64,000 nucleotides of DNA from Devosia equisanguinis (GTDB lineage Bacteria > Pseudomonadota > Alphaproteobacteria > Rhizobiales > Devosiaceae), in assembly GCF_900631955.1 (NCBI RefSeq), contig NZ_UZWD01000018.1, forward strand, positions 62,001 through 126,000, in the 5' to 3' direction. A program made the translations under genes and the position numbers. How positions within the stretch are numbered: position 1 is the stretch's first letter; each line of letters opens with the position of its first letter. Positions 1 through 64,000 of the stretch are shown here, piece by piece. Below the pieces are notes generated by a model, which saw only the letters and a list, made by a program, of their open reading frames with translations, was not told the origin of the DNA and searched no databases.

Positions 1-1176
1 GAAGCTGAACACCGCATATCCGGTATTGTTGCGGAACCAGAGCTGGCGGTTCTCGCTCTCGATGGCCTTGACGAATTCGGTGCGCTTGGCGCCCAGCTCA
101 ACCCCATTGGCCTTGTCGATGGTGACCGACCGCTTGGACGAAAAGTAGCCGTAGAGCACGCGCTCGCCGGCGGGCAGTTCGCCCCCGGCTTGCTTATCGG
201 TCGCGACCACGGTCAGCGTCTTGTCTGGGTTGTAGATCGTCACCAGCCCCTTCACGCCGAGACTGAAGATCGCCGCAGTCAGCGCCGTCCAGCCGGAATT
301 GGCGAAGCCCCAGCGATGCACATAGTGCGTGAGAGCGGGTGAGAAGCCCTCGGGCGGATGAAACAGTGGAATGATCGTGCCCTTGGGCGGGTCGCGGCCC
401 ACCTTGTTCCAGGCGATGAGATTGTAGCCCAGCACCAGCAGCACGGCCAAAATGGGCAGGATGACCTCGCGCAGATCCGATGCCGACTGCGCCAGGGCAT
501 CCACGCCCTCGGGATAACTGACGATCCCTTTCTGGAACGACACCGCGACGCTCATGCCTTCGCCGGGCTGCAGCACGGTTTGGCTGCGGAACACAGCTTC
601 ATTGTCGGAAACGCGCTTGATCGCGGCGTCCCGCGCGGTCGAGCCCAAAGGCCCGGTATAAACAGCCATGTTGGCGATGACTGCGCCAGCTGGCAGATGA
701 ACCCGCGCCTCGGCATTGAGAATGGGGAAATTCCAGTAATTGCCGGTGGCGTTCCAATAGATTTCGTCGCCATCGGCGCTCGGCCGCGCCATGCGCTCGA
801 GCCGATAGGTGATCACGTAGCGTTGTTCGCCGGGGCGAAGCAGCGCGTCGGGATTGCCGATCCGGATCCGGCGGAAATCGCCGTCGCGCTCGACATCGAA
901 TTGCTCGGCCTGGCCATTGCGGGTGACGCTTTGCACTTCGAGCGCGATGCGGATCTTGTTTCCTGAATCGCCCAGCATGGTCACCGGAATATCGCGGAAA
1001 ATGCCGCGCCGGATCTGGTCGCCCTCGGCATTGACCACCAGCGTCTCGACCACCTGTACCGATCCATCGGGCGCCAGGGTCACATCCGACACCATGCTGC
1101 GGATTTCCTCGCGCGCCAGGCTGGGCACGGCGAGGGCAAGCAGCAGAAAAAGCGAAGCGAGGATGCGCATGATCAT
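1..1176 (-). CDS. DUF2207-family membrane protein, C-terminus cut by window edge
   Basis: A stop-free minus-strand frame of 392 codons runs from ATG 1176 out of the left edge. It begins with a signal peptide (MIMRILASLFLLLALAVPSLA), continues with an extracytoplasmic beta-rich domain containing the DUF2207-like stretch RRGIFRDIP and YWNATGNYWNFPI, and has a transmembrane helix near residues 238-255 (VILPILAVLLVLGYNLIAW) followed by a cytoplasmic part. DUF2207 proteins commonly sit beside lemA, and lemA lies 108 bases upstream on the same strand, which supports the assignment. The biochemical role of the family is unknown; an envelope function is inferred from topology. A second ATG at 1170 is an equally possible start. 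Confidence 0.8.
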   Translation of the reverse strand, partial: MIMRILASLFLLLALAVPSLAREEIRSMVSDVTLAPDGSVQVVETLVVNAEGDQIRRGIFRDIPVTMLGDSGNKIRIALEVQSVTRNGQAEQFDVERDGDFRRIRIGNPDALLRPGEQRYVITYRLERMARPSADGDEIYWNATGNYWNFPILNAEARVHLPAGAVIANMAVYTGPLGSTARDAAIKRVSDNEAVFRSQTVLQPGEGMSVAVSFQKGIVSYPEGVDALAQSASDLREVILPILAVLLVLGYNLIAWNKVGRDPPKGTIIPLFHPPEGFSPALTHYVHRWGFANSGWTALTAAIFSLGVKGLVTIYNPDKTLTVVATDKQAGGELPAGERVLYGYFSSKRSVTIDKANGVELGAKRTEFVKAIESENRQLWFRNNTGYAVFSF

Positions 1177-1204
1177 GAACTCGGCATAAGGCCCGGACGC
1201 GGTG

Positions 1205-1254
1205 CCATCCCAACCCCTGGTTGGGACTACTTCGAGACCATCCTTCGATGGTCC
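1205..1254. repeat. two adjacent perfect stem-loops between lemA and the DUF2207 gene
   Basis: Bases 1208-1215 (TCCCAACC) pair with 1219-1226 (GGTTGGGA), and 1236-1242 (GACCATC) pair with 1247-1253 (GATGGTC) across a CTTC loop. Neither stem is followed by a T-run on either strand, so these are not standard terminators. They sit in the transcribed spacer of the probable lemA-DUF2207 unit and may be palindromic intergenic repeats or mRNA processing/stability elements. Function is inference. Confidence 0.5.
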
Positions 1255-1284
1255 GCCTTGCTGGCTGATTTGGCTGCGAAAGGC

Positions 1285-1839
1285 TTAGAACTTCACCTGC
1301 GGCACGGCCCGATCGGCCTCGTTCTCCAGCTCGAAATACTCGCTCTGGGTAAACTTGAACATGTTGGCGATGATGTTGGACGGGAAGCTCTCGACCTGAA
1401 TATTCAGGTTGCGCACCGCACCATTGTAGTAGCGGCGGGCCATCTGGATTTCGTCTTCCACACCCTTGAGCGCGCTCTGGAATTCGAGAAAAGTCGTATT
1501 CGCCTTGAGATCGGGATAGGCCTCGGCAATGGCCAGCAAGCGGCCCAATGCAGCCGAGAGTTCGCCCTCGGCCTTGGCGCGAGCCTCGGGACCGGCCGCA
1601 GCGACGCTGGTGGCCTTGGCACGGGCGCTGACCACGGCCTCGAGTGTTTCGCGCTCATGGGCCATATAGCCCTTCACCGTCTCCATGAGATTGGGAATGA
1701 GGTCGGTGCGGCGCTTGAGCTGCACATCGATCCCCGACCAGCCCTCCTTGACCATCTGTCGGTTGGACACGAGGCTGTTGTAGATGACGATGGCATAGCC
1801 GACGATGCCGACCACCAGCGCGAGAATGACCCATTCCAT
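1285..1839 (-). CDS. lemA: LemA family protein
   Basis: 184 aa, the normal size of LemA proteins. An N-terminal transmembrane helix (residues 2-21, EWVILALVVGIVGYAIVIYN) is followed by the family-typical stretch RRTDLIPNLMETVKGYMAHE and a long helical region; the product should be anchored with its helical domain outside or at the membrane face. It ends with the conserved-looking AVPQVKF tail. Together with the DUF2207 gene downstream it forms a lemA/DUF2207 pair seen in many bacteria. The function of LemA is not well defined; an envelope role is inferred. Confidence 0.92.
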   Translation of the reverse strand: MEWVILALVVGIVGYAIVIYNSLVSNRQMVKEGWSGIDVQLKRRTDLIPNLMETVKGYMAHERETLEAVVSARAKATSVAAAGPEARAKAEGELSAALGRLLAIAEAYPDLKANTTFLEFQSALKGVEDEIQMARRYYNGAVRNLNIQVESFPSNIIANMFKFTQSEYFELENEADRAVPQVKF

Positions 1840-1964
1840 GGCTTAGACTCCAAAGCTGTCCCCGGCTCCGGCGCGCCCCTTGGGCAGGCGCGGGCAGGCT
1901 GACGAATGGGGCGGAGACTGGCAGGTCAAGCGGCCCATTGCAACGGGCCACCAATGGGTCGGGC

Positions 1965-1992
1965 TTGACTTCCTGCGCGCAATCCCTAGCTT
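1965..1992 (+). promoter_or_regulatory. candidate sigma-70-type promoter for the rnk leader
   Basis: TTGACT (1965-1970) and TAGCTT (1987-1992) are spaced by 16 bases. A start site about seven bases past the -10 would fall on or next to the ATG at 2000, making the small ORF there leaderless. Seen: the hexamers and spacing. Inferred: activity and start site. Confidence 0.35.
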
Positions 1993-1999
1993 TTATGCC

Positions 2000-2047
2000 A
2001 TGACAACGCGCCTCTTCCATCGCTGCACCATTCTGCTCGCAGGATAG
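2000..2047 (+). CDS. putative 15-aa upstream ORF (leader peptide) before rnk
   Basis: ATG 2000 to TAG 2045-2047 encodes MTTRLFHRCTILLAG. No ribosome binding site precedes it, but the candidate promoter at 1965-1992 would place transcription start at its first base, which would suit leaderless translation. It is followed within three bases by a stem-loop and lies 139 bases before the rnk start. Whether it is translated is unproven; an ORF this short can arise by chance. It has one Cys and two Arg but no run of one amino acid that would mark a classical attenuator. Confidence 0.3.
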   Translation: MTTRLFHRCTILLAG

Positions 2048-2049
2048 AC

Positions 2050-2102
2050 GCCCTAGGCACGCTCTCGCCGGAGCCTGTTTAGGGCTCAAGGTGCATCGCA
2101 CC
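2050..2102 (+). promoter_or_regulatory. two hairpins in the rnk 5' leader
   Basis: The first hairpin has outer stem GCCCTA (2050-2055) with TAGGGC (2080-2085) and inner stem GCTC (2061-2064) with GAGC (2071-2074). The second is GGTGC-ATC-GCACC (2090-2102). Neither is followed by a U-run. They lie between the small ORF and rnk, in what would be a roughly 185-nt leader. An rnk leader element has been described in pseudomonads as a putative attenuator, so a regulated leader here is plausible but not shown. Confidence 0.35.
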
Positions 2103-2185
2103 GAAAATCCGGCACTCGTCATTCCCATTCATAATTACCGTTCCGCATGTCGCGCTGTCGCGCGCCGGAACCTGAGGAGACTCAC

Positions 2186-2596
2186 ATGAACGACATTCGT
2201 CGCGATCTCTCGCCTGCCATTATTCTGGGCAAGGCTGATCACGCCAAACTCAACGCGCTGGCCAGCGCCGGGCTTGACCGCATGCCCGAACTGGCCGACC
2301 GCCTGCTCAACGAACTCGACCGCGCTCGTGTCGTTGATGACAAAAAGGTGCCCGAGGACGTGGCCCGCATGGGCTCGCGCGTCACCTATCGCACCAATGA
2401 CGACAAGGAAATTGCGGTCACCCTGGTTTACCCGGCAGAAGCCAATATCGACGAAGGCAAGATTTCGGTGATGACGCCCATCGGCACCGCCCTCATCGGG
2501 CTGCGCAAGGGCCAGTCCATCACCTGGCGCGACCGCGCCGACAAGCGCCACATGCTGACCGTGCTGGATGTCGAAGCACCGGTCGCCGCGGAGTAG
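2186..2596 (+). CDS. rnk: nucleoside diphosphate kinase regulator (Rnk, GreA/GreB-like)
   Basis: 136 aa. Rnk proteins have a short N-terminal coiled coil and a GreA/B-type C-terminal FKBP-like domain; here the C-terminal part reads VTLVYPAEANIDEGKISVMTPIGTALIG followed by LRKGQSITW, which matches the PxGxALxGxxxGd pattern of that fold. Rnk binds RNA polymerase in the secondary channel in gamma-proteobacteria. The start at ATG 2186 has a strong ribosome binding site (GAGGAGA, 2174-2180); an in-frame ATG at 2147 lacks one. The gene is divergent from lemA and has a structured leader. Confidence 0.88.
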   Translation: MNDIRRDLSPAIILGKADHAKLNALASAGLDRMPELADRLLNELDRARVVDDKKVPEDVARMGSRVTYRTNDDKEIAVTLVYPAEANIDEGKISVMTPIGTALIGLRKGQSITWRDRADKRHMLTVLDVEAPVAAE

Positions 2597-2649
2597 GACA
2601 CGCCCCGCCTTCGCAGACACCTGCACACCGCTGGGTTACAACACAAGCC

Positions 2650-2678
2650 GTCACTCTCGGGCTCGACCCGAGGGTGAC
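2650..2678. repeat. 12-bp palindromic hairpin between convergent rnk and glyQ
   Basis: GTCACTCTCGGG (2650-2661) pairs with CCCGAGGGTGAC (2667-2678) with one G-T wobble and a CTCGA loop. No T-run follows. It sits between the converging ends of rnk and glyQ. The sequence resembles the GTCATCCTCGGG-type intergenic palindromes often found in Rhizobiales genomes, so it is probably a dispersed repeat that may also serve as a transcription barrier. Confidence 0.5.
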
Positions 2679-2716
2679 GATCTGCTCTTGTGCCGCGTGG
2701 GGGTGTGTAGACTAGC

Positions 2717-3640
2717 CTATTCCGCGCCGCCGCCGGCGGTCTGCAACCAGGCTTCGCCGCAGGCCTTGGCCAGTTCGCGGATGCGCAGGATATAGCTCTG
2801 CCGCTCGGTCACCGAGATGACGCCGCGCGCATCGAGCATATTGAAATTATGCGAGGCCTTGATCACCTGCTCATAGGCCGGGATCGCCATGGTCTGCCGG
2901 TTGCCGTCGGCGCCCTTGGCCAGGATGGCGCGGCATTCCTTTTCGGCATCGGCGAAATGCCGGAACAGGATTTCGGTGTCGGCGGCCTCGAAATTGTACT
3001 TCGAGGATTCCTGCTCGTTCTGCAGGAACACCTCGCCATAGGTGACCTTCTCGTCGCCTTCGCGGCCGTTGAAGTTGAGGTCATAGACGTTCTCTACGCC
3101 CTGCACATACATGGCCAGGCGCTCGAGCCCATAGGTGATTTCACCCGGAACCGGCGCGCATTCGAAGCCCGCGACCTGCTGGAAATAGGTGAACTGGCTG
3201 ACTTCCATGCCGTCGCACCAGCACTCCCAACCCAGACCCCAGGCGCCCAGCGTCGGGCTTTCCCAGTCGTCTTCCACAAAGCGGATATCGTGCACCGAAG
3301 CGTCGAGCCCGATGGCGGCCAGCGAGTCGAGATAGAGCTGCTGGATGTTTTCCGGCGACGGCTTGAGGATCACCTGGAACTGGTAATAGTGCTGCAGCCG
3401 GTTGGGGTTCTCGCCATAGCGGCCGTCCTTGGGCCGGCGCGACGGCTGCACATAGGCGGCTTTCCACGGCTTGGGGCCCAGCGCACGCAACGTCGTGGCA
3501 GTGTGGAAGGTGCCGGCGCCCATCTGCATGTCGTAAGGCTGCAGGATCACGCAACCCTGCTCGGCCCAGAAATTCTGCAACGTCAGGATCAGACCCTGGA
3601 AGGAGTTCTTCGGGTCCATGTGAGCGGGGCGAGAGGTCAT
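2717..3640 (-). CDS. glyQ: glycine--tRNA ligase alpha subunit
   Basis: 307 aa, usual length for the alpha chain of the bacterial alpha2beta2 glycyl-tRNA synthetase, which charges tRNA-Gly with glycine. Highly conserved stretches are visible: [40 protein letters not shown] near the C-terminus, and [19 protein letters not shown] in the middle. The beta subunit glyS is not in the window; the sequence directly downstream (below 2717) is the convergent rnk gene, so glyS is unlinked or elsewhere. An internal ATG at 3619 (MDPKNS) is an alternative start. The gene follows a small membrane-protein gene on the same strand. Confidence 0.97.
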
Positions 3641-3696
3641 CGGGCAGTCCTACGGTCTAGAGCCGGACAAACCTCTAGTTTGGCGGGTCCGGGCGG

Positions 3697-3930
3697 TCAA
3701 TGGCGCTTGTCGGTGTCGCGCTGATCCTGCGGGCGATAGGTGCCGTCATCGTCGCGCTTGAGATCGATCACGTCGGGGCGCTGGCGTTCGGCCGCGTCGC
3801 GCTCGCGTCTGGCGATACGCGCCTGTTCCTCGTCGGTCTTGAACTTGCCGGTCCAGTCCTTCCAGATGCGGCGGATGCCCAGATAGATCAGCACGATCAG
3901 GGCAGTGAACAGGAGAATGCGCAGCAGCAT
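3697..3930 (-). CDS. small single-pass membrane protein, unknown function
   Basis: 77 aa with an N-terminal hydrophobic helix (residues 2-19) followed by a highly charged tail rich in Arg, Asp and Glu (RIARRERDAAERQRPDVIDL). It lies between the methyltransferase gene (62 bases upstream) and glyQ (56 bases downstream) on the same strand, so co-transcription is likely. I do not recognise the family. The codon use and operon position support a real gene rather than a chance frame. Confidence 0.65.
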   Translation of the reverse strand: MLLRILLFTALIVLIYLGIRRIWKDWTGKFKTDEEQARIARRERDAAERQRPDVIDLKRDDDGTYRPQDQRDTDKRH

Positions 3931-3992
3931 CTTGCGGGAAACCTCAGGACGGGTTCGGGCGGTGGCGCAGATTTAGGGGCTCGGTCGGATCA

Positions 3993-4778
3993 TTACCAGT
4001 CAAGACGGGCCGCACCGCGAAAAATTGCATCGAATTCTGCCGAGAATGCCCGACCGTCAGTGCCGTGCAGCACCCGGCTGGCCAGAAGTGTCAGCGGCGC
4101 GCGCGACCCCTTGATGCCGCGAATGAGCACCCGGCTCGCAGCCTCGTCCGGCCGCGGGCAGAGCGGCAATAGCGTTATGGCCCCGAACCGCGCCGAAAAG
4201 CTTGCCAAGAGCGGCGCAAGGGCGGTGGCGGGATAAACGAAAATGACGGTGCCGCCCGCCTTTGCCGAAGCGGCAGCGCTGCGCACCCATTGGTCCAGAT
4301 CCGCCTCCGGCATATGCCGCGCGCCTGCCCGGCTCGCGTCCGGCGCAGGCGTGCCGCGTCCTGCCGCAAAGAAGGGCGGATTGGCGATCACAGCGTCAAA
4401 GCCATTATCCACAAGCCCTGCCGCGCGCCGGGCCGCAGCCGGGGCGGCAATGTCGATGGCATGCGCCTCGGCTCGGGCGGCAAAGCCATTGGCCGCGATA
4501 TTCTCAGCCGCCAGGGTCAAGGCCTCGGCGTCAATCTCGGCCAGAAGCGCGGTTTCAGCGAGGTCGAGCGCCAGGGCAACGAGCCCTGCGGTGCCCACCC
4601 CTGCACCCAGATCGGCAAGTCGCGCCGTGCCCTTTGGTACCGCGGCGCCAAGCAAAACACTGTCGAGCCCGGCGCGAAAGCCGTTGCGCGGCTGCGACAG
4701 AGTGAGCCGACCGCCCAAAAAGGCGTCGCGCGTCACCGTTTGGTGTTTTACAAACTCGATTGGCTGGTCTAGGGACAT
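3993..4778 (-). CDS. tRNA1(Val) (adenine(37)-N6)-methyltransferase-like protein
   Basis: 261 aa SAM-dependent methyltransferase. The SAM-binding motif ADLGAGVGTAGLVAL lies near residue 55 and the N6-adenine catalytic motif NPPF near residue 135 (FDAVIANPPFFAAGR), which together are characteristic of the TrmN6/YfiC group. The N-terminal part (TRDAFLGGRLTLSQPRNGFR) is also typical of that group, where a G-x-R-x-G segment precedes the SAM fold. It probably modifies A37 of a tRNA, but the exact target is inferred. It is divergent from the prenyl synthase gene, as is common in this order. Confidence 0.82.
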   Translation of the reverse strand: MSLDQPIEFVKHQTVTRDAFLGGRLTLSQPRNGFRAGLDSVLLGAAVPKGTARLADLGAGVGTAGLVALALDLAETALLAEIDAEALTLAAENIAANGFAARAEAHAIDIAAPAAARRAAGLVDNGFDAVIANPPFFAAGRGTPAPDASRAGARHMPEADLDQWVRSAAASAKAGGTVIFVYPATALAPLLASFSARFGAITLLPLCPRPDEAASRVLIRGIKGSRAPLTLLASRVLHGTDGRAFSAEFDAIFRGAARLDW

Positions 4779-4889
4779 CGCACCCGGATGGCTGGTTCGG
4801 TGCGACCTTATATGGGTCGCAGCGATGGTCTCAACCCGATTTGCCGTTGTGGCAACAAGGACGTTACGGCGGTGTCAGTTCTGCCCCAG

Positions 4890-5885
4890 ATGAAAGAAAA
4901 GCCGGTGGCCAACCCGGTCGAGCGCCTGATGGCTGCGACGGCCGAGGACATGGCCCGGGTCAACGCGCTGATTCTGGATCGTGCTCACAGCCATGTCGAC
5001 ATGGTCCCCGAACTGGCGCGCTATCTCATCGACAGCGGCGGCAAGCGCCTGCGGCCGATGCTCACCGTTGCCACGGCGATTCTCTTCGGCCGCGGCACCG
5101 GCAATGCCGTCAATTTCGCGGCCGCCGTCGAATTCATGCACAATGCCACCCTGCTGCACGACGATGTCGTCGATGAAAGCGACATGCGCCGCGGCAAGCC
5201 GGCGGCCCGCATGGTCTGGGGCAACAAAGCATCGATCCTGGTAGGTGATTTTCTGCTAGGGCAAGCCTTCATGATGATGGTGGAAACCGGCGATATCGGC
5301 GCGCTGGGCGTGCTCTCCGCTGCCTCCGCCGTGATGGCCGAGGGCGAAGTGTTTCAGCTGGCCAAGACCGGCGACCTCGCCACCACCGAGGCCGACTACG
5401 CCGAAGTCATCCGTGCCAAGACCGCCGTGTTGTTCAAGGCTGCCTGCGAAGTGGGCGCCATGTCCGGCGGTGCCGATCAGGCCGGCCGCGAAGCCCTCGC
5501 CCTATATGGGCTTGAACTGGGCAATGCTTTCCAGCTTGTCGACGATGCGCTGGATTATGGCGGGCAGTCTGGCACGCTCGGCAAGAATGTCGGCGACGAT
5601 CTGCGCGAGGGCAAGATGACCCTGCCGGTCATCCTGGCGCTGGCCGACGGCACCGAGGCAGAGCGATCAGTGATCGCCGCTGCCCTGGGCAAGGTAGATG
5701 CCAGCGATCTCGAAGTGCAGCAGGTTGTGGCCATCTTCAACCGCTACGACACGCTCAAGCGCACGCTGGACAAAGCCGAGGGCCACGCCGAAGCCGCGAT
5801 TGCCGCACTGTCCGAGCTCCCCGACAGCGAGATGAAATCCATCCTCGCCGACGTCGTCCGCCACAGCGTCGGCCGCGCGTCTTAG
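4890..5885 (+). CDS. all-trans polyprenyl diphosphate synthase (octa-/decaprenyl type)
   Basis: 331 aa trans-isoprenyl diphosphate synthase. Both aspartate-rich motifs are present: DDVVD in LLHDDVVDESDMRRG and DDALD in QLVDDALDYGG. GGKRLRPML near residue 45 is the substrate-binding signature. The enzyme condenses isopentenyl units to make the ubiquinone side chain; the small residues before the first motif fit a long product, probably decaprenyl in this group, but chain length cannot be read from sequence. Start chosen at ATG 4890 (MKEKPVANPVERL) because homology begins there; the frame is open back to 4788. IspE, from the same isoprenoid route, lies 2 kb downstream. Confidence 0.92.
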   Translation: MKEKPVANPVERLMAATAEDMARVNALILDRAHSHVDMVPELARYLIDSGGKRLRPMLTVATAILFGRGTGNAVNFAAAVEFMHNATLLHDDVVDESDMRRGKPAARMVWGNKASILVGDFLLGQAFMMMVETGDIGALGVLSAASAVMAEGEVFQLAKTGDLATTEADYAEVIRAKTAVLFKAACEVGAMSGGADQAGREALALYGLELGNAFQLVDDALDYGGQSGTLGKNVGDDLREGKMTLPVILALADGTEAERSVIAAALGKVDASDLEVQQVVAIFNRYDTLKRTLDKAEGHAEAAIAALSELPDSEMKSILADVVRHSVGRAS

Positions 5886-5982
5886 CACTCTGCCTATTGG
5901 CAATCTCAGCCTGCCTTGTGGCGATGCCGCCGCTTCAGGCCAGATCGAGCGCTGGCCTGTCGACCTGCGTCGTGGTTTCCAC

Positions 5983-6011
5983 TTGGCACCTTTGGTTTCG
6001 CCGCGCATTAT
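5983..6011 (+). promoter_or_regulatory. candidate sigma-70-type promoter before the DUF808 gene
   Basis: TTGGCA (5983-5988) and CATTAT (6006-6011) are separated by 17 bases, 29 bases before the ATG at 6040. A ribosome binding site TTGAGG follows. Based on sequence match only. Confidence 0.35.
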
Positions 6012-6039
6012 CGCGCTCAAATCACCTTGAGGCTTATCC

Positions 6040-7026
6040 ATGTCCGTCGGTCTTCTCGCCCTTCTCGATGATGTTGCGGGGCTTGCCAAGGTGGCGGCGG
6101 CGTCGCTGGACGATATTGCCGGACAGGCCGCCAAGGCCGGGATCAAGGCCGCAGGCGCGGTGGTGGACGATGCGGCGGTGACGCCGCGCTATGTCGATGG
6201 TTTCTCCTCGGATCGCGAGTTGCCGATCGTCGGCAAGATCGCCTGGGGATCGGTGCGCAACAAGCTGCTGTTCCTGTTGCCGGCCGCGCTGATCCTCAGC
6301 CTTGTCGCGCCATGGATCATCACCCCCATCCTGATGCTGGGTGGGGCTTATCTGTGCTACGAAGGCGCAGAGAAGGTCTATCATGCGCTCAAGCCGCATG
6401 AAGCCGAGGCGCATGAGGCTAGCCTCGAGCCGGTGGCGCTCGATCCGCAGACCCTGGAAGACACCAAGGTGGCCAGCGCCATCAAGACCGACTTCATTCT
6501 CTCGGCCGAGATCATGACCATCGCGCTGGCCGCGATCGAGGTGAACAATTTCTGGACGCGCGCGGCCATATTGGCGCTGGTGGGCGTGGGGATCACAGCG
6601 CTAGTCTATGGCGCCGTGGCGCTGATCGTGAAAGCCGATGATTTCGGCGTGCTGCTGGCCCGCAGGGGACGGCTGGACCTGACGCGCAAGTTCGGACGCT
6701 GGTTGGTGCGCGCCATGCCGCTGGCGATGCAAGTTCTGGGCGTGGTCGGCACGGCTGCCATGATCTGGGTCGGCGGCGGCATCCTGATCCACGGCCTCGA
6801 CAGCTTCGGCATCGCGGCGCCCGAGCATATGGTGGAGGCCGCGGCCGAATGGGCCGAGCATGCCCTGCCCGCCATTGCCGGCTTTGCCGGCTGGGCCATG
6901 ACCGCATTGATTGACGGGATCGTCGGACTGATCCTGGGCCTGTTGCTGATCCCTGTCGCCGGTTATGTGCTGGCGCCGGCATGGCGGGCAATCAAGCGCC
7001 TGTTGCCCAAGCGCGCCGCGGCTTGA
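6040..7026 (+). CDS. DUF808 family inner-membrane protein (YedI-like)
   Basis: 328 aa. The N-terminus (MSVGLLALLDDVAGLAKVAA) and the middle (KIAWGSVRNKLLFLLPAALIL, AYLCYEGAEKVYHAL) are characteristic of DUF808. Several hydrophobic helices are visible (about residues 83-110, 150-195, 225-250, 275-310), consistent with a polytopic inner-membrane protein of unknown function. A good ribosome binding site (TTGAGG) precedes the ATG. It stands alone between a prenyl synthase and the convergent ispE. Confidence 0.88.
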   Translation: MSVGLLALLDDVAGLAKVAAASLDDIAGQAAKAGIKAAGAVVDDAAVTPRYVDGFSSDRELPIVGKIAWGSVRNKLLFLLPAALILSLVAPWIITPILMLGGAYLCYEGAEKVYHALKPHEAEAHEASLEPVALDPQTLEDTKVASAIKTDFILSAEIMTIALAAIEVNNFWTRAAILALVGVGITALVYGAVALIVKADDFGVLLARRGRLDLTRKFGRWLVRAMPLAMQVLGVVGTAAMIWVGGGILIHGLDSFGIAAPEHMVEAAAEWAEHALPAIAGFAGWAMTALIDGIVGLILGLLLIPVAGYVLAPAWRAIKRLLPKRAAA

Positions 7027-7071
7027 GGGGAGGGAGGCGAAAGAGTCCAGAGTATGCCTTGTTTGAAGAAA

Positions 7072-7947
7072 TTAGGGCCGCAATAGCGGAGCGGCGGCGA
7101 ACCAGTGTTGTGGTCGGCGCAGGCGCAATTCGTGCGCGGCGCCATGGGCCTGGCTGGCGGAGCCGAAAAGGCCGAACACCGTAGCGCCGGAGCCGGACAT
7201 GCGGGCCAGAATGCAGCCCTGGGTCTGGGCGAGGTCGTCGATGAGATCGCCGATTTCAGGCACGAGCTTGATGGCGGGGGGCTGCAGGTCGTTGCGGGTT
7301 TCGGCCAGCCACAATCCCAGTTGCGCGGGGCGCGTCAGCGGCGACGGGAGGGCGGGCAGCGGATAATTGTCATGCGCCCGCAGACGACGGAACACATCGG
7401 CTGTGACCACCGGGATGAGCGGATTGGCCAAAACAATATGCAGCTCCGGAAAATCCGGGAGCGGCGAAAGGATTTCGCCAACACCGCGCGCCACCAGCGG
7501 TCGTGACAACAGGCAGGCCGGCACGTCAGCGCCTAAGGTCGCCGCCAGGTCGGCCAGATCGACCACAGGCACCTGTTCGGACGACAATTCCGCCATCAAT
7601 CTCAGCGCCGCGGCGGCATCGGCCGAGCCGCCGCCGATACCGGCCGCCACCGGCAGGTTTTTCACCAGATGCATGGCGAGGCCTGCCGGCGCAATTTCAG
7701 GCCAGCGCTTCCGAAAGGCTGCCGTGGCGCGCAGGACAAGATTGGTCGGCCCGGCGCCCAGGCCGGATGCAAAAGGGCCGGAAATCTCGAGGCTATCTGC
7801 AGCCGCCGGCTTTGCCTCCAACTCGTCGGCAATGTCCGCGAAGACAATCAGGCTTTCGAGGTCGTGATAGCCGTCTTCACGCCGCCGCGTGACATGCAGC
7901 GCCAGATTGACCTTGGCCGGCGCTGCCTGAACGGATGGGGCAACCAT
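7072..7947 (-). CDS. ispE: 4-(cytidine 5'-diphospho)-2-C-methyl-D-erythritol kinase
   Basis: 291 aa GHMP kinase that phosphorylates the 2-hydroxyl of CDP-ME with ATP in the MEP isoprenoid pathway. The N-terminal APAKVNLALHVTRRREDGYHDL contains the substrate-side Lys, and PVAAGIGGGSADAAAAL near residue 95 is the GHMP ATP-binding loop with the catalytic Asp. The C-terminal MSGSGATVFGLF is also conserved. Start chosen at ATG 7947 (MVAPSVQAAP), which leaves one base after the TPR gene's stop; the frame continues upstream inside that gene. The tight spacing suggests translational coupling with the TPR gene. Confidence 0.95.
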   Translation of the reverse strand: MVAPSVQAAPAKVNLALHVTRRREDGYHDLESLIVFADIADELEAKPAAADSLEISGPFASGLGAGPTNLVLRATAAFRKRWPEIAPAGLAMHLVKNLPVAAGIGGGSADAAAALRLMAELSSEQVPVVDLADLAATLGADVPACLLSRPLVARGVGEILSPLPDFPELHIVLANPLIPVVTADVFRRLRAHDNYPLPALPSPLTRPAQLGLWLAETRNDLQPPAIKLVPEIGDLIDDLAQTQGCILARMSGSGATVFGLFGSASQAHGAAHELRLRRPQHWFAAAPLLRP

Positions 7948-7948
7948 G

Positions 7949-9670
7949 CTATTCGGAGGCGGTCTTTTCGGTGAGGCCTTCGGCCAGCTTGGCTTCGGCC
8001 CGATCGCGTACATGACCGCCTTCGGTATCCATGGCCTTGGCGATCTGCCACTGGAAGCCGGCCTCGAGCTTGCGCCCGGCCTCCCAATAGACATCGCCGA
8101 GATGGTCGTTGATCTCGGGATCGTTGGGGCGAAGCATGACAGCGCGTTCGAGGGTTTCGACGGCGTCGTCGAGGCGGCCGAGCTTGTAGAAGGCCCAGCC
8201 GAGCGAATCGACGATGTAGCCGTCGCGCGGCTGCATCTCGACCGCCTTCTCGATCATTTCCAGCGCCCTCTCCAGGTGCATGTCCTGGTCGATCCAGCTG
8301 TAGCCGAGATAGTTCAGCACCTGCGGCTGTTCCGGATTGAGCTCCAGCGCCTTGAGGAAATCCGCCTCGGCCTTGGGCCATTCCTTGGCGCGCTCATAGG
8401 CAATGGCGCGCACATAGTAATAGCGCCAGTCGGCCGGAGCGTCGCCGCCGGTCAGCTCGATGGCGTGGCTATAGGCGGCAGCGGCGTCGAGATATTGCTC
8501 GTCATAGCGCAGCAGATCGCCCAGCGCCGAAACCGCGTCCAGATCGTCGGGATTGGTGGCGACGATATTGCGCAGGCGGCGCAGGGCTTCGGAGCGATTG
8601 CCGATGGCATCGAGGTTTTGCGCGATGCGCACCACGGCCGCCGGCTTCATCGGTGAATTGGCGGGAACCGCATCATAGATGCGGTTGGCGGCCTCGTGCT
8701 GGCCGGCATTGTCGAGCAGTTGGGCCGCGGTGAGCGGAATGACGTCGGAGCTCGGATTGAGGTAGTTGGCCAGGCGCAGGAATACCAGCGCCAGATCGGA
8801 ACTGCCATCGCGGGCCAGTGCGGCGCCGATGCCCTGATACATCTCTGCCGCGCCGATCTGCGCATTGGCGACGAAGACGCCGGGGCGCTTGCCGCTGGCA
8901 ATCGTGGCCTTGACCGCCGTCAGCTCGGGATGGCTGAGCCCCTGGGCTTCGAACTCGTTGATCACATCGAGCGCCGCATCGAACTGGCCGTCATTGGCCA
9001 GCATGCGCGCATAGATTTCGACGACGCGGGGCACATAGGGTTCGACATCATAGGCTTTTTCGGCCAGTTCCAGCGCCTTGGCCTTGTTACCCGAGGCCTC
9101 GGCCATCAGCGTGCGATGGAAAACCAGAAAATCTTCGAGGCCGCGCTGCCCGAGCTTGGCGAGCAGTTGCTCGGCCTCTTCGCCGCGGCCATCGCCCACC
9201 AGGGCCCAGGCCCGCAGAATGCCGGCGGTGATGCCGCTGAACGTATCCTGAGGAACCTGCGCCAGAGCGCGTTCGGCGGCGCCATAGCGACGCTCCTTGA
9301 GAGCGACGCTGGCCTGCACCAGCTCCGCCAGTTCATTGCCCTTCTGCAGATCAAGCAGATGCTTGGCCATTTCCGCGGCCTGCGGAATTTGTCCATCGGC
9401 GGCGGCGGCGAAGAAGGCGCGCTCGGCCAGAATGGGATTGTCCCAATCGCCCTGCACGGCCTGACCGAAATAGCGCGCGGCTTCGTCGGTGCGCAGGTCT
9501 TTCATCGCCTCCTGGCCGGCAATGAACGAACCCGAAATGCTGGGGCGCAGGAGCTTCAGGAAGTCGAGGGCTCCGGTTGGCGCGGTTTCGGCCATGGTGG
9601 GCAGGCTGAATGCCGACAGCATCAGAGCCAAGGCAAATGGGCGCGCCAGTCGGTTCTTGAGCAGGATCAC
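7949..9670 (-). CDS. TPR-repeat protein with signal peptide
   Basis: 573 aa from GTG 9670, chosen because GGGAGA lies about ten bases upstream and the product then starts with a good signal peptide (LLKNRLARPFALALMLSAF, cleavage after MAETA-type region). The frame is open to an ATG at 9754. The rest is helical tetratricopeptide repeats, clearest in the C-terminal third (NPEQPQVLNYLGYSWIDQ, ALEMIEKAVEMQPRDGYIVD, AVETLERAVMLRPNDPEIND). Secreted TPR proteins act as scaffolds in envelope complexes; the partner is unknown. It is immediately upstream of ispE, an arrangement common in Hyphomicrobiales. Confidence 0.88.
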   Translation of the reverse strand: MILLKNRLARPFALALMLSAFSLPTMAETAPTGALDFLKLLRPSISGSFIAGQEAMKDLRTDEAARYFGQAVQGDWDNPILAERAFFAAAADGQIPQAAEMAKHLLDLQKGNELAELVQASVALKERRYGAAERALAQVPQDTFSGITAGILRAWALVGDGRGEEAEQLLAKLGQRGLEDFLVFHRTLMAEASGNKAKALELAEKAYDVEPYVPRVVEIYARMLANDGQFDAALDVINEFEAQGLSHPELTAVKATIASGKRPGVFVANAQIGAAEMYQGIGAALARDGSSDLALVFLRLANYLNPSSDVIPLTAAQLLDNAGQHEAANRIYDAVPANSPMKPAAVVRIAQNLDAIGNRSEALRRLRNIVATNPDDLDAVSALGDLLRYDEQYLDAAAAYSHAIELTGGDAPADWRYYYVRAIAYERAKEWPKAEADFLKALELNPEQPQVLNYLGYSWIDQDMHLERALEMIEKAVEMQPRDGYIVDSLGWAFYKLGRLDDAVETLERAVMLRPNDPEINDHLGDVYWEAGRKLEAGFQWQIAKAMDTEGGHVRDRAEAKLAEGLTEKTASE

Positions 9671-9766
9671 GTTACTGAAGTCTCCCTGTGCCGAGTACGG
9701 CAGGATTTGGCGGCAAAGATTGTCCGTTTTGCGACTGCGCCGCAAGATCGGCAAGACAAGTGCCGG

Positions 9767-11413
9767 TCACATTCCGCTGTAGTTGGGACCGCTGCCGCCT
9801 TCGGGCGGGACCCAGGTGATGTTTTGCGCCGGGTCCTTGATATCGCAGGTCTTGCAGTGGACGCAGTTGGCGGCCTGGATTCGGAACACCGGCGCCCCGC
9901 CTTCCTCGGCCAGTTCATAGACACCGGCGGGACAATAAAGCGGAGCTGGCTCTCCATAGACGGGCAGATTGTCACGCACCGGCACGGCGGGATCGGCCAG
10001 GCGAAGATGCACCGGCTGGTCTTCATCGTGAGAAAGATTGGCCAGGAAAACCGAGGAGGCGCGGTCGAAACGCGTGGTGCCGTCCGGGCGCTCATAGACG
10101 CGGCCCTGCACCTGATCGCGGCGCTTCAAACCGACATGGTCGGGCTTGCGGTGATGCAGGGTGCCCAGCAAGGACCGGCCAAAAATGGCCGAGGTCCACA
10201 GATCGGTGCCGATGGCGAGGCTGCCTGCGATGGTTCCCAGGCGGGACCAGAGCGGCTTGGCGTTGCGCACACCCTTGAGCTCGCGCTCGATGCCGGTCTG
10301 CATGATGCGATGGGCGAAATCGTCGATCACATCGTGTTGACGACCGGCGGCTATGGCTTCGCCCACCGCATCGGCGGCGCCGATGCCCGAGAGGATGGCG
10401 TTGTGGATTGCCTTGAGGCGCGGCGCGTTCATGAAGCCGGCCGAGCAGCCGATCAGCCCGCCACCGGCAAAGGCCAGGGTGGGAATGGACTGCCAACCGC
10501 CAGCGGTGACCACGCGCGCGCCATAGGACAGGCGCGTCGCGCCTTCCAGCAATGGCGCGATGGACTTGTGGGTCTTGAAGCGCTGAAATTCGTCGAAGGG
10601 GGAAAGGGTGGGATCGGCATAATCGAGATAGGTGACAAGGCCGAGATAGAGTTTTCGGTCCTCTGCATGATAGGCGAAGCCGCCGCCGGCGGTGGCATTG
10701 TCGAGTGGAAAGCCGAGATAGTGATCGACGCGGCCGGGCTGGTGCAGCGCCGCTGGGATTTCCCACACTTCCTTGATGCCGAGACCATATTTTTGCGGAT
10801 CGTTGGCCAGCGCGTTATCGGCGATGATGTGCTTGGCCAGCGAACCGCGCGCGCCTTCGGCAATGAGGGTATATTTAGCTTCCAGGGCAATGCCTTCGGC
10901 AAAGCCGGGCTTGGGCTCGCCCCTGGCGTCGCGACCGAGATCGCCGGTGATGACGCCCCTTACGGCAGCCCCCTCCCCGCCCAGCACGTCGACAGCGGCG
11001 GTCATGGGGAAGATGTCGACGCCCAGCTCGGCGGCCTGATCGCCGAGCCACTGCACCAGTCGGCCCAGGCTGACGATCACGGCGCCCGGCGTTTTCATCT
11101 GCGGCGGCACCAGCCCATGGGGGATGGCGAAATCGCCGCCGGCGGTGAGGAAATGGAAGGTGTCGCGGGTAACGGCGGGACCGACCGGCGCACCTTTGAG
11201 CCGCCAGTCGGGAATGAGCGCGTCGAGGCCCACAGGGTCCATAACCGCGCCGGAAATGATATGGCCGCCGATCTCAGCGGATTTTTCCACGACGGTGACG
11301 GCAAGATCGGGATGGCGCTGCTTGAGGCGGATGGCGGCGGAAAGTCCGGCTGGGCCCGCTCCGACGATCAACACATCGGTGGAAAGCGTTTCGCGATTGC
11401 CCGCTTGTGCCAT
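9767..11413 (-). CDS. electron transfer flavoprotein-ubiquinone oxidoreductase
   Basis: 548 aa membrane-associated flavoprotein that passes electrons from reduced ETF (fatty-acid and amino-acid oxidation) to ubiquinone. The FAD-binding motif VLIVGAGPAGLSAAIRL is near the N-terminus, GGHIISGAVMDP follows, and four Cys near the C-terminus (YCPAGVYE, then CVHCKTCDIKDP) form the 4Fe-4S site. The C-terminal WVPPEGGSGPNYSGM is the family hallmark. Start set at ATG 11413 (MAQAGNRETL), just before the FAD domain, with GAGG upstream; ATG 11470 gives 19 more residues without obvious homology. Confidence 0.96.
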   Translation of the reverse strand: MAQAGNRETLSTDVLIVGAGPAGLSAAIRLKQRHPDLAVTVVEKSAEIGGHIISGAVMDPVGLDALIPDWRLKGAPVGPAVTRDTFHFLTAGGDFAIPHGLVPPQMKTPGAVIVSLGRLVQWLGDQAAELGVDIFPMTAAVDVLGGEGAAVRGVITGDLGRDARGEPKPGFAEGIALEAKYTLIAEGARGSLAKHIIADNALANDPQKYGLGIKEVWEIPAALHQPGRVDHYLGFPLDNATAGGGFAYHAEDRKLYLGLVTYLDYADPTLSPFDEFQRFKTHKSIAPLLEGATRLSYGARVVTAGGWQSIPTLAFAGGGLIGCSAGFMNAPRLKAIHNAILSGIGAADAVGEAIAAGRQHDVIDDFAHRIMQTGIERELKGVRNAKPLWSRLGTIAGSLAIGTDLWTSAIFGRSLLGTLHHRKPDHVGLKRRDQVQGRVYERPDGTTRFDRASSVFLANLSHDEDQPVHLRLADPAVPVRDNLPVYGEPAPLYCPAGVYELAEEGGAPVFRIQAANCVHCKTCDIKDPAQNITWVPPEGGSGPNYSGM

Positions 11414-11480
11414 GGGGAAAGCATCCTCAACCTCGGGGCAAGACTGGAGCCCCCGGACGGGGTGTGACATAACGGGCCCG

Positions 11481-12296
11481 ATGTCTCAAGATCGCAGCCT
11501 CGATAACGCCGAACTACTCGCCGTGCTGGACTGGTATCAGTCCGCCGGTGTGGACTTGGCCGTGGGTGAGGCGCCGGTGGACCGGTTTGCCCAGATCGCG
11601 CCGGCGCCGCAGGCGATTGCGCCGCGCCCAGCGCAACCGAGCCAAACCGCCGCTGCGGCGGCGCCGGTGCCTGCCGCGGCGCTGGGCGGGGACCCCAGCG
11701 AGGCACGGCAGCTGGCGGCATCGGCGCAGTCTCTCGAGCAATTGCGCGGCATTCTGGACGGATACAATGGCTGTGGTCTCAAATTCCGCGCCACCCAGCT
11801 GGTGTTTGCCGACGGCAATCCCGAGGCCAAAATCATGCTGATCGGCGAAGCGCCGGGGGCGGAAGAGGACAGACAGGGCAAGCCGTTCGTTGGACGCTCG
11901 GGGCAGCTGCTCGACCGCATGCTGGCGGCGATCGGGCTCGACCGGAGCAAGGTCTATATCGTCAACACCGTGCCATGGCGGCCGCCGGGCAATCGGACGC
12001 CGACGCCGGAAGAAATGGAACTCTGCCTGCCATTCCTCAACCGGCAGGTGGAATTGGTGGCGCCAAGCCTGGTGATGACCTTGGGCGGGCCGGCCATGCA
12101 AACGGTGTTCAAGACCACCAATGGTATCATCAAGATGCGCGGCAAGTGGCAACGGGTCGCCATTGGCGGCCATGAGGTCGACGCCGTGCCGACGCTGCAT
12201 CCGGCTTACCTGCTGCGCAATCCCGCTGCCAAACAGCAGGCCTGGCGGGACCTATTGGGCTTGAAGGTCAAAATGGCGGAACTGGGACTGGGTTGA
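11481..12296 (+). CDS. uracil-DNA glycosylase, family-4-like
   Basis: 271 aa. Motif 1 GEAPG (122-126), the conserved GKPFVGRSGQLLDRM (133-147), VPWRPPGNRTPTP (164-176) and motif 2 HPAYL (240-244) identify a family-4-like uracil-DNA glycosylase that removes uracil from DNA to start base excision repair. The first about 90 residues are an Ala/Pro-rich, probably flexible extension, as in other alphaproteobacterial members. Only two Cys are present (C98 and C182), so the four-Cys iron-sulfur cluster of classical family 4 cannot form as usual. ATG 11481 is the first ATG of the homologous frame; the gene diverges from the ETF-QO gene across about 67 bases. Confidence 0.88.
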   Translation: MSQDRSLDNAELLAVLDWYQSAGVDLAVGEAPVDRFAQIAPAPQAIAPRPAQPSQTAAAAAPVPAAALGGDPSEARQLAASAQSLEQLRGILDGYNGCGLKFRATQLVFADGNPEAKIMLIGEAPGAEEDRQGKPFVGRSGQLLDRMLAAIGLDRSKVYIVNTVPWRPPGNRTPTPEEMELCLPFLNRQVELVAPSLVMTLGGPAMQTVFKTTNGIIKMRGKWQRVAIGGHEVDAVPTLHPAYLLRNPAAKQQAWRDLLGLKVKMAELGLG

Positions 12297-12345
12297 TGGC
12301 GCTCCCCCGGCGCTCTATATTTGGCGCTTGGATGGAGTATTGGCC

Positions 12346-12579
12346 ATGCCGAATACAGCCAGAACTTATACAGCCGAAGAAGAAGCAGAAATGCGAGCTG
12401 CGGGATTGCGGCCGGTGACGATTTGGGTGCCGGATTTCGATTCACCCGAGTTCAAGGAGAGGTGTGCGCAAGAAGCCCGCCTTCTCGCTCGGGCCGACGC
12501 TGAAGACCCAACGATCGACAGCTTTCTCGACGCTGCCAACCAGGAATTGGCAGAGTATCTAGACCAGTTGGAAAAGTGA
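12346..12579 (+). CDS. antitoxin MazE family protein (DUF3018)
   Basis: 77 aa, acidic. MRAAGLRPVTIWVPDFDSPEF is the DUF3018 signature (R-x-x-G-L-R-P-V-x-I-W-V-P-D). DUF3018 proteins are the antitoxins of a MazF-like toxin, and the toxin gene begins inside this gene's stop codon. The C-terminal acidic helix (DSFLDAANQELAEYLDQLEK) would be the toxin-wrapping part. Start at ATG 12346; the frame extends to ATG 12328 without better support. Confidence 0.87.
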   Translation: MPNTARTYTAEEEAEMRAAGLRPVTIWVPDFDSPEFKERCAQEARLLARADAEDPTIDSFLDAANQELAEYLDQLEK

Positions 12580-12896
12580 AACGCGGCGATATCGTCATCG
12601 TCGCGCTTCCCGGCGATCTGGGCAAACCGCGCCCCGCATTAATTCTGCAATCGGATTTGTTTTCCGAAACAGGCAGCGTTGTCCTGGTTCCGATCACCTC
12701 CACCGTCGTTGAATCAATGATCCGACTTACCGTACAGCCCAAACCCGGCAACGGGCTGCGTGAACTTTCCCAGATCATGACGGATCGCATTACCACCACC
12801 GGCAGAGTAAAGGTGGGACAGGTCATCGGCCGGCTGGACCAGGAGACTATGCAAGAGGTCAGCAAGCGACTGACGCTCTTCCTCGGGCTGGTCTGA
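12576..12896 (+). CDS. MazF/PemK-family toxin endoribonuclease
   Basis: 106 aa. The sequence starts KRGDIVIVALPGDLGKPRPALIL, matching the MazF/PemK fold (R-G-D-I-x-x-x-x-x-P ... G-K-x-R-P-x-x-I-x), with RLTVQPKPGNGLRELSQIMTDRI further on carrying the conserved S-x-I-M-x-D-x-I segment. Such toxins cleave mRNA at short motifs. The GTG start overlaps the antitoxin stop by four bases (GTGA), which ties toxin translation to that of the antitoxin. All expected fold elements are present, so the toxin looks intact. Confidence 0.9.
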   Translation: MKRGDIVIVALPGDLGKPRPALILQSDLFSETGSVVLVPITSTVVESMIRLTVQPKPGNGLRELSQIMTDRITTTGRVKVGQVIGRLDQETMQEVSKRLTLFLGLV

Positions 12897-12931
12897 TAAA
12901 ATTCAGAGACCGGGCGCAATCGGCCCTCGCA

Positions 12932-12949
12932 AACGCGGAATGCCGCGTT
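12932..12949 (+). other. 7-bp hairpin after the toxin gene
   Basis: AACGCGG-AATG-CCGCGTT forms a perfect stem 36 bases after the mazF stop. The following bases (ATGGTC) contain no T-run, so termination is uncertain. Confidence 0.3.
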
Positions 12950-13005
12950 ATGGTCACGCTTGAGTGATTTGCAACGATTGATCTGCTTACAGACCCGAAA
13001 GCGCC

Positions 13006-14331
13006 ATGGCTTCCGTTATCAAGATTTATGCTCTTTTTCTCGGTTCGGCCCTGCTCATGTTTGGCGGTGGCCTGCAGGGTTTGCTGCTTTCGGTGCGCGG
13101 CGCCGAGGAAGGGTTTTCGCTACTGTCGCTGGGCCTGATCGGTACCGGCTGGTCGGTTGGGTTCGTGGCCGGTTCGCTGTTCGTGCCGCTGATCGTGCGC
13201 AAGGTCGGCCATATCCGTGCCTTTTCGGTCATGGCGGCCATCGGCACCGTCACCATTCTGCTCAATCTGCTGCTGGTCAACGATGTCAGCTGGATCCTGC
13301 TGCGGGCCCTCTCCGGCTTCTGTTTTGCCGGTGCTGCCATGATCGTGGAAAGCTGGCTCAACGAGGTGGCGGATAACAAGAACCGCGGAACGGTGTTTTC
13401 GATCTATGTGACCATCAACATGGCCGCCTCCACCATGGGGCAGCTGGCCATGTCGGTCACAGGCACGGCGGGGTATATTCCTTTTGTTGTCGGCGCCATC
13501 AGCTTTATCTGCGCGGTTCTGCCCACTGCCCTCACCTCCAGCCCGCAGCCGCGGCCATTGCAATCGGCCAAGCTCGATCTCAAGCTGCTCTACAAGACCT
13601 CGCCGGTGGCGGCGATCGCGGCCTTTTCCTGCGGCATGGCCAATGGGGCCTTCGGCACGCTGGCGCCGGTTTACGGCTACGAACAGGGTCTAGATGCCAG
13701 TGGTATCGCGCTGCTTTTTGCCATCGCCGCCATTCTGGGCGCCGTGGCGCAGGTGCCGTTTGGACGGCTTTCCGACCGGATCGACCGCCGTCTGGTCCTC
13801 ATTGGCCTATCCAGCTTCGCCGCGCTCGTCGGAGCGCTGACGGCGATCATCAATCCCGATGCGGGCTGGGCCATGTATGTGTTGTTCGCCGCCTATGGCT
13901 TTGCGGCCAACCCGATCTATGCGGTCGCGGTGGCCCATGCCAACGACTTCGCCAAGGATGGCGAATTTGCCAAGATCGCCGGAGGCATGCTGCTCATTCT
14001 GGGTACGGGCCTGGCCATTGGGCCGGCCGTCGCTTCGATGATCATGGGCGCCTGGAGCCCTGTTGGACTCTTCGTGGTCACCGCCACTTTCCACGGCGCC
14101 CTGGCCGGCACTGCCTATCTGCGCATGCGCGTACGCAAGAGCCCCGACGCTTCGAGCCGCGCGCCGTTCCAGCCAATGAGCGACAAGCAGGCGACGCCGG
14201 AAAGCTTTGCACTCGATCCGCGCGCTGATAGTGATGCCGACGATTTTCCGGTGACGCGCGAAACAGCGGTGCCGGAAGAACTGATCGAAACGGTTGAGGG
14301 CGACGACGATGTTCAAAACGGCAAGATATGA
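13006..14331 (+). CDS. MFS transporter (YcaD-like), function unknown
   Basis: 441 aa with about 12 hydrophobic segments over the first 380 residues and the MFS loop motif GRLSDRIDRRLVLIG between helices 8 and 9. An early motif AGSLFVPLIVRKVGHIRAF lies between helices 2 and 3. A charged C-terminal tail of about 60 residues (rich in Asp and Glu) follows. The resemblance to YcaD-type sugar/drug permeases is by overall pattern; substrate is not known. The end overlaps the start of moaB by 23 bases, so the two are probably co-transcribed and translationally coupled. Confidence 0.85.
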   Translation: MASVIKIYALFLGSALLMFGGGLQGLLLSVRGAEEGFSLLSLGLIGTGWSVGFVAGSLFVPLIVRKVGHIRAFSVMAAIGTVTILLNLLLVNDVSWILLRALSGFCFAGAAMIVESWLNEVADNKNRGTVFSIYVTINMAASTMGQLAMSVTGTAGYIPFVVGAISFICAVLPTALTSSPQPRPLQSAKLDLKLLYKTSPVAAIAAFSCGMANGAFGTLAPVYGYEQGLDASGIALLFAIAAILGAVAQVPFGRLSDRIDRRLVLIGLSSFAALVGALTAIINPDAGWAMYVLFAAYGFAANPIYAVAVAHANDFAKDGEFAKIAGGMLLILGTGLAIGPAVASMIMGAWSPVGLFVVTATFHGALAGTAYLRMRVRKSPDASSRAPFQPMSDKQATPESFALDPRADSDADDFPVTRETAVPEELIETVEGDDDVQNGKI

Positions 14332-14845
14332 AGACCGTGATCTCAAACCCGTATCGATCGCCATCGTCGTGGTCTCAGACACGCGCACGCTGGAAACCGA
14401 CAAGGGCGGAAAACTGCTGCAGTCTCTGCTGGAGGCCGATGGCCACCACTGCGCCAGCCGCCAGGTGGTTCGCGACGACATCCAGTTGATCCGCGCCGCA
14501 GTGCAGGCTCTGGTCGCAGACCCACAGGTGGATGTGGTGCTGACGACGGGCGGCACTGGTTTTACCGGCCGCGACGTGACACCAGAAGCCGTTGAGCCGC
14601 TGTTCGACAAGCGCATGGAAGGCTTCTCGGTGCTGTTCCACCAGTATTCGGCAACCACGGTCGGCACGTCCTCGCTGCAGTCGCGGGCCACGGCCGGTCT
14701 TATCGGTGAGACCTTCGTGTTCTGCCTGCCTGGCTCCAGCGGCGCCTGCCGCGATGCCTGGGAGGGGATATTGAGCCACCAATTGGACTACCGCCACAAG
14801 CCGTGCAATTTCGTTGAGATCATGCCGCGGCTCAGCGAACGGTGA
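14309..14845 (+). CDS. moaB: molybdenum cofactor biosynthesis protein B
   Basis: 178 aa of the MoaB/Mog fold, which adenylylates molybdopterin before metal insertion. The signature TTGGTGFTGRDVTPEA lies near residue 75 and the second motif LPGSSGACRDAWEGIL near residue 142; both line the active site. Start at ATG 14309 (MFKTARYEDRD), inside the preceding transporter gene; a frame start at 14294 is also open. No other moa/moe gene is present in the window. Confidence 0.93.
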   Translation: MFKTARYEDRDLKPVSIAIVVVSDTRTLETDKGGKLLQSLLEADGHHCASRQVVRDDIQLIRAAVQALVADPQVDVVLTTGGTGFTGRDVTPEAVEPLFDKRMEGFSVLFHQYSATTVGTSSLQSRATAGLIGETFVFCLPGSSGACRDAWEGILSHQLDYRHKPCNFVEIMPRLSER

Positions 14846-14949
14846 GGTTTGGCGAACAACGCGTTCGTCAGCGTTCCCTTTAACATTGCAATCAGACTGG
14901 GCATCTTTGCTGAAACGGCGCTGAACCAGCGCCCGACAGGAGATTGACC

Positions 14950-15780
14950 ATGTCCAGAACCGCGACCGCGCCCCTGCAGGTGGGCATGGTGACGCTCAAT
15001 GTGCGTGACCACAACCGGGTGGCCGACTATTACCGGCATCTGCTGGGCCTCGAGAGGATCGGCCAGGATGGCACGACGGTGCAACTGGGCGTGAACGGGC
15101 TGGCCTTGCTGGAATTGCGGGGCAATGCAGCCTTGGTGCAACGCAATCCGCGCTCGGCCGGACTCTTTCATACCGCCTTCCTGATGCCGGATCGGCAAAG
15201 CCTCGGAGTCTGGCTGCGCCACGTCGCCACTGACCGGATCTCGGTGGATGGCGCATCGGACCATCTGGTCAGCGAAGCCGTCTATCTGCACGACCCCGAG
15301 GGCAATGGCATCGAGGTCTATGCCGACCGGCCCCGCGCGCAATGGGATATCGACGGCAAGCAGATAACAATGAGCACCGAACAGCTCGATATTCCCTCGT
15401 TGCTGGATCTGGCGCCTGAAAAGAGCTGGGCCGGGGCGCCGGCCGGACTGATCGTTGGTCATATGCATCTGCAGGTGGGCGACAATGCCATCGCAGAGCC
15501 GTTCTACTCGGGCGTCCTGGGCACCGACATCACGGCGCACTATCCGGGTGCCAGCTTCTATGGTGCGGGCGGCTATCATCACCAGCTGGCGACCAATATC
15601 TGGTCGAGCCGCGGCGCCGGCCCCATCCCGCAGAACCAGACCGGCCTTGTCGGCTTCGAACTTCTGGCCGACGACGACGCGCAGCGCAGCGCCATTCTCG
15701 AGCGGGCGCAATCGAACCAAACCACGATCACCGACCCTTGGGGTCTTGCGATCACCCTCAACGTCGCCAGGGAGAGCTGA
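14950..15780 (+). CDS. two-domain glyoxalase-fold (VOC) protein, catechol-2,3-dioxygenase-like
   Basis: 276 aa with two VOC modules. Module 1 starts MVTLNVRDHNRVADYYRHLLGL and contains LHDPEGNGIEVYADRP; module 2 starts HMHLQVGDNAIAEPFYSGVL. Metal-ligand candidates are clearer in module 2 (H in GHMHLQV, HH in GGYHHQLA, E in GFELLADD). Similar proteins are annotated as CatE-like extradiol dioxygenases, but the reaction here is unknown. The ribosome binding site AGGAGA (14938-14943) sits six bases before ATG 14950. It is four bases upstream of a glutathionyl-hydroquinone reductase gene, which suggests a joint role with aromatic or quinone compounds. Confidence 0.82.
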   Translation: MSRTATAPLQVGMVTLNVRDHNRVADYYRHLLGLERIGQDGTTVQLGVNGLALLELRGNAALVQRNPRSAGLFHTAFLMPDRQSLGVWLRHVATDRISVDGASDHLVSEAVYLHDPEGNGIEVYADRPRAQWDIDGKQITMSTEQLDIPSLLDLAPEKSWAGAPAGLIVGHMHLQVGDNAIAEPFYSGVLGTDITAHYPGASFYGAGGYHHQLATNIWSSRGAGPIPQNQTGLVGFELLADDDAQRSAILERAQSNQTTITDPWGLAITLNVARES

Positions 15781-15783
15781 GCC

Positions 15784-16734
15784 ATGCTCGTCAACGGAAA
15801 GTGGAGCGCCAATTGGCAGCCGGTGCAGGCCAAGGACGAAAAGGGTGGTTTCGTGCGCCAGACCTCGAGCTTCCGCAACTGGATCACCCCAGACGGGAGC
15901 ACCGGGCCAACCGGGGAAGGCGGATTTGCTGCCGAAGCAGGACGCTATCATCTCTATGTGGCACTGATCTGCCCCTGGGCCTCCCGCACCATCATCGCGC
16001 GGAAGCTCAAGGGCCTGGAAGACGTCATCTCCATCTCCGTGGTGGAGCCTGAACTGTCCGACCAGGGATGGCGCTTTGCCATGCCGGACCCGATCAACGG
16101 CGCAACCTACATGCACGAGATTTATACCAGGGCCGATCCGCAGATCAGCGGCCGCGCCACCGTGCCGGTGCTGTGGGACAAGCAGCGCAATACCATCGTC
16201 AACAATGAGAGCGCCGACATTCTGCGCATGCTCAATTCGGGCTTTGGCGGCCTGGCTTCCGACGCCTACGATCTCTATCCGGATACACTGCGCACCGAGA
16301 TAGACGCGCTGAACGACTATATCTATCCGCGCCTCAATAACGGGGTGTACCGCGCCGGCTTTGCCACCACGCAACTGGCCTATGACGAGGCTTTCGCCGA
16401 TGTGTTCACGGCACTCGATGCGCTGGAAGAGCGGCTTGCGGGCAAGGCGTACCTGTTGGGGGATGTGCTCACCGAAACCGACATTCGCGCCTTTGTAACG
16501 CTGGTGCGGTTCGACGCGGCCTATTACGGGCTGTTCAAGACCAACCTCAAGCGTATTGCCGACTACCCCAATCTGCAGGCCTATATGCTGCGCGTACTGG
16601 ATATTCCGGGGGTGCGGGAAACGGTGAATATCGACCATATCAAGCGCGGCTATTATTCGATCAAGTCGCTCAATCCCAATGGCATAGTCCCGCGGGGGCC
16701 AGATATTGCCGGGCTCGATAGGGTGGCGCGCTGA
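15784..16734 (+). CDS. glutathionyl-hydroquinone reductase (Xi-class GST, YqjG/EcfG-like)
   Basis: 316 aa. The catalytic Cys lies in LICPWASRTIIARKLKGLE (residue about 61), the Xi-class CPWA motif that removes glutathione from glutathionyl-hydroquinones. A thioredoxin-fold half is followed by an all-helical half (EERLAGKAYLLGDVLTETDI), and the C-terminal HIKRGYYSIKSLNPNGIVP is typical of the class. It acts in the cytosol in quinone detoxification. Three bases separate it from the upstream VOC gene; both are likely one transcript. Confidence 0.92.
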   Translation: MLVNGKWSANWQPVQAKDEKGGFVRQTSSFRNWITPDGSTGPTGEGGFAAEAGRYHLYVALICPWASRTIIARKLKGLEDVISISVVEPELSDQGWRFAMPDPINGATYMHEIYTRADPQISGRATVPVLWDKQRNTIVNNESADILRMLNSGFGGLASDAYDLYPDTLRTEIDALNDYIYPRLNNGVYRAGFATTQLAYDEAFADVFTALDALEERLAGKAYLLGDVLTETDIRAFVTLVRFDAAYYGLFKTNLKRIADYPNLQAYMLRVLDIPGVRETVNIDHIKRGYYSIKSLNPNGIVPRGPDIAGLDRVAR

Positions 16735-16803
16735 TCGGAGCGGGAACAGCTGCGTTCGCGGCTATCCCCACACCGCGCGAGTGGTCGGTCCCGGCGGGAA
16801 CTG

Positions 16804-17955
16804 TCAGGCAGCGCGCTCAATGGCGAGATAGGCGTCGGGCTTGGCGAACATAACCCGATCGCGCCCATCGTCCTTGGCGGCATAGAGGGCGCTGTCGGCG
16901 CGCTTGAACGCAGCCTTCCAGTTCGGCTCCTCCGAGAGCACAAGGCTGACGCCGACGCATAGCGTCACCAACCGGTCAACGCCGCACAGCCGCCAATCGC
17001 GCTCCGAACAGGCAAGACGAATACCATGCGCCAGGGCGCCCGCCTCGGCCATGCTGAGCCGCGGAATCAACACAGCAAATTCTTCGCCGCCAAAGCGCGA
17101 GATAACAGCAGTGCCCGGCAGGATGGAGCGCAGGATATCGGCCAGCCCTGCCAGCACCAGATCGCCGGCCTCATGGCCAAAATCATCATTGATCAGCTTG
17201 AAGCGATCGACATCAACCAGCAATATAGCAGCCCCCTGTCCCATCGGGGTCATGGGGGCAGCGACCGCGTCGAAGCCGCGCCGGTTGAGCAGGCCGGTCA
17301 GCGGGTCACGTTCGGCCGCGCTGCGATAGCCGGCCAACATCTGAGAGACAATCGATCCCATGGCCGCCAAAGCAAAGCCGACGCTCAGCACGCCTACGGC
17401 GACCTGGTTGTAATAGGCATAGGACGAGGCCGCAAAATCGGACAGTGCCGGGCTGATACCCACCAGCACGTTGAAGATGAAGAGACGCACGATAATGTCG
17501 AGCACGACAATGCCTGCCACCGCGACGAGCACGCGATCGGGCAAGGTATGGGCGCGCCAAATAACGGAAGCGAGCGGCACGCCGAGCAGTATGGCAACAG
17601 AGATGTCCGCGACCGTCAGTTCCAGCGGGAGACTGGCAAAGCCCTCGACGGCCACGATGACCATGGCGTAGGCCAGGAGCGCGAAGATAATACGCGGGGC
17701 AATCATGCGCGGCGCACGGAAGTGAAGCAGCAGCGCATCGCCGTAGCAATAAAAGGAAACCAGAAAGGCCGCATTGGCAAGTAGCGATTGCAGGGCGAAA
17801 GGGAGAGGCAATATGGGCGCAATGAAGCCTAGCGCGCCGAACAGGAAAGCCAGCCCCCAGGCGCGCGCGGACTTTGGTCCTGACCAGCCAACGGCCAGAA
17901 AGGTGATCGCGAACAGGATCATCGTCGAGGGAAGCAGAAACGCGAAGTGGTCCAT
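16804..17955 (-). CDS. membrane-bound diguanylate cyclase (GGDEF)
   Basis: 383 aa from ATG 17955 (MDHFAFLLPST). About seven hydrophobic helices fill residues 1-205, then a GGDEF domain starts at ERDPLTGLLNRRGFD. The active site is RFGGEEF (GGEEF form, catalytically permitted) and DVDRFKLINDDFGHEAGD provides the metal-binding part. No RxxD inhibitory site is seen five residues before GGEEF (PGTAVIS), so product inhibition may be absent. It should make c-di-GMP from two GTP at the inner membrane; the signal sensed is unknown. The frame is open upstream to 18045 without better support. Confidence 0.9.
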   Translation of the reverse strand: MDHFAFLLPSTMILFAITFLAVGWSGPKSARAWGLAFLFGALGFIAPILPLPFALQSLLANAAFLVSFYCYGDALLLHFRAPRMIAPRIIFALLAYAMVIVAVEGFASLPLELTVADISVAILLGVPLASVIWRAHTLPDRVLVAVAGIVVLDIIVRLFIFNVLVGISPALSDFAASSYAYYNQVAVGVLSVGFALAAMGSIVSQMLAGYRSAAERDPLTGLLNRRGFDAVAAPMTPMGQGAAILLVDVDRFKLINDDFGHEAGDLVLAGLADILRSILPGTAVISRFGGEEFAVLIPRLSMAEAGALAHGIRLACSERDWRLCGVDRLVTLCVGVSLVLSEEPNWKAAFKRADSALYAAKDDGRDRVMFAKPDAYLAIERAA

Positions 17956-18060
17956 GGGCCCGGCCAGTGTGGTCGCAAGCCTCAAGTGCTGCCATTCAAT
18001 CCTACAAACAATGCCGTTAAAAAAGCGGTTCGATGGCGATGACAACTGGCGCCAAAGCGA

Positions 18061-18082
18061 ACGGCGCCCCGAAGGGCGCCGT
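18061..18082 (-). terminator. probable terminator hairpin of the DHA2 transporter gene
   Basis: ACGGCGCCC (18061-18069), loop CGAA, GGGCGCCGT (18074-18082): a perfect 9-bp GC-rich stem nine bases past the stop of the minus-strand transporter. Read on the minus strand the following bases are TCGCTTTGG, a poor T-run; on the plus strand CGCTGTTTT follows. Termination is likely but not of textbook form. Confidence 0.5.
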
Positions 18083-18090
18083 CGCTGTTT

Positions 18091-19572
18091 TCAGTGGCCG
18101 ACCGGGGCCATGCCGCCAGGCGCCACCTCCGGCTTGCGCACGAAAAAGGCGGCCACCACCATGGCCAGCGAGATGATGGCACCGCACAGGAAACCGGCGC
18201 GAATACCGGCGGCCAGCGCGTCAACGCCACCGAGCCCTTCGGCGATGCCGGATGCTGTTCGCAGGCTCATCACTGCAACGAAGAGCGCGATACCGGCAGC
18301 ACCGGCAACCTGCTGGACCGAACCCAGAATGGCGCTGGCGTGGGAGTAAAGCGGCATCGGCACCGACCCCATGGACGAGGTAAAGAGCGGGGTGAATGTC
18401 AAGGCCAGGCCGAAGCTCAACGTGATGTGACCGGCAACCACGGCCCAGACCGGAGTGTACTGGCTGACGAAAGTCAGTGCCCACATGACGGCGGAGACCA
18501 GGATCACGCCCGGCACCAGCAATGGGCGCGGGCCAATCTTGTCGTAGAGCCGACCGACGATCGGCCCCATCAGCCCCATGAGCAGGCCGCCCGGCAGCAG
18601 CAGCATACCAGTCTGCAGCGTGTCGAGGCCAAGCACGCTTTGCGTATAGATCGGCAGCAGGATGGAGGAACCGAGCAGCGCCACCATGGCAATGGCCATG
18701 GTGATCAGCGCCATGGTGTAATTGCGATGCTGGAGCGTGCGCAGATCGAGGAGCGCCTTGTTGTCCTTGGCGAGATTGTTCTGACGCCGGATGAACACCA
18801 CCATTGCAACGACGCCAACCACGATGGGCAGCCAGGCCGGAATGGCCGAACCATGCTCGGCGCCTTCACCAAGGCTGGAGAGGCCATAGACGATGCCACC
18901 AAAGGCAAGGGCCGAGACGATGACCGAGAACACATCCAGCGGCGCATAGCGCGGATTTGAGACATTGCGGATGCGCATGGCGCCGAGCACCAGCGCACCG
19001 ATGGCGATGGGCAGCGTGAAGTAGAACATGAAGCGCCAGTCGAAATGCGCCAGGATGAAGCCGCCAATGGTCGGGCCGATAGCGGGAGCCACCGACATGA
19101 CGATGGAGATATTGCCCATGGTCTTGCCACGGCCCTCTGGCGGCACCAGGGTCATGACCGTGGTCATCAGCAAGGGCATCATGATCGCGGTGCCGGTGGC
19201 CTGCACCACGCGGCCGAAAATCAACAGTTCGAGCCCCGGCGCCAGCGCACAGATCAGCGTGCCCACGGAAAACACGGACATGGCGATCATGTAGATCGGG
19301 CGAGTGTTGATGCGCTGGAGCAGGAAACCGGTGACTGGAATGACGACTGCCATGGTCAGCAGGAACGCCGTGGTCAGCCACTGCGCGGCGCTGGCTGTCA
19401 CTTCGAGATCCTTCATGAGGTGGGGAATGGCCACGCTCATGATGGTCTCGTTGAGAAATACCACGAAGGTCGATACGAGCAGGATGGCGATCACCAGCCG
19501 ATTGCGCGCAGCATTGTCGGGGTGGTGCGGCGCGCTGGTCGGCGCGGCGTCCATGGTTGCGTCCATTGTCAT
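18091..19572 (-). CDS. DHA2-family MFS multidrug efflux transporter
   Basis: 493 aa with about 14 predicted membrane segments, the number expected for the DHA2 family of proton-driven drug exporters. Helix 1 reads VIAILLVSTFVVFLNETIMSV with the characteristic D/E-x-T/I-I-x-x-V-A-x-P pattern (NETIMSVAIPHL). Motif A-like GFLLQRINTRPIYMI and motif C-like APAIGPTIGGFI in helix 5 are present. It is most similar in type to EmrB/LmrB pumps; no membrane-fusion partner gene is adjacent. Start ATG 19572 has GAGGGA upstream. The divergent radical SAM gene starts 370 bases away. Confidence 0.9.
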   Translation of the reverse strand: MTMDATMDAAPTSAPHHPDNAARNRLVIAILLVSTFVVFLNETIMSVAIPHLMKDLEVTASAAQWLTTAFLLTMAVVIPVTGFLLQRINTRPIYMIAMSVFSVGTLICALAPGLELLIFGRVVQATGTAIMMPLLMTTVMTLVPPEGRGKTMGNISIVMSVAPAIGPTIGGFILAHFDWRFMFYFTLPIAIGALVLGAMRIRNVSNPRYAPLDVFSVIVSALAFGGIVYGLSSLGEGAEHGSAIPAWLPIVVGVVAMVVFIRRQNNLAKDNKALLDLRTLQHRNYTMALITMAIAMVALLGSSILLPIYTQSVLGLDTLQTGMLLLPGGLLMGLMGPIVGRLYDKIGPRPLLVPGVILVSAVMWALTFVSQYTPVWAVVAGHITLSFGLALTFTPLFTSSMGSVPMPLYSHASAILGSVQQVAGAAGIALFVAVMSLRTASGIAEGLGGVDALAAGIRAGFLCGAIISLAMVVAAFFVRKPEVAPGGMAPVGH

Positions 19573-19853
19573 CTCAGTCCCTCATGGCTGTGCGTGTCGG
19601 CAAGACGACGGAGCGACCCATCGGCTTTCGACACCGCTTCCAAAAAATTCGTGACAGACCCTGTCAGCAACAAATCGGGCGCACGCGAAACCGAGATGGG
19701 ATCGGGATCGCGGGATAAGGCGCAGGACAATGTGTTAACGGGTGGGCCGGCCCAGGCGCGGTTGTCTACGCCAGTGCGGCTGGGCCGTAAAGTCTTGTAA
19801 TGCAGGCCGGCCATGCCGATATGGTAGGCAGGAAAGGTCACCCAAACAAGTTC
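19573..19853. other. non-coding divergent spacer
   Basis: The 369 bases between the divergent transporter (start 19572) and the radical SAM gene (start 19942) contain a LexA-type box near the right end and no supported gene. Short frames here look like chance; I see no RNA gene. Promoters of both genes should lie in it. Confidence 0.5.
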
Positions 19854-19868
19854 GTTCTTGTTTTGTTC
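19854..19868 (+). promoter_or_regulatory. LexA (SOS) box upstream of the radical SAM gene
   Basis: GTTCTTGTTTTGTTC is an exact match to the alphaproteobacterial LexA site GTTC-N7-GTTC. It ends 73 bases before ATG 19942 and is 281 bases from the divergent transporter start. In rhizobia and relatives LexA binds such sites in recA, lexA and imu promoters; therefore SOS control of the downstream gene is a strong inference. Confidence 0.7.
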
Positions 19869-19941
19869 TCGTGTTGCTGTTAAGTCTTTTGCGTGTCGGA
19901 AGGCAGCGATTCTGCCGCCGTCGCAGGCAGGAGAACACGAA

Positions 19942-21090
19942 ATGGCCCTCTATCAGGCCCCATCCTTCGAAGCCCTGGAACGCTTGAGCCGCAGCCGCGA
20001 CGCCGACCTGGCGCGGCGCGAGCTGGAAAATCCGGACCGTATTCGCGGCCGCGGTGCGCAATCGAACCGCACGGGCCGGTTCGAGGTGCACCAGCGTGAA
20101 GGCTTTGACGATGGCTGGAACAATGTGGAGCCCCTGCCGGTGTTCGAGACCATCGAGCACACTGAGCGCGCCAAGAGCATCATCACCACCAATGACAGCC
20201 CCGATATCGGTTTTGATCGCTCGATCAACGCCTATCGCGGCTGCGAGCATGGCTGCTCCTACTGCTTTGCGCGGCCCACCCATGCCTATCTCGGCCATTC
20301 GGCCGGGATCGACTTCGAGCGCGATATTTATGTGAAGACCAACGCCGTGGAGGCATTGCGCGCCGAATTGGGGGCAAAGTCCTACCGGCCCAAGCCTATT
20401 GCCATGGGCACCAATACCGATCCCTATCAGCCGGCCGAGCGCAAGCACAAGCTGACGCGCGGCATTCTGGAGGTGATGCTGGAGACCAGGCATCCAGTGA
20501 TGATTACCACCAAGTCAGCCCTGATCCTGCGCGATCTGGACCTGCTCACCAAGCTGGCCAAGCTCAACCTGGTGAAGGTGGCGATTTCGGTGACGTCGAT
20601 GGATCACAAGCTCAGCCGCAAGATGGAGCCGCGCGCTTCCTCGCCTGCACGGCGGCTGGAAGCCATCCGCGTCTTGTCGGAGGCCGGCGTGCCCACCGCC
20701 ATTTTCGCCTCGCCGATGATCCCTGCGATCAACGACATGGAGCTCGAACGCATTCTCGATGCCGGCAAGGCGCAGGGTGCCGTCAGCGCACAGATGATCC
20801 TGCTGCGGCTGCCGGGCGAAGTGCGCGACGTGTTCCGCGAATGGCTGCTGCGCCATTTCCCCGACCGGGTGCGCCATGTGCTGTCGCTGGTGCGCGACAC
20901 ACGCGGCGGCAAGGATTACGATTCCCGCTGGGGCACGCGCATGACCGGCGAAGGCCCTTATGCCACCCTGCTGCGCCAGCGCCTCGACAAGGCCCGGGAG
21001 CGGCTGGAACTCGACGCCAAATTGCCGCCGCTGCGCATCGACCTGTTCGAGGCCCCGACGCTGGAAAGCCGACAGATGAGCCTGTTCTGA
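19942..21090 (+). CDS. PA0069-family radical SAM protein (SplB-like)
   Basis: 382 aa. Cx3Cx2C in CEHGCSYCFARPTHAYL (C101, C105, C108) binds the 4Fe-4S cluster that cleaves SAM. The protein belongs to the PA0069/Rv2578c family, which is related to spore photoproduct lyase; PIAMGTNTDPYQPAERKHKLT and the HPVMITTKSALILRDLDLL segment are typical of it. Its reaction is unknown, but a DNA-repair or nucleic-acid role is suspected from the SplB relationship. GCAGGAGA (19927-19934) is the ribosome binding site for ATG 19942. A perfect LexA box lies 73 bases upstream, which supports damage-induced expression. Confidence 0.88.
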   Translation: MALYQAPSFEALERLSRSRDADLARRELENPDRIRGRGAQSNRTGRFEVHQREGFDDGWNNVEPLPVFETIEHTERAKSIITTNDSPDIGFDRSINAYRGCEHGCSYCFARPTHAYLGHSAGIDFERDIYVKTNAVEALRAELGAKSYRPKPIAMGTNTDPYQPAERKHKLTRGILEVMLETRHPVMITTKSALILRDLDLLTKLAKLNLVKVAISVTSMDHKLSRKMEPRASSPARRLEAIRVLSEAGVPTAIFASPMIPAINDMELERILDAGKAQGAVSAQMILLRLPGEVRDVFREWLLRHFPDRVRHVLSLVRDTRGGKDYDSRWGTRMTGEGPYATLLRQRLDKARERLELDAKLPPLRIDLFEAPTLESRQMSLF

Positions 21091-21138
21091 AAAGACAAGG
21101 TCGGCGCGACTGCAAGGCTCGGGCCCGCGGGTCGGCCC

Positions 21139-21720
21139 TTAGTACTCCGCCACCTTTCGCGCATAGATGTCCATGAAGTCGAGCGAAGCAAGGACACCTT
21201 GCAGGGACAGGCGCACCTCGAGCGGCTGATCGCGGCCGGTAAGGGGCACAGAAAGGGTGACTGCATTGCGGTTTTTCATCTTGTCGATGATCCCGGTCTC
21301 GACCACATCATCGGTGATGAAGAACTGATTAATGGTGTTGAAACGGGTTTCGATGCCGGAGCCCATGGGCAGGCTGATGGGAGGCTCACCACCGAAGCGC
21401 AGTTCCATGGGACGGGTGGGGTCATAATCGCCCTCCTCGCCGGCAATGGTAATGGCAAGGTCGAGCTTGCCGTCGAGGCGATTGCGAACAAGGGTCAGCT
21501 TGTAGGAGGGCAAATTGGCGCCGTTGAGCGTTTGGCTACCGGTGCTGGCAAAGCAGGAATAGCCGTAGAAATCGGTGGCGTCCTCGTCGATCTTGTCGGG
21601 ACAGGCCGCCAGCCAGTCGCGATTATATTCGCGCCATTCGCCATAGGGGTGGTGAAACGGGGCCGCCACGGCGGGCATGGCCATAAGCAGGCCGACGGCA
21701 AAGCATGTCGCTAGGCGCAT
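21139..21720 (-). CDS. secreted protein of unknown function
   Basis: 193 aa with a signal peptide (MRLATCFAVGLLMAMPAVAA). The mature part has two Cys (CPDK and YSCFAS), which could form a disulfide in the periplasm, and a beta-rich pattern. No family recognised with confidence; a loose resemblance to IalB-like secreted proteins (SLQGVLASLDFMDIYA) is not enough to name it. It converges with the radical SAM gene and diverges from the DUF4180 gene; the GANTC site GACTC near 21763 lies in the shared upstream spacer. Confidence 0.75.
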   Translation of the reverse strand: MRLATCFAVGLLMAMPAVAAPFHHPYGEWREYNRDWLAACPDKIDEDATDFYGYSCFASTGSQTLNGANLPSYKLTLVRNRLDGKLDLAITIAGEEGDYDPTRPMELRFGGEPPISLPMGSGIETRFNTINQFFITDDVVETGIIDKMKNRNAVTLSVPLTGRDQPLEVRLSLQGVLASLDFMDIYARKVAEY

Positions 21721-21799
21721 TGTTGTCTCTCAATCGCTTTGCCCCCCGGCACGGACTCTTATATCAGGGTCAATGTGCTGGGAAAATGGAGGCGACGCC

Positions 21800-22165
21800 A
21801 TGGACATCGAAAAGCTTGGCCCCCTGACGCTGGCCTTTTTGCCCAGTGAAGGGCCGCTGCAGGGCAGCGAAGCGGATGCTGTCGACATTATCGGCAACAC
21901 CTATGGGACCGGCGCCGAGATGGTGGTGGTGCCGGTGGGCCGGCTGGTGCCGGAATTTCTCCAACTCGACACGCGCGTTGCCGGGCTGTTTTTCCAGAAG
22001 ATGCAGAATTACAGCCTGCGGCTGGCCGTGATCGGCGATATTTCCGAACGCATGGCCGCCAGCAAGGCGCTTCGCGACTTCGTCGGCGAAACCAACCGCA
22101 TCGGCCACCATTTATTCGTCCCTGACCGGGCGGCGCTGGTCGCCGCGCTCGAGCGAGGGCGCTGA
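21800..22165 (+). CDS. DUF4180 family protein
   Basis: 121 aa. The pattern matches DUF4180: an N-terminal beta strand, LQLDTRVAGLFFQKMQNYSLRLAV and IGDISERMAASKALRDFVGETN. The function is unknown. GGAGG (21788-21792) precedes ATG 21800. The stop overlaps the start of rnhB by one base (TGATG), so the two are translationally coupled. Confidence 0.82.
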   Translation: MDIEKLGPLTLAFLPSEGPLQGSEADAVDIIGNTYGTGAEMVVVPVGRLVPEFLQLDTRVAGLFFQKMQNYSLRLAVIGDISERMAASKALRDFVGETNRIGHHLFVPDRAALVAALERGR

Positions 22166-22847
22166 TGGCAAGGCGTTTGCGACCAGAGGGCGACGATCTT
22201 TTCGCCACCATGCCCGAGACCCCGGACTTTTCGCATGAAACCATGCTGATCGAGCGCGGCGCACGGATCGTGGCGGGCGTCGATGAGGCCGGACGCGGTC
22301 CGCTCGCGGGCCCCGTCGTGGTGGCGGCCGTGCATCTCGACCCGCACAATATTCCGGCCGGGCTCAACGATTCCAAAAAGCTCAATGCTGCCCAGCGCGA
22401 GGCACTCTATGCCGAGATCATGGCAAGCAGCGCGGTGGCCATAGCCAGCGCACCACCGGGTGAAATCCTCAGCCTTAACATTCGAGGCGCGACGCTTGCC
22501 GCCATGGCACGGGCCGTGCGCGCCCTGCCCTGTGCGGCCGATCGGGTGCTGGTCGATGGACGTGACGTGCCGCCGGGGCTGCCCTGCCCCGGCCTGGCGC
22601 TGATCGGTGGTGACGGACGTAGCGTGTCGATTGCCGCAGCCTCCATCATCGCCAAGGTGACGCGCGACCGCATGTGCGCAATCATGGATTGCGACACACC
22701 GCAATTCGGCTTTGCCGGTCACAAGGGCTATGGAACTGCCGCGCATTTGAACGCGCTCAACACACATGGACCCTGCCGCCACCACCGGAACGGGTTTGCG
22801 CCGGTTACGGCGTTGCTGATGCGGCGGACAACGGTTGTGGTTGCCGG

Positions 22848-22851
<4 letters not shown>
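22165..22851 (+). CDS. rnhB: ribonuclease HII
   Basis: 228 aa. Acidic catalytic residues appear in VAGVDEAGRGPLAGPVV (the D-E pair and GRG motif), in RVLVDGRD and in the C-terminal part (MDCDTPQFGFAGHKGYGT). LNDSKKL is also family-specific. The enzyme nicks RNA in RNA-DNA hybrids and removes misincorporated ribonucleotides. It is coupled to the DUF4180 gene upstream and stops 82 bases before ccrM. Confidence 0.95.
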
Positions 22852-24070
<1,219 letters not shown>

Positions 24071-24106
24071 TCCTGACCTCCAATCACGTCTCAGGCTCTA
24101 TCCACT

Positions 24107-24135
24107 GGCCGCCGGTTTGCCCCGGCGGCCTTTTT
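24107..24135 (+). terminator. rho-independent terminator of ccrM
   Basis: GGCCGCCGG (24107-24115) and CCGGCGGCC (24122-24130) form a perfect 9-bp stem with a 6-base loop, followed by TTTTT (24131-24135). Confidence 0.9.
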
Positions 24136-24153
24136 CTTTGCGCAATCGGCCAG

Positions 24154-24717
24154 TCAGGCGCCTTGAGCATGCGCCTCCCATTCGCGGCGCAAAATGGCGT
24201 ATTGCATGGTGTTTTCGTAGATGGGCCTACCATCGGCATCGTTCATGAACGTCACATATTCGATAAACATGCCTTCACGCCGCATGCCCAGTTTTTCGCA
24301 CAAACGCTGCGAGGCGACATTGTGATCCTCGACATAGGCATAGATGCGCCGCGCATTCTGCTCTTGGAAAAGCTGCGCTAAAAACGCCTTGGCCGACTCG
24401 AAGGCATAGCCCTTTCCCGAGAAAGCGGGATTGAAATTCCAGCCGACCGAGATCGTGTCCGGCACAGCAGCGAACGGGTCTTCTTCGACATGGGCGAAAA
24501 GATCGCCGATCACCTCACCGGTCTGCTTGAGACACACGGCAATATAGCCATCTTCGGCAGCGCGCTTGCTCACCTCGATTTCCGCCGCCGCCAGATCGGC
24601 AAGCTTTAGCGAGAGGAAGCAGCCGGCCGTGGGCGCCTCGAGATAGGCGAGCAGCGCCGGGGCATCACCATCGCGAAATTTCCGCAGGGTCAGGCGCTCG
24701 GTTTGGATGGCTTGCAT
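24154..24717 (-). CDS. GNAT family N-acetyltransferase (RimJ/RimL-like)
   Basis: 187 aa from ATG 24717 (MQAIQTERLTLRKFRDGDA, the typical RimJ-type opening). The acetyl-CoA-binding region is FNPAFSGKGYAFESAKAF (with the G-K-G-Y-A pattern), and the C-terminal half has NVASQRLCEKLGMRREGMF. The family acetylates protein N-termini, antibiotics or metabolites; the substrate is unknown. It lies 35 bases after the start of mutY, on the same strand, so the two may be co-transcribed with mutY first... the mutY stop at 24753 precedes this start by 35 bases. Confidence 0.85.
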   Translation of the reverse strand: MQAIQTERLTLRKFRDGDAPALLAYLEAPTAGCFLSLKLADLAAAEIEVSKRAAEDGYIAVCLKQTGEVIGDLFAHVEEDPFAAVPDTISVGWNFNPAFSGKGYAFESAKAFLAQLFQEQNARRIYAYVEDHNVASQRLCEKLGMRREGMFIEYVTFMNDADGRPIYENTMQYAILRREWEAHAQGA

Positions 24718-24752
24718 TTCTTCGTCTTTCAATCTTTGTGAGTGACATCTCG

Positions 24753-25808
24753 TCACCCATCAAGCCCGGCCGCAGCCAGCACTTTCCGGAATAGCGTCGG
24801 CAAAGCCTCGCCGCCCAATAGCGCAGGTTCGCTCCACCAGCCACCGTCCAACCCTTCGGGTGGCACCACAGCCGACCACACTTCGAGTTCTAATCGAAAG
24901 TGGGTGAAAATATGGACCACCTGCCCGCGATGCCGCCAGTTTGCAGGCAGTGGGTATATGGGATCGACGAGATCGGCGCTCCATTCCGAGGTCGGCACCT
25001 CGGTCATGCCCGCCAGCAGGCCCTTGCCGGGACGCGACTGCAGATACACATCGCCCGCTGCGTCCAGCATGACAAAGGCGTGGCCTTTTCGGACGGGGCG
25101 CTCGGCCTTGGCCGGCTTGATCGGATAGAGCAGCGGATTGCCCTCGCGCGCGGCCATGCACCCTGGCTGAAGCGGACAGATGAGGCAGGAGGCGTTGCGC
25201 GGCGCGCAGATGGTGGCGCCGAGATCCATCATGGCCTGCGCGAAATCGCCGGCGCGGTGGGGCACCGCGACCTGCAAAGCCGCGCGTAACTGCTCCTTGG
25301 CATCGCGCACCGGCACGGAAAGGGCATAATAGCGGGCCAGCACACGATCGAGATTGCCGTCCAGCACGGCGACGGGCTCGTCGAAGCAGATGGCGGCGAT
25401 GGCAGCGCTGGTATAGGCGCCGATCCCCGGCAGGCTCTGCAAAGCGACGGAACTTGTCGGAAACACGCCGCCATGGTCGCGAACGACAGTGACGGCACAG
25501 GCGTGGAGGTTTCGCGCCCGGGCGTAATAGCCGAGACCCGCCCATTCGCGCAGGACCGAATCCAGCGGCGCATTGGCCAGGTCAAAAACCGTCGGCCAGA
25601 GGCTGGTGAAGCGGACAAAATAGGATTTGACCGCCGCCACGGTGGTTTGCTGCAGCATGACCTCGCTCAGCCATATCTTATAGGGGTCCGGCTTGACGCC
25701 GGTTCTGCGGTCGGCAGGCGAAACGCGCCAAGGCAGATCGCGTGCATGCAGATCATACCAAGCGAGGACGGCAGACGAATCGAGGGCATGCGGGGACGAA
25801 AGGGGCAT
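24753..25808 (-). CDS. mutY: A/G-specific adenine glycosylase
   Basis: 351 aa. It has LSEVMLQQTTVAAV with the catalytic Glu, the helix-hairpin-helix LPGIGAYTSAAIAAI followed by VLDGNLDRVLAR with the catalytic Asp, and the 4Fe-4S ligands in a C-x6-C-x2-C-x5-C pattern (CAPRNASCLICPLQPGC). The C-terminal NUDIX-like domain (KAERPVRKGHAFVMLDAAGDV) recognises 8-oxoguanine. The enzyme removes adenine mispaired with 8-oxoG. It is divergent from the DciA-like gene across about 98 bases. Confidence 0.96.
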   Translation of the reverse strand: MPLSSPHALDSSAVLAWYDLHARDLPWRVSPADRRTGVKPDPYKIWLSEVMLQQTTVAAVKSYFVRFTSLWPTVFDLANAPLDSVLREWAGLGYYARARNLHACAVTVVRDHGGVFPTSSVALQSLPGIGAYTSAAIAAICFDEPVAVLDGNLDRVLARYYALSVPVRDAKEQLRAALQVAVPHRAGDFAQAMMDLGATICAPRNASCLICPLQPGCMAAREGNPLLYPIKPAKAERPVRKGHAFVMLDAAGDVYLQSRPGKGLLAGMTEVPTSEWSADLVDPIYPLPANWRHRGQVVHIFTHFRLELEVWSAVVPPEGLDGGWWSEPALLGGEALPTLFRKVLAAAGLDG

Positions 25809-25906
25809 GGGCGTGGATATCGTCTTGTGGCCGCTGCCGACAAGCCGGACGCTGAGCGGACAGGATCAACCTTGCATGACATGGGCGGCAACAGTACTGC
25901 CTAGAC

Positions 25907-26419
25907 ATGGCCGAAACCCCGCCCGAACCGAAGCGCCGCAACAAATCCGTCAGCATTGCCGACGCGATTGGGCATGCGCTCGATCCGGTGCTGAAGAAGC
26001 GCGGCTTTGCCGGTCGCGACATCATCACCCATTGGGCGGCCATCGCGCCGCCGCCATTCGACAAGACCACCCTGCCCGACAAGCTCAGCTGGCCGCGCGG
26101 GGCCAGTGGCGCCGAAGGGGCGGTATTGGTATTGCGCTGCGCTCCGGGCCAGGCGCTGTTCGCCCAGCATGCAGCGCCCGAGATCGCGCAGGCGGTCAAC
26201 CGCTATTTCGGCTATCTGCTGGTGGCCGATGTCAGATTGTCTGCCGAGCCGTTCAGTCCCGGTTCAGGCCAGAAGCGGCATAAACCTCATCAACCGAGCC
26301 AGAGCGAAGTCGCAAAGGTCGGCGCTGTGACCGACAAGGTCCAAGACAGCGATCTGCGGGAAGCGTTGCGGGCCCTGGGCCTGGCGCTCTCCGGCAGATC
26401 GGAACAGAACGGCGGATAG
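25907..26419 (+). CDS. DUF721/DciA family protein
   Basis: 170 aa. The N-terminal half matches the DUF721/DciA core (ADAIGHALDPVLKKRGF, HWAAI, GAVLVLRCAPGQALFAQHAAPEI and RYFGYLLVADVRL). DciA loads the replicative helicase in bacteria that lack DnaC; alphaproteobacterial members have a divergent form and a variable C-terminal tail, here Lys/Gln-rich then weakly conserved. Replicative function is inferred from the family. It lies between mutY and a DsbA-like gene. Confidence 0.78.
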   Translation: MAETPPEPKRRNKSVSIADAIGHALDPVLKKRGFAGRDIITHWAAIAPPPFDKTTLPDKLSWPRGASGAEGAVLVLRCAPGQALFAQHAAPEIAQAVNRYFGYLLVADVRLSAEPFSPGSGQKRHKPHQPSQSEVAKVGAVTDKVQDSDLREALRALGLALSGRSEQNGG

Positions 26420-26508
26420 ACTGTTCACCCCCAAGTGATAATTGTGCCTACTTGCCGACAAGTTCCGCCCGTGTAGTGTCGCGCACAAAGAAAAACAGGA
26501 GCCTCCCC

Positions 26509-27309
26509 GTGAATTTCACTCGCCGCGACACTCTAATTCTCGCTGCTGCCGCTTCGGCGCTGAGCTTGTGCGGTGTCGTCACCGCTCAAGCGGCCGAAGG
26601 TGACGTGGTCGACGTCGCCAAGCTGATGGCCCCGGCGGGCGATATTCCCGACAAGGTGCAGGGCAATCCCGACGCCCCCGTTACTGTCATCGAATATGCC
26701 TCCCCGACCTGCCCGCATTGCGCGCAGTTCCACAACGAGGTCTATGAGCCGTTCAAGGCCGCCTATGTCGATACCGGCAAGGTGAAATTCATCCTGCGCC
26801 CCTTCGTGCGCAACGTGCTCGACGCCGCCATCTTCATGCTGGCGGAAGCGGCCGGTCCCGAGCAGTACAATAATGTGCTCGCCACCTATTTCCGCACCCA
26901 GAACAATTGGGGCACCTCGGCCACGCCGCGCGACGCCATCTTCGATATTGCCAAGCAGCTCGGCTTTACCCAGGAAAGCTTCGACACCGCCTTGACGAAT
27001 CAGGCCCTGTTCACCGGGATGGAAGCGCAGCGCGACCAGGCGCTCGACGAATTCGGCATGACGGGCACACCGACTTTCTATGTCAACGGCAAGACGCTTT
27101 CGGGGGCCAAGACGCTCGAGCAGCTCGCTGCCGAGATTGATCCCCTCGTGCCTGCTGACTTCGTTGCCCCGGCTGCGACCACCGAGCAGCCCGCCGCAGG
27201 TGCAATGGCTCCGGCAACCGACACGATGGCCCCTGCCAATACGATGGCGCCAGCCAACACCATGGCACCGGCGACCGACAGCATGGCCCCGGCCCCTGCG
27301 CAGCAGTAA
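26509..27309 (+). CDS. DsbA-like periplasmic thiol-disulfide protein with Met/Ala/Pro-rich tail
   Basis: 266 aa from GTG 26509 (CAGGAG upstream at 26496-26501). A twin-arginine-like leader NFTRRDTLILAAAASAL is followed by a thioredoxin fold with active site CPHC in SPTCPHCAQFHNEV and cis-Pro TGTPTFYVNG. This is the DsbA_like/Com1-type family; it may make or isomerise disulfides outside the membrane. The last about 45 residues are an unusual tail of repeated MAPA units (GAMAPATDTMAPANTMAPA..). The tail has no obvious homologue role and differs from ordinary DsbA proteins, which end after the fold. Confidence 0.88.
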   Translation: MNFTRRDTLILAAAASALSLCGVVTAQAAEGDVVDVAKLMAPAGDIPDKVQGNPDAPVTVIEYASPTCPHCAQFHNEVYEPFKAAYVDTGKVKFILRPFVRNVLDAAIFMLAEAAGPEQYNNVLATYFRTQNNWGTSATPRDAIFDIAKQLGFTQESFDTALTNQALFTGMEAQRDQALDEFGMTGTPTFYVNGKTLSGAKTLEQLAAEIDPLVPADFVAPAATTEQPAAGAMAPATDTMAPANTMAPANTMAPATDSMAPAPAQQ

Positions 27310-27319
27310 TTCCGACGTC

Positions 27320-27346
27320 GCCTTCTCCCCTGCATGGGGAGAAGGC
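27320..27346. repeat. 11-bp perfect palindrome between dsbA-like gene and smc
   Basis: GCCTTCTCCCC (27320-27330) pairs with GGGGAGAAGGC (27336-27346) across TGCAT, starting 11 bases after the stop codon. CTCCCC/GGGGAG palindromes of this type are frequent between genes in Rhizobiales, so this is likely a dispersed intergenic repeat that could also act as a terminator-like or mRNA 3'-end stabiliser. Confidence 0.5.
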
Positions 27347-27441
27347 AATTTCGCGGATGACGGGCTTTTCGCCGCCTCCGCCGCCAAGACCATTCATGCA
27401 ATGCGCCGCGTCCCCTTGCCCCTCCCCGGAGGACGCAAGAA

Positions 27442-30897
<3,456 letters not shown>

Positions 30898-30903
30898 CCG
30901 GCG

Positions 30904-31221
30904 CTACAGGGTGAGGCGGGCTTCCAGTTCGGAAATGATCTGGCGCGCGTCCTGCAGTTCGGCGCGCAGTTGCGCGTTTTCCCGGCGCAGGGTTTCGATG
31001 TCTTCATGGATGGCTGTCGGCGCTGCTATATTGGCCTCCGGAGCACCGGCGGAAAGAATCCGGGCATGAAGAGCCGCGAGATAGTCGAGATCGTCCGGAT
31101 AGGACTGGCCGGCACGCGCCTCGGCAAGAATGCGTTCGAGATCGGCCGAAGTGTCCTCGTTCATCTCTCCGGTAGCCAGCAACTCGCTGACCAGACGCTC
31201 GACTTCCGACAGATCCATCAT
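30904..31221 (-). CDS. small coiled-coil protein, unknown function
   Basis: 105 aa. An N-terminal acidic helical region (VERLVSELLATGEMNEDTSADLERILAEA) precedes a short loop and a C-terminal coiled coil (ETLRRENAQLRAELQDARQI). No family recognised. It is convergent with smc. AGGA precedes the start MMDL. A second ATG at 31218 is equally possible. Confidence 0.65.
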   Translation of the reverse strand: MMDLSEVERLVSELLATGEMNEDTSADLERILAEARAGQSYPDDLDYLAALHARILSAGAPEANIAAPTAIHEDIETLRRENAQLRAELQDARQIISELEARLTL

Positions 31222-31308
31222 GCTTTTCCTGTTTTGCTGACATTCACCTCCTGCATTGCCTCAATCGGAAGCAACACACAACCTCAACGGCGCCATGCCT
31301 TGGCTGCC

Positions 31309-31695
31309 TCAGGCGGCCGGCTTGCGCGCGCCGATTGCGGCGAGCAGAGAACAGATCGCAGCCGGAGGCCCACCAAGCAGGCCCCAGAACAGGACCAGCG
31401 GCGACCACAGGCCGAACAGCACGACCGGAACGGCAATCGGTACGAAGCTGAAGAGAAATCCCACCACCAGCATGATCGCTGGCCGAAATGGCAGGCTTTT
31501 CTCCTCGAGCACCTGGTCGACGCCAGCTGCAGCAATGAATGGCAGGCATCCCATGGCGAGAGCAGGTGGGTAAACAACCACGAGAAACAATGGATCGAAG
31601 GCATCCAAAGTGTCACTCGCCAGCACGAACCTAAGAACGCACAAGGATAGAAAGGGGCCAAGAAGGCAGAATAACAGCAGCCGCTTTTTGCTCAT
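31309..31695 (-). CDS. small polytopic membrane protein, unknown function
   Basis: 128 aa with about three to four hydrophobic segments (residues 5-25, 36-55, 73-95 and 100-123, e.g. AIMLVVGFLFSFVPIAVPVVL). No family recognised. It is upstream of the coiled-coil gene on the same strand, with 87 bases between them. Supported by topology only. Confidence 0.55.
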   Translation of the reverse strand: MSKKRLLLFCLLGPFLSLCVLRFVLASDTLDAFDPLFLVVVYPPALAMGCLPFIAAAGVDQVLEEKSLPFRPAIMLVVGFLFSFVPIAVPVVLFGLWSPLVLFWGLLGGPPAAICSLLAAIGARKPAA

Positions 31696-31890
31696 GGGGG
31701 CCTCCGCTCATGCCTTCCCTATCGCTTCGATCCTGAACGGGAGCTGACATCCGCAGACACCCAGCAGGGACCAAGAATCCCCCAAGCGCGCCATGACTCT
31801 GCCACGATCACGGTGTGGACAGCATGCCGCACCCCGGAAATGGTTCGAATACCGCTGAAAATACAAAGGCTTATGCCTTTTCAATGCGCC

Positions 31891-31919
31891 TTGACACCTT
31901 TTGGGGCCACCACTATGTT
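31891..31919 (+). promoter_or_regulatory. sigma-70-type promoter of the F0 ATP synthase operon
   Basis: TTGACA (31891-31896, perfect -35) and TATGTT (31914-31919) are spaced by exactly 17 bases. Transcription would begin near 31926, about 57 bases before the atpI start, so this is a good candidate for the operon's main promoter. Confidence 0.7.
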
Positions 31920-31982
31920 GCGCCCAACTTGAAGGGCAGCCCGGAATCCCCGGGGAATGCGGCCGGCCGGAGGAAGCAGCGG

Positions 31983-32378
31983 GTGACCAAGCCGTCTGAC
32001 GACCAGGGTAAAGCCGCACATGCTCGAGAGGCGACGCGCGATCTTGCATCGCGTATTGCTTCGGCCAAGCGGGAGCGGGATCTGGAGGACAACAGAGCCT
32101 CGAGGGACGCTTCCCCGGAAATGACCGGTCTGGCGCGCGGCCTGCGCATCGGCACCGAGTTCATCGCCGCGGTTCTGGTGGGTGCCGGCATCGGCTACCT
32201 GATCGACCTTGGCCTGGGGACCAGCCCCTGGGGTTTGCTCATCCTTTTGCTGATGGGCTTCGCCGCTGGAATCCTGAACGTCATCCGCGTGGTGACGGAA
32301 ATGAACGCCGCATCGCCTGCCCCGAAGGGTGCCGACCTCGGTCCCGACGCGGAAGACGAAGAGCGGAATGAGAATTGA
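31983..32378 (+). CDS. atpI: ATP synthase subunit I (AtpI/AtpZ-like)
   Basis: 131 aa from GTG 31983; GGAGG lies about ten bases upstream. The N-terminal half is charged and probably cytoplasmic; two membrane helices follow (EFIAAVLVGAGIGYLIDL and PWGLLILLLMGFAAGIL), matching the AtpI/AtpZ family, which helps assemble the c-ring and may conduct Mg/Ca ions. The frame is open upstream to 31815 but the promoter lies there, so the shorter form is preferred. First gene of the F0 cluster. Confidence 0.85.
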   Translation: MTKPSDDQGKAAHAREATRDLASRIASAKRERDLEDNRASRDASPEMTGLARGLRIGTEFIAAVLVGAGIGYLIDLGLGTSPWGLLILLLMGFAAGILNVIRVVTEMNAASPAPKGADLGPDAEDEERNEN

Positions 32379-32396
32379 TGACGATTAGAGGGCTCC

Positions 32397-33176
32397 ATGG
32401 CCGGTACTGACCCGATCCACCAGTTTGTCATCTATGACATTGCCAAGCTTTTCACCATTGGTGGTGACGGCACCGAAGGTTCTGGCACGACCATCGCCTT
32501 TACCAATTCGGCGCTGTTCATGGTCCTCACCGTGGCGACCATCGTCGCCTTCCTGCTGCTGACCACCTCCGGCAAGAAGCTGATCCCGACCCGTGCGCAG
32601 CTCGTGTCCGAACTGCTCTACGAGTTCGTGGCAGGAATGGTGCGAAGTTCGGCAGGCACCGCCGGCATGAAGTTCTTCCCGCTGGTGTTCTCGCTGTTCA
32701 CCTTCATCTTCGTGGCAAACATGTTCGGCATGGTGCCATACTTCTTCACCGTCACCAGCCACATCATCGTCACCTTCGCCCTCTCGATGCTGGTTTTCGT
32801 GACCGTCATCGTCTATGGCTTCGTCAAGAACGGCCCGAAATTCCTCAAGCTGTTCGTGCCTGCCGGTGTTCCCGGCTATATCCTTCCCATCGTGACGCCG
32901 ATCGAGGTCATCTCCTTCCTCTCGCGTCCGATCAGCCTCTCGGTCCGTCTGTTCGGCAACATTCTTGCCGGTCACATCACACTCAAGGTCTTTACCGGCT
33001 TTGCCGTGATGATGATCGCCGGACTGGGTGCCGTCGGCTGGGTCGCCTCCATCCTGCCGATCCTGATGGCAATTGCCCTCACCGGTCTCGAGTTTCTCGT
33101 CGGTTCAGTTCAGGCCTATGTCTTTGCGGTCCTGACCTGCATGTATCTCAACGACGCGATCCACCCCTCCCACTAA
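32397..33176 (+). CDS. atpB: F0F1 ATP synthase subunit a
   Basis: 259 aa polytopic protein forming the two proton half-channels beside the c-ring. The essential Arg lies in [15 protein letters not shown] near residue 185, and the C-terminal [21 protein letters not shown] is also conserved. It lies 18 bases after atpI. The usual motif [12 protein letters not shown] is seen near residue 118. F1 genes are not present in this window, as typical for alphaproteobacteria where F0 and F1 are separate operons. Confidence 0.97.
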
Positions 33177-33233
33177 CCACCAATCTCGGCGGATGGCCCG
33201 CCGGAACCCATAGTCGCTTGAAAGGACTTTGAA

Positions 33234-33461
33234 ATGGAAGCTGAAGCCGCGAAGTACATCGGTGCCGGTATTGCTACCTTCGGTATGGCTGGCGCCGCCC
33301 TTGGCGTGGCCAACATCTTCGGCAACTTCCTGTCGGGTGCCCTGCGCAACCCGTCGGCTGCTCCGAGCCAGTTCGGTAACCTGATTTTCGGTTTCGCCGT
33401 GACCGAAGCTCTGGGCATCTTCTCGTTCCTGGTTGCCCTGATCCTGCTGTTCGTCGCCTAA
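33234..33461 (+). CDS. atpE: F0F1 ATP synthase subunit c
   Basis: 75 aa hairpin of two membrane helices. Helix 1 holds the glycine-rich pattern ([18 protein letters not shown]), the polar loop is ALRNPSA (R38-N39-P40), and the proton-carrying carboxylate is E58 in [10 protein letters not shown]. The ring of this subunit drives the motor. AAGGA lies seven bases before the ATG. A hairpin 57 bases after the stop may set its high expression relative to neighbours. Confidence 0.97.
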
Positions 33462-33517
33462 TTCGCGACAGCACGAGACTAACGCGGCCGGGCATCTCGC
33501 TCGGCTGCGCTCCCTTC

Positions 33518-33535
33518 TCCGGTCCTTCGGCCGGA
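33518..33535 (+). other. intercistronic hairpin between atpE and atpF'
   Basis: TCCGGTC (33518-33524), loop CTTC, GGCCGGA (33529-33535), with one T-G wobble. No T-run follows. Subunit c is needed in about ten copies, and hairpins after its gene can stabilise its mRNA; this role is inferred. Confidence 0.4.
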
Positions 33536-33563
33536 TGACCGGATTTAACGGGACCTCGACCAG

Positions 33564-34196
33564 ATGGTAACGCAAGCCTACGCTCAAGAAGCGGAAACCC
33601 CGGCAGCAGAACATGCTGTCGATGCTGCTCACGGCACGGACGCCGCCCACGGCGACCCGACCGCTGATACGCATGCCACGACCGAAGCGCATGGCGGTGA
33701 CCATGGTTCGGGCGTGTTCCCTCCTTTCGATCCCGCGACCTTCCCCAGCCAGCTGGTGTGGCTCGCCATTACCTTCGCCGCACTCTACGTGCTGCTGAGC
33801 AAGGTCGCTCTGCCGCGCATCGGCGGGATCCTGGAAAACCGCAAGGCCCTGATCGATGCCGATCTGGCTGCCGCCGACGCGGATCGCCAGAAGACCGACG
33901 CTGCCATTGCTGCCTATGAGAAGGCCTTGGCCGATGCCAAGTCCAACGCTCAGGGGATTGCCAACCAGACGCGTGACGCCATCCAGGCGGATCTCGCTGT
34001 CAAGCGCACTGCCGTCGAGGCTGATCTCAGCGCCAAGGTTACGGCGGCGGAGGCCCGCATCGCCCAGACCAAGGCCGAGGCCCTCACCCATGTGGACGAG
34101 ATTGCTGCAGAGACGGCCCAGGCCGTTGTCGGGCAGATCGTCGGCGACGTGTCGGCAGACAGCGTTCGCGCTGCCGTTGCCAAGGTTAAGGGGTAA
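33564..34196 (+). CDS. atpG: F0F1 ATP synthase subunit b'
   Basis: 210 aa. The N-terminus is an unusual His/Ala/Asp-rich extension (HAVDAAHGTDAAHGDP), then one membrane helix (FPSQLVWLAITFAALYVLL), then a long charged coiled coil (IGGILENRKALIDADLAAAD). Alphaproteobacteria carry two b-type stalk subunits, b' and b; this gene comes first and has the longer N-terminus, as b' genes do. The name atpF' or atpG is used for it. It lies 102 bases after atpE and six bases before atpF. Confidence 0.9.
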   Translation: MVTQAYAQEAETPAAEHAVDAAHGTDAAHGDPTADTHATTEAHGGDHGSGVFPPFDPATFPSQLVWLAITFAALYVLLSKVALPRIGGILENRKALIDADLAAADADRQKTDAAIAAYEKALADAKSNAQGIANQTRDAIQADLAVKRTAVEADLSAKVTAAEARIAQTKAEALTHVDEIAAETAQAVVGQIVGDVSADSVRAAVAKVKG

Positions 34197-34201
34197 TCGC
34201 C

Positions 34202-34690
34202 ATGGCTGAATGGTTGGATAACAGCTTCTTTGCAACGGTCGGCCTCGTCCTCTTCCTGGGCCTGATGATCTATTTCGGCGTGCCGAAGATCATCGCCAAG
34301 ATGCTGGACGGCAAGATCAAGCAGATCGAGACCGACATCGCGGAGGCCAAGCGCCTGCGTACTGAGGCTGCCGCCCTGCTCGTCGAATACGAACAGAAGC
34401 GCGCTGCCGCCGAACGCGAAGCCGAGGGCATCGTGACTGCCGCCAAGCAGGAGGCCGAGCGCCTCACCGTCGAAGCCAAGGCTTCGCTGGAAGATTTGGT
34501 GACCCGTCGCACCAAGGCCGTGGAAGACAAGATCGCCCAGGCCGAGGCTCAGGCGCTCGCCGAAGTGCGGTCGCGCTCTGCCGACATCGCCATCGAGGCA
34601 GCCCGTGCAGTGCTGTCCGACGAGATGAACAAGAATGGTGGCAAGGTCATCGACGCCGCCATCGCCGATGTCGCAGGCCGGCTGAACTAA
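34202..34690 (+). CDS. atpF: F0F1 ATP synthase subunit b
   Basis: 162 aa. One N-terminal membrane helix (FFATVGLVLFLGLMIYFGV) is followed by a coiled coil (KQIETDIAEAKRLRTEAAAL, TRRTKAVEDKIAQAEAQALAEV) that forms the peripheral stalk with b'. Ends with the delta-binding region (KNGGKVIDAAIADVAGRL). It follows b' by five bases and is the last gene before a strong terminator. Confidence 0.96.
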   Translation: MAEWLDNSFFATVGLVLFLGLMIYFGVPKIIAKMLDGKIKQIETDIAEAKRLRTEAAALLVEYEQKRAAAEREAEGIVTAAKQEAERLTVEAKASLEDLVTRRTKAVEDKIAQAEAQALAEVRSRSADIAIEAARAVLSDEMNKNGGKVIDAAIADVAGRLN

Positions 34691-34715
34691 GGATCGAACG
34701 GTCCACATGAATTTT

Positions 34716-34744
34716 AAAGGCGGGCAGCGATGCCCGCCTTTTTT
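34716..34744 (+). terminator. rho-independent terminator of the F0 operon
   Basis: AAAGGCGGGC (34716-34725), loop AGCGAT, GCCCGCC (34732-34738), then a T-run to 34744. Confidence 0.92.
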
Positions 34745-34769
34745 GTTTGATGCGAATTGACGAGGCCCC

Positions 34770-34880
34770 TACCCGACCTCCCCCTCTCACGAGGAGGATA
34801 AGAACAGCAGTGGCTCCCAATTGCGAGGACAAGCTGGATGGGCTCCTCCCCCGTCTTCAGGGGGAGGCGGGGTGGGGGCA
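34770..34880. repeat. GC-rich intergenic palindromes between atpF and the gcv riboswitch
   Basis: CCTCCCCC (34845-34852) pairs with GGGGGAGG (34860-34867), followed by GCGGGGTGGGGGC; a related CTCC..GGAGG segment lies at about 34778-34797. These resemble dispersed CTCCCCC-type elements common in Rhizobiales intergenic DNA. The 250 bases between the atpF terminator and the riboswitch hold no supported gene; a possible -35 TTGACG at 34951 lacks a good -10. Confidence 0.45.
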
Positions 34881-34996
34881 CTTTGGCTGGAAGTCTGGGA
34901 CTCTGCAGGCGAGTTCCCCGGGCACTGCGGGTTGGATAGCAGAACAATTCTTGACGCAGATTGACGCAAGCAAAAATCTCCACCATGGTGCCGATG

Positions 34997-35170
34997 ACTG
35001 CGGGAGAGACTGGCCTTGTGCCGGCGCCGAAGGAGCAACCGCCCCGGAAACTCTCAGGCCAAAGGACCGCAGTCAGGTCAGAAACTCTGGAAAGCAGGCT
35101 TAACGGCCTCTCCGAAGGAGCAACCGGTGCTCAGCCGGGAAATCTCTCAGGGCAAGGACAGAGGGGGCAC
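34997..35170 (+). promoter_or_regulatory. tandem glycine riboswitch controlling gcvTHP
   Basis: Two similar aptamers in a row. Aptamer 1 (about 34997-35072) has CCGAAGGAGCAACCGC, then AACTCTCAGGCCAAAGGACCGC; aptamer 2 (about 35080-35170) has CCGAAGGAGCAACCGG, then AATCTCTCAGGGCAAGGACAG. The repeated GGAGCAACC / CTCTCAGG(C)CAA / GGAC core is the glycine riboswitch consensus. It binds glycine and turns on the glycine-cleavage operon. The Shine-Dalgarno of gcvT follows 50 bases later; the exact expression platform is not resolved, but a GCCGTAAGGC stem at about 35176-35190 is a candidate. Confidence 0.95.
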
Positions 35171-35226
35171 GCATTCCCGCCGTAAGGCGGAGCCTTGTCG
35201 TGTCGCCGTCCAGCCAGAGAGAGTTC

Positions 35227-36387
35227 ATGGCCGAAGCCTCCACAGAAGACCTCAAGCAAACCCCACTCTACGATCGTCACGTCGCCGCCGGCGGCCGCAT
35301 CGTGCCGTTTGGCGGCTATGCCCTGCCGGTGCAGTATCCCACCGGTATCATGGCCGAGCACAAATGGACGCGCGAGCAGGCCGGCCTGTTCGATGTCAGC
35401 CATATGGGACCGAGCTTTCTCACCCTCACCAATCCCTCCGGCGACGCCGAGGCGGACCACGCAGCCATCGCCGCTGTCATCGAACCGCTGATCTCTGGCG
35501 ATATCGCCGGACTCAAGCCCGGCCAGATGCGCTACACGCTGCTGCTCAACGATACCGGCGGCGCTGTGGACGACCTGATGGTGGGCCGCTCGCCGACCAC
35601 GCCGGGCTCGCTGTTGATCGTGGTCAATGCCGGCACCAAGGAAAACGATTTTGCCATCATAGCCAAAGCGGCGGGTGACAAGGCTATCTTGCACCGCGCG
35701 GACGACGGCGGCTTGCTGGCCCTGCAAGGGCCGGAGGCGGTCAATGTCATGTCGGCGCTGGTGCCTGACGCCGCGCAACTCGGTTTCATGCAGTATGGCC
35801 GCTATGAATGGAACGGGGTGAAAGCAACGATTTCTCGCTCCGGCTATACCGGCGAGGACGGCTTTGAAATTCTGGTGCCTGGCGACAATGCCGCAGCCCT
35901 CTGGGACGCGCTGCTCGCCGATCCGCGCGTCAAGCCGATCGGCCTCGGTGCCCGGGACAGCCTGCGGCTCGAAGCCGGACTGCCGCTCTATGGCCATGAC
36001 CTCGACGAAACCGTCTCGCCGATCGAAGCCGACCTTGGCTTCGCCGTCTCCAAGCGTCGTCGCGAGGCTGCCGATTTTCCAGGCGCCTCTCGCATACTGG
36101 CCGAGCGGCAAGGGGAGTTGTCCCGCAAGCGCATCGGCCTTCTGGTCGAAGGCGCGCCGGCCCGCGAAGGGGCCGAAATTCTCGACGCCGATGGCAATGC
36201 CGTCGGCATCGTCACCAGCGGCGGCTTTGCGCCCTCTATCGGGCGGGCCATAGCCTTGGGTTTCGTGCCCCCTGCCCTGAGCGATATCGGCACGGCCCTA
36301 CAGGTCTCCGTTCGCGGCCGTGCTCAGAAGGCCGAAGTCGTCGCGCTTCCCTTTGTTCCCCACCGTTACTTCCGCAAATCAGCCTGA
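35227..36387 (+). CDS. gcvT: glycine cleavage system T protein (aminomethyltransferase)
   Basis: 386 aa. It transfers the methylene group of the aminomethyl-lipoyl H protein to tetrahydrofolate and releases ammonia. TPLYDRHVAAGGRIVPFGGY (N-terminal), VSHMGPSFL and GARDSLRLEAGLPLYGHDL carry typical T-protein motifs including the catalytic Asp region. The C-terminal GFAPSIGRAIALGFV also fits. ATG 35227 is chosen because AGAGAGAG lies just upstream; the frame is open back to 35200. First gene under the glycine riboswitch. Confidence 0.96.
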   Translation: MAEASTEDLKQTPLYDRHVAAGGRIVPFGGYALPVQYPTGIMAEHKWTREQAGLFDVSHMGPSFLTLTNPSGDAEADHAAIAAVIEPLISGDIAGLKPGQMRYTLLLNDTGGAVDDLMVGRSPTTPGSLLIVVNAGTKENDFAIIAKAAGDKAILHRADDGGLLALQGPEAVNVMSALVPDAAQLGFMQYGRYEWNGVKATISRSGYTGEDGFEILVPGDNAAALWDALLADPRVKPIGLGARDSLRLEAGLPLYGHDLDETVSPIEADLGFAVSKRRREAADFPGASRILAERQGELSRKRIGLLVEGAPAREGAEILDADGNAVGIVTSGGFAPSIGRAIALGFVPPALSDIGTALQVSVRGRAQKAEVVALPFVPHRYFRKSA

Positions 36388-36396
36388 GGCCCCCCT

Positions 36397-36762
36397 ATGA
36401 CCACCAAATTCACGCCAGACCACGAATATATCCGCGTTGAGGGTTCGACCGGGATCGTCGGCATCACCCACTATGCCCAGGAGCAGCTGGGGGACATCGT
36501 CTTCGTCGAGCTGCCCGCCCTGGGCAAGGTGCTCAAGAAGGGCGACGAAGCGGCCGTGGTCGAGTCGGTCAAGGCTGCTTCGGAAATCTACGCGCCGGTG
36601 TCAGGCACTGTCACCGAGGTGAACGAAGCCCTCAATGGTGAACCGGGTCTGGTCAATTCCGCCGCCGAGGCCGGCGGCTGGATGTTCAAGATCACCATTG
36701 CTGACGCCGGCGAAATCGACACCCTGCTCGACGCCGACGGCTATGCCGAGCTGACACTCTAA
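36397..36762 (+). CDS. gcvH: glycine cleavage system H protein
   Basis: 121 aa. The lipoyl-lysine is K59 in VVESVKAASEIYAPV. The fold begins FTPDHEYIRVEGSTGIVGIT and ends with TLLDADGYAEL. The protein shuttles the aminomethyl group between the P, T and L proteins. It starts nine bases after gcvT. Confidence 0.97.
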   Translation: MTTKFTPDHEYIRVEGSTGIVGITHYAQEQLGDIVFVELPALGKVLKKGDEAAVVESVKAASEIYAPVSGTVTEVNEALNGEPGLVNSAAEAGGWMFKITIADAGEIDTLLDADGYAELTL

Positions 36763-36774
36763 GACCTGGACATC

Positions 36775-38118
36775 ATGCGCTATCTTCCCCATTCCGCCCA
36801 TGAGCGCGCCGAGATGCTCGGTGTGATCGGTGCGCCCAGTGTCGAGGCGCTGTTCAGCGCCGTGCCGGCCAGTGCCCTCAAATCCTTCACACTCGACCTG
36901 CCGGGGCATAGCCCGGAATTTCTGGTCGAGGCGCATATGCGCGCCCTTGCCGGCAAAAACCACGCCGCCGGCGATGGTCCGTTCTTTGTCGGGGCCGGGG
37001 CCTATCGCCACCACGTCCCAGCGACGGTGGATCATCTGATCCAGCGGTCGGAATGGCTCACGGCCTATACGCCCTACCAGCCGGAAATCTCGCAGGGCAC
37101 CCTGCAGATGCTGTTCGAGTTCCAGACGCAGGTGGCCAAGATCACCGGAATGGATGTGGCCAATGCCTCGCTCTATGACGGCTCCACCGGCACTGCCGAA
37201 GCCGTGTTGATGGCGCGCCGCCTCACGCGCAAAAACCGGATCATCCTTTCTGGTGGCCTGCATCCACACTACCGTGACGTGGTGAAAGCCTATCTCAAGG
37301 ACGACGCGGATCTGGTCTGCCTGTCGCCGTCCCCCGAGGGCCAGGGTGATATCCTCAGCCAGATCGACGGCAACACCGCTGCGATCGTCATCCAGACGCC
37401 AGATTTCTACGGCCATTTGCGCGACCTCAGGGCAGCCGCCGATGCCATGCATGCACAGGGCGGCTTGCTGATCGTCGTCATCACTGAAGTTGTGTCGCTG
37501 GGTCTGCTGGAAGCACCGGGTGCGCTCGGCGCAGATATCGTGGTGGCCGAGGGCCAGTCCATCGGCAATGCGCTCAATTTCGGCGGTCCCTATCTCGGGC
37601 TGATGGCGACCAAGAAGGAATTCATCCGCCAGATGCCCGGGCGGCTGTGTGGCGAGACTGTCGATGCCGACGGCAATCGCGGCTTCGTGCTGACGCTCTC
37701 CACCCGCGAGCAGCATATCCGTCGCGAAAAGGCGACGTCGAACATCTGCACCAATTCCGGCCTTTGTGCGCTGGCCTTTTCAATTCACATGGCGCTACTC
37801 GGCGAGGCGGGGTTTACCCGTCTGGCGCGGCTCAACCATGCCAATGCGATAAAGCTGGCCGATGCGCTGGCCGGTGTCCCCGGTGTGCGTGTGCTCAACG
37901 ACACATTTTTCAACGAAATGACAATCAGGGTGTCGCAGCCCGCTGCCGGTCTGGTCGAGCGCCTCGCCAACCGTGGCATTCTTGCCGGTGTGCCGGTCAG
38001 CCGCTTGCTGCCGGATGAGCAAAGTGTCGAAAACCTGATCATCCTTGCTGCCACTGAACTCACCACTGAGGCCGACATTGCCGCACTGGTTGCCGCCCTG
38101 ACGGAGGAACTGGCATGA
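36775..38118 (+). CDS. gcvPA: glycine dehydrogenase (decarboxylating) subunit 1
   Basis: 447 aa, N-terminal half of the split P protein. YTPYQPEISQGTLQMLFEFQ and VANASLYDGSTGTAEAVLM are conserved in subunit 1, and ICTNSGLCALAFSIHMALLG lies further on. In many alphaproteobacteria and Gram-positive bacteria the P protein is split into gcvPA and gcvPB. It lies 12 bases after gcvH and its stop overlaps the gcvPB start by four bases (ATGA). Confidence 0.96.
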   Translation: MRYLPHSAHERAEMLGVIGAPSVEALFSAVPASALKSFTLDLPGHSPEFLVEAHMRALAGKNHAAGDGPFFVGAGAYRHHVPATVDHLIQRSEWLTAYTPYQPEISQGTLQMLFEFQTQVAKITGMDVANASLYDGSTGTAEAVLMARRLTRKNRIILSGGLHPHYRDVVKAYLKDDADLVCLSPSPEGQGDILSQIDGNTAAIVIQTPDFYGHLRDLRAAADAMHAQGGLLIVVITEVVSLGLLEAPGALGADIVVAEGQSIGNALNFGGPYLGLMATKKEFIRQMPGRLCGETVDADGNRGFVLTLSTREQHIRREKATSNICTNSGLCALAFSIHMALLGEAGFTRLARLNHANAIKLADALAGVPGVRVLNDTFFNEMTIRVSQPAAGLVERLANRGILAGVPVSRLLPDEQSVENLIILAATELTTEADIAALVAALTEELA

Positions 38119-39659
38119 GCATGAACACGCAAGGCCGCCCCACCGGCATCGGCACCCTGGGCACCTCCGCCTCAGGCTCGGCGCTGCTCCCCGACGAACC
38201 GCTGCTGTTCGAAATCGGTGACACCGAACATTCCGGCGTCGACCTGCCAGAAGTCGAATTGACCAGTAACCGCCTCGGCGGGTTTGGCCGCAAGAGAAAG
38301 CTCGATCTGGCAGGCCTGACCGAGCCTGAAGCCATGCGCCATTATGTGCGCTTGTCGCGACTCAACCACTCGATCGATAGCGGCATGTATCCGTTGGGCT
38401 CATGCACGATGAAGCACAATCCGCGCCTCAACGAGAAAATGGCCCGCCTGCCCGGCTTCTCCGACATTCATCCGCTGCAGCCGGTCTCTACCGTGCAGGG
38501 CGCACTGGAGCTGATGAACGAACTCAGCCATTGGCTGATGACGCTCACCAATACGGCTGCCGTGGCGCTCTCGCCCAAGGCAGGCGCCCATGGCGAGCTT
38601 CTGGGAATGATGGCCATCAAGGCGGCACAGGAGGCAAAGGGCGAGGCGCACCGCACCGTCGTGCTCGTGCCCGAAAGCGCCCACGGCACCAACCCGGCCA
38701 CCGCAGCCTTCCTCGGCTACACGGTCAAGCCCGTCCCGGCCAAGGCCGATGGCACGGTCGATGTCGAAGCAGTCAAGGCGGCGCTGTCGCCGGAGGTCGC
38801 CGCGATCATGCTGACCAATCCGAACACCTGCGGGCTGTTCGAGCCGCAGGTCATCGAGATTGCCAGGGCAGTGCATGAGGCCGGGGCGTTCTTTTACTGT
38901 GATGGCGCCAATTTCAACGCCATCATGGGCGTTGTCCGTCCGGGCGACCTCGGCATCGATGCCATGCATATCAACCTGCACAAGACCTTCTCGACGCCGC
39001 ATGGCGGTGGCGGGCCGGGCGCCGGCCCTGTCGTGCTGTCCGAGGCTCTGGCGCCCTTCGCGCCGGTGCCGTTCGTCCGCAAGGGTGCCAATGGGTTGGA
39101 GCTGGTCGAGCATGTCGAAGATCAGGCCCTGGGTCGCGTCACCGCCTTCCATGGTCAGATGGGCATGTATGTGCGCGCGCTGACCTATATGCTGAGCCAT
39201 GGTGCCGACGGGCTGGCGCAGGCGGCGGAAGATGCGGTGCTCAACGCCAACTATATCAAGGCGCGGCTGCAGGATGTGTTCTCGGTGCCCTTCCCTGACT
39301 ATCCGACCATGCACGAGGCACTGTTCGACGACAGCTTCCTCAAGGGCACGGGCGTCACCACGCTCGACTTCGCCAAGGCGATGATCGATGAGGGTTTTCA
39401 CCCCATGACCATGTATTTCCCCCTGGTGGTGCATGGCGCCATGCTGGTCGAGCCGACAGAAAGCGAGAGCAAGCAGACGCTGGATCGCTTCTGCGACGTG
39501 ATGGCGGAACTGGCCAACGACGCCAAGGCCGGCAATACCGAGCGCTTTACTGCAGCCCCGCTCAAGGCCCCGCGCCGTCGCCTCGACGAGACCCGCGCGG
39601 CCCGTCAGCCGGTGTTGAAATGGGAAAAGCCCGTTGAGCTGCCGAAGGCAGCCGAGTAA
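38115..39659 (+). CDS. gcvPB: glycine dehydrogenase (decarboxylating) subunit 2
   Basis: 514 aa. The PLP-binding Lys is in MHINLHKTFSTPHGGGGPG. Other conserved parts are SGMYPLGSCTMKHNPRLNE and MLTNPNTCGLFE. It decarboxylates glycine and loads the aminomethyl group on the H protein. The start overlaps the gcvPA stop (ATGA). A strong terminator follows; the L protein (lpd) is not in the cluster. Confidence 0.97.
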   Translation: MSMNTQGRPTGIGTLGTSASGSALLPDEPLLFEIGDTEHSGVDLPEVELTSNRLGGFGRKRKLDLAGLTEPEAMRHYVRLSRLNHSIDSGMYPLGSCTMKHNPRLNEKMARLPGFSDIHPLQPVSTVQGALELMNELSHWLMTLTNTAAVALSPKAGAHGELLGMMAIKAAQEAKGEAHRTVVLVPESAHGTNPATAAFLGYTVKPVPAKADGTVDVEAVKAALSPEVAAIMLTNPNTCGLFEPQVIEIARAVHEAGAFFYCDGANFNAIMGVVRPGDLGIDAMHINLHKTFSTPHGGGGPGAGPVVLSEALAPFAPVPFVRKGANGLELVEHVEDQALGRVTAFHGQMGMYVRALTYMLSHGADGLAQAAEDAVLNANYIKARLQDVFSVPFPDYPTMHEALFDDSFLKGTGVTTLDFAKAMIDEGFHPMTMYFPLVVHGAMLVEPTESESKQTLDRFCDVMAELANDAKAGNTERFTAAPLKAPRRRLDETRAARQPVLKWEKPVELPKAAE

Positions 39660-39662
39660 ACA

Positions 39663-39690
39663 AAAGGCCCGGAGCGATCCGGGCCTTTTT
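39663..39690 (+). terminator. rho-independent terminator of the gcv operon
   Basis: AAAGGCCCGG (39663-39672), loop AGCGAT, CCGGGCC (39679-39685), then TTTTT to 39690. Confidence 0.92.
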
Positions 39691-39709
39691 CTTGTCTGCC
39701 GCGCTGAAA

Positions 39710-40294
39710 TCAGCCGCGCGTGTCGAACCCGACCCAGATGGTGATGTTTTCGCCACCGAGATAGGGAATATTGACGCTGTTGACGACCTTCACGAATTCA
39801 GCCGACTGGGCTGGCGGCGTGATGGCAACAGGAATGGTGTACTTTTCCGAGAAGATGGCCTGGCCGTCGCGCTCGACCGCAAAGCGGATCGGCGCATTGA
39901 CCGAGGTCTGCTTGCCGGCAGGGCCGAGCAGCACGCGGCCGGTGACACCCATATTGACCGTGATCTGGCCGTTGGAGACGACGCAGTTGCGCGAGGTCTC
40001 GTCGATGACGCCCTGATATTGCAGGGACTTGGCATCGCCGGTGCGGCCGCCGCCATAATAGAACATGGCTTCGCCGCCCAGACGCACCTTGATCGGCGGG
40101 CATTCGGTGGCGATCACCGGCAGGGCGCTGGTCTGCGCCTGGGCAACGGCAGCCGGGGTGGCCGTGGCATTCTGCAGCTGCGCGGTGTCGCGCGAGCCAC
40201 CGCCCATGAGGCCGCCCATGGAGCAGCCGGCGAGAAGAACGGCCATGGCGCCGAGTGAGGCAAAACGCAAGGTGGTGGTCAGGGTCGTGGTCAT
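39710..40294 (-). CDS. predicted lipoprotein of unknown function
   Basis: 194 aa with a lipoprotein signal (LGAMAVLLAGC, LAGC lipobox) and a Ser/Gly/Thr/Ala-rich linker. The mature domain is beta-rich (PPIKVRLGGEAMFYYGGG, GQITVNMGVTGRVLLGPAG, YTIPVAITPP), with two Cys (TECPPI and RNCVV) that could pair. No family recognised. CAGGAG lies eight bases before ATG 40294. It follows the peroxiredoxin gene on the same strand by 19 bases. Confidence 0.75.
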   Translation of the reverse strand: MTTTLTTTLRFASLGAMAVLLAGCSMGGLMGGGSRDTAQLQNATATPAAVAQAQTSALPVIATECPPIKVRLGGEAMFYYGGGRTGDAKSLQYQGVIDETSRNCVVSNGQITVNMGVTGRVLLGPAGKQTSVNAPIRFAVERDGQAIFSEKYTIPVAITPPAQSAEFVKVVNSVNIPYLGGENITIWVGFDTRG

Positions 40295-40313
40295 GTCTGT
40301 CGCTCCTGACAAA

Positions 40314-40802
40314 TTAGGCTGCAGCGGCCTGGAGGGCCATCAGAATGGCGGGGGCGCCGCTGGCGTTGACGCCAGGCGCATCTTCGACGAACACATCGGA
40401 GAGGACGCCGTCGCGAATAATCATGGCAGAGCGCACGAAGCGCAGGCCAAGCCCGCCAAATTGCTTGTCGAGACCCATGGCCTTGGCGAGATCGCCATTG
40501 CCGTCAGCGATGAACTCGACCGCACCAAGCGCATCGCTGGCCTCGGCCCACGCCTTCATGACGAAGGCGTCGTTGACGCTGGCGCAGACGATCTTGTCGA
40601 CACCGGCCGCATGCAGCTTGTCGGCATTGGCCAGGAAACCGGGCAGATGATTGACATGGCAGGTCGGGGTGAAGGCCCCAGGCACGGAGAACAGAACAAC
40701 TGTGCCTTCGCCCAAAACCGCGTCGCTGGTGGTGTCGCTGGTCCCGGTCGCCGTCACAAGCTTGATCCCGATAGACGGGATCGGATTGCCACGTTCGATC
40801 AT
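40314..40802 (-). CDS. peroxiredoxin, Prx5/glutaredoxin-type
   Basis: 162 aa. The peroxidatic Cys is in GAFTPTCHVNHLPGF near residue 50, the Prx5-subfamily signature; the following CASVNDAFVMKAWAE and FVEDAPGVNASGAPAIL fit the same group. It reduces peroxides using a thiol such as glutathione/glutaredoxin. ATG 40802 (MIERGNPIPSIGIKL) matches the conserved start; the frame is open to 40889 with no homology. Located between a lipoprotein and a DsbD-alpha-like gene, all on the minus strand. Confidence 0.93.
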   Translation of the reverse strand: MIERGNPIPSIGIKLVTATGTSDTTSDAVLGEGTVVLFSVPGAFTPTCHVNHLPGFLANADKLHAAGVDKIVCASVNDAFVMKAWAEASDALGAVEFIADGNGDLAKAMGLDKQFGGLGLRFVRSAMIIRDGVLSDVFVEDAPGVNASGAPAILMALQAAAA

Positions 40803-40900
40803 TGGTGGAAATGCCCCATGCCTCTGGCGGTCAGCGCCGCCTACTCCAAAACTCTGCACCGCGATATGCGGCTTTGCCGCCGCAAGCAAGACCCGGCGGT

Positions 40901-41734
40901 CTATGGGCGCGGTGCAGTTACGTCGTCCACAGGCTTACCAATGGTCCGGCTGACCTCAAAAGCTCCCATGCCGGTCATGAATGTAAGCTGAACAATCTTC
41001 CCTTGCAGGGCACTATTGTCCGTTTTTCCATGGATGGGAAGCGTGACTAGGTTGGTTTGAGGGCTTTTTTGCGGCGCACCGAACACCGGAAAACCCTCCT
41101 GGGTGGAGGCAATCAAGCTCGCGGGATCAAAGCCATCGTCATTTATCCACACCCCGATGGCCTTGCCGCCATCAAGCACTTCCACAGCGCCGATCGGCTC
41201 ATCGGCTTCGGCCCACCTGGCAGGGACGCTGGCCAGGGCTTGGCGGATGCGCAGGCCATTGGCCCGGTCGGGCGCCGCATCGCGGAGGTCAAGGCTGAGA
41301 CGAGCCTGGGCCGGAATGCAGATTTCGGCACAGACACCAAGGGTCACGGCCGCCTCGACGCGACCGGCGGGGTCATCCACCGTCACGGCGAAGGGCAGCA
41401 CCACATGACCGAAATAGACATAATCAAGATAATCCGCCTTCTGGTCGCGCACCGGATAGGGCCAATGCATTTCGTGCCCGGAAACGCCGATGGAGCCTGT
41501 AAAGTCGATTTGCGTTGGCAGGCCGGTATCGCCGGGCACGCGCCAATAGGTCTTGGTATCGGCAGGCATGTCGATTTCGAGCGCCATCAGGGTGGTGCCG
41601 TCGGCCTTGACGATCCCGGTGCTGATCAGCCGGAGGGTCACGCCCGGCGCCAGTTCCTGCCAGGCGGTTTCGCCCGCCAAAGCGGGCGACAGGGCAAGAA
41701 ACGGCACTGTGAGCAGAGCAAGAAGGGTGCGCAT
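40901..41734 (-). CDS. periplasmic DsbD-alpha-domain-like protein
   Basis: 277 aa with a signal peptide (MRTLLALLTVPFLALSPALA). The mature domain matches the N-terminal alpha domain of the ScsB/DsbD family: PADTKTYWRVPGDTGLPTQI, DYVYFGHVVLPF, and GVCAEICIPAQARLSLDL with a C-x3-C pair. No membrane domain or thioredoxin domain follows, so it is a stand-alone periplasmic module that might accept electrons. Partner proteins are unknown. Confidence 0.82.
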   Translation of the reverse strand: MRTLLALLTVPFLALSPALAGETAWQELAPGVTLRLISTGIVKADGTTLMALEIDMPADTKTYWRVPGDTGLPTQIDFTGSIGVSGHEMHWPYPVRDQKADYLDYVYFGHVVLPFAVTVDDPAGRVEAAVTLGVCAEICIPAQARLSLDLRDAAPDRANGLRIRQALASVPARWAEADEPIGAVEVLDGGKAIGVWINDDGFDPASLIASTQEGFPVFGAPQKSPQTNLVTLPIHGKTDNSALQGKIVQLTFMTGMGAFEVSRTIGKPVDDVTAPRP

Positions 41735-41864
41735 GGTGCTGGCATTAGCGCAGCAGAAGGTGAAGGAATAGCTGATCGGCGATCAGGCCTTCGTGATGCT
41801 CAATTGTCCGGCTGCGGCCCTGGTTCGCTTGGCAGGGCGGGCCGGGCCCTTTACACTTGGGATC

Positions 41865-42440
41865 ATGAACTCGCTCGAAGGACATTTTCTGATCGCCATG
41901 CCTGATATGGAGGATGAGCGCTTTGCCGAAAGCGTCATCCTGATCGTCGGCCACGGCACCGAAGGCGCCATGGGACTGGTGGTCAACCACGAAATGGCCA
42001 ATCTGCGCTTCGCCGATATTCTGGACGAACTGGATCTGGGCGATCCCGATGCGGTGATCCGGCTTCCAGACGCGATCCGGCAGCGTGCGGTCATGCGCGG
42101 TGGACCGGTGGAAAAGGGGCGCGGCTTCGTACTACACAGCGCCGACTACCAGAGCGGCAATACCTATCAGGTGTCTGAAGAGGTCGGGCTGACGGCGACG
42201 CTGGATGTGCTCAAGGCCATGGCATTCGGGCCGGCACCGCGCGCCTCTCTCCTGGCGCTGGGCTGTTGCGGCTGGAGTCCCGGGCAGTTGGAAGACGAGA
42301 TCAGCGCCAATGGCTGGCTGACTGCGCCGTTCAGCCGTGAACTGCTGTTCGACGTGCCGGTGGAAGACCGCTACGACCATGCGCTGGCCAGCCTGCATAT
42401 CACCCGCGCCAGCCTCAGCACGGAAGTCGGGCACGGTTAG
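41865..42440 (+). CDS. YqgE/AlgH family protein (DUF179)
   Basis: 191 aa. The conserved MNSLEGHFLIAMPDMED opening, SVILIVGHGTEGAMGLVVN and MRGGPVEKGRGFVLHS segments are family hallmarks. ATG 41865 is chosen because homology starts there; the frame is open to 41793. The function is unresolved. It diverges from the DsbD-like gene. Confidence 0.9.
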   Translation: MNSLEGHFLIAMPDMEDERFAESVILIVGHGTEGAMGLVVNHEMANLRFADILDELDLGDPDAVIRLPDAIRQRAVMRGGPVEKGRGFVLHSADYQSGNTYQVSEEVGLTATLDVLKAMAFGPAPRASLLALGCCGWSPGQLEDEISANGWLTAPFSRELLFDVPVEDRYDHALASLHITRASLSTEVGHG

Positions 42441-42467
42441 CGCGGCCACTCTAGCTTGTGAGCGGGT

Positions 42468-45347
42468 TTACCGCCCCAGCTGCACCGCCAGCTTCTTGCC
42501 AAGCTCCACGCCGGTCATGGCCGATCCAAAGACGAAGCCCTGTGCATAGCGGCAGTTGAGGTCGCGCAGGCGATCCACTTCGTCCTGCGTTTCAACACCC
42601 TCGGCAATCACCAACAGATCGAGATCGGTGGCCAGGGCCACGACGGCACGAATGATCGGCGCCTGGGTCTGGGCAATGCCGTTTTCGGTGCTCAACCGCA
42701 CGAAAGGCGCAGCAATCTTGATGGTGTCGATCGGGAAGCGGTGGAGATAGCTCAACGAGGAATGGCCAGTGCCGAAATCGTCGAGCGCCACCCCAACGCC
42801 GAGATTGCGCAGTGCCTCAAGCATATGGGCGGAATGTTCGGGATTGGTCATGGCCTGGCTCTCGGTAATCTCGAGCTTGAGGTGGGCGGCCAGTTCCTTG
42901 TCGCGGGACAATAGGTTGCGCATGTCGGTCAGCAGCGTCTCCGTCGCCAACTGGGTAGGAGAGAGGTTGACCGAGATGAAGAACCCTTCCGGCAGGCCCG
43001 GTGTGGTCATCCATTCGCGGGCCTGCGCCGCCGCCTGCTCGAAGGCCAGGCGTCCCAGCTTTTCAATCTGGCCCGAGCGCTCCGCCAGCGGCACGAATTC
43101 GTCGGGCATGACCAGACCGCGGGTGGGATGGGTCCAACGCATCAGGGCCTCGGCACCGGCCATCTGACCGGTCTGCAGATCCATGATCGGCTGGAACTGC
43201 ACATGCAGCTCGCCCTGCTTCATACCGCGCTCGAGATCTTCCTCGCTGGCTTTGTTGTAGGCCGCGATAGAGCGGGCGGAAGCACGATAGGCTTCGATAC
43301 GGTCGCCGCCCAGCCGCTTGGCGTAGTACATGGCCAGCTCGGCATCACGCAGCACATCCTCGGCGGTCGAGGGATTGCTGTCATAGATGGTGACGCCAAT
43401 CGAGGCGGTCAGCACCAGGTCGCGGTCGCCGAAATTGAACGGGGATTTCAGCGCCTTGCGGATCTGCTCGGCGGTTTCGGCGATCTTGCTGGCAGCCTGT
43501 TCGGAAGAGAGGATAACGGCAAACTGGTCGCCAGACACCCGCGCCACCGTATCGAGCGGCCGCATGATGCGCGCGATGCGGCGGGAAATGGCAAGGAGCA
43601 CGGAATCGGCTGCGGAATGGCCAATGCGTTCCTCGAGCTCCATGAAGCGGTCGATGTCTATGAGGAACACAGCCGGCTTGGTGCCGCCGGGGATGCGAGC
43701 GCGGACCAGGGCCCGCTCCAGCCGGTCGAGGAAGAGCTGGCGGTTGGGCAGGCCGGTGAGGCTGTCATGCACCGCGTCATGCAGCAGGCGTTCGCGCGCG
43801 GCGCGGTCTTCGGTAACGTCCTGCAGGGTGCCGACGATGCGGTTGACCTGACCATCGCCACCCAGCACCGGCTTTACCCGCATGCGGAAGGTGCGGTAGC
43901 TGCCGTCGTGGCTGGCGATGCGCATATCGGCGGAAACCTTGCCGCGGCGCAGTTCCACCAGTGTATCGAAGGCGGTGCGGAAACGGTCGCGGTCGTCGGG
44001 ATGGACACGGTCAAGCCAGCGCTTGATGGCGCCACGCAACGTGCCACGCTTTTCGCCCAGTCTGGTGCCGAGTTCGTCGCTGACGGTGACGCGGTCGCGC
44101 TCGATGTTCCAGTCGAAGACAAAATCGCCCGAACCGGTCAGCGCCAGGGCGCGGCGCTCAACCTCACTGAGCGTACCGATAGAGACCTGCCCCTCGGCAA
44201 AGGCGTGCTGCACGGCGGTGAAGCCAAGCAGCATGACGATGAGCACGAGGCCGCCGGCCACGGCAGGCTGGGCCACGTCATTGCTCACCTGGCCTGAAAT
44301 GACCAGCCAGGCGTAGAACAGCCAGGCGATATAGATGATCCAGGTGGGCACCAGGAGCACCGCGCGGTCGTAACCGCGAAGGGCCAGAAGCAGGATCAGG
44401 AAGAAACCCGAAACGCCCAGCAGCGCCAGCACCAGCCGGGCGATGCTGGCGGCAATGGCGGGCTGGAAGAAGGCAAAGGCAAAGAGCGCCAGGAACAAGG
44501 CCGCGAGGCCCAGCGCCAAATGAATGAAGCGCAGATGCCAGCGATGGAGGTTGAGGTAGATGAACAAAAATCCGGCCAGGGCCGTTGCTATGCCCGCCTC
44601 CGCCGCCGCGCGTAAAGGCTGCACGCCACCTGGGGACAGGCCGAACAGGCGCCCCATGATGCCGAAATCGATGAGCAGGTAGACCAGCACCGCCCAGGCT
44701 ACGGCTGCCGTAGCGGGGAAAACACCGCGTCCCTTGACCACGAACATAATGGTGAGGAACACGGCGGCAAGCGCTGCGACCCCCAGAACCACGCCCCGGA
44801 ACAGGGTGAAGGAATTCACATAGTCCCGATAGGCATTGGGTTGCCAGAGGTAGAGTTCGGGCAGATTGCCTGACGTCAGCTCAGCAACGAGGGTAACGGT
44901 GGAGCCCGGATCGAGCGTTACCTCAAAAACGTCGGCTTCCGGATCGGCGAGGCGGACCGGGCGGATGCCTGCGCTGGGCGTTACGGCAGTGACGCGGCCT
45001 TCGCCTAGATCTGGCTGGAACACGCCGGAACCCGGCAGACGGAAGAAGGGCGCGACGAGCAGACGCTCGATCTGCTGGTCGCTGTCATTGCGCAGTGCGA
45101 TCAGCGCAAAGGCAGGGTTCGTGCCCTGCTCGGCCGCCAGCACTTCGATGCGACGGATGATGCCGGTCGAGTCCGGCGCGGTCGACAATTGCACGCGGCC
45201 ATCCTGGCCCGGCACGATCTCGACCACGGCGGACAGATTGACGGCGTTGACGTCCTCGGGAACGGAAATGACCTCGAAGGCCCACGCTGAGGTGAGGCAG
45301 AGGAAGGCGACGGCCAGGGAGATCGCGGCGGCGAGAAAGTGACGCAT
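42468..45347 (-). CDS. membrane PAS-GGDEF-EAL c-di-GMP protein
   Basis: 959 aa. A signal peptide and a periplasmic domain occupy residues 1-165, then about seven membrane helices (residues about 170-375), a PAS domain (about 395-515, LTGSGDFVFDWNIERDRV), a GGDEF domain (about 520-680) and an EAL domain (about 690-945). The GGDEF site is RVSGDQF, degenerate relative to GG[DE]EF, so cyclase activity is unlikely. The EAL domain looks complete: AGAEALMRW, SVNLSPTQL, LEITESQA, LDDFGTGHSSLSYL and AEGVET. Probably a c-di-GMP phosphodiesterase sensing a periplasmic or membrane signal through a 7TMR-like sensor; whether the GGDEF binds GTP is unknown. Confidence 0.88.
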   Translation of the reverse strand: MRHFLAAAISLAVAFLCLTSAWAFEVISVPEDVNAVNLSAVVEIVPGQDGRVQLSTAPDSTGIIRRIEVLAAEQGTNPAFALIALRNDSDQQIERLLVAPFFRLPGSGVFQPDLGEGRVTAVTPSAGIRPVRLADPEADVFEVTLDPGSTVTLVAELTSGNLPELYLWQPNAYRDYVNSFTLFRGVVLGVAALAAVFLTIMFVVKGRGVFPATAAVAWAVLVYLLIDFGIMGRLFGLSPGGVQPLRAAAEAGIATALAGFLFIYLNLHRWHLRFIHLALGLAALFLALFAFAFFQPAIAASIARLVLALLGVSGFFLILLLALRGYDRAVLLVPTWIIYIAWLFYAWLVISGQVSNDVAQPAVAGGLVLIVMLLGFTAVQHAFAEGQVSIGTLSEVERRALALTGSGDFVFDWNIERDRVTVSDELGTRLGEKRGTLRGAIKRWLDRVHPDDRDRFRTAFDTLVELRRGKVSADMRIASHDGSYRTFRMRVKPVLGGDGQVNRIVGTLQDVTEDRAARERLLHDAVHDSLTGLPNRQLFLDRLERALVRARIPGGTKPAVFLIDIDRFMELEERIGHSAADSVLLAISRRIARIMRPLDTVARVSGDQFAVILSSEQAASKIAETAEQIRKALKSPFNFGDRDLVLTASIGVTIYDSNPSTAEDVLRDAELAMYYAKRLGGDRIEAYRASARSIAAYNKASEEDLERGMKQGELHVQFQPIMDLQTGQMAGAEALMRWTHPTRGLVMPDEFVPLAERSGQIEKLGRLAFEQAAAQAREWMTTPGLPEGFFISVNLSPTQLATETLLTDMRNLLSRDKELAAHLKLEITESQAMTNPEHSAHMLEALRNLGVGVALDDFGTGHSSLSYLHRFPIDTIKIAAPFVRLSTENGIAQTQAPIIRAVVALATDLDLLVIAEGVETQDEVDRLRDLNCRYAQGFVFGSAMTGVELGKKLAVQLGR

Positions 45348-45484
45348 CAGGGGCAGTTAAATCCTGCGCTAGGCTTCATTGTGGCGGCGGCGCAAAAGAG
45401 GCCGCACAGCCTTGGTTTTTCTTTCTCCTCCCGGAGGGCGGTAACTTGGTACGAGAGATTGCCGCTTGCGACAAGCGTCGTTTC

Positions 45485-45504
45485 CTGTGGCCAAACTGCC
45501 ACAG
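45485..45504 (-). other. 7-bp hairpin after the GNAT gene
   Basis: CTGTGGC (45485-45491), loop CAAACT, GCCACAG (45498-45504), 24 bases past the GNAT gene's stop on the minus strand. No T-run; could end the minus-strand run or be fortuitous. Confidence 0.3.
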
Positions 45505-45527
45505 TGGGTTGATGGGCGCTTAAGCCG

Positions 45528-46145
45528 CTAGGCCACCCAGTGGCGCACACCCATTCTTTCCGCTTCCCAGCGCTCATGGGTCAGCCCCATGAGAACGTGG
45601 TCTTCCCAGCGGCCGTTGATCTGCAGATAGCGCTCGGCATAGCCCTCTTCCACGAAACCGTTCTTTTCCAGCACCCGACGCGACGGCGTGTTGGTGGGCA
45701 GGAACGCGGCGTGGACGCGGTGCAGGCTCAGGGTGTCGAAGATGAAGGGCAGCGTGACCGAGACAGCCTCGCTCATCAGCCCCTTGCCGGCATAGGGCTG
45801 GCCCATCCAATAGCCAAGATTGACGAACTGGGCGGCGCGACGGCGAATATTGGAGAGGGTGATACCGCCCACCAGGGTTTCGGAACGACCATCGGGCAGG
45901 AAGACGAAGAAGGTGAAATCGGTGCCCTGCTCTGCTTCCTGACGCGCCCGCTTGACCCGCATGGCAAAAACCCGTCGCGCCAGATCGGCCTCGGACCAAC
46001 GCGGCTCGAAGGGTTTCAGGAAATCCTGGCTCTCGCGGCGTAAACGATACCAGGGCTCATAGTCGCGCATGACCGGCAGGCGCAGCATGACCCGACCACC
46101 ACGCAGAGCAACCAGAGGCAGGGGCGAGGACCAGGGCCAGGCCAT
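45528..46145 (-). CDS. GNAT family N-acetyltransferase (RimJ-like)
   Basis: 205 aa from ATG 46145 (MAWPWSSPLPLV), four bases after the stop of the M16 peptidase gene. The acetyl-CoA region is GYWMGQPYAGKGLMSEAV, and NTPSRRVLEKNGFVEEGYAERYL is typical of RimJ/RimL. The C-terminal WRDHVLMGL-like stretch (RWEDHVLMGLTHERWE) fits. Substrate may be a ribosomal protein or other N-terminus, which is inferred from family. Operon position with the peptidase is common in this order. Confidence 0.9.
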   Translation of the reverse strand: MAWPWSSPLPLVALRGGRVMLRLPVMRDYEPWYRLRRESQDFLKPFEPRWSEADLARRVFAMRVKRARQEAEQGTDFTFFVFLPDGRSETLVGGITLSNIRRRAAQFVNLGYWMGQPYAGKGLMSEAVSVTLPFIFDTLSLHRVHAAFLPTNTPSRRVLEKNGFVEEGYAERYLQINGRWEDHVLMGLTHERWEAERMGVRHWVA

Positions 46146-46149
46146 GGGA

Positions 46150-47412
46150 TCAGCGTTGCAGCGTCTCGCCGATGCTTTCGACATCGGCCAGTCGATCGAT
46201 CGGGCCGATACCGGCCAGGGTCACGGCGCCCTTGGTGAAGATCTGCTCGGCGACCTCGCGCACGCGCTGGGCGGTGATGCGATTGATGCGCTCGACAGTC
46301 TCGGCCATGGGGATTGGGCGACCCCAGAGAATCTGCTGGCGCGCAAGCTGCCCGGCGCGGGCCGAGGGGCTTTCGAGCGACATCAGCAGGCCCGCCCTGA
46401 TCTGGTTGCGCACGCGCACCACTTCGTCATCGGAAATGGTCTCGGTGGCACGGCGGAGCTCATCGAGCACGACAGGGATGAGCTCGGAGACTTCGTCCTC
46501 GCCGGTGGCCGCGGCAACGCCGAACACGCCGCTATCGGCAAAGGCCCAGTGGAAGGAATAGACCGAATAGCAAAGGCCCCGCTTCTCGCGGATTTCCTGG
46601 AACAGGCGCGAACTCATGCCGCCGCCAAGAACCGAGGCAAGGACCTGGGCCGCATAGAAGCCATCGGAATTATAGGCGCGACCTTCGAAGCCGAGAACGA
46701 TGTGGGCCTGTTCATGGTCTGACACCAGCCGCTCCTGACCGCCCCGATATTCGGCGCGTTGCGGGGCCGGTGCGCCGCTGGGCGCGAGGTCGGCGAAGCG
46801 CTGCTTGGCCACTTCCACCAACCCATCGTGGTCGACATTGCCGGCGGCAGCGATCACCATGTGGTCGCCCACATAGTTGCGGCGCATATATTTGCGGACA
46901 GTCTCGGGCGTAAAAGCACGCACCGAATCCACGGTGCCCAGAATGGTGCGACCGATGGGCTGGGTCGGGTAGGCCGCCTCCTGGAACAGGTCGAAGACAT
47001 GGTCGTCGGGATTGTCGCGGGCAGCGCCAATTTCCTGGACGATCACCTGTTTTTCGCGGGCGAGCTCATCTTCGTCGAAGGTGGAGTTCTGCAGGATATC
47101 GGCGAGAATATCAGCCGCAAGCACCACATCGTCCTTGAGGACGCGCGCGAAATAACCGGTATGCTCGATGGAGGTGGCCGCGTTGAGATCACCGCCGACA
47201 TTTTCGATGGCCTCGGCGATCTGCAACGATGTGCGGGTCTTGGTGCCTTTGAAGGCCATATGTTCGAGGAGGTGCGAAATGCCGTGTTCGGCCTTGCGCT
47301 CGGACCGCGCACCGGCCTTGACCCAAACGCCCAGCGACGCGCTTTCCAGATGTGGCATGTCGTCGGTGAGAACCACCATGCCATTGTCGAGACTTGTCGA
47401 TCGTACGCTCAC
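46150..47412 (-). CDS. M16-family zinc metallopeptidase (processing-peptidase-like)
   Basis: 420 aa pitrilysin-type protease. The inverted zinc motif HxxEH is in HGISHLLEHMAFKG, with the downstream Glu in VIVQEIGAARDN. The protein resembles mitochondrial processing peptidase beta, a known alphaproteobacterial relationship. It starts with GTG at 47412, preceded by AGGAGG about six bases upstream. It lies 51 bases after thrC on the same strand and four bases before the GNAT gene. Substrates are unknown. Confidence 0.94.
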   Translation of the reverse strand: MSVRSTSLDNGMVVLTDDMPHLESASLGVWVKAGARSERKAEHGISHLLEHMAFKGTKTRTSLQIAEAIENVGGDLNAATSIEHTGYFARVLKDDVVLAADILADILQNSTFDEDELAREKQVIVQEIGAARDNPDDHVFDLFQEAAYPTQPIGRTILGTVDSVRAFTPETVRKYMRRNYVGDHMVIAAAGNVDHDGLVEVAKQRFADLAPSGAPAPQRAEYRGGQERLVSDHEQAHIVLGFEGRAYNSDGFYAAQVLASVLGGGMSSRLFQEIREKRGLCYSVYSFHWAFADSGVFGVAAATGEDEVSELIPVVLDELRRATETISDDEVVRVRNQIRAGLLMSLESPSARAGQLARQQILWGRPIPMAETVERINRITAQRVREVAEQIFTKGAVTLAGIGPIDRLADVESIGETLQR

Positions 47413-47463
47413 ACTGGTCCTCCTGAACCGGCGGCCATCGCGACCGCGGGTTCGCCGTGTCGT

Positions 47464-48858
47464 TCAGGCCGCGCGGCTACGCGCCCCGATGAAGTCTTCT
47501 ATCATGCGCTGGTCATTGGCCAGCACGGTCACCCGTTCTTCGCGGGTATAGAGATCGGCCAACCAGCTCGGCAGGGCCGCATCGACACCCGAGGCTTCCT
47601 TCACCGCGGCTGGGAATTTGGCGGGATGGGCGGTGCCCAGCGTCACCATCGGCACGGCTGTGGACGGCAGGCTCTGGGCAACGCCAAGACCAACGGCGGT
47701 ATGCGGATCGAGTAGGTAGCCACTCTTTTTCCAGGTCCCAGCGATGACGGCGCGCGTTGCCGCCTCGTCGGTGGTGCCGGCGGCAAAGTCGCGGCGGATC
47801 GCCGAAAGCGCCGCATCCGGCAAGGCAAAGCCGCGCGATTGCTTGAGGCTCGACATCATGCGGTTGACCGCGTCGCTGTCACGACCGGCAGATTCGAACA
47901 GCAGGCGTTCGAAATTGGAGGAAATCTGAATATCCATGGACGGGCTGATCGTCGGCTCCACCCCGGCCATTTCGTAACGCCCGGTATCGATCGTGCGGCG
48001 CAGGATATCGTTGGCATTGGTGGCGATTACCAATTGCTCGATTGGCAGGCCCATCTGCTTGGCGCAATAGCCGGCGAAGATATCGCCGAAATTGCCGGTG
48101 GGCACGGTGAAGCTCACCTTGCGGTGTGGTGCGCCCAGCGATGCGGCAGCGGTGAAATAATAGACGATTTGCGCGACGATGCGGCCCCAATTGATCGAAT
48201 TGACGCCGGACAGGCGCACGCGATCGCGGAAGCCATGATTGTTGAACATGGCCTTCACCAGGTCCTGGCAATCATCGAAGGTGCCTTCGAGCGCAATGTT
48301 GTGGACATTGGCGTCGAGCACAGTGGTCATCTGCCGGCGCTGCACCTCCGAGGTGCGCCCCTTGGGATGGAGGATGAAGATATCGGTGGTGTCGCGGCCA
48401 CGGAAGGCTTCGATGGCGGCAGAACCAGTATCGCCGGAGGTGGCGCCAACAATAGTGGCGCGCAGACCGCGCTGGGCCAGGATATGGTCCATCACCCGGC
48501 TGAGGAACTGCATGGCGACGTCCTTGAACGCCAGGGTCGGACCATGGAACAGCTCAAGCACAAAATGGCCAGGGGCAATCTCCACCAGCGGCGTCACCGA
48601 AGCGTGGCGGAAGCTGGCATAGGCTTCGTCGATGATGGTCTTCAGCGTCGCGTCGTCGATCTCGCCCGGGGTGAAGCGGGAGATAATCGCGAAGGCGACA
48701 TCGGCATAGGGCTTACCAGCGAAACCGGCGATTTCGTCTGCACTGACCTGCGGCCAGGATGCCGGCACGTAGAGGCCGCCATCTGCGGCAAGTCCTGCCA
48801 GAACTGCGTCGGAGAAGCCAAGCGCGGGCGCCTTGCCACGCGTAGAAACAAACTGCAT
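47464..48858 (-). CDS. thrC: threonine synthase
   Basis: 464 aa PLP enzyme that converts O-phosphohomoserine to threonine. The PLP Lys is in FHGPTLAFKDVAMQF. TSGDTGSAAIEAFRG binds the phosphate, and PTGNFGDIFAGYCAKQMGLP is the glycine-rich loop. It is followed by the M16 peptidase and preceded by surf1 72 bases upstream on the same strand. No threonine attenuator is visible in the spacer. Confidence 0.96.
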   Translation of the reverse strand: MQFVSTRGKAPALGFSDAVLAGLAADGGLYVPASWPQVSADEIAGFAGKPYADVAFAIISRFTPGEIDDATLKTIIDEAYASFRHASVTPLVEIAPGHFVLELFHGPTLAFKDVAMQFLSRVMDHILAQRGLRATIVGATSGDTGSAAIEAFRGRDTTDIFILHPKGRTSEVQRRQMTTVLDANVHNIALEGTFDDCQDLVKAMFNNHGFRDRVRLSGVNSINWGRIVAQIVYYFTAAASLGAPHRKVSFTVPTGNFGDIFAGYCAKQMGLPIEQLVIATNANDILRRTIDTGRYEMAGVEPTISPSMDIQISSNFERLLFESAGRDSDAVNRMMSSLKQSRGFALPDAALSAIRRDFAAGTTDEAATRAVIAGTWKKSGYLLDPHTAVGLGVAQSLPSTAVPMVTLGTAHPAKFPAAVKEASGVDAALPSWLADLYTREERVTVLANDQRMIEDFIGARSRAA

Positions 48859-48930
48859 CGGGAAGAAGCGCCCTTTTAGAATTGTTGCAACCTAGTCAAA
48901 GCCGCGCTGAGCCGCAAGGTTTTGCCGCGA

Positions 48931-49701
48931 TCAGCGTTTTGGCTGCCGCTGCGCCTGCCGCCACAACCAGAAGCCGAGCATAACAATGGCGACGATGGCA
49001 AAGCCATACCAGGTGTATGCATAGCCCAAATGGTTATTGGGGAAACTGATGACGGTTTCGCCGCCCTGCGGCAGTGCATCGGGCGCGCCGGCCGGAAGAT
49101 CGACATAGAAAGGCGCCACCGGCACAAGGGCAGGATCGATCATGGTGGCAAGCAGCGTCGGGTCGCGGACCCAGGCTACCCGGTCGGACATGTTGGTCTC
49201 GGGGGTCATGAAGCCGGTGGGCTCCCCAGGGCGCAACAACCCCGAGACGGTCACCTGTCCCTCACTGGCATCATGAAGACCGCCCAGGATCACCTCTTCC
49301 TGATTCTGCTCCGGCACGAAGCCGCGATTGACGAAGACGGTGCCGCCCGCGTCGAGCACGAAGGGGGTCATGACCCAATAGCCGGGACCGCCATATCGAC
49401 CCTTGGGATCGGCCAGGCTGGTGAAGACAGTGCTGGTCTGGTCATAGGCGAAGTGGCCGCTCAGCGACACCGGCTGGAAATTCAGCGCACCAACATCGAG
49501 ATCGGGCCAGGTATCGGTGGCCGGCACCGGGATGGGTGCAGCATTCAGGCGGGCATCGACGGCGGCGATCAGCGCTTCCTTCTCCTCCAGCCGCTCCATT
49601 TGCCAGGTACCAAGGAAAACGCAGGTTGCAGCGAGGGCCAGCATCAGGACGGCAAAGACCCAATCGGTCCAACGCAGATTGGCGAGGCGAACAGTGCTCA
49701 T
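48931..49701 (-). CDS. surf1: SURF1 family cytochrome c oxidase assembly protein
   Basis: 256 aa with one membrane helix at each end (WVFAVLMLALAATCVFLGTWQ and YAYTWYGFAIVAIVMLGFWLW) and a periplasmic domain between, the SURF1 layout. GTWQMERLEEKEALI at the first helix end and RGFVPEQNQ are family signatures. SURF1 helps insert heme a into subunit I. The start overlaps the DUF983 stop by four bases (ATGA). Confidence 0.95.
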   Translation of the reverse strand: MSTVRLANLRWTDWVFAVLMLALAATCVFLGTWQMERLEEKEALIAAVDARLNAAPIPVPATDTWPDLDVGALNFQPVSLSGHFAYDQTSTVFTSLADPKGRYGGPGYWVMTPFVLDAGGTVFVNRGFVPEQNQEEVILGGLHDASEGQVTVSGLLRPGEPTGFMTPETNMSDRVAWVRDPTLLATMIDPALVPVAPFYVDLPAGAPDALPQGGETVISFPNNHLGYAYTWYGFAIVAIVMLGFWLWRQAQRQPKR

Positions 49702-50051
49702 TGATGGCCCTCATGCGCATCATGGCGGTACTGGACATTGACCAGCACGCCCTTGAATGGCGGCAGGAGGGCCAGCGACAGGATCAAGGTCGTGGGAATC
49801 CATAGCACGAGATGCATCCACGGCGGGATGGTGAAGCTGGCGCCGACAATAAGCGCCAGAATGATCACCACCGGCGCGACCAGAAATATCACGAAAACAG
49901 CCGGGCCATCGCCACTATCGGCAAAGTCGTAGTCGAGCCCGCACTGGGGGCAAGATGGGGCGAGTTGAAGATAGCCGGAAAACAACCTGCCCTTGCCGCA
50001 ACGCGGGCAGCGGCAGGCAATGCCGGTCAAAATGGGATTGGGGGTGCTCAT
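49698..50051 (-). CDS. DUF983 zinc-ribbon membrane protein
   Basis: 117 aa. Two Cys pairs near the N-terminus (CPRCGKGRLF and CPQCGLDYDF) would bind zinc; two membrane helices follow (AVFVIFLVAPVVIILALIV and LVLWIPTTLILSLALL). DUF983 genes sit in cytochrome oxidase operons of alphaproteobacteria, as here between coxC and surf1, suggesting an assembly role. ATG 50051 is used; a TTG at 50063 would add four residues. Confidence 0.92.
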   Translation of the reverse strand: MSTPNPILTGIACRCPRCGKGRLFSGYLQLAPSCPQCGLDYDFADSGDGPAVFVIFLVAPVVIILALIVGASFTIPPWMHLVLWIPTTLILSLALLPPFKGVLVNVQYRHDAHEGHQ

Positions 50052-50115
50052 GGTATGTTCCAAAGAAAAAGGGCGCAGACCATGCCGCGCCCCTCTCCGA
50101 TTGTCGTATTCGGCC

Positions 50116-50949
50116 TCAATGGCTCAGGGCCACGCCCCAGGAGCCCCAGACATAGACCGAGGCAAACAGGAACAGCCACACCACGTCCACGAAGTGCCAG
50201 TACCAGGCGGCGAACTCGAAGCCGAGATGCTGCTTGGGGGTGAAATCACCGCGTTCGGCACGGATCAGGCAGATCAGAAGGAAAATGGTGCCGATGATGA
50301 CGTGGAAGCCGTGGAAGCCGGTCGCCATGAAGAAGGTGGCGCCATAGAGGTTGCCCGAGAACGAGAAGCCGGCATGGGTGTATTCGAGATACTGAACGAA
50401 TGAGAACAGCACGCCGAGCGCCACGGTGAGCACGAGGCCCCAACGCAGGCCCTGACGATCGTTTTCAAGCAGCGCATGGTGGGCCCAGGTGACTGTCGTG
50501 CCGGAGGTCAACAGGATCAGCGTGTTGAACAGCGGCAGGTGCCAGGGGTCGAACAGTTCGATGCCAGTCGGGGGCCAATGTCCGCCAGTGAAGGCGACGC
50601 GGGCATACTGCTCGATGTCGTCGAAGCGGAAGAAGCCATCGAAATAGGCCCAGAACCAGGCCACGAAGAACATGACTTCGGAGGCAATGAACAAGAGCAT
50701 GCCGTAGCGATGGTGGAGCTGGACCACCGGCGTATGGAAGCCGCCATTGGCTTCCTTGATCACATCGGCCCACCAGGCATAGAAGGTGTAGACCACACCA
50801 GCCAGGCCGATGAAGAACAGCCACGGCGTCCAATGGTGCATCCAAGCGATGCCACCGATCGCCAGCACGAAGACGGCAACCGACATGACGAACGGCCAGG
50901 GGCTCGGTTCGACCATGTGGTAGTCATGGTTCTTTTCTAAGGCGGCCAT
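50116..50949 (-). CDS. ctaE: cytochrome c oxidase subunit III
   Basis: 277 aa with seven membrane helices, normal for subunit III. Conserved parts are HDYHMVEPSPWPFV, SEVMFFVAWFWAYFDGF, LLTSGTTVTWAHHALLEN and VWLFLFASVYVWGSWGVA. It stabilises the aa3 oxidase core and assists proton uptake. It lies two bases after the ctaG gene. Confidence 0.97.
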   Translation of the reverse strand: MAALEKNHDYHMVEPSPWPFVMSVAVFVLAIGGIAWMHHWTPWLFFIGLAGVVYTFYAWWADVIKEANGGFHTPVVQLHHRYGMLLFIASEVMFFVAWFWAYFDGFFRFDDIEQYARVAFTGGHWPPTGIELFDPWHLPLFNTLILLTSGTTVTWAHHALLENDRQGLRWGLVLTVALGVLFSFVQYLEYTHAGFSFSGNLYGATFFMATGFHGFHVIIGTIFLLICLIRAERGDFTPKQHLGFEFAAWYWHFVDVVWLFLFASVYVWGSWGVALSH

Positions 50950-50951
50950 GT

Positions 50952-51518
50952 TCAGCTTCCCTCACTGTCTGAAGCGTAGAAGGTATAAGAGAGCGTAATC
51001 TCTTTGATGGTGTGGAGCTCAGGATTGTCGTCCAGATCGGGATCGACAAAGAAGACGATGGGCATTTCCACCGTTTCGCCCGGCTGCAGTGTCTGCTCAT
51101 TGAAGCAGAAACACTGGATCTTGTTGAAATAGACACCGGCCTTTTCAGGCGTGACGTTGAACACGGCCATGCCGGTCAGCGGCTTGTCGGAATTATTTGT
51201 CGCGATGTAGTTGACCGTGTCGACAGTGCCGATGCGGTCGGTCACCGGCGCCGCAGCCTTCACCGTCCACGGCAGTGCGCGCTCGACATTGACGTCGAAC
51301 CGGACCTTCATCTCGCGGGCAATGACGCCCTTGGGGTTATCGGCTGCTACCTGGGTGGTGCCACCGAAACCGGTTACTTGGCAGAACATCTGGTAGAGGG
51401 GCACTGACACGAAGGCCAGGCCCACCATGCCGGCGGCGATGCCAGCCAGCATCAGGCCCAGGCGCTTATTGTTGGGCGCTGCAGGAGCCGGATTACGATG
51501 GTGCAAGACATCGGTCAT
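50952..51518 (-). CDS. ctaG: cytochrome c oxidase assembly protein CtaG/Cox11
   Basis: 188 aa copper chaperone for the CuB site of subunit I. One N-terminal membrane helix (LGLMLAGIAAGMVGLAFVSV) is followed by a periplasmic domain with the copper-binding CFCFNEQTL (C-x-C-x-x-Q type) and FVDPDLDDNPEL. Starts directly after the stop of the small CoxF gene. Confidence 0.96.
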   Translation of the reverse strand: MTDVLHHRNPAPAAPNNKRLGLMLAGIAAGMVGLAFVSVPLYQMFCQVTGFGGTTQVAADNPKGVIAREMKVRFDVNVERALPWTVKAAAPVTDRIGTVDTVNYIATNNSDKPLTGMAVFNVTPEKAGVYFNKIQCFCFNEQTLQPGETVEMPIVFFVDPDLDDNPELHTIKEITLSYTFYASDSEGS

Positions 51519-51698
51519 CTAGAGCGCCCTGTCGAACAGAGCCGGACCCATCTTGACGATGGTCAGCACGTAGAACGTCAGCGCAAAGAGTGCCAGCGCG
51601 GCTCCGAGGGCAATGGAGCGACGACGGCGCTGGCGCTTGAGGGCCGCCTCCTGCTCCGGGGTCATCGGCTGCATTTCAAATTCGGCTTGCGTTGCCAT
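51519..51698 (-). CDS. CoxF-like small membrane protein
   Basis: 59 aa with one membrane helix (SIALGAALALFALTFYVLTIV) and an acidic/Met-rich N-terminus. A small gene of this kind sits between ctaB and ctaG in many Hyphomicrobiales and is named coxF. Function unknown; likely helps oxidase biogenesis, inferred from position. ATG 51698 starts three bases before the ctaB stop region; its stop directly abuts the ctaG start. Confidence 0.8.
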   Translation of the reverse strand: MATQAEFEMQPMTPEQEAALKRQRRRRSIALGAALALFALTFYVLTIVKMGPALFDRAL

Positions 51699-51700
51699 GA

Positions 51701-52630
51701 TCAAAGCAGCCCCATTTTGGTGACAAAGGTATCAGCCAAAAGCGCCAGGAACAGCACGAACAGATAGCTGAGGGAGAAGGTGAAGAGGCTGCGGGCAGCC
51801 TTGCGCATGGCAACGCTTTCCGAAGCGCGCCACAGGCGAACGGCCAGCCAGAGGAAGCCCGCGCCGAAGGCGATGGCGACGGCGCCGTAAATCCACCCCG
51901 CAAAGCCGAGGAAGAGTGGCAACATGCTGGCCGCGACCAGGACAACCGAGTAGGCGAGGATCTGCCGGCGGGTCGAAACTTCACCGACCACGTTCGGCAT
52001 CATTGGGATGCCCGCAGCGCCATAGTCGCTCTGCTTGTAGAGGGCGAGCGCCCAAAAATGCGGTGGGGTCCACAGGAAGATGATGAGGAAGAGCGCAAAG
52101 CCTTCCCAGCTCAGCGTGCCGGTCACGGCGGCCCAGCCCACCATGGGCGGGAAGGCGCCGGCAGCACCGCCGATAACGATGTTCTGCGGCGTCGAGCGCT
52201 TGAGCCACATCGTATAGACGACGACATAGAAGAAGATGGTGAAGGCCAGGAAACCACCGGCAACCCAATTGGTCGCGAGGCCCAGCAGCATCACGGAAAA
52301 GACCGAGAGCACCACACCGAAGACCAGCGCCTCTGAGGCAGCCATCCGACCGGCGGGAATGGGCCGGTTGATGGTCCGGCTCATCACCGCATCGATATCG
52401 GCGTCATACCACATATTGAGCGCGCCGGAGGCCCCTGCCCCGATGGCGATACAGGCAATGGCGATGAAACCGATGATCGGGTTGATCGAACCGGGAGCGA
52501 TCAGCATGCCGACAAAGGCAGTGAACACGACCAGCGACATGACGCGCGGCTTGAGCAGCGCCAGGTAGTCCTCTACCCGTGCTTCGCCCGCCATGGCGGG
52601 TGTGCTCCTGCTGTCGTCGATATAAGCCAC
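51701..52630 (-). CDS. ctaB: protoheme IX farnesyltransferase
   Basis: 309 aa UbiA-type membrane prenyltransferase that converts heme B to heme O. The first Asp-rich motif is [15 protein letters not shown], the second is [15 protein letters not shown] with [14 protein letters not shown]. Starts with GTG 52630 after AAGGAAA. Eight or nine membrane helices. It lies between ctaD and the small CoxF gene in the usual order. Confidence 0.96.
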
Positions 52631-52696
52631 TGATACTTTCCTTGTGTGGCGGACCGCGCCTCGGGCGCGATCCGCTGATGTCGTTTCGCCTGCGGC

Positions 52697-54391
52697 TTAA
52701 TGAGCCTTGGACGAGTCGATCTGAGGCAGGGTCGAGAACTGGTGGAACGGCGGGGGCGAGGACAGGGTCCACTCCAGGGTCGTCGCACCGTCACCCCACG
52801 GATTGTCACCGGCGACGCGCTTCTTACGGAAGGCTTCCCAGGTGGCGTAGAAGAAGATGACCATGGCAACGAAGGTGATGTAGTAGCCGATGGAGGACAC
52901 GCGGTTCCACAGAGCGAAGGCATCCGGATAGTCGATGTAACGACGCGGCATGCCGGCGAGGCCGAGGAAGTGCTGCGGGAAGAAGATCAGGTTCACGCCG
53001 ATGAACATGATCCAGAAGTGCAGCTTGCCGAGCAGTTCGGAGTACATGTAGCCCGACATCTTGGGGAACCAGTAGTACCAGCCCGCAAAGATCGAGAACA
53101 CGGCGCCAAGCGACAGCACGTAGTGGAAGTGAGCAACCACATAATAGGTATCGTGCAGGGCACGGTCGGCACCGGCATTGGCCAGCACCACACCAGTCAC
53201 ACCACCGACGGTGAACAGGAAGATGAAGCCGATGGCCCAGAGCATGGGCGTACGGAAGGTGATGGAGCCGCCCCACATGGTGGCGATCCAGGAGAAGATC
53301 TTCACGCCCGTGGGCACCGCGATGACCATGGTGGCGGCCACGAAGTAGCGCTGCACGTCGAGGCTGAGGCCGGTGGTGTACATGTGGTGGGCCCACACGA
53401 CGAAGCCGACGAAGCCGATGGCAACCATGGCATAGGCCATGGCCATGTAGCCGAAGACCGGCTTACGGCTGAAGGTCGCCACGATGTGGCTGATGATGCC
53501 GAAGCCCGGCAGGATCATGATGTACACTTCGGGGTGACCGAAGAACCAGAACAGGTGCTGGTAGAGCACCGGATCACCGCCGCCCTCAGGGGCGAAGAAG
53601 CTGGTGCCGAAATTGCGGTCGGTCAGCATCATGGTGATGGCGCCAGCCAGAACCGGCAGGGCGAGCAGCAGCAGGAAGGCGGTGACCAGCACCGACCAGG
53701 CGAACAGCGGCATCTTGTGGATGGTCATGCCGGGCGCGCGCATGTTCAGGATGGTCGTGATCAGGTTGATCGCGCCCAGGATCGAGGACACACCAGCGAC
53801 GTGCAGCGACAGGATGACGAAGTCAGTCGCCGGACCAGGATGGCCGGAGGTCGACAGCGGCGGGTAAGCCGTCCAGCCACCACCGAAGCCGAGGGCACCA
53901 GCAGGGCCTTCGAAGAACATCGACAGGATCGTCAGCAGCAGCGCCGGCGGCAGCAGCCAGAAGGCGATGTTGTTGATACGCGGGAAGGCGGTATCAGGCG
54001 CACCGACCATCAAGGGAGCGAAATAGTTGGCAAAGCCACCCATGGTCGCCGGCATGACGGTGAAGAACACCATGATGAGGGCGTGGGCGGACACGAACAC
54101 GTTGAACATGTGCTTGCCGCCATCGAGGGCAGCGTCGCCCTCGAGACCATAGGCCAGGGACGCCAGGCCATGGAAGATCTGGATGCCAGGCTCCTGCAGC
54201 TCCATGCGCATAAGGCCGGACAGGATGCCGCCGATCACACCAGCGATGATCGAAAACACCAGGTACATGATCCCGATGTCTTTGTGGTTGGTCGAGAATA
54301 CCCAACGGCGCCAGCCGGTGGGCGTATGGTGATCATGCGCCGCATGATCGTGCCCGGTCGCATGGGCTTCGAGGTTTGCTGTAGTAGCCAT
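52697..54391 (-). CDS. ctaD: cytochrome c oxidase subunit I
   Basis: 564 aa, 12 membrane helices. It carries heme a, heme a3 and CuB: the a-heme His in [15 protein letters not shown], the CuB/Tyr crosslink region in [19 protein letters not shown], and the paired His in [27 protein letters not shown] and [12 protein letters not shown] are also diagnostic. Terminal oxidase of the aa3 type. It follows ctaC by 24 bases. Confidence 0.98.
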
Positions 54392-54415
54392 AGATTGTCT
54401 CCCCTGACCCTATGC

Positions 54416-55342
54416 TTAGAGAGCCGGCAGCACGGCGGCAGCCGCGGCGTAGTCACGGTTCTCGGCGAATGCGGTAATAAAGGCCTCAAATTCTTCAGCC
54501 GTAACGACGCGGACGGCGATCGGCATGTAGGCATGATCCTTGCCACACAGCTCCGAGCACTGGCCGTAATAGATGCCGGTCTGACGGGCATTGAACCAGG
54601 TTTCGTTGAGGCGGCCCGGCACGGCGTCGACCTTGATGCCGAAGGACGGCACGGCAAAGGCGTGGATCACACCTGACGGGCTCGACGTAATCTGCAGTTG
54701 AACGGTGGTATCGACCGGAACGACGAGCTCGTTGTCGACAGCCAGGAGGCGCGGCTGACCGGGCTTGATGTCCTGATGGTAATTGGTGGCGACGCTGCCC
54801 AGAATGTTGGAATCGAAGGCAACGCCCTGATCCACATATTCGTAGTTCCAGTACCACTGCTCGCCCGAGACCTTGACGACGAGACCCGGGGCCGGGACTT
54901 CGACTTCACCGAACGAGAAGATGTTGGAGCCGAGATATTTGCGCTCCCCATCGGGCACGGTCATCTGGTCGGACAGCACCCCGAACGAGGGAATGGCGAT
55001 AATGATCAGGATGACGATAGGCACGACAGTCCAGATCACCTCGATCAACGTGTTGTGGGTGAAACGCGCCGGGACCGGATTGGCCTTGGCGTTGAAACGC
55101 ACCACGACGGCGACCAGAAGGGCCAGCACGAAGAGCACGATGATGGTGATGGTCCACATCAGGGGACCATCGTGGAAAGCCACGATGGAATCCATGATCG
55201 GGGTCACCGAAGGCTGGAGATGAATCTGTCCAGGCTCGGGATGCCCGGCGCTGGACTGCTGCGCGAACGCGATCGCCGGCGACATTGCCAAAGCGACCGC
55301 GGAAACGGCCCCCAACTTCTTCAAGAACTGCCCGGTCACCAT
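54416..55342 (-). CDS. ctaC: cytochrome c oxidase subunit II
   Basis: 308 aa. A signal sequence (LKKLGAVSAVALAMSPAIA) and two membrane helices (residues about 55-75 and 95-115) precede the periplasmic CuA domain with CSELCGKDHAYMPI and EQWYWNYEYVD. ATG 55342 is chosen because AGGGGG lies just upstream; a GTG at 55375 would add 11 residues. First gene of the long cta run. Confidence 0.97.
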   Translation of the reverse strand: MVTGQFLKKLGAVSAVALAMSPAIAFAQQSSAGHPEPGQIHLQPSVTPIMDSIVAFHDGPLMWTITIIVLFVLALLVAVVVRFNAKANPVPARFTHNTLIEVIWTVVPIVILIIIAIPSFGVLSDQMTVPDGERKYLGSNIFSFGEVEVPAPGLVVKVSGEQWYWNYEYVDQGVAFDSNILGSVATNYHQDIKPGQPRLLAVDNELVVPVDTTVQLQITSSPSGVIHAFAVPSFGIKVDAVPGRLNETWFNARQTGIYYGQCSELCGKDHAYMPIAVRVVTAEEFEAFITAFAENRDYAAAAAVLPAL

Positions 55343-55386
55343 AAACCCCCTATGCACTGTTCTGGCGGCTGGCACCGAGAATGAGG

Positions 55387-55392
55387 GTTATA
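55387..55392 (-). promoter_or_regulatory. candidate -10 element for the ctaC operon
   Basis: On the minus strand TATAAC lies 45-50 bases before the ctaC ATG. If used, transcription would start near 55380 and the FNR/FixK-like site at 55444-55457 would be centred near -70, a position where such activators work. No clear -35 is seen, which also fits an activator-dependent promoter. Confidence 0.3.
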
Positions 55393-55443
55393 GCGGCATA
55401 GCTAACGCCGCCCCGACTCAACCTCGGAGCGTAAAACTCTTGT

Positions 55444-55457
55444 TTGACCTAAATCAC
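55444..55457. promoter_or_regulatory. FNR/FixK-like anaerobox
   Basis: TTGACCTAAATCAC matches TTGAT-N4-ATCAA at eight of ten specified positions. It lies in the spacer between divergent ctaC (start 55342, minus) and the IalB-like gene (start 55661, plus). The oxidase operon is the more plausible target. The site type is known from rhizobial FixK and FnrN; binding here is inferred. Confidence 0.4.
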
Positions 55458-55660
55458 ATTGGAAGAGCCGAGTCTATTGTAGGCTGATGGGTCCAGCATG
55501 CGGCAAATTGCTGCCACAATGAGGGCGCCATGCCTCACCCGCGCCCCAGTTTCCCGGCAAAACCTGCCGGAAATCCGGCCTTTGGTTGACAGGCTGGGAC
55601 GCGTATCAGAAACAGGAATCGCCTGTGCGCATGCGCCGATTCGGCAGGAGAATTGATAGA

Positions 55661-56164
55661 GTGATTGTCTGGGCAAAGCAGTTTGGTACGGTTTGCGCTG
55701 TTGTGGCAGGCCTGTTGGCAGTACCCGCTTTGGGTCAGGGCACGGTTCGCGCCGAGCATGGCGACTGGCAGATGAGCTGCGACACGCCCCCGGGCGCCAG
55801 TTCCGAGCAATGCGCCATCATTCAAAACGTCCTTGCCGAAGACCAGCCCAATGTCGGCCTGTCGGTCATCGTGCTGCGGACCGCCGATCGCGAGGCGCGG
55901 CTGCTGCGCGTGCTGGCGCCGCTTGGCGTGCTGCTGCCCAATGGCCTGGGCCTCAATGTCGACGGCAATGATATGGGCCGCGTCGCCTTCGTGCGCTGCC
56001 TGCCCAATGGCTGCATCGCCGAGGTGGAACTCGATGACGACCTGATCAAGGTTTTGTCCGAAGGGACCACCGCAATTTTCGTGGTGTTCAAGACGCCCGA
56101 GGAAGGCGTGGGCATACCGGTGTCGCTCGATGGGTTTGCCGAGGGCTTCGCCGCCCTCCCCTGA
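55661..56164 (+). CDS. invasion-associated locus B (IalB) family protein
   Basis: 167 aa from GTG 55661, about ten bases after CAGGAG; it then begins with a signal peptide (AKQFGTVCAVVAGLLAVPA). The mature part has GDWQMSCDTPPGASSEQCAI and RCLPNGCIAEVELDD, the IalB Cys pattern (four Cys, two likely disulfides). IalB proteins are periplasmic or surface proteins of rhizobia and Bartonella with roles in host interaction, or housekeeping in free-living relatives. An ATG at 55631 without a ribosome binding site is the alternative start. Confidence 0.88.
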   Translation: MIVWAKQFGTVCAVVAGLLAVPALGQGTVRAEHGDWQMSCDTPPGASSEQCAIIQNVLAEDQPNVGLSVIVLRTADREARLLRVLAPLGVLLPNGLGLNVDGNDMGRVAFVRCLPNGCIAEVELDDDLIKVLSEGTTAIFVVFKTPEEGVGIPVSLDGFAEGFAALP

Positions 56165-56179
56165 TCGGGAGTTTTTGCC

Positions 56180-56425
56180 ATGGAAGAACGATCGAGGGCC
56201 ACGCGCCACCGCACCCTCAAGGGCGGCAAGATCGTCTTTAACAATGGCTTTTCCACAATCAATTGCACAATGCGCAATTTTTCCGAGACTGGCGCCAAGC
56301 TGGTGGTGACCAGCGTGGTGGGCATTCCCGACAAGTTCGAGTTGACCATGGACGACGGGCGCCACTTTTCCTGCGCCATCGTCTGGCGAACCGCCACCGA
56401 ATTGGGCGTGGCGTTTTCATCCTGA
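56180..56425 (+). CDS. PilZ-domain protein
   Basis: 81 aa, a stand-alone PilZ domain. The c-di-GMP-binding N-terminal R-x-x-x-R is suggested by RATRHR (residues 6-11) and the second motif D/N-x-S-x-x-G by NFSETGAKLVV. Such proteins bind c-di-GMP and modulate partners. It follows the IalB-like gene by 15 bases, likely in one transcript. The window also holds a diguanylate cyclase and an EAL protein. Confidence 0.85.
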   Translation: MEERSRATRHRTLKGGKIVFNNGFSTINCTMRNFSETGAKLVVTSVVGIPDKFELTMDDGRHFSCAIVWRTATELGVAFSS

Positions 56426-56430
56426 CTGCA

Positions 56431-56469
56431 AAATAAAAAGGCCGGGCACGTGAATTTCACGGCCCGGCT
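56431..56469 (-). terminator. rho-independent terminator of the DUF1127 gene
   Basis: GCCGGGC (56441-56447) with GCCCGGC (56462-56468), continued by CGTGA / TCACG inside, gives a long stem. On the minus strand it is followed by TTTTTATTTT (56439-56430). It ends the minus-strand transcript 112 bases past the DUF1127 stop; it may also serve the convergent PilZ gene. Confidence 0.85.
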
Positions 56470-56581
56470 AGTCATCAGGAAACGGGACCAGCGGCAAAAC
56501 TGGTCCGGGAGATGGCACGAGCACTCATCGTGTTCGAACCAACGGGTCAGCAGCCGCCACGAACGGCCGCAATTCGAGAAT

Positions 56582-56845
56582 TCAGGCGCGGGCGTTGCGA
56601 GCGCGCGCTGCACTCAGCACCATGCCCGGGGTGCGTCCATTGCGCGCCACCATGGCATCGGCAATGTCGCCGCGATCAATGCCAAGGTCTTGCAGACGAT
56701 TGGCATCAAGACCCATGAGCCCTTTGAGTGCGGTGCGGCGCTGACGAGCGGCCTTGACCTGGGCGACCCAGGCAAAGAAGGCGCCAAAAATCGTCGAGTG
56801 CGAGCCAGCCGCAACTGACCGCTCGCCGGGGAGCGAGAGAGCCAT
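56582..56845 (-). CDS. DUF1127 small Arg-rich protein
   Basis: 87 aa. The C-terminal half contains the DUF1127 helix pattern (RQRRTALKGLMGLDANRLQD, LGIDRGDIADAM). Such small proteins in rhizobia and Rhodobacter bind RNA or affect phosphate and small-RNA metabolism. GGAGA lies five bases before ATG 56845. The gene diverges from a LysR regulator, and in Brucella and Agrobacterium a LysR of this type (VtlR) activates DUF1127 genes, so the pair is probably functionally linked. Confidence 0.85.
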   Translation of the reverse strand: MALSLPGERSVAAGSHSTIFGAFFAWVAQVKAARQRRTALKGLMGLDANRLQDLGIDRGDIADAMVARNGRTPGMVLSAARARNARA

Positions 56846-56921
56846 GATTATCTCCAAGGACAAACAGGATGGGCGCCGGAGGGAGGCCGGCGCGGCGGCG
56901 CGTCACTGCACCGTCACCGCC

Positions 56922-56951
56922 AGATAGCGCTCTGGACTTCCATTCGTCCAA
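56922..56951 (-). promoter_or_regulatory. candidate promoter of the DUF1127 gene
   Basis: On the minus strand TTGGAC (56951-56946) and CTATCT (56927-56922) are separated by 18 bases, giving a leader of about 70 bases. It lies in the divergent spacer with the LysR gene, where a LysR site would be expected. Confidence 0.35.
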
Positions 56952-56996
56952 CAAATAGATTTCATCCTCTCGATCAAAATCCGTGATGAGACCAAA

Positions 56997-57884
56997 ATGG
57001 CTGCTCCTCTTGATCTCGACCAGTTGCAGAGTTTCTGCGCCATTGCCGATTGCGGCAGCTTCACCGAGGCGGCGCGGCGGGTGAACAAGACGCAATCCGC
57101 CGTGTCGATGCAGATCAAACGGCTTGAGGAGCGGCTGGGACATTCGCTGTTCACGCGCGATGGCCGCAGCGTTACCCTCACCCATCACGGCGAAGTGCTA
57201 TACGAACGCGCCCGCAAGATGCTGCGGGCCAATGCCGAGATTCTCGACCATTTCAACGATGGCGACCTGGCTGGGTCCATTCGCTTCGGCGTGCCCGACG
57301 ACTATGCGGTACGGCTTCTGCCGGTCATTCTCTCGAGCTTCCAGCGCACCCATCCACGCATTGCGGTAGACGTGTCTTGCATGGCCTCAGAAGTGTTGCT
57401 CGAGGGGATGAAGGCGGGGCGCTACGATCTCATCGTCTTCACCCAGGGCACCAATCAGAATTTCGGAGAGCTCTTCCGCACCGAAAAGATGTTCTGGGTA
57501 GCCAGCCATGGCGGGCGCGCGCTGGCCAACGAGCCGATGGCGATTGCCTGCGGCCCGCAATATTGCATCTGGCGCAAGGATGCGATGGACGCGCTCGAGC
57601 GCACCAGCAAGGACTACCGCATCGCCTATACGTCGTCCAACGCGACCGCCATATCCTCGGCAGTGCTGTCGGACCTGGCGGTGGGGTTCCTACCGGAAAG
57701 CGCGCTGCAGCCGGGTATGCGTGTCATTGGCGACGAGCATGGCCTGCCGCGTCTCGCCGACGCCCAGATTGCCCTGATGCGGGCCAGCCATGCTTATGGC
57801 GGCATCTACGACGCGCTAGCCAACCATATCGTGCAATCAATGGGCAATCTCGAGCATCCGCCGCAGGCCGAGGCGGCTGAATAG
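56997..57884 (+). CDS. LysR-family regulator, LsrB/VtlR type
   Basis: 295 aa. N-terminal winged helix-turn-helix (LDLDQLQSFCAIADCGSFTE, VNKTQSAVSMQIKRLEERLG) and a periplasmic-binding-like effector domain (GSIRFGVPDDYAVRLLPVIL, RYDLIVFTQGTNQNF). The DLDQLQ opening, PDDYA-x-R-LLP motif and C-terminal VGFLPESALQPGMRVI resemble LsrB/VtlR of Sinorhizobium, Agrobacterium and Brucella, which control envelope, oxidative stress and small RNAs. It starts 152 bases from the divergent DUF1127 gene, a known target type. Confidence 0.88.
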   Translation: MAAPLDLDQLQSFCAIADCGSFTEAARRVNKTQSAVSMQIKRLEERLGHSLFTRDGRSVTLTHHGEVLYERARKMLRANAEILDHFNDGDLAGSIRFGVPDDYAVRLLPVILSSFQRTHPRIAVDVSCMASEVLLEGMKAGRYDLIVFTQGTNQNFGELFRTEKMFWVASHGGRALANEPMAIACGPQYCIWRKDAMDALERTSKDYRIAYTSSNATAISSAVLSDLAVGFLPESALQPGMRVIGDEHGLPRLADAQIALMRASHAYGGIYDALANHIVQSMGNLEHPPQAEAAE

Positions 57885-57977
57885 CCAGGGGGGCTGCGGC
57901 CACACGCTATGCGGCGTCTATAAGCGGGCCTCGTCGTCCCTCTTGACCTAAACCGCCCCATGCCGCACGAGAGACGC

Positions 57978-59597
57978 ATGGCCGAACAGCTTACCAATGC
58001 CGCCGAATTTACCGTTTCCGAGATCGCCCAGGCGGTCAAGCGGACCGTTGAGGACGAGTTCGGCCATGTCCGGGTACGCGGTGAAATCTCCGGTTTCCGT
58101 GGCCAGCATTCGTCGGGACATGCCTATTTCACCCTCAAGGACGATGCCGCCTCGATCGATGCGGTGGTGTGGAAAGGCAATTACGCAAAACTCAGCTTCA
58201 AACCCGAGGAAGGACTCGAGGTCATCGCCACCGGCCGACTGACCACCTTCCCGCGTTCGTCGAAATACCAGATCGTCATCGACAATATCGAGCCGGCCGG
58301 CGCCGGGGCGCTGATGGCGCTACTCGAAGAGCGCCGCAAGAAGCTGCTGGCCGAGGGGCTCTTCGCCCGCGAGCGCAAGCGCCCCCTGCCCTATCTGCCG
58401 CGCGTCATCGGCGTCATCACCTCGCCCACAGGCGCAGTAATCCGGGATATCCTGCACCGGCTCGATGACCGGTTTCCCAGCCATGTGCTGGTGTGGCCGG
58501 TGCGCGTGCAGGGTGAGACCTGTGCACCCGAAGTGGTCAATGCCATCGAGGGGTTCAACGCGCTGCTGCCGGACGGTCCGATTCCGCGCCCCGACCTGCT
58601 GATCGTGGCGCGCGGCGGTGGCTCCATCGAAGATCTCTGGGGCTTTAACGAGGAGGCGGTGGTGCGCGCCGTTGCCGCCTCGGGCATTCCCGTCATTTCA
58701 GCGGTGGGTCACGAGACCGACACTACGCTGATCGATTATGCCTCCGACATGCGTGCGCCCACGCCGACAGCCGCAGCCGAGGCAGCGGTGCCGGTGAGGG
58801 CTGAGCTCATCGCCTATGTCGAGGACCAGGGCAGCCGTCAGCGTCAGGCGGCGCGGCGCAGTCTTTCGAGCCTGCGCGACCGCTTGCGCGCCGCCGGCGC
58901 CGGCCTGCCGCGGGCCAGCGATCTGGTCGCTACACCGCGTCAAAGCCTTGACTTGGCCTCCAGCCAATTGTCCGGGGCCCTGCGCCATTTCGTGCAGTCG
59001 CGGCGGCTGGCCTTTTCCAGCCTCGCCTCCGCCATCCAGCCACGCCTGGTGCGCCAGCGCCATCTCGAACGCGCCGAAAGAGTAGCGACGCTCAGCCGCC
59101 GGGCCGAGACAGGGCTGATCAAGACCATCGAGCGCGCGCGACTGACCTTCGACCCCGGCGCCCGTCGCCTGCCCGGTGCCGCGGCGCAACTGCTTGAACG
59201 CAAGCAATCCGGCATGGCTCGTATCACCCCGCGCCTCACCGCCCAGCCCATTCGCACCGATCTCCGCCATGCCGGGCAGCGGCTCGATACGCTGGTGCGT
59301 CGGGGGGATGCGGCAGCAAGCACAGGCATGGGATCGCGCCGCACCCAACTGGATCAGTGGGGCAAGTTGCTGGCAACGCTCAGCTATCGCAATGTGCTGG
59401 CACGCGGCTATGCATTGGTGCAGGACGATCAGGGACAGGTGGTCTCGAGCGCGGTGGCGCTGCGTCCTGGCGACGGGGTACGCCTGAGCTTTGCCGATGG
59501 TGAAGTGGCGGCGACCATTGCCGGGGCCCCACCGGCTCGGCGCAAATCGTCCCGTGCGACGCCTACGGACGACGAGTCGCAGGAAAGCCTCTTTTGA
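57978..59597 (+). CDS. xseA: exodeoxyribonuclease VII large subunit
   Basis: 539 aa. The N-terminal OB-fold (VRVRGEISGFRGQHSSGHAY, YFTLKDDAASIDAVVWKGN) is followed by the catalytic domain (RPDLLIVARGGGSIEDLWGF, SAVGHETDTTLIDYASDMRA PTPTAAAEAA) and a helical C-terminus. It degrades single-stranded DNA. The small subunit xseB is not adjacent. ATG 57978 (GAGAGA upstream) is chosen over the in-frame ATG 57960, which lacks a ribosome binding site. Confidence 0.96.
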   Translation: MAEQLTNAAEFTVSEIAQAVKRTVEDEFGHVRVRGEISGFRGQHSSGHAYFTLKDDAASIDAVVWKGNYAKLSFKPEEGLEVIATGRLTTFPRSSKYQIVIDNIEPAGAGALMALLEERRKKLLAEGLFARERKRPLPYLPRVIGVITSPTGAVIRDILHRLDDRFPSHVLVWPVRVQGETCAPEVVNAIEGFNALLPDGPIPRPDLLIVARGGGSIEDLWGFNEEAVVRAVAASGIPVISAVGHETDTTLIDYASDMRAPTPTAAAEAAVPVRAELIAYVEDQGSRQRQAARRSLSSLRDRLRAAGAGLPRASDLVATPRQSLDLASSQLSGALRHFVQSRRLAFSSLASAIQPRLVRQRHLERAERVATLSRRAETGLIKTIERARLTFDPGARRLPGAAAQLLERKQSGMARITPRLTAQPIRTDLRHAGQRLDTLVRRGDAAASTGMGSRRTQLDQWGKLLATLSYRNVLARGYALVQDDQGQVVSSAVALRPGDGVRLSFADGEVAATIAGAPPARRKSSRATPTDDESQESLF

Positions 59598-59643
59598 AGC
59601 AGATGCCGCTCGACTATATCGTACAAATGGCAGGGAGCCTGGG

Positions 59644-59865
59644 ATGAACATATTCGATAAGGGCTTTTCGCCCGCCGAAGCCAGCTTGCGGTACCTCGAT
59701 GGCGATTATGTCGTGCTCAAGCCCGGCACCTTCGTGCGCTGCGCCATAACCGGCAAGCCGATCCCGCTGGACGAGCTGTTCTATTGGAGTGTCGACCGGC
59801 AGGAGGCCTATGCCGATGCCGTCGCCGCCCACACCGCCTTCGAACGCTTCGGTCGGGGCAACTGA
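59644..59865 (+). CDS. DUF2093 family protein
   Basis: 73 aa. FVRCAITGKPIPLDELFYWSVD is the DUF2093 signature. A small Hyphomicrobiales protein often next to xseA. Function unknown; a single Cys and the G-K-P-I stretch suggest a compact binding fold. GGGA lies upstream of ATG 59644. The stop is two bases from the next gene's start. Confidence 0.85.
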   Translation: MNIFDKGFSPAEASLRYLDGDYVVLKPGTFVRCAITGKPIPLDELFYWSVDRQEAYADAVAAHTAFERFGRGN

Positions 59866-59867
59866 CC

Positions 59868-61013
59868 ATGAACGAGGCAGCGACGCGTCAGCGCTTCCTC
59901 TTCATTTCCAACGGCCATGGTGAAGACTGGATCGCCGCTGCCATCGTTGCCCGGTTGATGCCGGATATCTGCGTTGAAGCCTATCCCGTGGTGGGCAGCG
60001 GCACGGCCTATGCCGGCATCTGCCCGATTGTCGGCCCGCGCGGTCGTGTCGATTCCGGTGGAGCCCGCACGGCAAAGGGCTCGTTGCGGCGCGATGTCGC
60101 CAAAGGCGGCCTCGCCATGCTGCCGCCGGCGCTGAAATTCCTGCGCTCCGTGCGCGACAGCTACGATAAGGTCGTGGTGGTGGGCGATGTTACCGTGCCG
60201 GCCCTGGCCTGGCTCAGCGGCTACAAGAACCTCTTCTATATCGACTGCTACAAGACAGGGGCAGCCCGCCTTTATTCGTCCGCCGAACGCTTCATTCTCA
60301 AGCGCACTTGCGCCACTGCATTTTGCCGGGCCGACAATCTCGCCGCCATGCTGCGCGAAGACGGCATCGACGCCAAGGCAGCTGGCAATCTGATGATGGA
60401 TACAATCCCGTTAGGCGACTATGACGCCCAAAGCCGGCGCCGGCACCCGCTGGCCATCACGCTGCTCCCGGGCAGCCGCGGGGAGACGGCGGATAACTTT
60501 GCGCGCCAAATCAAGGCATTGCGCAAGCTCGACACGGGGTCGGTGCCCGACATTTTCCTTGCTGTCGCCGGTGACCTCTCGGTCGAGGACCTGGCGGGTG
60601 CAGCCGACATGCAGCGCAGCAATCTCCTCAGCACCGAGGGCGACGATCTTGGTAGCCTGACCGATGGCGCGCTGGTGGTGCATTTGTTGCGCGGGCGGGC
60701 GATGGGCAATGCGCTGGCCGAGTCGGACATCGTGCTTTCGCAGGCTGGTACCGCGACGGTACAGGCCCTGGGCCTGGGCAAGCCCGTTATTCACATGACC
60801 AGTGCCAAGGACCGGCAATCGCGCTTTCTCGACGAACAGCGCCTGTTCGGGGAGGCGCGCATAGCCGTGCCAGGCGATCCCAACGCCGTGGCTGGTGCAT
60901 TGTCCAAGCTCATTGCATCGCCCGAAGAGCGTCAGCGCCTCGGAGCTATCGGGCGCCAGAACATTGGTGGGCCGGGCGCCATGGAGCATGTGCTGGCCGC
61001 GTTGAAGAGGTAG
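59868..61013 (+). CDS. LpxB-related glycosyltransferase-like protein
   Basis: 381 aa. It resembles the lipid-A-disaccharide synthase-related family (LpxB-like GT-B fold): RFLFISNGHGEDWIAAAIV at the N-terminus, ITLLPGSRGETADNF in the middle and DIVLSQAGTATVQALGLGKP in the C-terminal half. It has the SGTAT-like and LPGSR motifs of LpxB but lacks overall full-length match, so true lpxB elsewhere is likely. Role in envelope lipid or glycolipid synthesis is inferred. Confidence 0.82.
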   Translation: MNEAATRQRFLFISNGHGEDWIAAAIVARLMPDICVEAYPVVGSGTAYAGICPIVGPRGRVDSGGARTAKGSLRRDVAKGGLAMLPPALKFLRSVRDSYDKVVVVGDVTVPALAWLSGYKNLFYIDCYKTGAARLYSSAERFILKRTCATAFCRADNLAAMLREDGIDAKAAGNLMMDTIPLGDYDAQSRRRHPLAITLLPGSRGETADNFARQIKALRKLDTGSVPDIFLAVAGDLSVEDLAGAADMQRSNLLSTEGDDLGSLTDGALVVHLLRGRAMGNALAESDIVLSQAGTATVQALGLGKPVIHMTSAKDRQSRFLDEQRLFGEARIAVPGDPNAVAGALSKLIASPEERQRLGAIGRQNIGGPGAMEHVLAALKR

Positions 61014-61043
61014 GGCCTTCAGCGCAAGCCTTTGCGCTATATG

Positions 61044-62282
61044 TCAGACCGTTGGTGCTCGATCGAGAGTGATGAGATAGGCCAGGCCGGTGCCGAACAG
61101 CACGGTCTGGGGCAAGACGCCGAACATGGCGTTGGTCAGCCCGAGCACGCCATAACCCACCACCAGCACCAGCGCACCCAGCAGAAGCGCCGGTTTTTGA
61201 CGCGCAGTTCGCAGTGCCGCCAACGGCGAGAACAGCATCAGGGCGAAGGCGGCCAGCCCCATGGCACCGCCGAGCGCGGCGAAGTCGGCGAGATCGCTGT
61301 GCAGGTTTTCGAGCGTCTGCAACTCGCCGAATTTCGGATAGAGGTCTCGCGCCAACGGCATCATCTGGCCAAAGCCGATGCCGAAGAGCGGTGAAGACTG
61401 GAAAGCGGCAATTCCGGTGTCGTACATGGCGGCGCGTGTCGCATCCTGCCCGCTTACGGCACCAAGCAATGTCGGAACCGCATCGCCGCCCGCGGTCCCG
61501 GCTGCGCCGATGGCCTGCAGGCCACCAGTGATGCGCGTCATCACCAGGCTATCACCCGCGGTGACCATGAAGATGGCTGCGCCGATGGCAACAATGGCAA
61601 GTCCCGCCAGCGCCACACGCTTCTGCCGCAGCGTCACGACAACGACCACGAAGGCCAGAGCCGCCAGCGCAGCCCAGGCGAGCAGCGGCCCGCGCGAGGC
61701 GGACAGCACGACACCGACCAATGCGAAAGCCGGACCGAGAAGGTAAATCCAGCGCCAGGGATCGCGATTGGACACCAGGCCGGTAAGGGCCAGGAAGCCG
61801 ATAATGGTGGTGATCCCGGCATAATGGATGGGGTTATTGCCCACGCCCACGCGTTCCGTGCCGGTGTTCATTACCTCCCACAGGCCCAATAGGCCCGCCG
61901 AGACCGCGCCGAACAGGCAAAGCAATGGTACGGCGTGCGGCTTGAGCCAGGCACCATTGCGCAGCATGAGCGCAGCGAGGCCCGGTGCAAGCAGAAGCGG
62001 CGCGCAGGCCAGAAGCGGCAAGAGGTCCATCTCGCTGCGGTAGACGAATGGCAGGGTCAGAGCCAAGAGCGCAAGCGCGGCATAGACCATCAGCGCCGAG
62101 CGATGCACCAATATGTCGGAGCGAATGCGCACCGCCCAGGCAAGGCCAATGAGCCCACCCGCCATCACCACATAGTCGGCGATAAAGGGGGATGTGCCCA
62201 TGAAGCCCAGGCCGGCAACCAAGGTCACGGCCGCAATGATGGCGAGCAAATCTTGGCTGGGGCGCCCTTGAGTCTGGCTCAC
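61044..62282 (-). CDS. O-antigen ligase family membrane protein
   Basis: 412 aa with about 11-12 membrane helices. The large periplasmic loop includes the Wzy/RfaL-type region ATRAAMYDTGIAAFQSSPLFGIGFGQ and LHSDLADFAALGG, with ASRGPLLAW before it. These match the Wzy_C domain (R...G...H motif). It joins polysaccharide units to lipid carriers or lipid A; actual substrate is unknown. It is followed upstream (same strand) by DUF4170 and cysQ and converges with the LpxB-related gene. Confidence 0.85.
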   Translation of the reverse strand: MSQTQGRPSQDLLAIIAAVTLVAGLGFMGTSPFIADYVVMAGGLIGLAWAVRIRSDILVHRSALMVYAALALLALTLPFVYRSEMDLLPLLACAPLLLAPGLAALMLRNGAWLKPHAVPLLCLFGAVSAGLLGLWEVMNTGTERVGVGNNPIHYAGITTIIGFLALTGLVSNRDPWRWIYLLGPAFALVGVVLSASRGPLLAWAALAALAFVVVVVTLRQKRVALAGLAIVAIGAAIFMVTAGDSLVMTRITGGLQAIGAAGTAGGDAVPTLLGAVSGQDATRAAMYDTGIAAFQSSPLFGIGFGQMMPLARDLYPKFGELQTLENLHSDLADFAALGGAMGLAAFALMLFSPLAALRTARQKPALLLGALVLVVGYGVLGLTNAMFGVLPQTVLFGTGLAYLITLDRAPTV

Positions 62283-62284
62283 GC

Positions 62285-62524
62285 TCAGGACTTACTGGTT
62301 TCCGGATCGAGCAGGCGATGCAGATGCACGATGAAGTAGCGGGTCTGGGCGCTGTCGACGGTCATCTGCGCCTTCTGCTTCCAGACTGCGTAGGCACTGG
62401 CATAATTGGGATAGACGCCGACTATGTCGACCTTTTCAAGGTCGGCAAATGTAACGCCTTCCAGGCTCGACAATTCGCCACCGATGACCAGATGCAGCAA
62501 TTGTTTTTCGGTCGTGTCAGCCAT
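62285..62524 (-). CDS. DUF4170 family protein
   Basis: 79 aa. VDIVGVYPNYASAYAVWKQKAQ and TVDSAQTRYFIVHLHRLLDP are typical of DUF4170, a small cytosolic Hyphomicrobiales family commonly next to cysQ. Function unknown. Located two bases upstream of the O-antigen-ligase start and 15 bases after cysQ, so the three are one unit. Confidence 0.88.
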   Translation of the reverse strand: MADTTEKQLLHLVIGGELSSLEGVTFADLEKVDIVGVYPNYASAYAVWKQKAQMTVDSAQTRYFIVHLHRLLDPETSKS

Positions 62525-62539
62525 GGGTCATTCTCGCGT

Positions 62540-63379
62540 TCAGGGATAAGGAGTTTCGGTCGCCTGTTCGGTTTCGGCCGGACAGCCATAGACCTTGATC
62601 AGCGCCGAATGGACCAGCGGTTTTAGGCTCATGTCGCCCAAAGCCGCAAGCGCCCCATGGCGCACATCTCGTCTGTTGAATTGTGGGAACCCGCTGCACA
62701 CGTCGGCGAAGTCGAGACCGGATTCGCGCAATATCACCGCGGCACCGGCGATGTCCCAATCCTGGCTGCCGCGCCGCGCCACGGCGGCATCGAGCGTGCC
62801 GGTCGCGACCTGCACCAGCCTGTAGGCCAGCGACGGATAGGAGGGGCCACGAGTATAGTGGAGACCGGCGGCCTGCATTTCCTGGTGCACAGCGCCCGGC
62901 GCCGGAATCAGCGGCGCGGCGCCGGCCCGGCGGATACGCTGCAGCGGCTTGCCGTTGAGGCGAGCCCCACCACCGAGATAGGCCTCATAAAGTTCGTCGC
63001 GCACCGGGGCATAGACCACGCCCGCAACCGGGACGCCATGCTCCACCACGGCGAGCGAGACGGTCCAGCAATCCTCGCCGCGCAGGAAGGCCCGAGTGCC
63101 ATCGATGGGATCGACGACAAATACACGGTCACAATCGAGGCGGCTGGGATTGTCGACAGTCTCTTCGCTCAACCAGCCATAGGTGGGGCGAGCATTGAGC
63201 AGGCTGCTGGCCAGAAAACGATCGACGACGATATCGGCTTCGCTGACAGGGGAAGCGTTGTCCTTGGTCCAGGACTTCACGTCCTTGCGGAAAAAGCCGC
63301 TGGCAATGATCCCCGCCACTACGGCGCTGGCGCGGAGCAATTCGAGATCATCATCATAAGGTGGGGCGGAAGCCGGCAT
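62540..63379 (-). CDS. cysQ: 3'(2'),5'-bisphosphate nucleotidase / inositol-phosphatase-like protein
   Basis: 279 aa, inositol monophosphatase fold. Metal-binding motifs are LSEETVDNPSRLD (near residue 71), VVDPIDGTRAFLRGED (DP-x-DGT, residue about 90) and QDWDIAGAAVILRESG (C-terminal). The family includes CysQ, which hydrolyses 3'-phosphoadenosine 5'-phosphate from sulfate assimilation; precise substrate is not certain. First gene of the unit with DUF4170. Confidence 0.88.
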   Translation of the reverse strand: MPASAPPYDDDLELLRASAVVAGIIASGFFRKDVKSWTKDNASPVSEADIVVDRFLASSLLNARPTYGWLSEETVDNPSRLDCDRVFVVDPIDGTRAFLRGEDCWTVSLAVVEHGVPVAGVVYAPVRDELYEAYLGGGARLNGKPLQRIRRAGAAPLIPAPGAVHQEMQAAGLHYTRGPSYPSLAYRLVQVATGTLDAAVARRGSQDWDIAGAAVILRESGLDFADVCSGFPQFNRRDVRHGALAALGDMSLKPLVHSALIKVYGCPAETEQATETPYP

Positions 63380-63916
63380 GGCGGGCTTTTATGCTCCACA
63401 CCCCCATCCCGCAAGAGGCGCGCACAGAAGGGTGTTTACATCTTGAGTGACGGCGCCTGACGCCGGCTCCATTCCGGCACCGTACGCTATCGCGCGCGAA
63501 GGCCAAGTTGCCCAGGCCCAATTCTGCTGACGCCGTTTACCGACACCGAAACGGCAGGCGCTTTGGTGGCTCAGTAGCGGTGATGAAGTGCATGGGCAGA
63601 TGAGAGCGGCCTGGGTCTCCGGATCGCGCCATTGTGGCAAGTGAGAGAGTCATTTCACCTGCCGGTGCCGATTTCTTCCGCGTTCTCAGGCGCATGGCGA
63701 GAACGGGACCAACGCGCACACAAATCCTTAGGGTAAACACGGGGCAACTGCGTGAGGTTAATCGGTCATAACTAGGTGCAACATCCCGCTAACCCTCTCG
63801 GAAAACAAGATAAACTTAACCGAACCGATTAAGGTGGCGGGTAATCCCTCGCGCTAGATTGGCCTCACAAACGGAGCGGAATAACCAGCTCTCGAAGTTA
63901 CAGGAAGGCATCTAAA
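63380..63916 (+). other. 537-base stretch without a supported gene
   Basis: Non-coding spacer between cysQ and the terminal gene. Short frames in it look like chance. Its right third is relatively A+T-rich; it holds an imperfect 19-base dyad CTTAA..TTAAG at 63815-63833 and the RBS AGGAAGG (63902-63908) before the terminal gene. I cannot identify an RNA gene by eye. Confidence 0.5.
63815..63833 (+). promoter_or_regulatory. imperfect dyad upstream of the terminal gene
   Basis: The half-sites CTTAA and TTAAG enclose nine bases (CCGAACCGA); 14 of 19 positions match the reverse complement. The TTAA pair has spacing of nine, not seven as in CtrA boxes. It lies 84 bases before the ATG at 63917. Operator role is a guess. 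Confidence 0.25.
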
Positions 63917-64000
63917 ATGGTTCATGGCGTTGCGATGGAAGGGTCTTCGGTGATTGTCGCCTTCGGCCGTCCCGCCCTGGCGGATCGCCGGTTCGTGGCG
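63917..64000 (+). CDS. 5' end of an unidentified gene, cut by window edge
   Basis: ATG 63917 opens a stop-free frame of 28 codons to the edge, starting MVHGVAMEGSSVIVAFGR and continuing PALADRRFVA. AGGAAGG eight bases upstream is a strong ribosome binding site. Too short to assign a family. Confidence 0.6.
   Translation, partial: MVHGVAMEGSSVIVAFGRPALADRRFVA

Follow-up and report, generated by a model that had tools for sequence, protein, structure and literature searches.

The window, by which we mean the whole 64,000-nucleotide stretch of Devosia equisanguinis DNA analysed here, contains a gene for a 382-residue radical SAM protein of the PA0069 family, preceded by a LexA-type operator and a putative promoter delineated by comparison with orthologous loci (Table 1). 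The encoded protein carries the CxxxCxxC motif of radical SAM enzymes and ends in a pentapeptide that resembles the motif by which proteins bind the beta sliding clamp. Two genes further downstream on the same strand, which we take from their sequences to be rnhB (encoding RNase HII) and a ccrM-like DNA methyltransferase gene, are recurrent neighbours of the radical SAM gene in other genomes.

Table 1. Features of the radical SAM locus and their coordinates in the window
Feature	Position	Strand	Basis
LexA operator GTTCTTGTTTTGTTC	19854..19868	+	exact motif match; conservation in orthologues
Inferred -35 hexamer TTGTTT	19858..19863	+	position-wise conservation over 199 promoters; lies inside the operator spacer
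Inferred -10 hexamer TAAGTC	19881..19886	+	17 nt after the -35; conservation over 199 promoters
Inferred transcription start	19893..19894	+	box positions 40-41
PA0069-family radical SAM protein, 382 aa	19942..21090	+	profile matches
CxxxCxxC (C101, C105, C108), [4Fe-4S]/AdoMet motif	20242..20265	+	alignment
QMSLF, predicted beta sliding-clamp binding motif, residues 378-382	21073..21087	+	C-terminal motif match
rnhB (RNase HII)	22165..22851	+	conserved downstream neighbour in other genomes
ccrM-like DNA methyltransferase	22934..24070	+	conserved downstream neighbour

We surveyed the gene neighbourhood at 189 loci, with some genomes represented twice. An rnhB homologue is present at 121 of these loci and is downstream and co-directional in 120 of the 121; a ccrM-like gene lies downstream at 70 loci and a gene that is presumably moaB lies upstream at 73, all of them co-directional. 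Since rnhB follows in the same direction in many genomes, the operator could also drive rnhB there; in the window, a minus-strand gene separates the two. The order moaB, radical SAM gene, rnhB, ccrM-like gene, all in one direction, recurs at many alphaproteobacterial loci and extends from 14294 to 24070 in the window.

Operator and probable promoter of the radical SAM gene

An earlier prediction, made from this DNA alone, had placed a perfect LexA box 73 bases upstream of the ATG of a PA0069-family radical SAM gene and assigned the enzyme to the SOS response. The box is as described: GTTCTTGTTTTGTTC matches GTTC-N7-GTTC exactly, and 73 bases separate it from the ATG at 19942. Taken alone, the bare core is mildly enriched and constitutes weak evidence. 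It occurs three times in the window against an expectation of 1.37, a count of at least three being reached in 16 of 100 shuffles, and 121 times in the whole 4.13 Mb genome against 65 times for the reversed control. What lifts the operator far above chance is not this core count but the fact that orthologues keep the box at one spacing.

We identified orthologues with the NF033668 model, which scored over its cut-off in 53 of 61 same-family genomes, 101 of 121 genomes in the order sample, 54 of 115 in the class sample and 70 of 200 in the phylum sample, these samples overlapping. Up to 450 bp upstream of orthologues in three taxonomic rings were then scanned on the sense strand for the exact core at spacings of 3-12, leaving out 8 same-class and 3 same-order genes. 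The original prediction had proposed looking for the box in orthologous promoters, and it is conserved there: GTTC-N7-GTTC is present in all 53 same-family genomes (D. equisanguinis included), in 100 of 107 genomes from other families of the order (upstream sequence is lacking for one of the remaining seven), and in 47 of 55 genomes from other orders of the class. Spacings of 3-6 and 8-12 were found in 0-4 genomes, and the spacing-7 controls gave 1, 3 and 1 genomes (family, order and class, respectively) on the antisense strand and 0, 3 and 1 in the reversed sequence. Among the 15 of 215 in-class genes that lack an exact sense-strand box, including the one without upstream sequence, an exact box is found on the antisense strand in two genomes of the order and one of the class, and some others have near-matches. 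The 15-mer found in the window is also the commonest site among the orthologues, identical in 32 of the 200 promoters with a box. A box that arose by chance or survives as a fossil, at a promoter without LexA control in this organism, would fit the mild enrichment of the bare core, and is highly improbable given its retention at a single spacing in every same-family genome.

We also scanned named records from a separate collection. Among the best 80 of 588 relatives there, the box is present in 61 of the 76 records with at least 100 bp of upstream sequence, four more being too short. Carriers include Devosia ureilytica, D. marina, Cucumibacter marinus and Microvirga aerophila, whereas Tistlia consotensis and the betaproteobacterium Novimethylophilus kurashikiensis are among the 15 records that lack it. 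A Sinorhizobium meliloti pSymB gene annotated as "PA0069 family radical SAM protein" also has the box.

When 199 promoters were aligned on the box, TTG emerged as conserved at positions 5-7, as did a TAnnnT pattern further downstream (T at a frequency of.68 at position 28, A of.75 at 29, and T of.56 at 33), with little conservation beyond about -2 to +34; the window promoter has C instead of T at position 33. From this conservation, rather than from a consensus match, we read a -35 element and a -10 element separated by a 17-nt spacer, and LexA bound to the operator would cover the -35 element. A generic sigma70 promoter scan of this promoter returned zero matches, and a search of it for repeats found none. 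A is the most frequent base at box positions 40 and 41 (.42 and.38), and the first in-frame start codon falls at positions 39-41 in 75 of 197 genes, none of them in Devosia's own family; many orthologues are therefore probably leaderless, with transcription starting at positions 40-41. This anatomy fits what is described for Caulobacter CCNA_01391, a candidate orthologue with a GTTCttgttatGTTC LexA box (PMC12700426) and a leaderless start (PMC4287350), although we make no claim that the two genes are orthologues.

The SOS regulon within and beyond the class

Judged by gene context, GTTC-N7-GTTC can be taken as the LexA operator of this genome. Among the 37 of its 121 sites that we examined, one lies before lexA itself (TIGR00498, 180 bits), whose start codon is 26 bases from the first base of the site. 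The corresponding distance is 44 bases for a YifB/ComM-like gene and 102 bases for a parE-like gene (491 bits on the part cut by the stretch). Many of the examined sites lie within open reading frames or score low, and the reading frames downstream are mostly non-SOS genes. PMC3323433, which also describes the LexA motifs of the different groups, counts parE and comM among the SOS genes of other alphaproteobacteria. A gene for an AlkZ-like DNA glycosylase (PF06224, 243.9 bits), possibly a further SOS member, starts 38 bases from the first base of GTTCCTCTATTGTTC (G000:C26:39395-39409). Upstream of lexA, two opposed GTTC-N7-GTTC sites lie 10 bp apart (G000:C5:21755-21794), the second of which faces a 79-residue open reading frame.

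A LexA model match was found in all 45 tested genomes that carry the radical SAM gene, and all 11 genomes without LexA are among the 35 tested genomes that lack the gene. In the other 24 of these 35 a LexA match is present, in some of them below cut-off, so that the regulon can evidently do without the radical SAM gene; many of the genomes that lack the gene are small or incomplete.

Outside the class, the operator differs. None of 26 orthologues from the phylum's other classes has GTTC-N7-GTTC upstream; 18 of the 26 have the E. coli-type LexA box, an exact CTGT-N8-ACAG, with other spacings found at most once, and 8 have neither exact box. Aeromonas caviae, the one gammaproteobacterial example with a name, speaks against a change of operator, since the stretch scanned there contains no exact CTGT-N8-ACAG. 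Among four actinobacterial Rv2578c-type genes taken from plasmid-collection records, those of Streptomyces and Nonomuraea have an exact GAAC-N4-GTTC upstream; those of Arthrobacter and Tsukamurella have one-mismatch sites only, which 320 bp occasionally yields by chance. Because many related genes in other groups carry CTGT-N8-ACAG or GAAC-N4-GTTC, the gene appears to be retained in the SOS regulon while the LexA operator changes.

These findings lend strong support to the SOS assignment of the original prediction, through a spacing-specific operator that recurs in three taxonomic rings and sits on the inferred -35 element, the same core before lexA, comM-like and parE-like genes, and CTGT-N8-ACAG before most orthologues outside the class (18 of 26). 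We regard membership of the radical SAM gene in the SOS regulon as very likely, and it had already been predicted. Work by Cirz in 2006 reportedly found LexA control of PA0069 in Pseudomonas. In 2012, splB of alpha- and betaproteobacteria was predicted to be under LexA, whereas such control was not seen in the gammaproteobacteria studied there (PMC3323433). In Streptomyces venezuelae, the related radical SAM gene vnz_31145 belongs to the LexA regulon, with values of 19.97 and 1.31 in two fold-change columns (PMC9380542). SplB/radical SAM genes are also placed in the SOS regulons of Bacteroidetes (PMC8565304) and of Balneolaeota and Gram-positives (PMC7739468), and SplB-like genes have been linked with ImuB-C operons (PMC3765255). 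The statement accompanying the original prediction, that such a role had not been assigned to the family, was thus wrong (PMC3323433; PMC9380542). As in the window, the published cases comprise a radical SAM gene under a LexA operator, and the window gene very probably represents this member of the regulon. Any function named in the passages concerned is photolyase-like or DNA repair, and those passages mention neither a clamp-binding tail nor a missing catalytic cysteine. We found no literature joining Rv2578c with LexA in a search that covered subscription journals thinly.

Protein family and comparison with spore photoproduct lyase

The protein matches NF033668 (rSAM_PA0069) over the full length of the profile (positions 1-348 of 348) with 524.9 bits against a cut-off of 360, and both CxxxCxxC and PF04055 place it in the radical SAM superfamily. 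C101, C105 and C108 are invariant in 47 aligned sequences, so that the family and cluster cysteines named in the original prediction both stand. We found no difference from the NF033668 family, whose model name assigns no function. The next-best model, that of the Rv2578c family (NF038135), scores 236 bits, under its cut-off of 430; the four actinobacterial examples of that family also end in Q-x-x-L-[FL], and any LexA box seen there is GAAC-N4-GTTC (exact in two of the four). Radical SAM mobile pair protein B (TIGR04470) shares a homologous core at 111 bits, under its cut-off of 410; the two examples examined lack a clamp-like tail and are encoded beside pair protein A on plasmid records.

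We compared a predicted model of the protein (mean pLDDT 78.8; residues 1-66 mostly low, core mostly >70) with solved structures. Foldseek returned spore photoproduct lyase as the best match (E 1.8e-7, TM 0.48-0.57), and the VIA fold match to the lyase reached Z 19.5 over 264 residues with an rmsd of 3.5, the next family reaching Z 15.0. The predicted fold is therefore closest to that of spore photoproduct lyase. Besides the fold, the lyase (PDB 4fhc and mutants) has in common with the PA0069 family the cluster motif and the TK and EP...RL..A stretches. An intermediate alphaproteobacterial protein bridges the two, matching both the lyase in the PDB (E ~1e-13) and the PA0069 family profile (94% probability).

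The catalytic residues set the two apart. The lyase has C140, which we take to be its catalytic cysteine (C140A and C140S mutants are among the fold matches), and Y98. In contrast, the 47 aligned PA0069-family sequences contain no fourth conserved cysteine, one further column having C in 6 of 47. When the sequences are aligned by hand, without gaps, around a conserved D, C140 falls on T157, a position that is T in 44 of 47; the assignment rests on this alignment because hhalign of the family with the lyase chain spans only 68 columns, at 18% probability. The position of Y98 corresponds to F109 and is F in 42 of 47 sequences and Y in 5, whereas Y107, at the position of lyase Y96 and forming the tyrosine of CxYC, is invariant. 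Neither the protein sequence nor its alignment retrieved a lyase chain from the solved structures at E <=1. The lyase model TIGR04070 has no match in the D. equisanguinis genome at E 0.001 and exceeds its cut-off in none of the 115 class genomes, 8 of which give weak matches. Since only the cluster cysteines are conserved, the PA0069 family is lyase-like by fold yet not a member by catalytic residues. The relationship to the lyase claimed in the original prediction accordingly holds for the predicted fold but does not extend to the catalytic cysteine.

These comparisons bear on the possibility that the protein is a true spore photoproduct lyase, acting in desiccated and UV-exposed cells to revert 5-thyminyl-5,6-dihydrothymine, as the 2012 proposal for alpha- and betaproteobacterial splB has it. 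The closest solved fold, the cluster motif with its invariant CxYC tyrosine, the bridging protein and the published SOS control (PMC3323433) all speak for this reading. Against it stand the lack of a fourth conserved cysteine, the phenylalanine that mostly replaces Y98, the failure of sequence searches to reach a lyase chain, and the absence of over-cut-off TIGR04070 matches from the 115 class genomes, and we consider it quite unlikely. Any lesion processed is probably other than the classical spore photoproduct.

Residues 36-59 of the protein (20047-20118 in the window), with the pattern RGRGAxSNxxGRFE...DDGW, are strongly conserved, and D56, D57, G58 and W59 are invariant. This segment has low confidence in the predicted model and is perhaps a second binding segment.

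The C-terminal tail and a possible mode of action

In a review, the motif for binding the beta clamp is given as Q-phi-x-[L/M]-[F/L], and several such motifs are located in C-terminal tails (PMC11139829). QMSLF agrees with this motif and lies in a segment predicted to be accessible, with residues 379-382 at pLDDT <50 and predicted disordered, and a short helix modelled at 377-380. We examined the last 16 residues of 183 unique family proteins from the 189 loci, and found a canonical motif in 163, a hexapeptide form in 2, a looser form in 15 and none in 3. The canonical count accepts A at position 2, as found in the internal clamp motif of E. coli Pol III alpha. The canonical motif is rare in control sequences, occurring in 9 of 14676 internal 16-mers, in 84 of 9150 shuffled tails, and in 1 of 248 tails from six neighbouring protein families (0/71, 1/110, 0/30, 0/15, 0/9 and 0/13). 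Among all other long open reading frames, real or not, it occurs in 1 of 817, and that one resembles a tail of the PA0069 family itself.

The tail extends beyond the class. Tails were read for 20 of the 26 orthologues there, and QxxL[FLI] stands at or beside the end in all 20; nine of these are canonical, and position 2 is Q, G or R in 10 of the 20. The four actinobacterial tails read QLTLL, QLRLL, QEPLF and QESLF, with E at position 2 in two of the four, and a Gemmatirosa relative ends in QLSLGI. Relatives from Paenibacillus, Priestia, Staphylococcus saprophyticus, Runella and Monoglobus have no clamp-like tail.

An alternative that we regard as unlikely is that the QLSLF-like tail serves as a hydrophobic degron or belongs to the fold, rather than being a clamp motif. 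In its favor, the looser-form motif is the exact C-terminal end in 151 of 183 proteins, and the model has the short helix there. However, the motif is followed by 1-6 further residues in 23 of 170 proteins, and by more in a few. Among these 151 proteins, position -2 is L in 148 and position -1 is F or L in 147, as in the published clamp consensus, whereas -6 and -8 to -10 are variable; Q at -5 is fixed by the way in which the 151 were chosen. On this motif evidence, docking of the protein on the beta clamp is likely.

As far as our literature search shows, a C-terminal clamp-type tail on the PA0069 family is new. We found no report joining a radical SAM repair enzyme to the clamp, in a search judged by titles and the beginnings of abstracts and thin on subscription journals, and the terms "radical SAM" and "SplB" are absent from the two sliding-clamp reviews searched. 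One paper containing both radical SAM and clamp terms deals with the production of an antibiotic that targets DnaN (PMC10817943).

Taking the conserved operator, the promoter geometry, the cluster cysteines and the tail motif together, all of them features of the sequence, we on balance favor a model in which an SOS-induced radical SAM enzyme with a predicted lyase-type fold binds the beta clamp and acts on a DNA lesion at stalled forks or gaps. In resting cells, LexA would occupy the operator and cover the -35 element, blocking RNA polymerase; upon DNA damage, RecA-driven cleavage of LexA would free the promoter and induce the gene in this organism. The enzyme would then dock on DnaN via its C-terminal QMSLF, and an AdoMet-derived radical would serve to process a DNA lesion or adduct where forks have stalled or post-replicative gaps remain. 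The predicted clamp-docking tail and the missing lyase cysteine indicate a probable site of action and a chemistry that is probably different from that of the lyase. The original prediction had suggested that the enzyme may act on damaged nucleic acid; this suggestion gains from a clamp motif that it did not mention, with DNA as a probable substrate that we infer.

The enzyme could instead be SOS-induced and act on something other than DNA, such as a nucleotide, RNA or a protein (for example, a replisome component), whether docked on the clamp or not. Peptides, tRNA and cofactors are the substrates of the radical SAM enzymes ranked next by fold, which would fit such a substrate. The lyase, however, leads the next family by 4.5 Z units, and the clamp motif and SOS control both indicate DNA; we hold a substrate of this kind to be improbable.

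Radical SAM genes recur in the SOS regulons of several phyla, where they have been filed as photolyases by homology. More tentatively than the model above, and with somewhat more doubt than conviction, we propose that the PA0069/Rv2578c type forms a widespread class of SOS-induced, clamp-docking enzymes, distinct from the lyase and kept through operator changes, that remove a replication-blocking lesion by radical chemistry. If true, direct radical chemistry would join the activities that are exchanged on the clamp during DNA damage.

Relatives of the enzyme also occur in plasmid and phage records. On a Staphylococcus saprophyticus plasmid (L392), a radical SAM relative that lacks the tail is encoded beside an annotated DNA glycosylase and a 2OG-Fe(II) oxygenase. 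Phage records contain weak radical SAM relatives in 8 of 50,697 cases. One of these, a distant relative on an unverified gut phage contig (MT835833.1, L403), ends in QMSLF followed by one residue, which suggests clamp docking in a possible phage protein, and a relative on another gut contig of the phage set (L404) has a tail containing QMTL.
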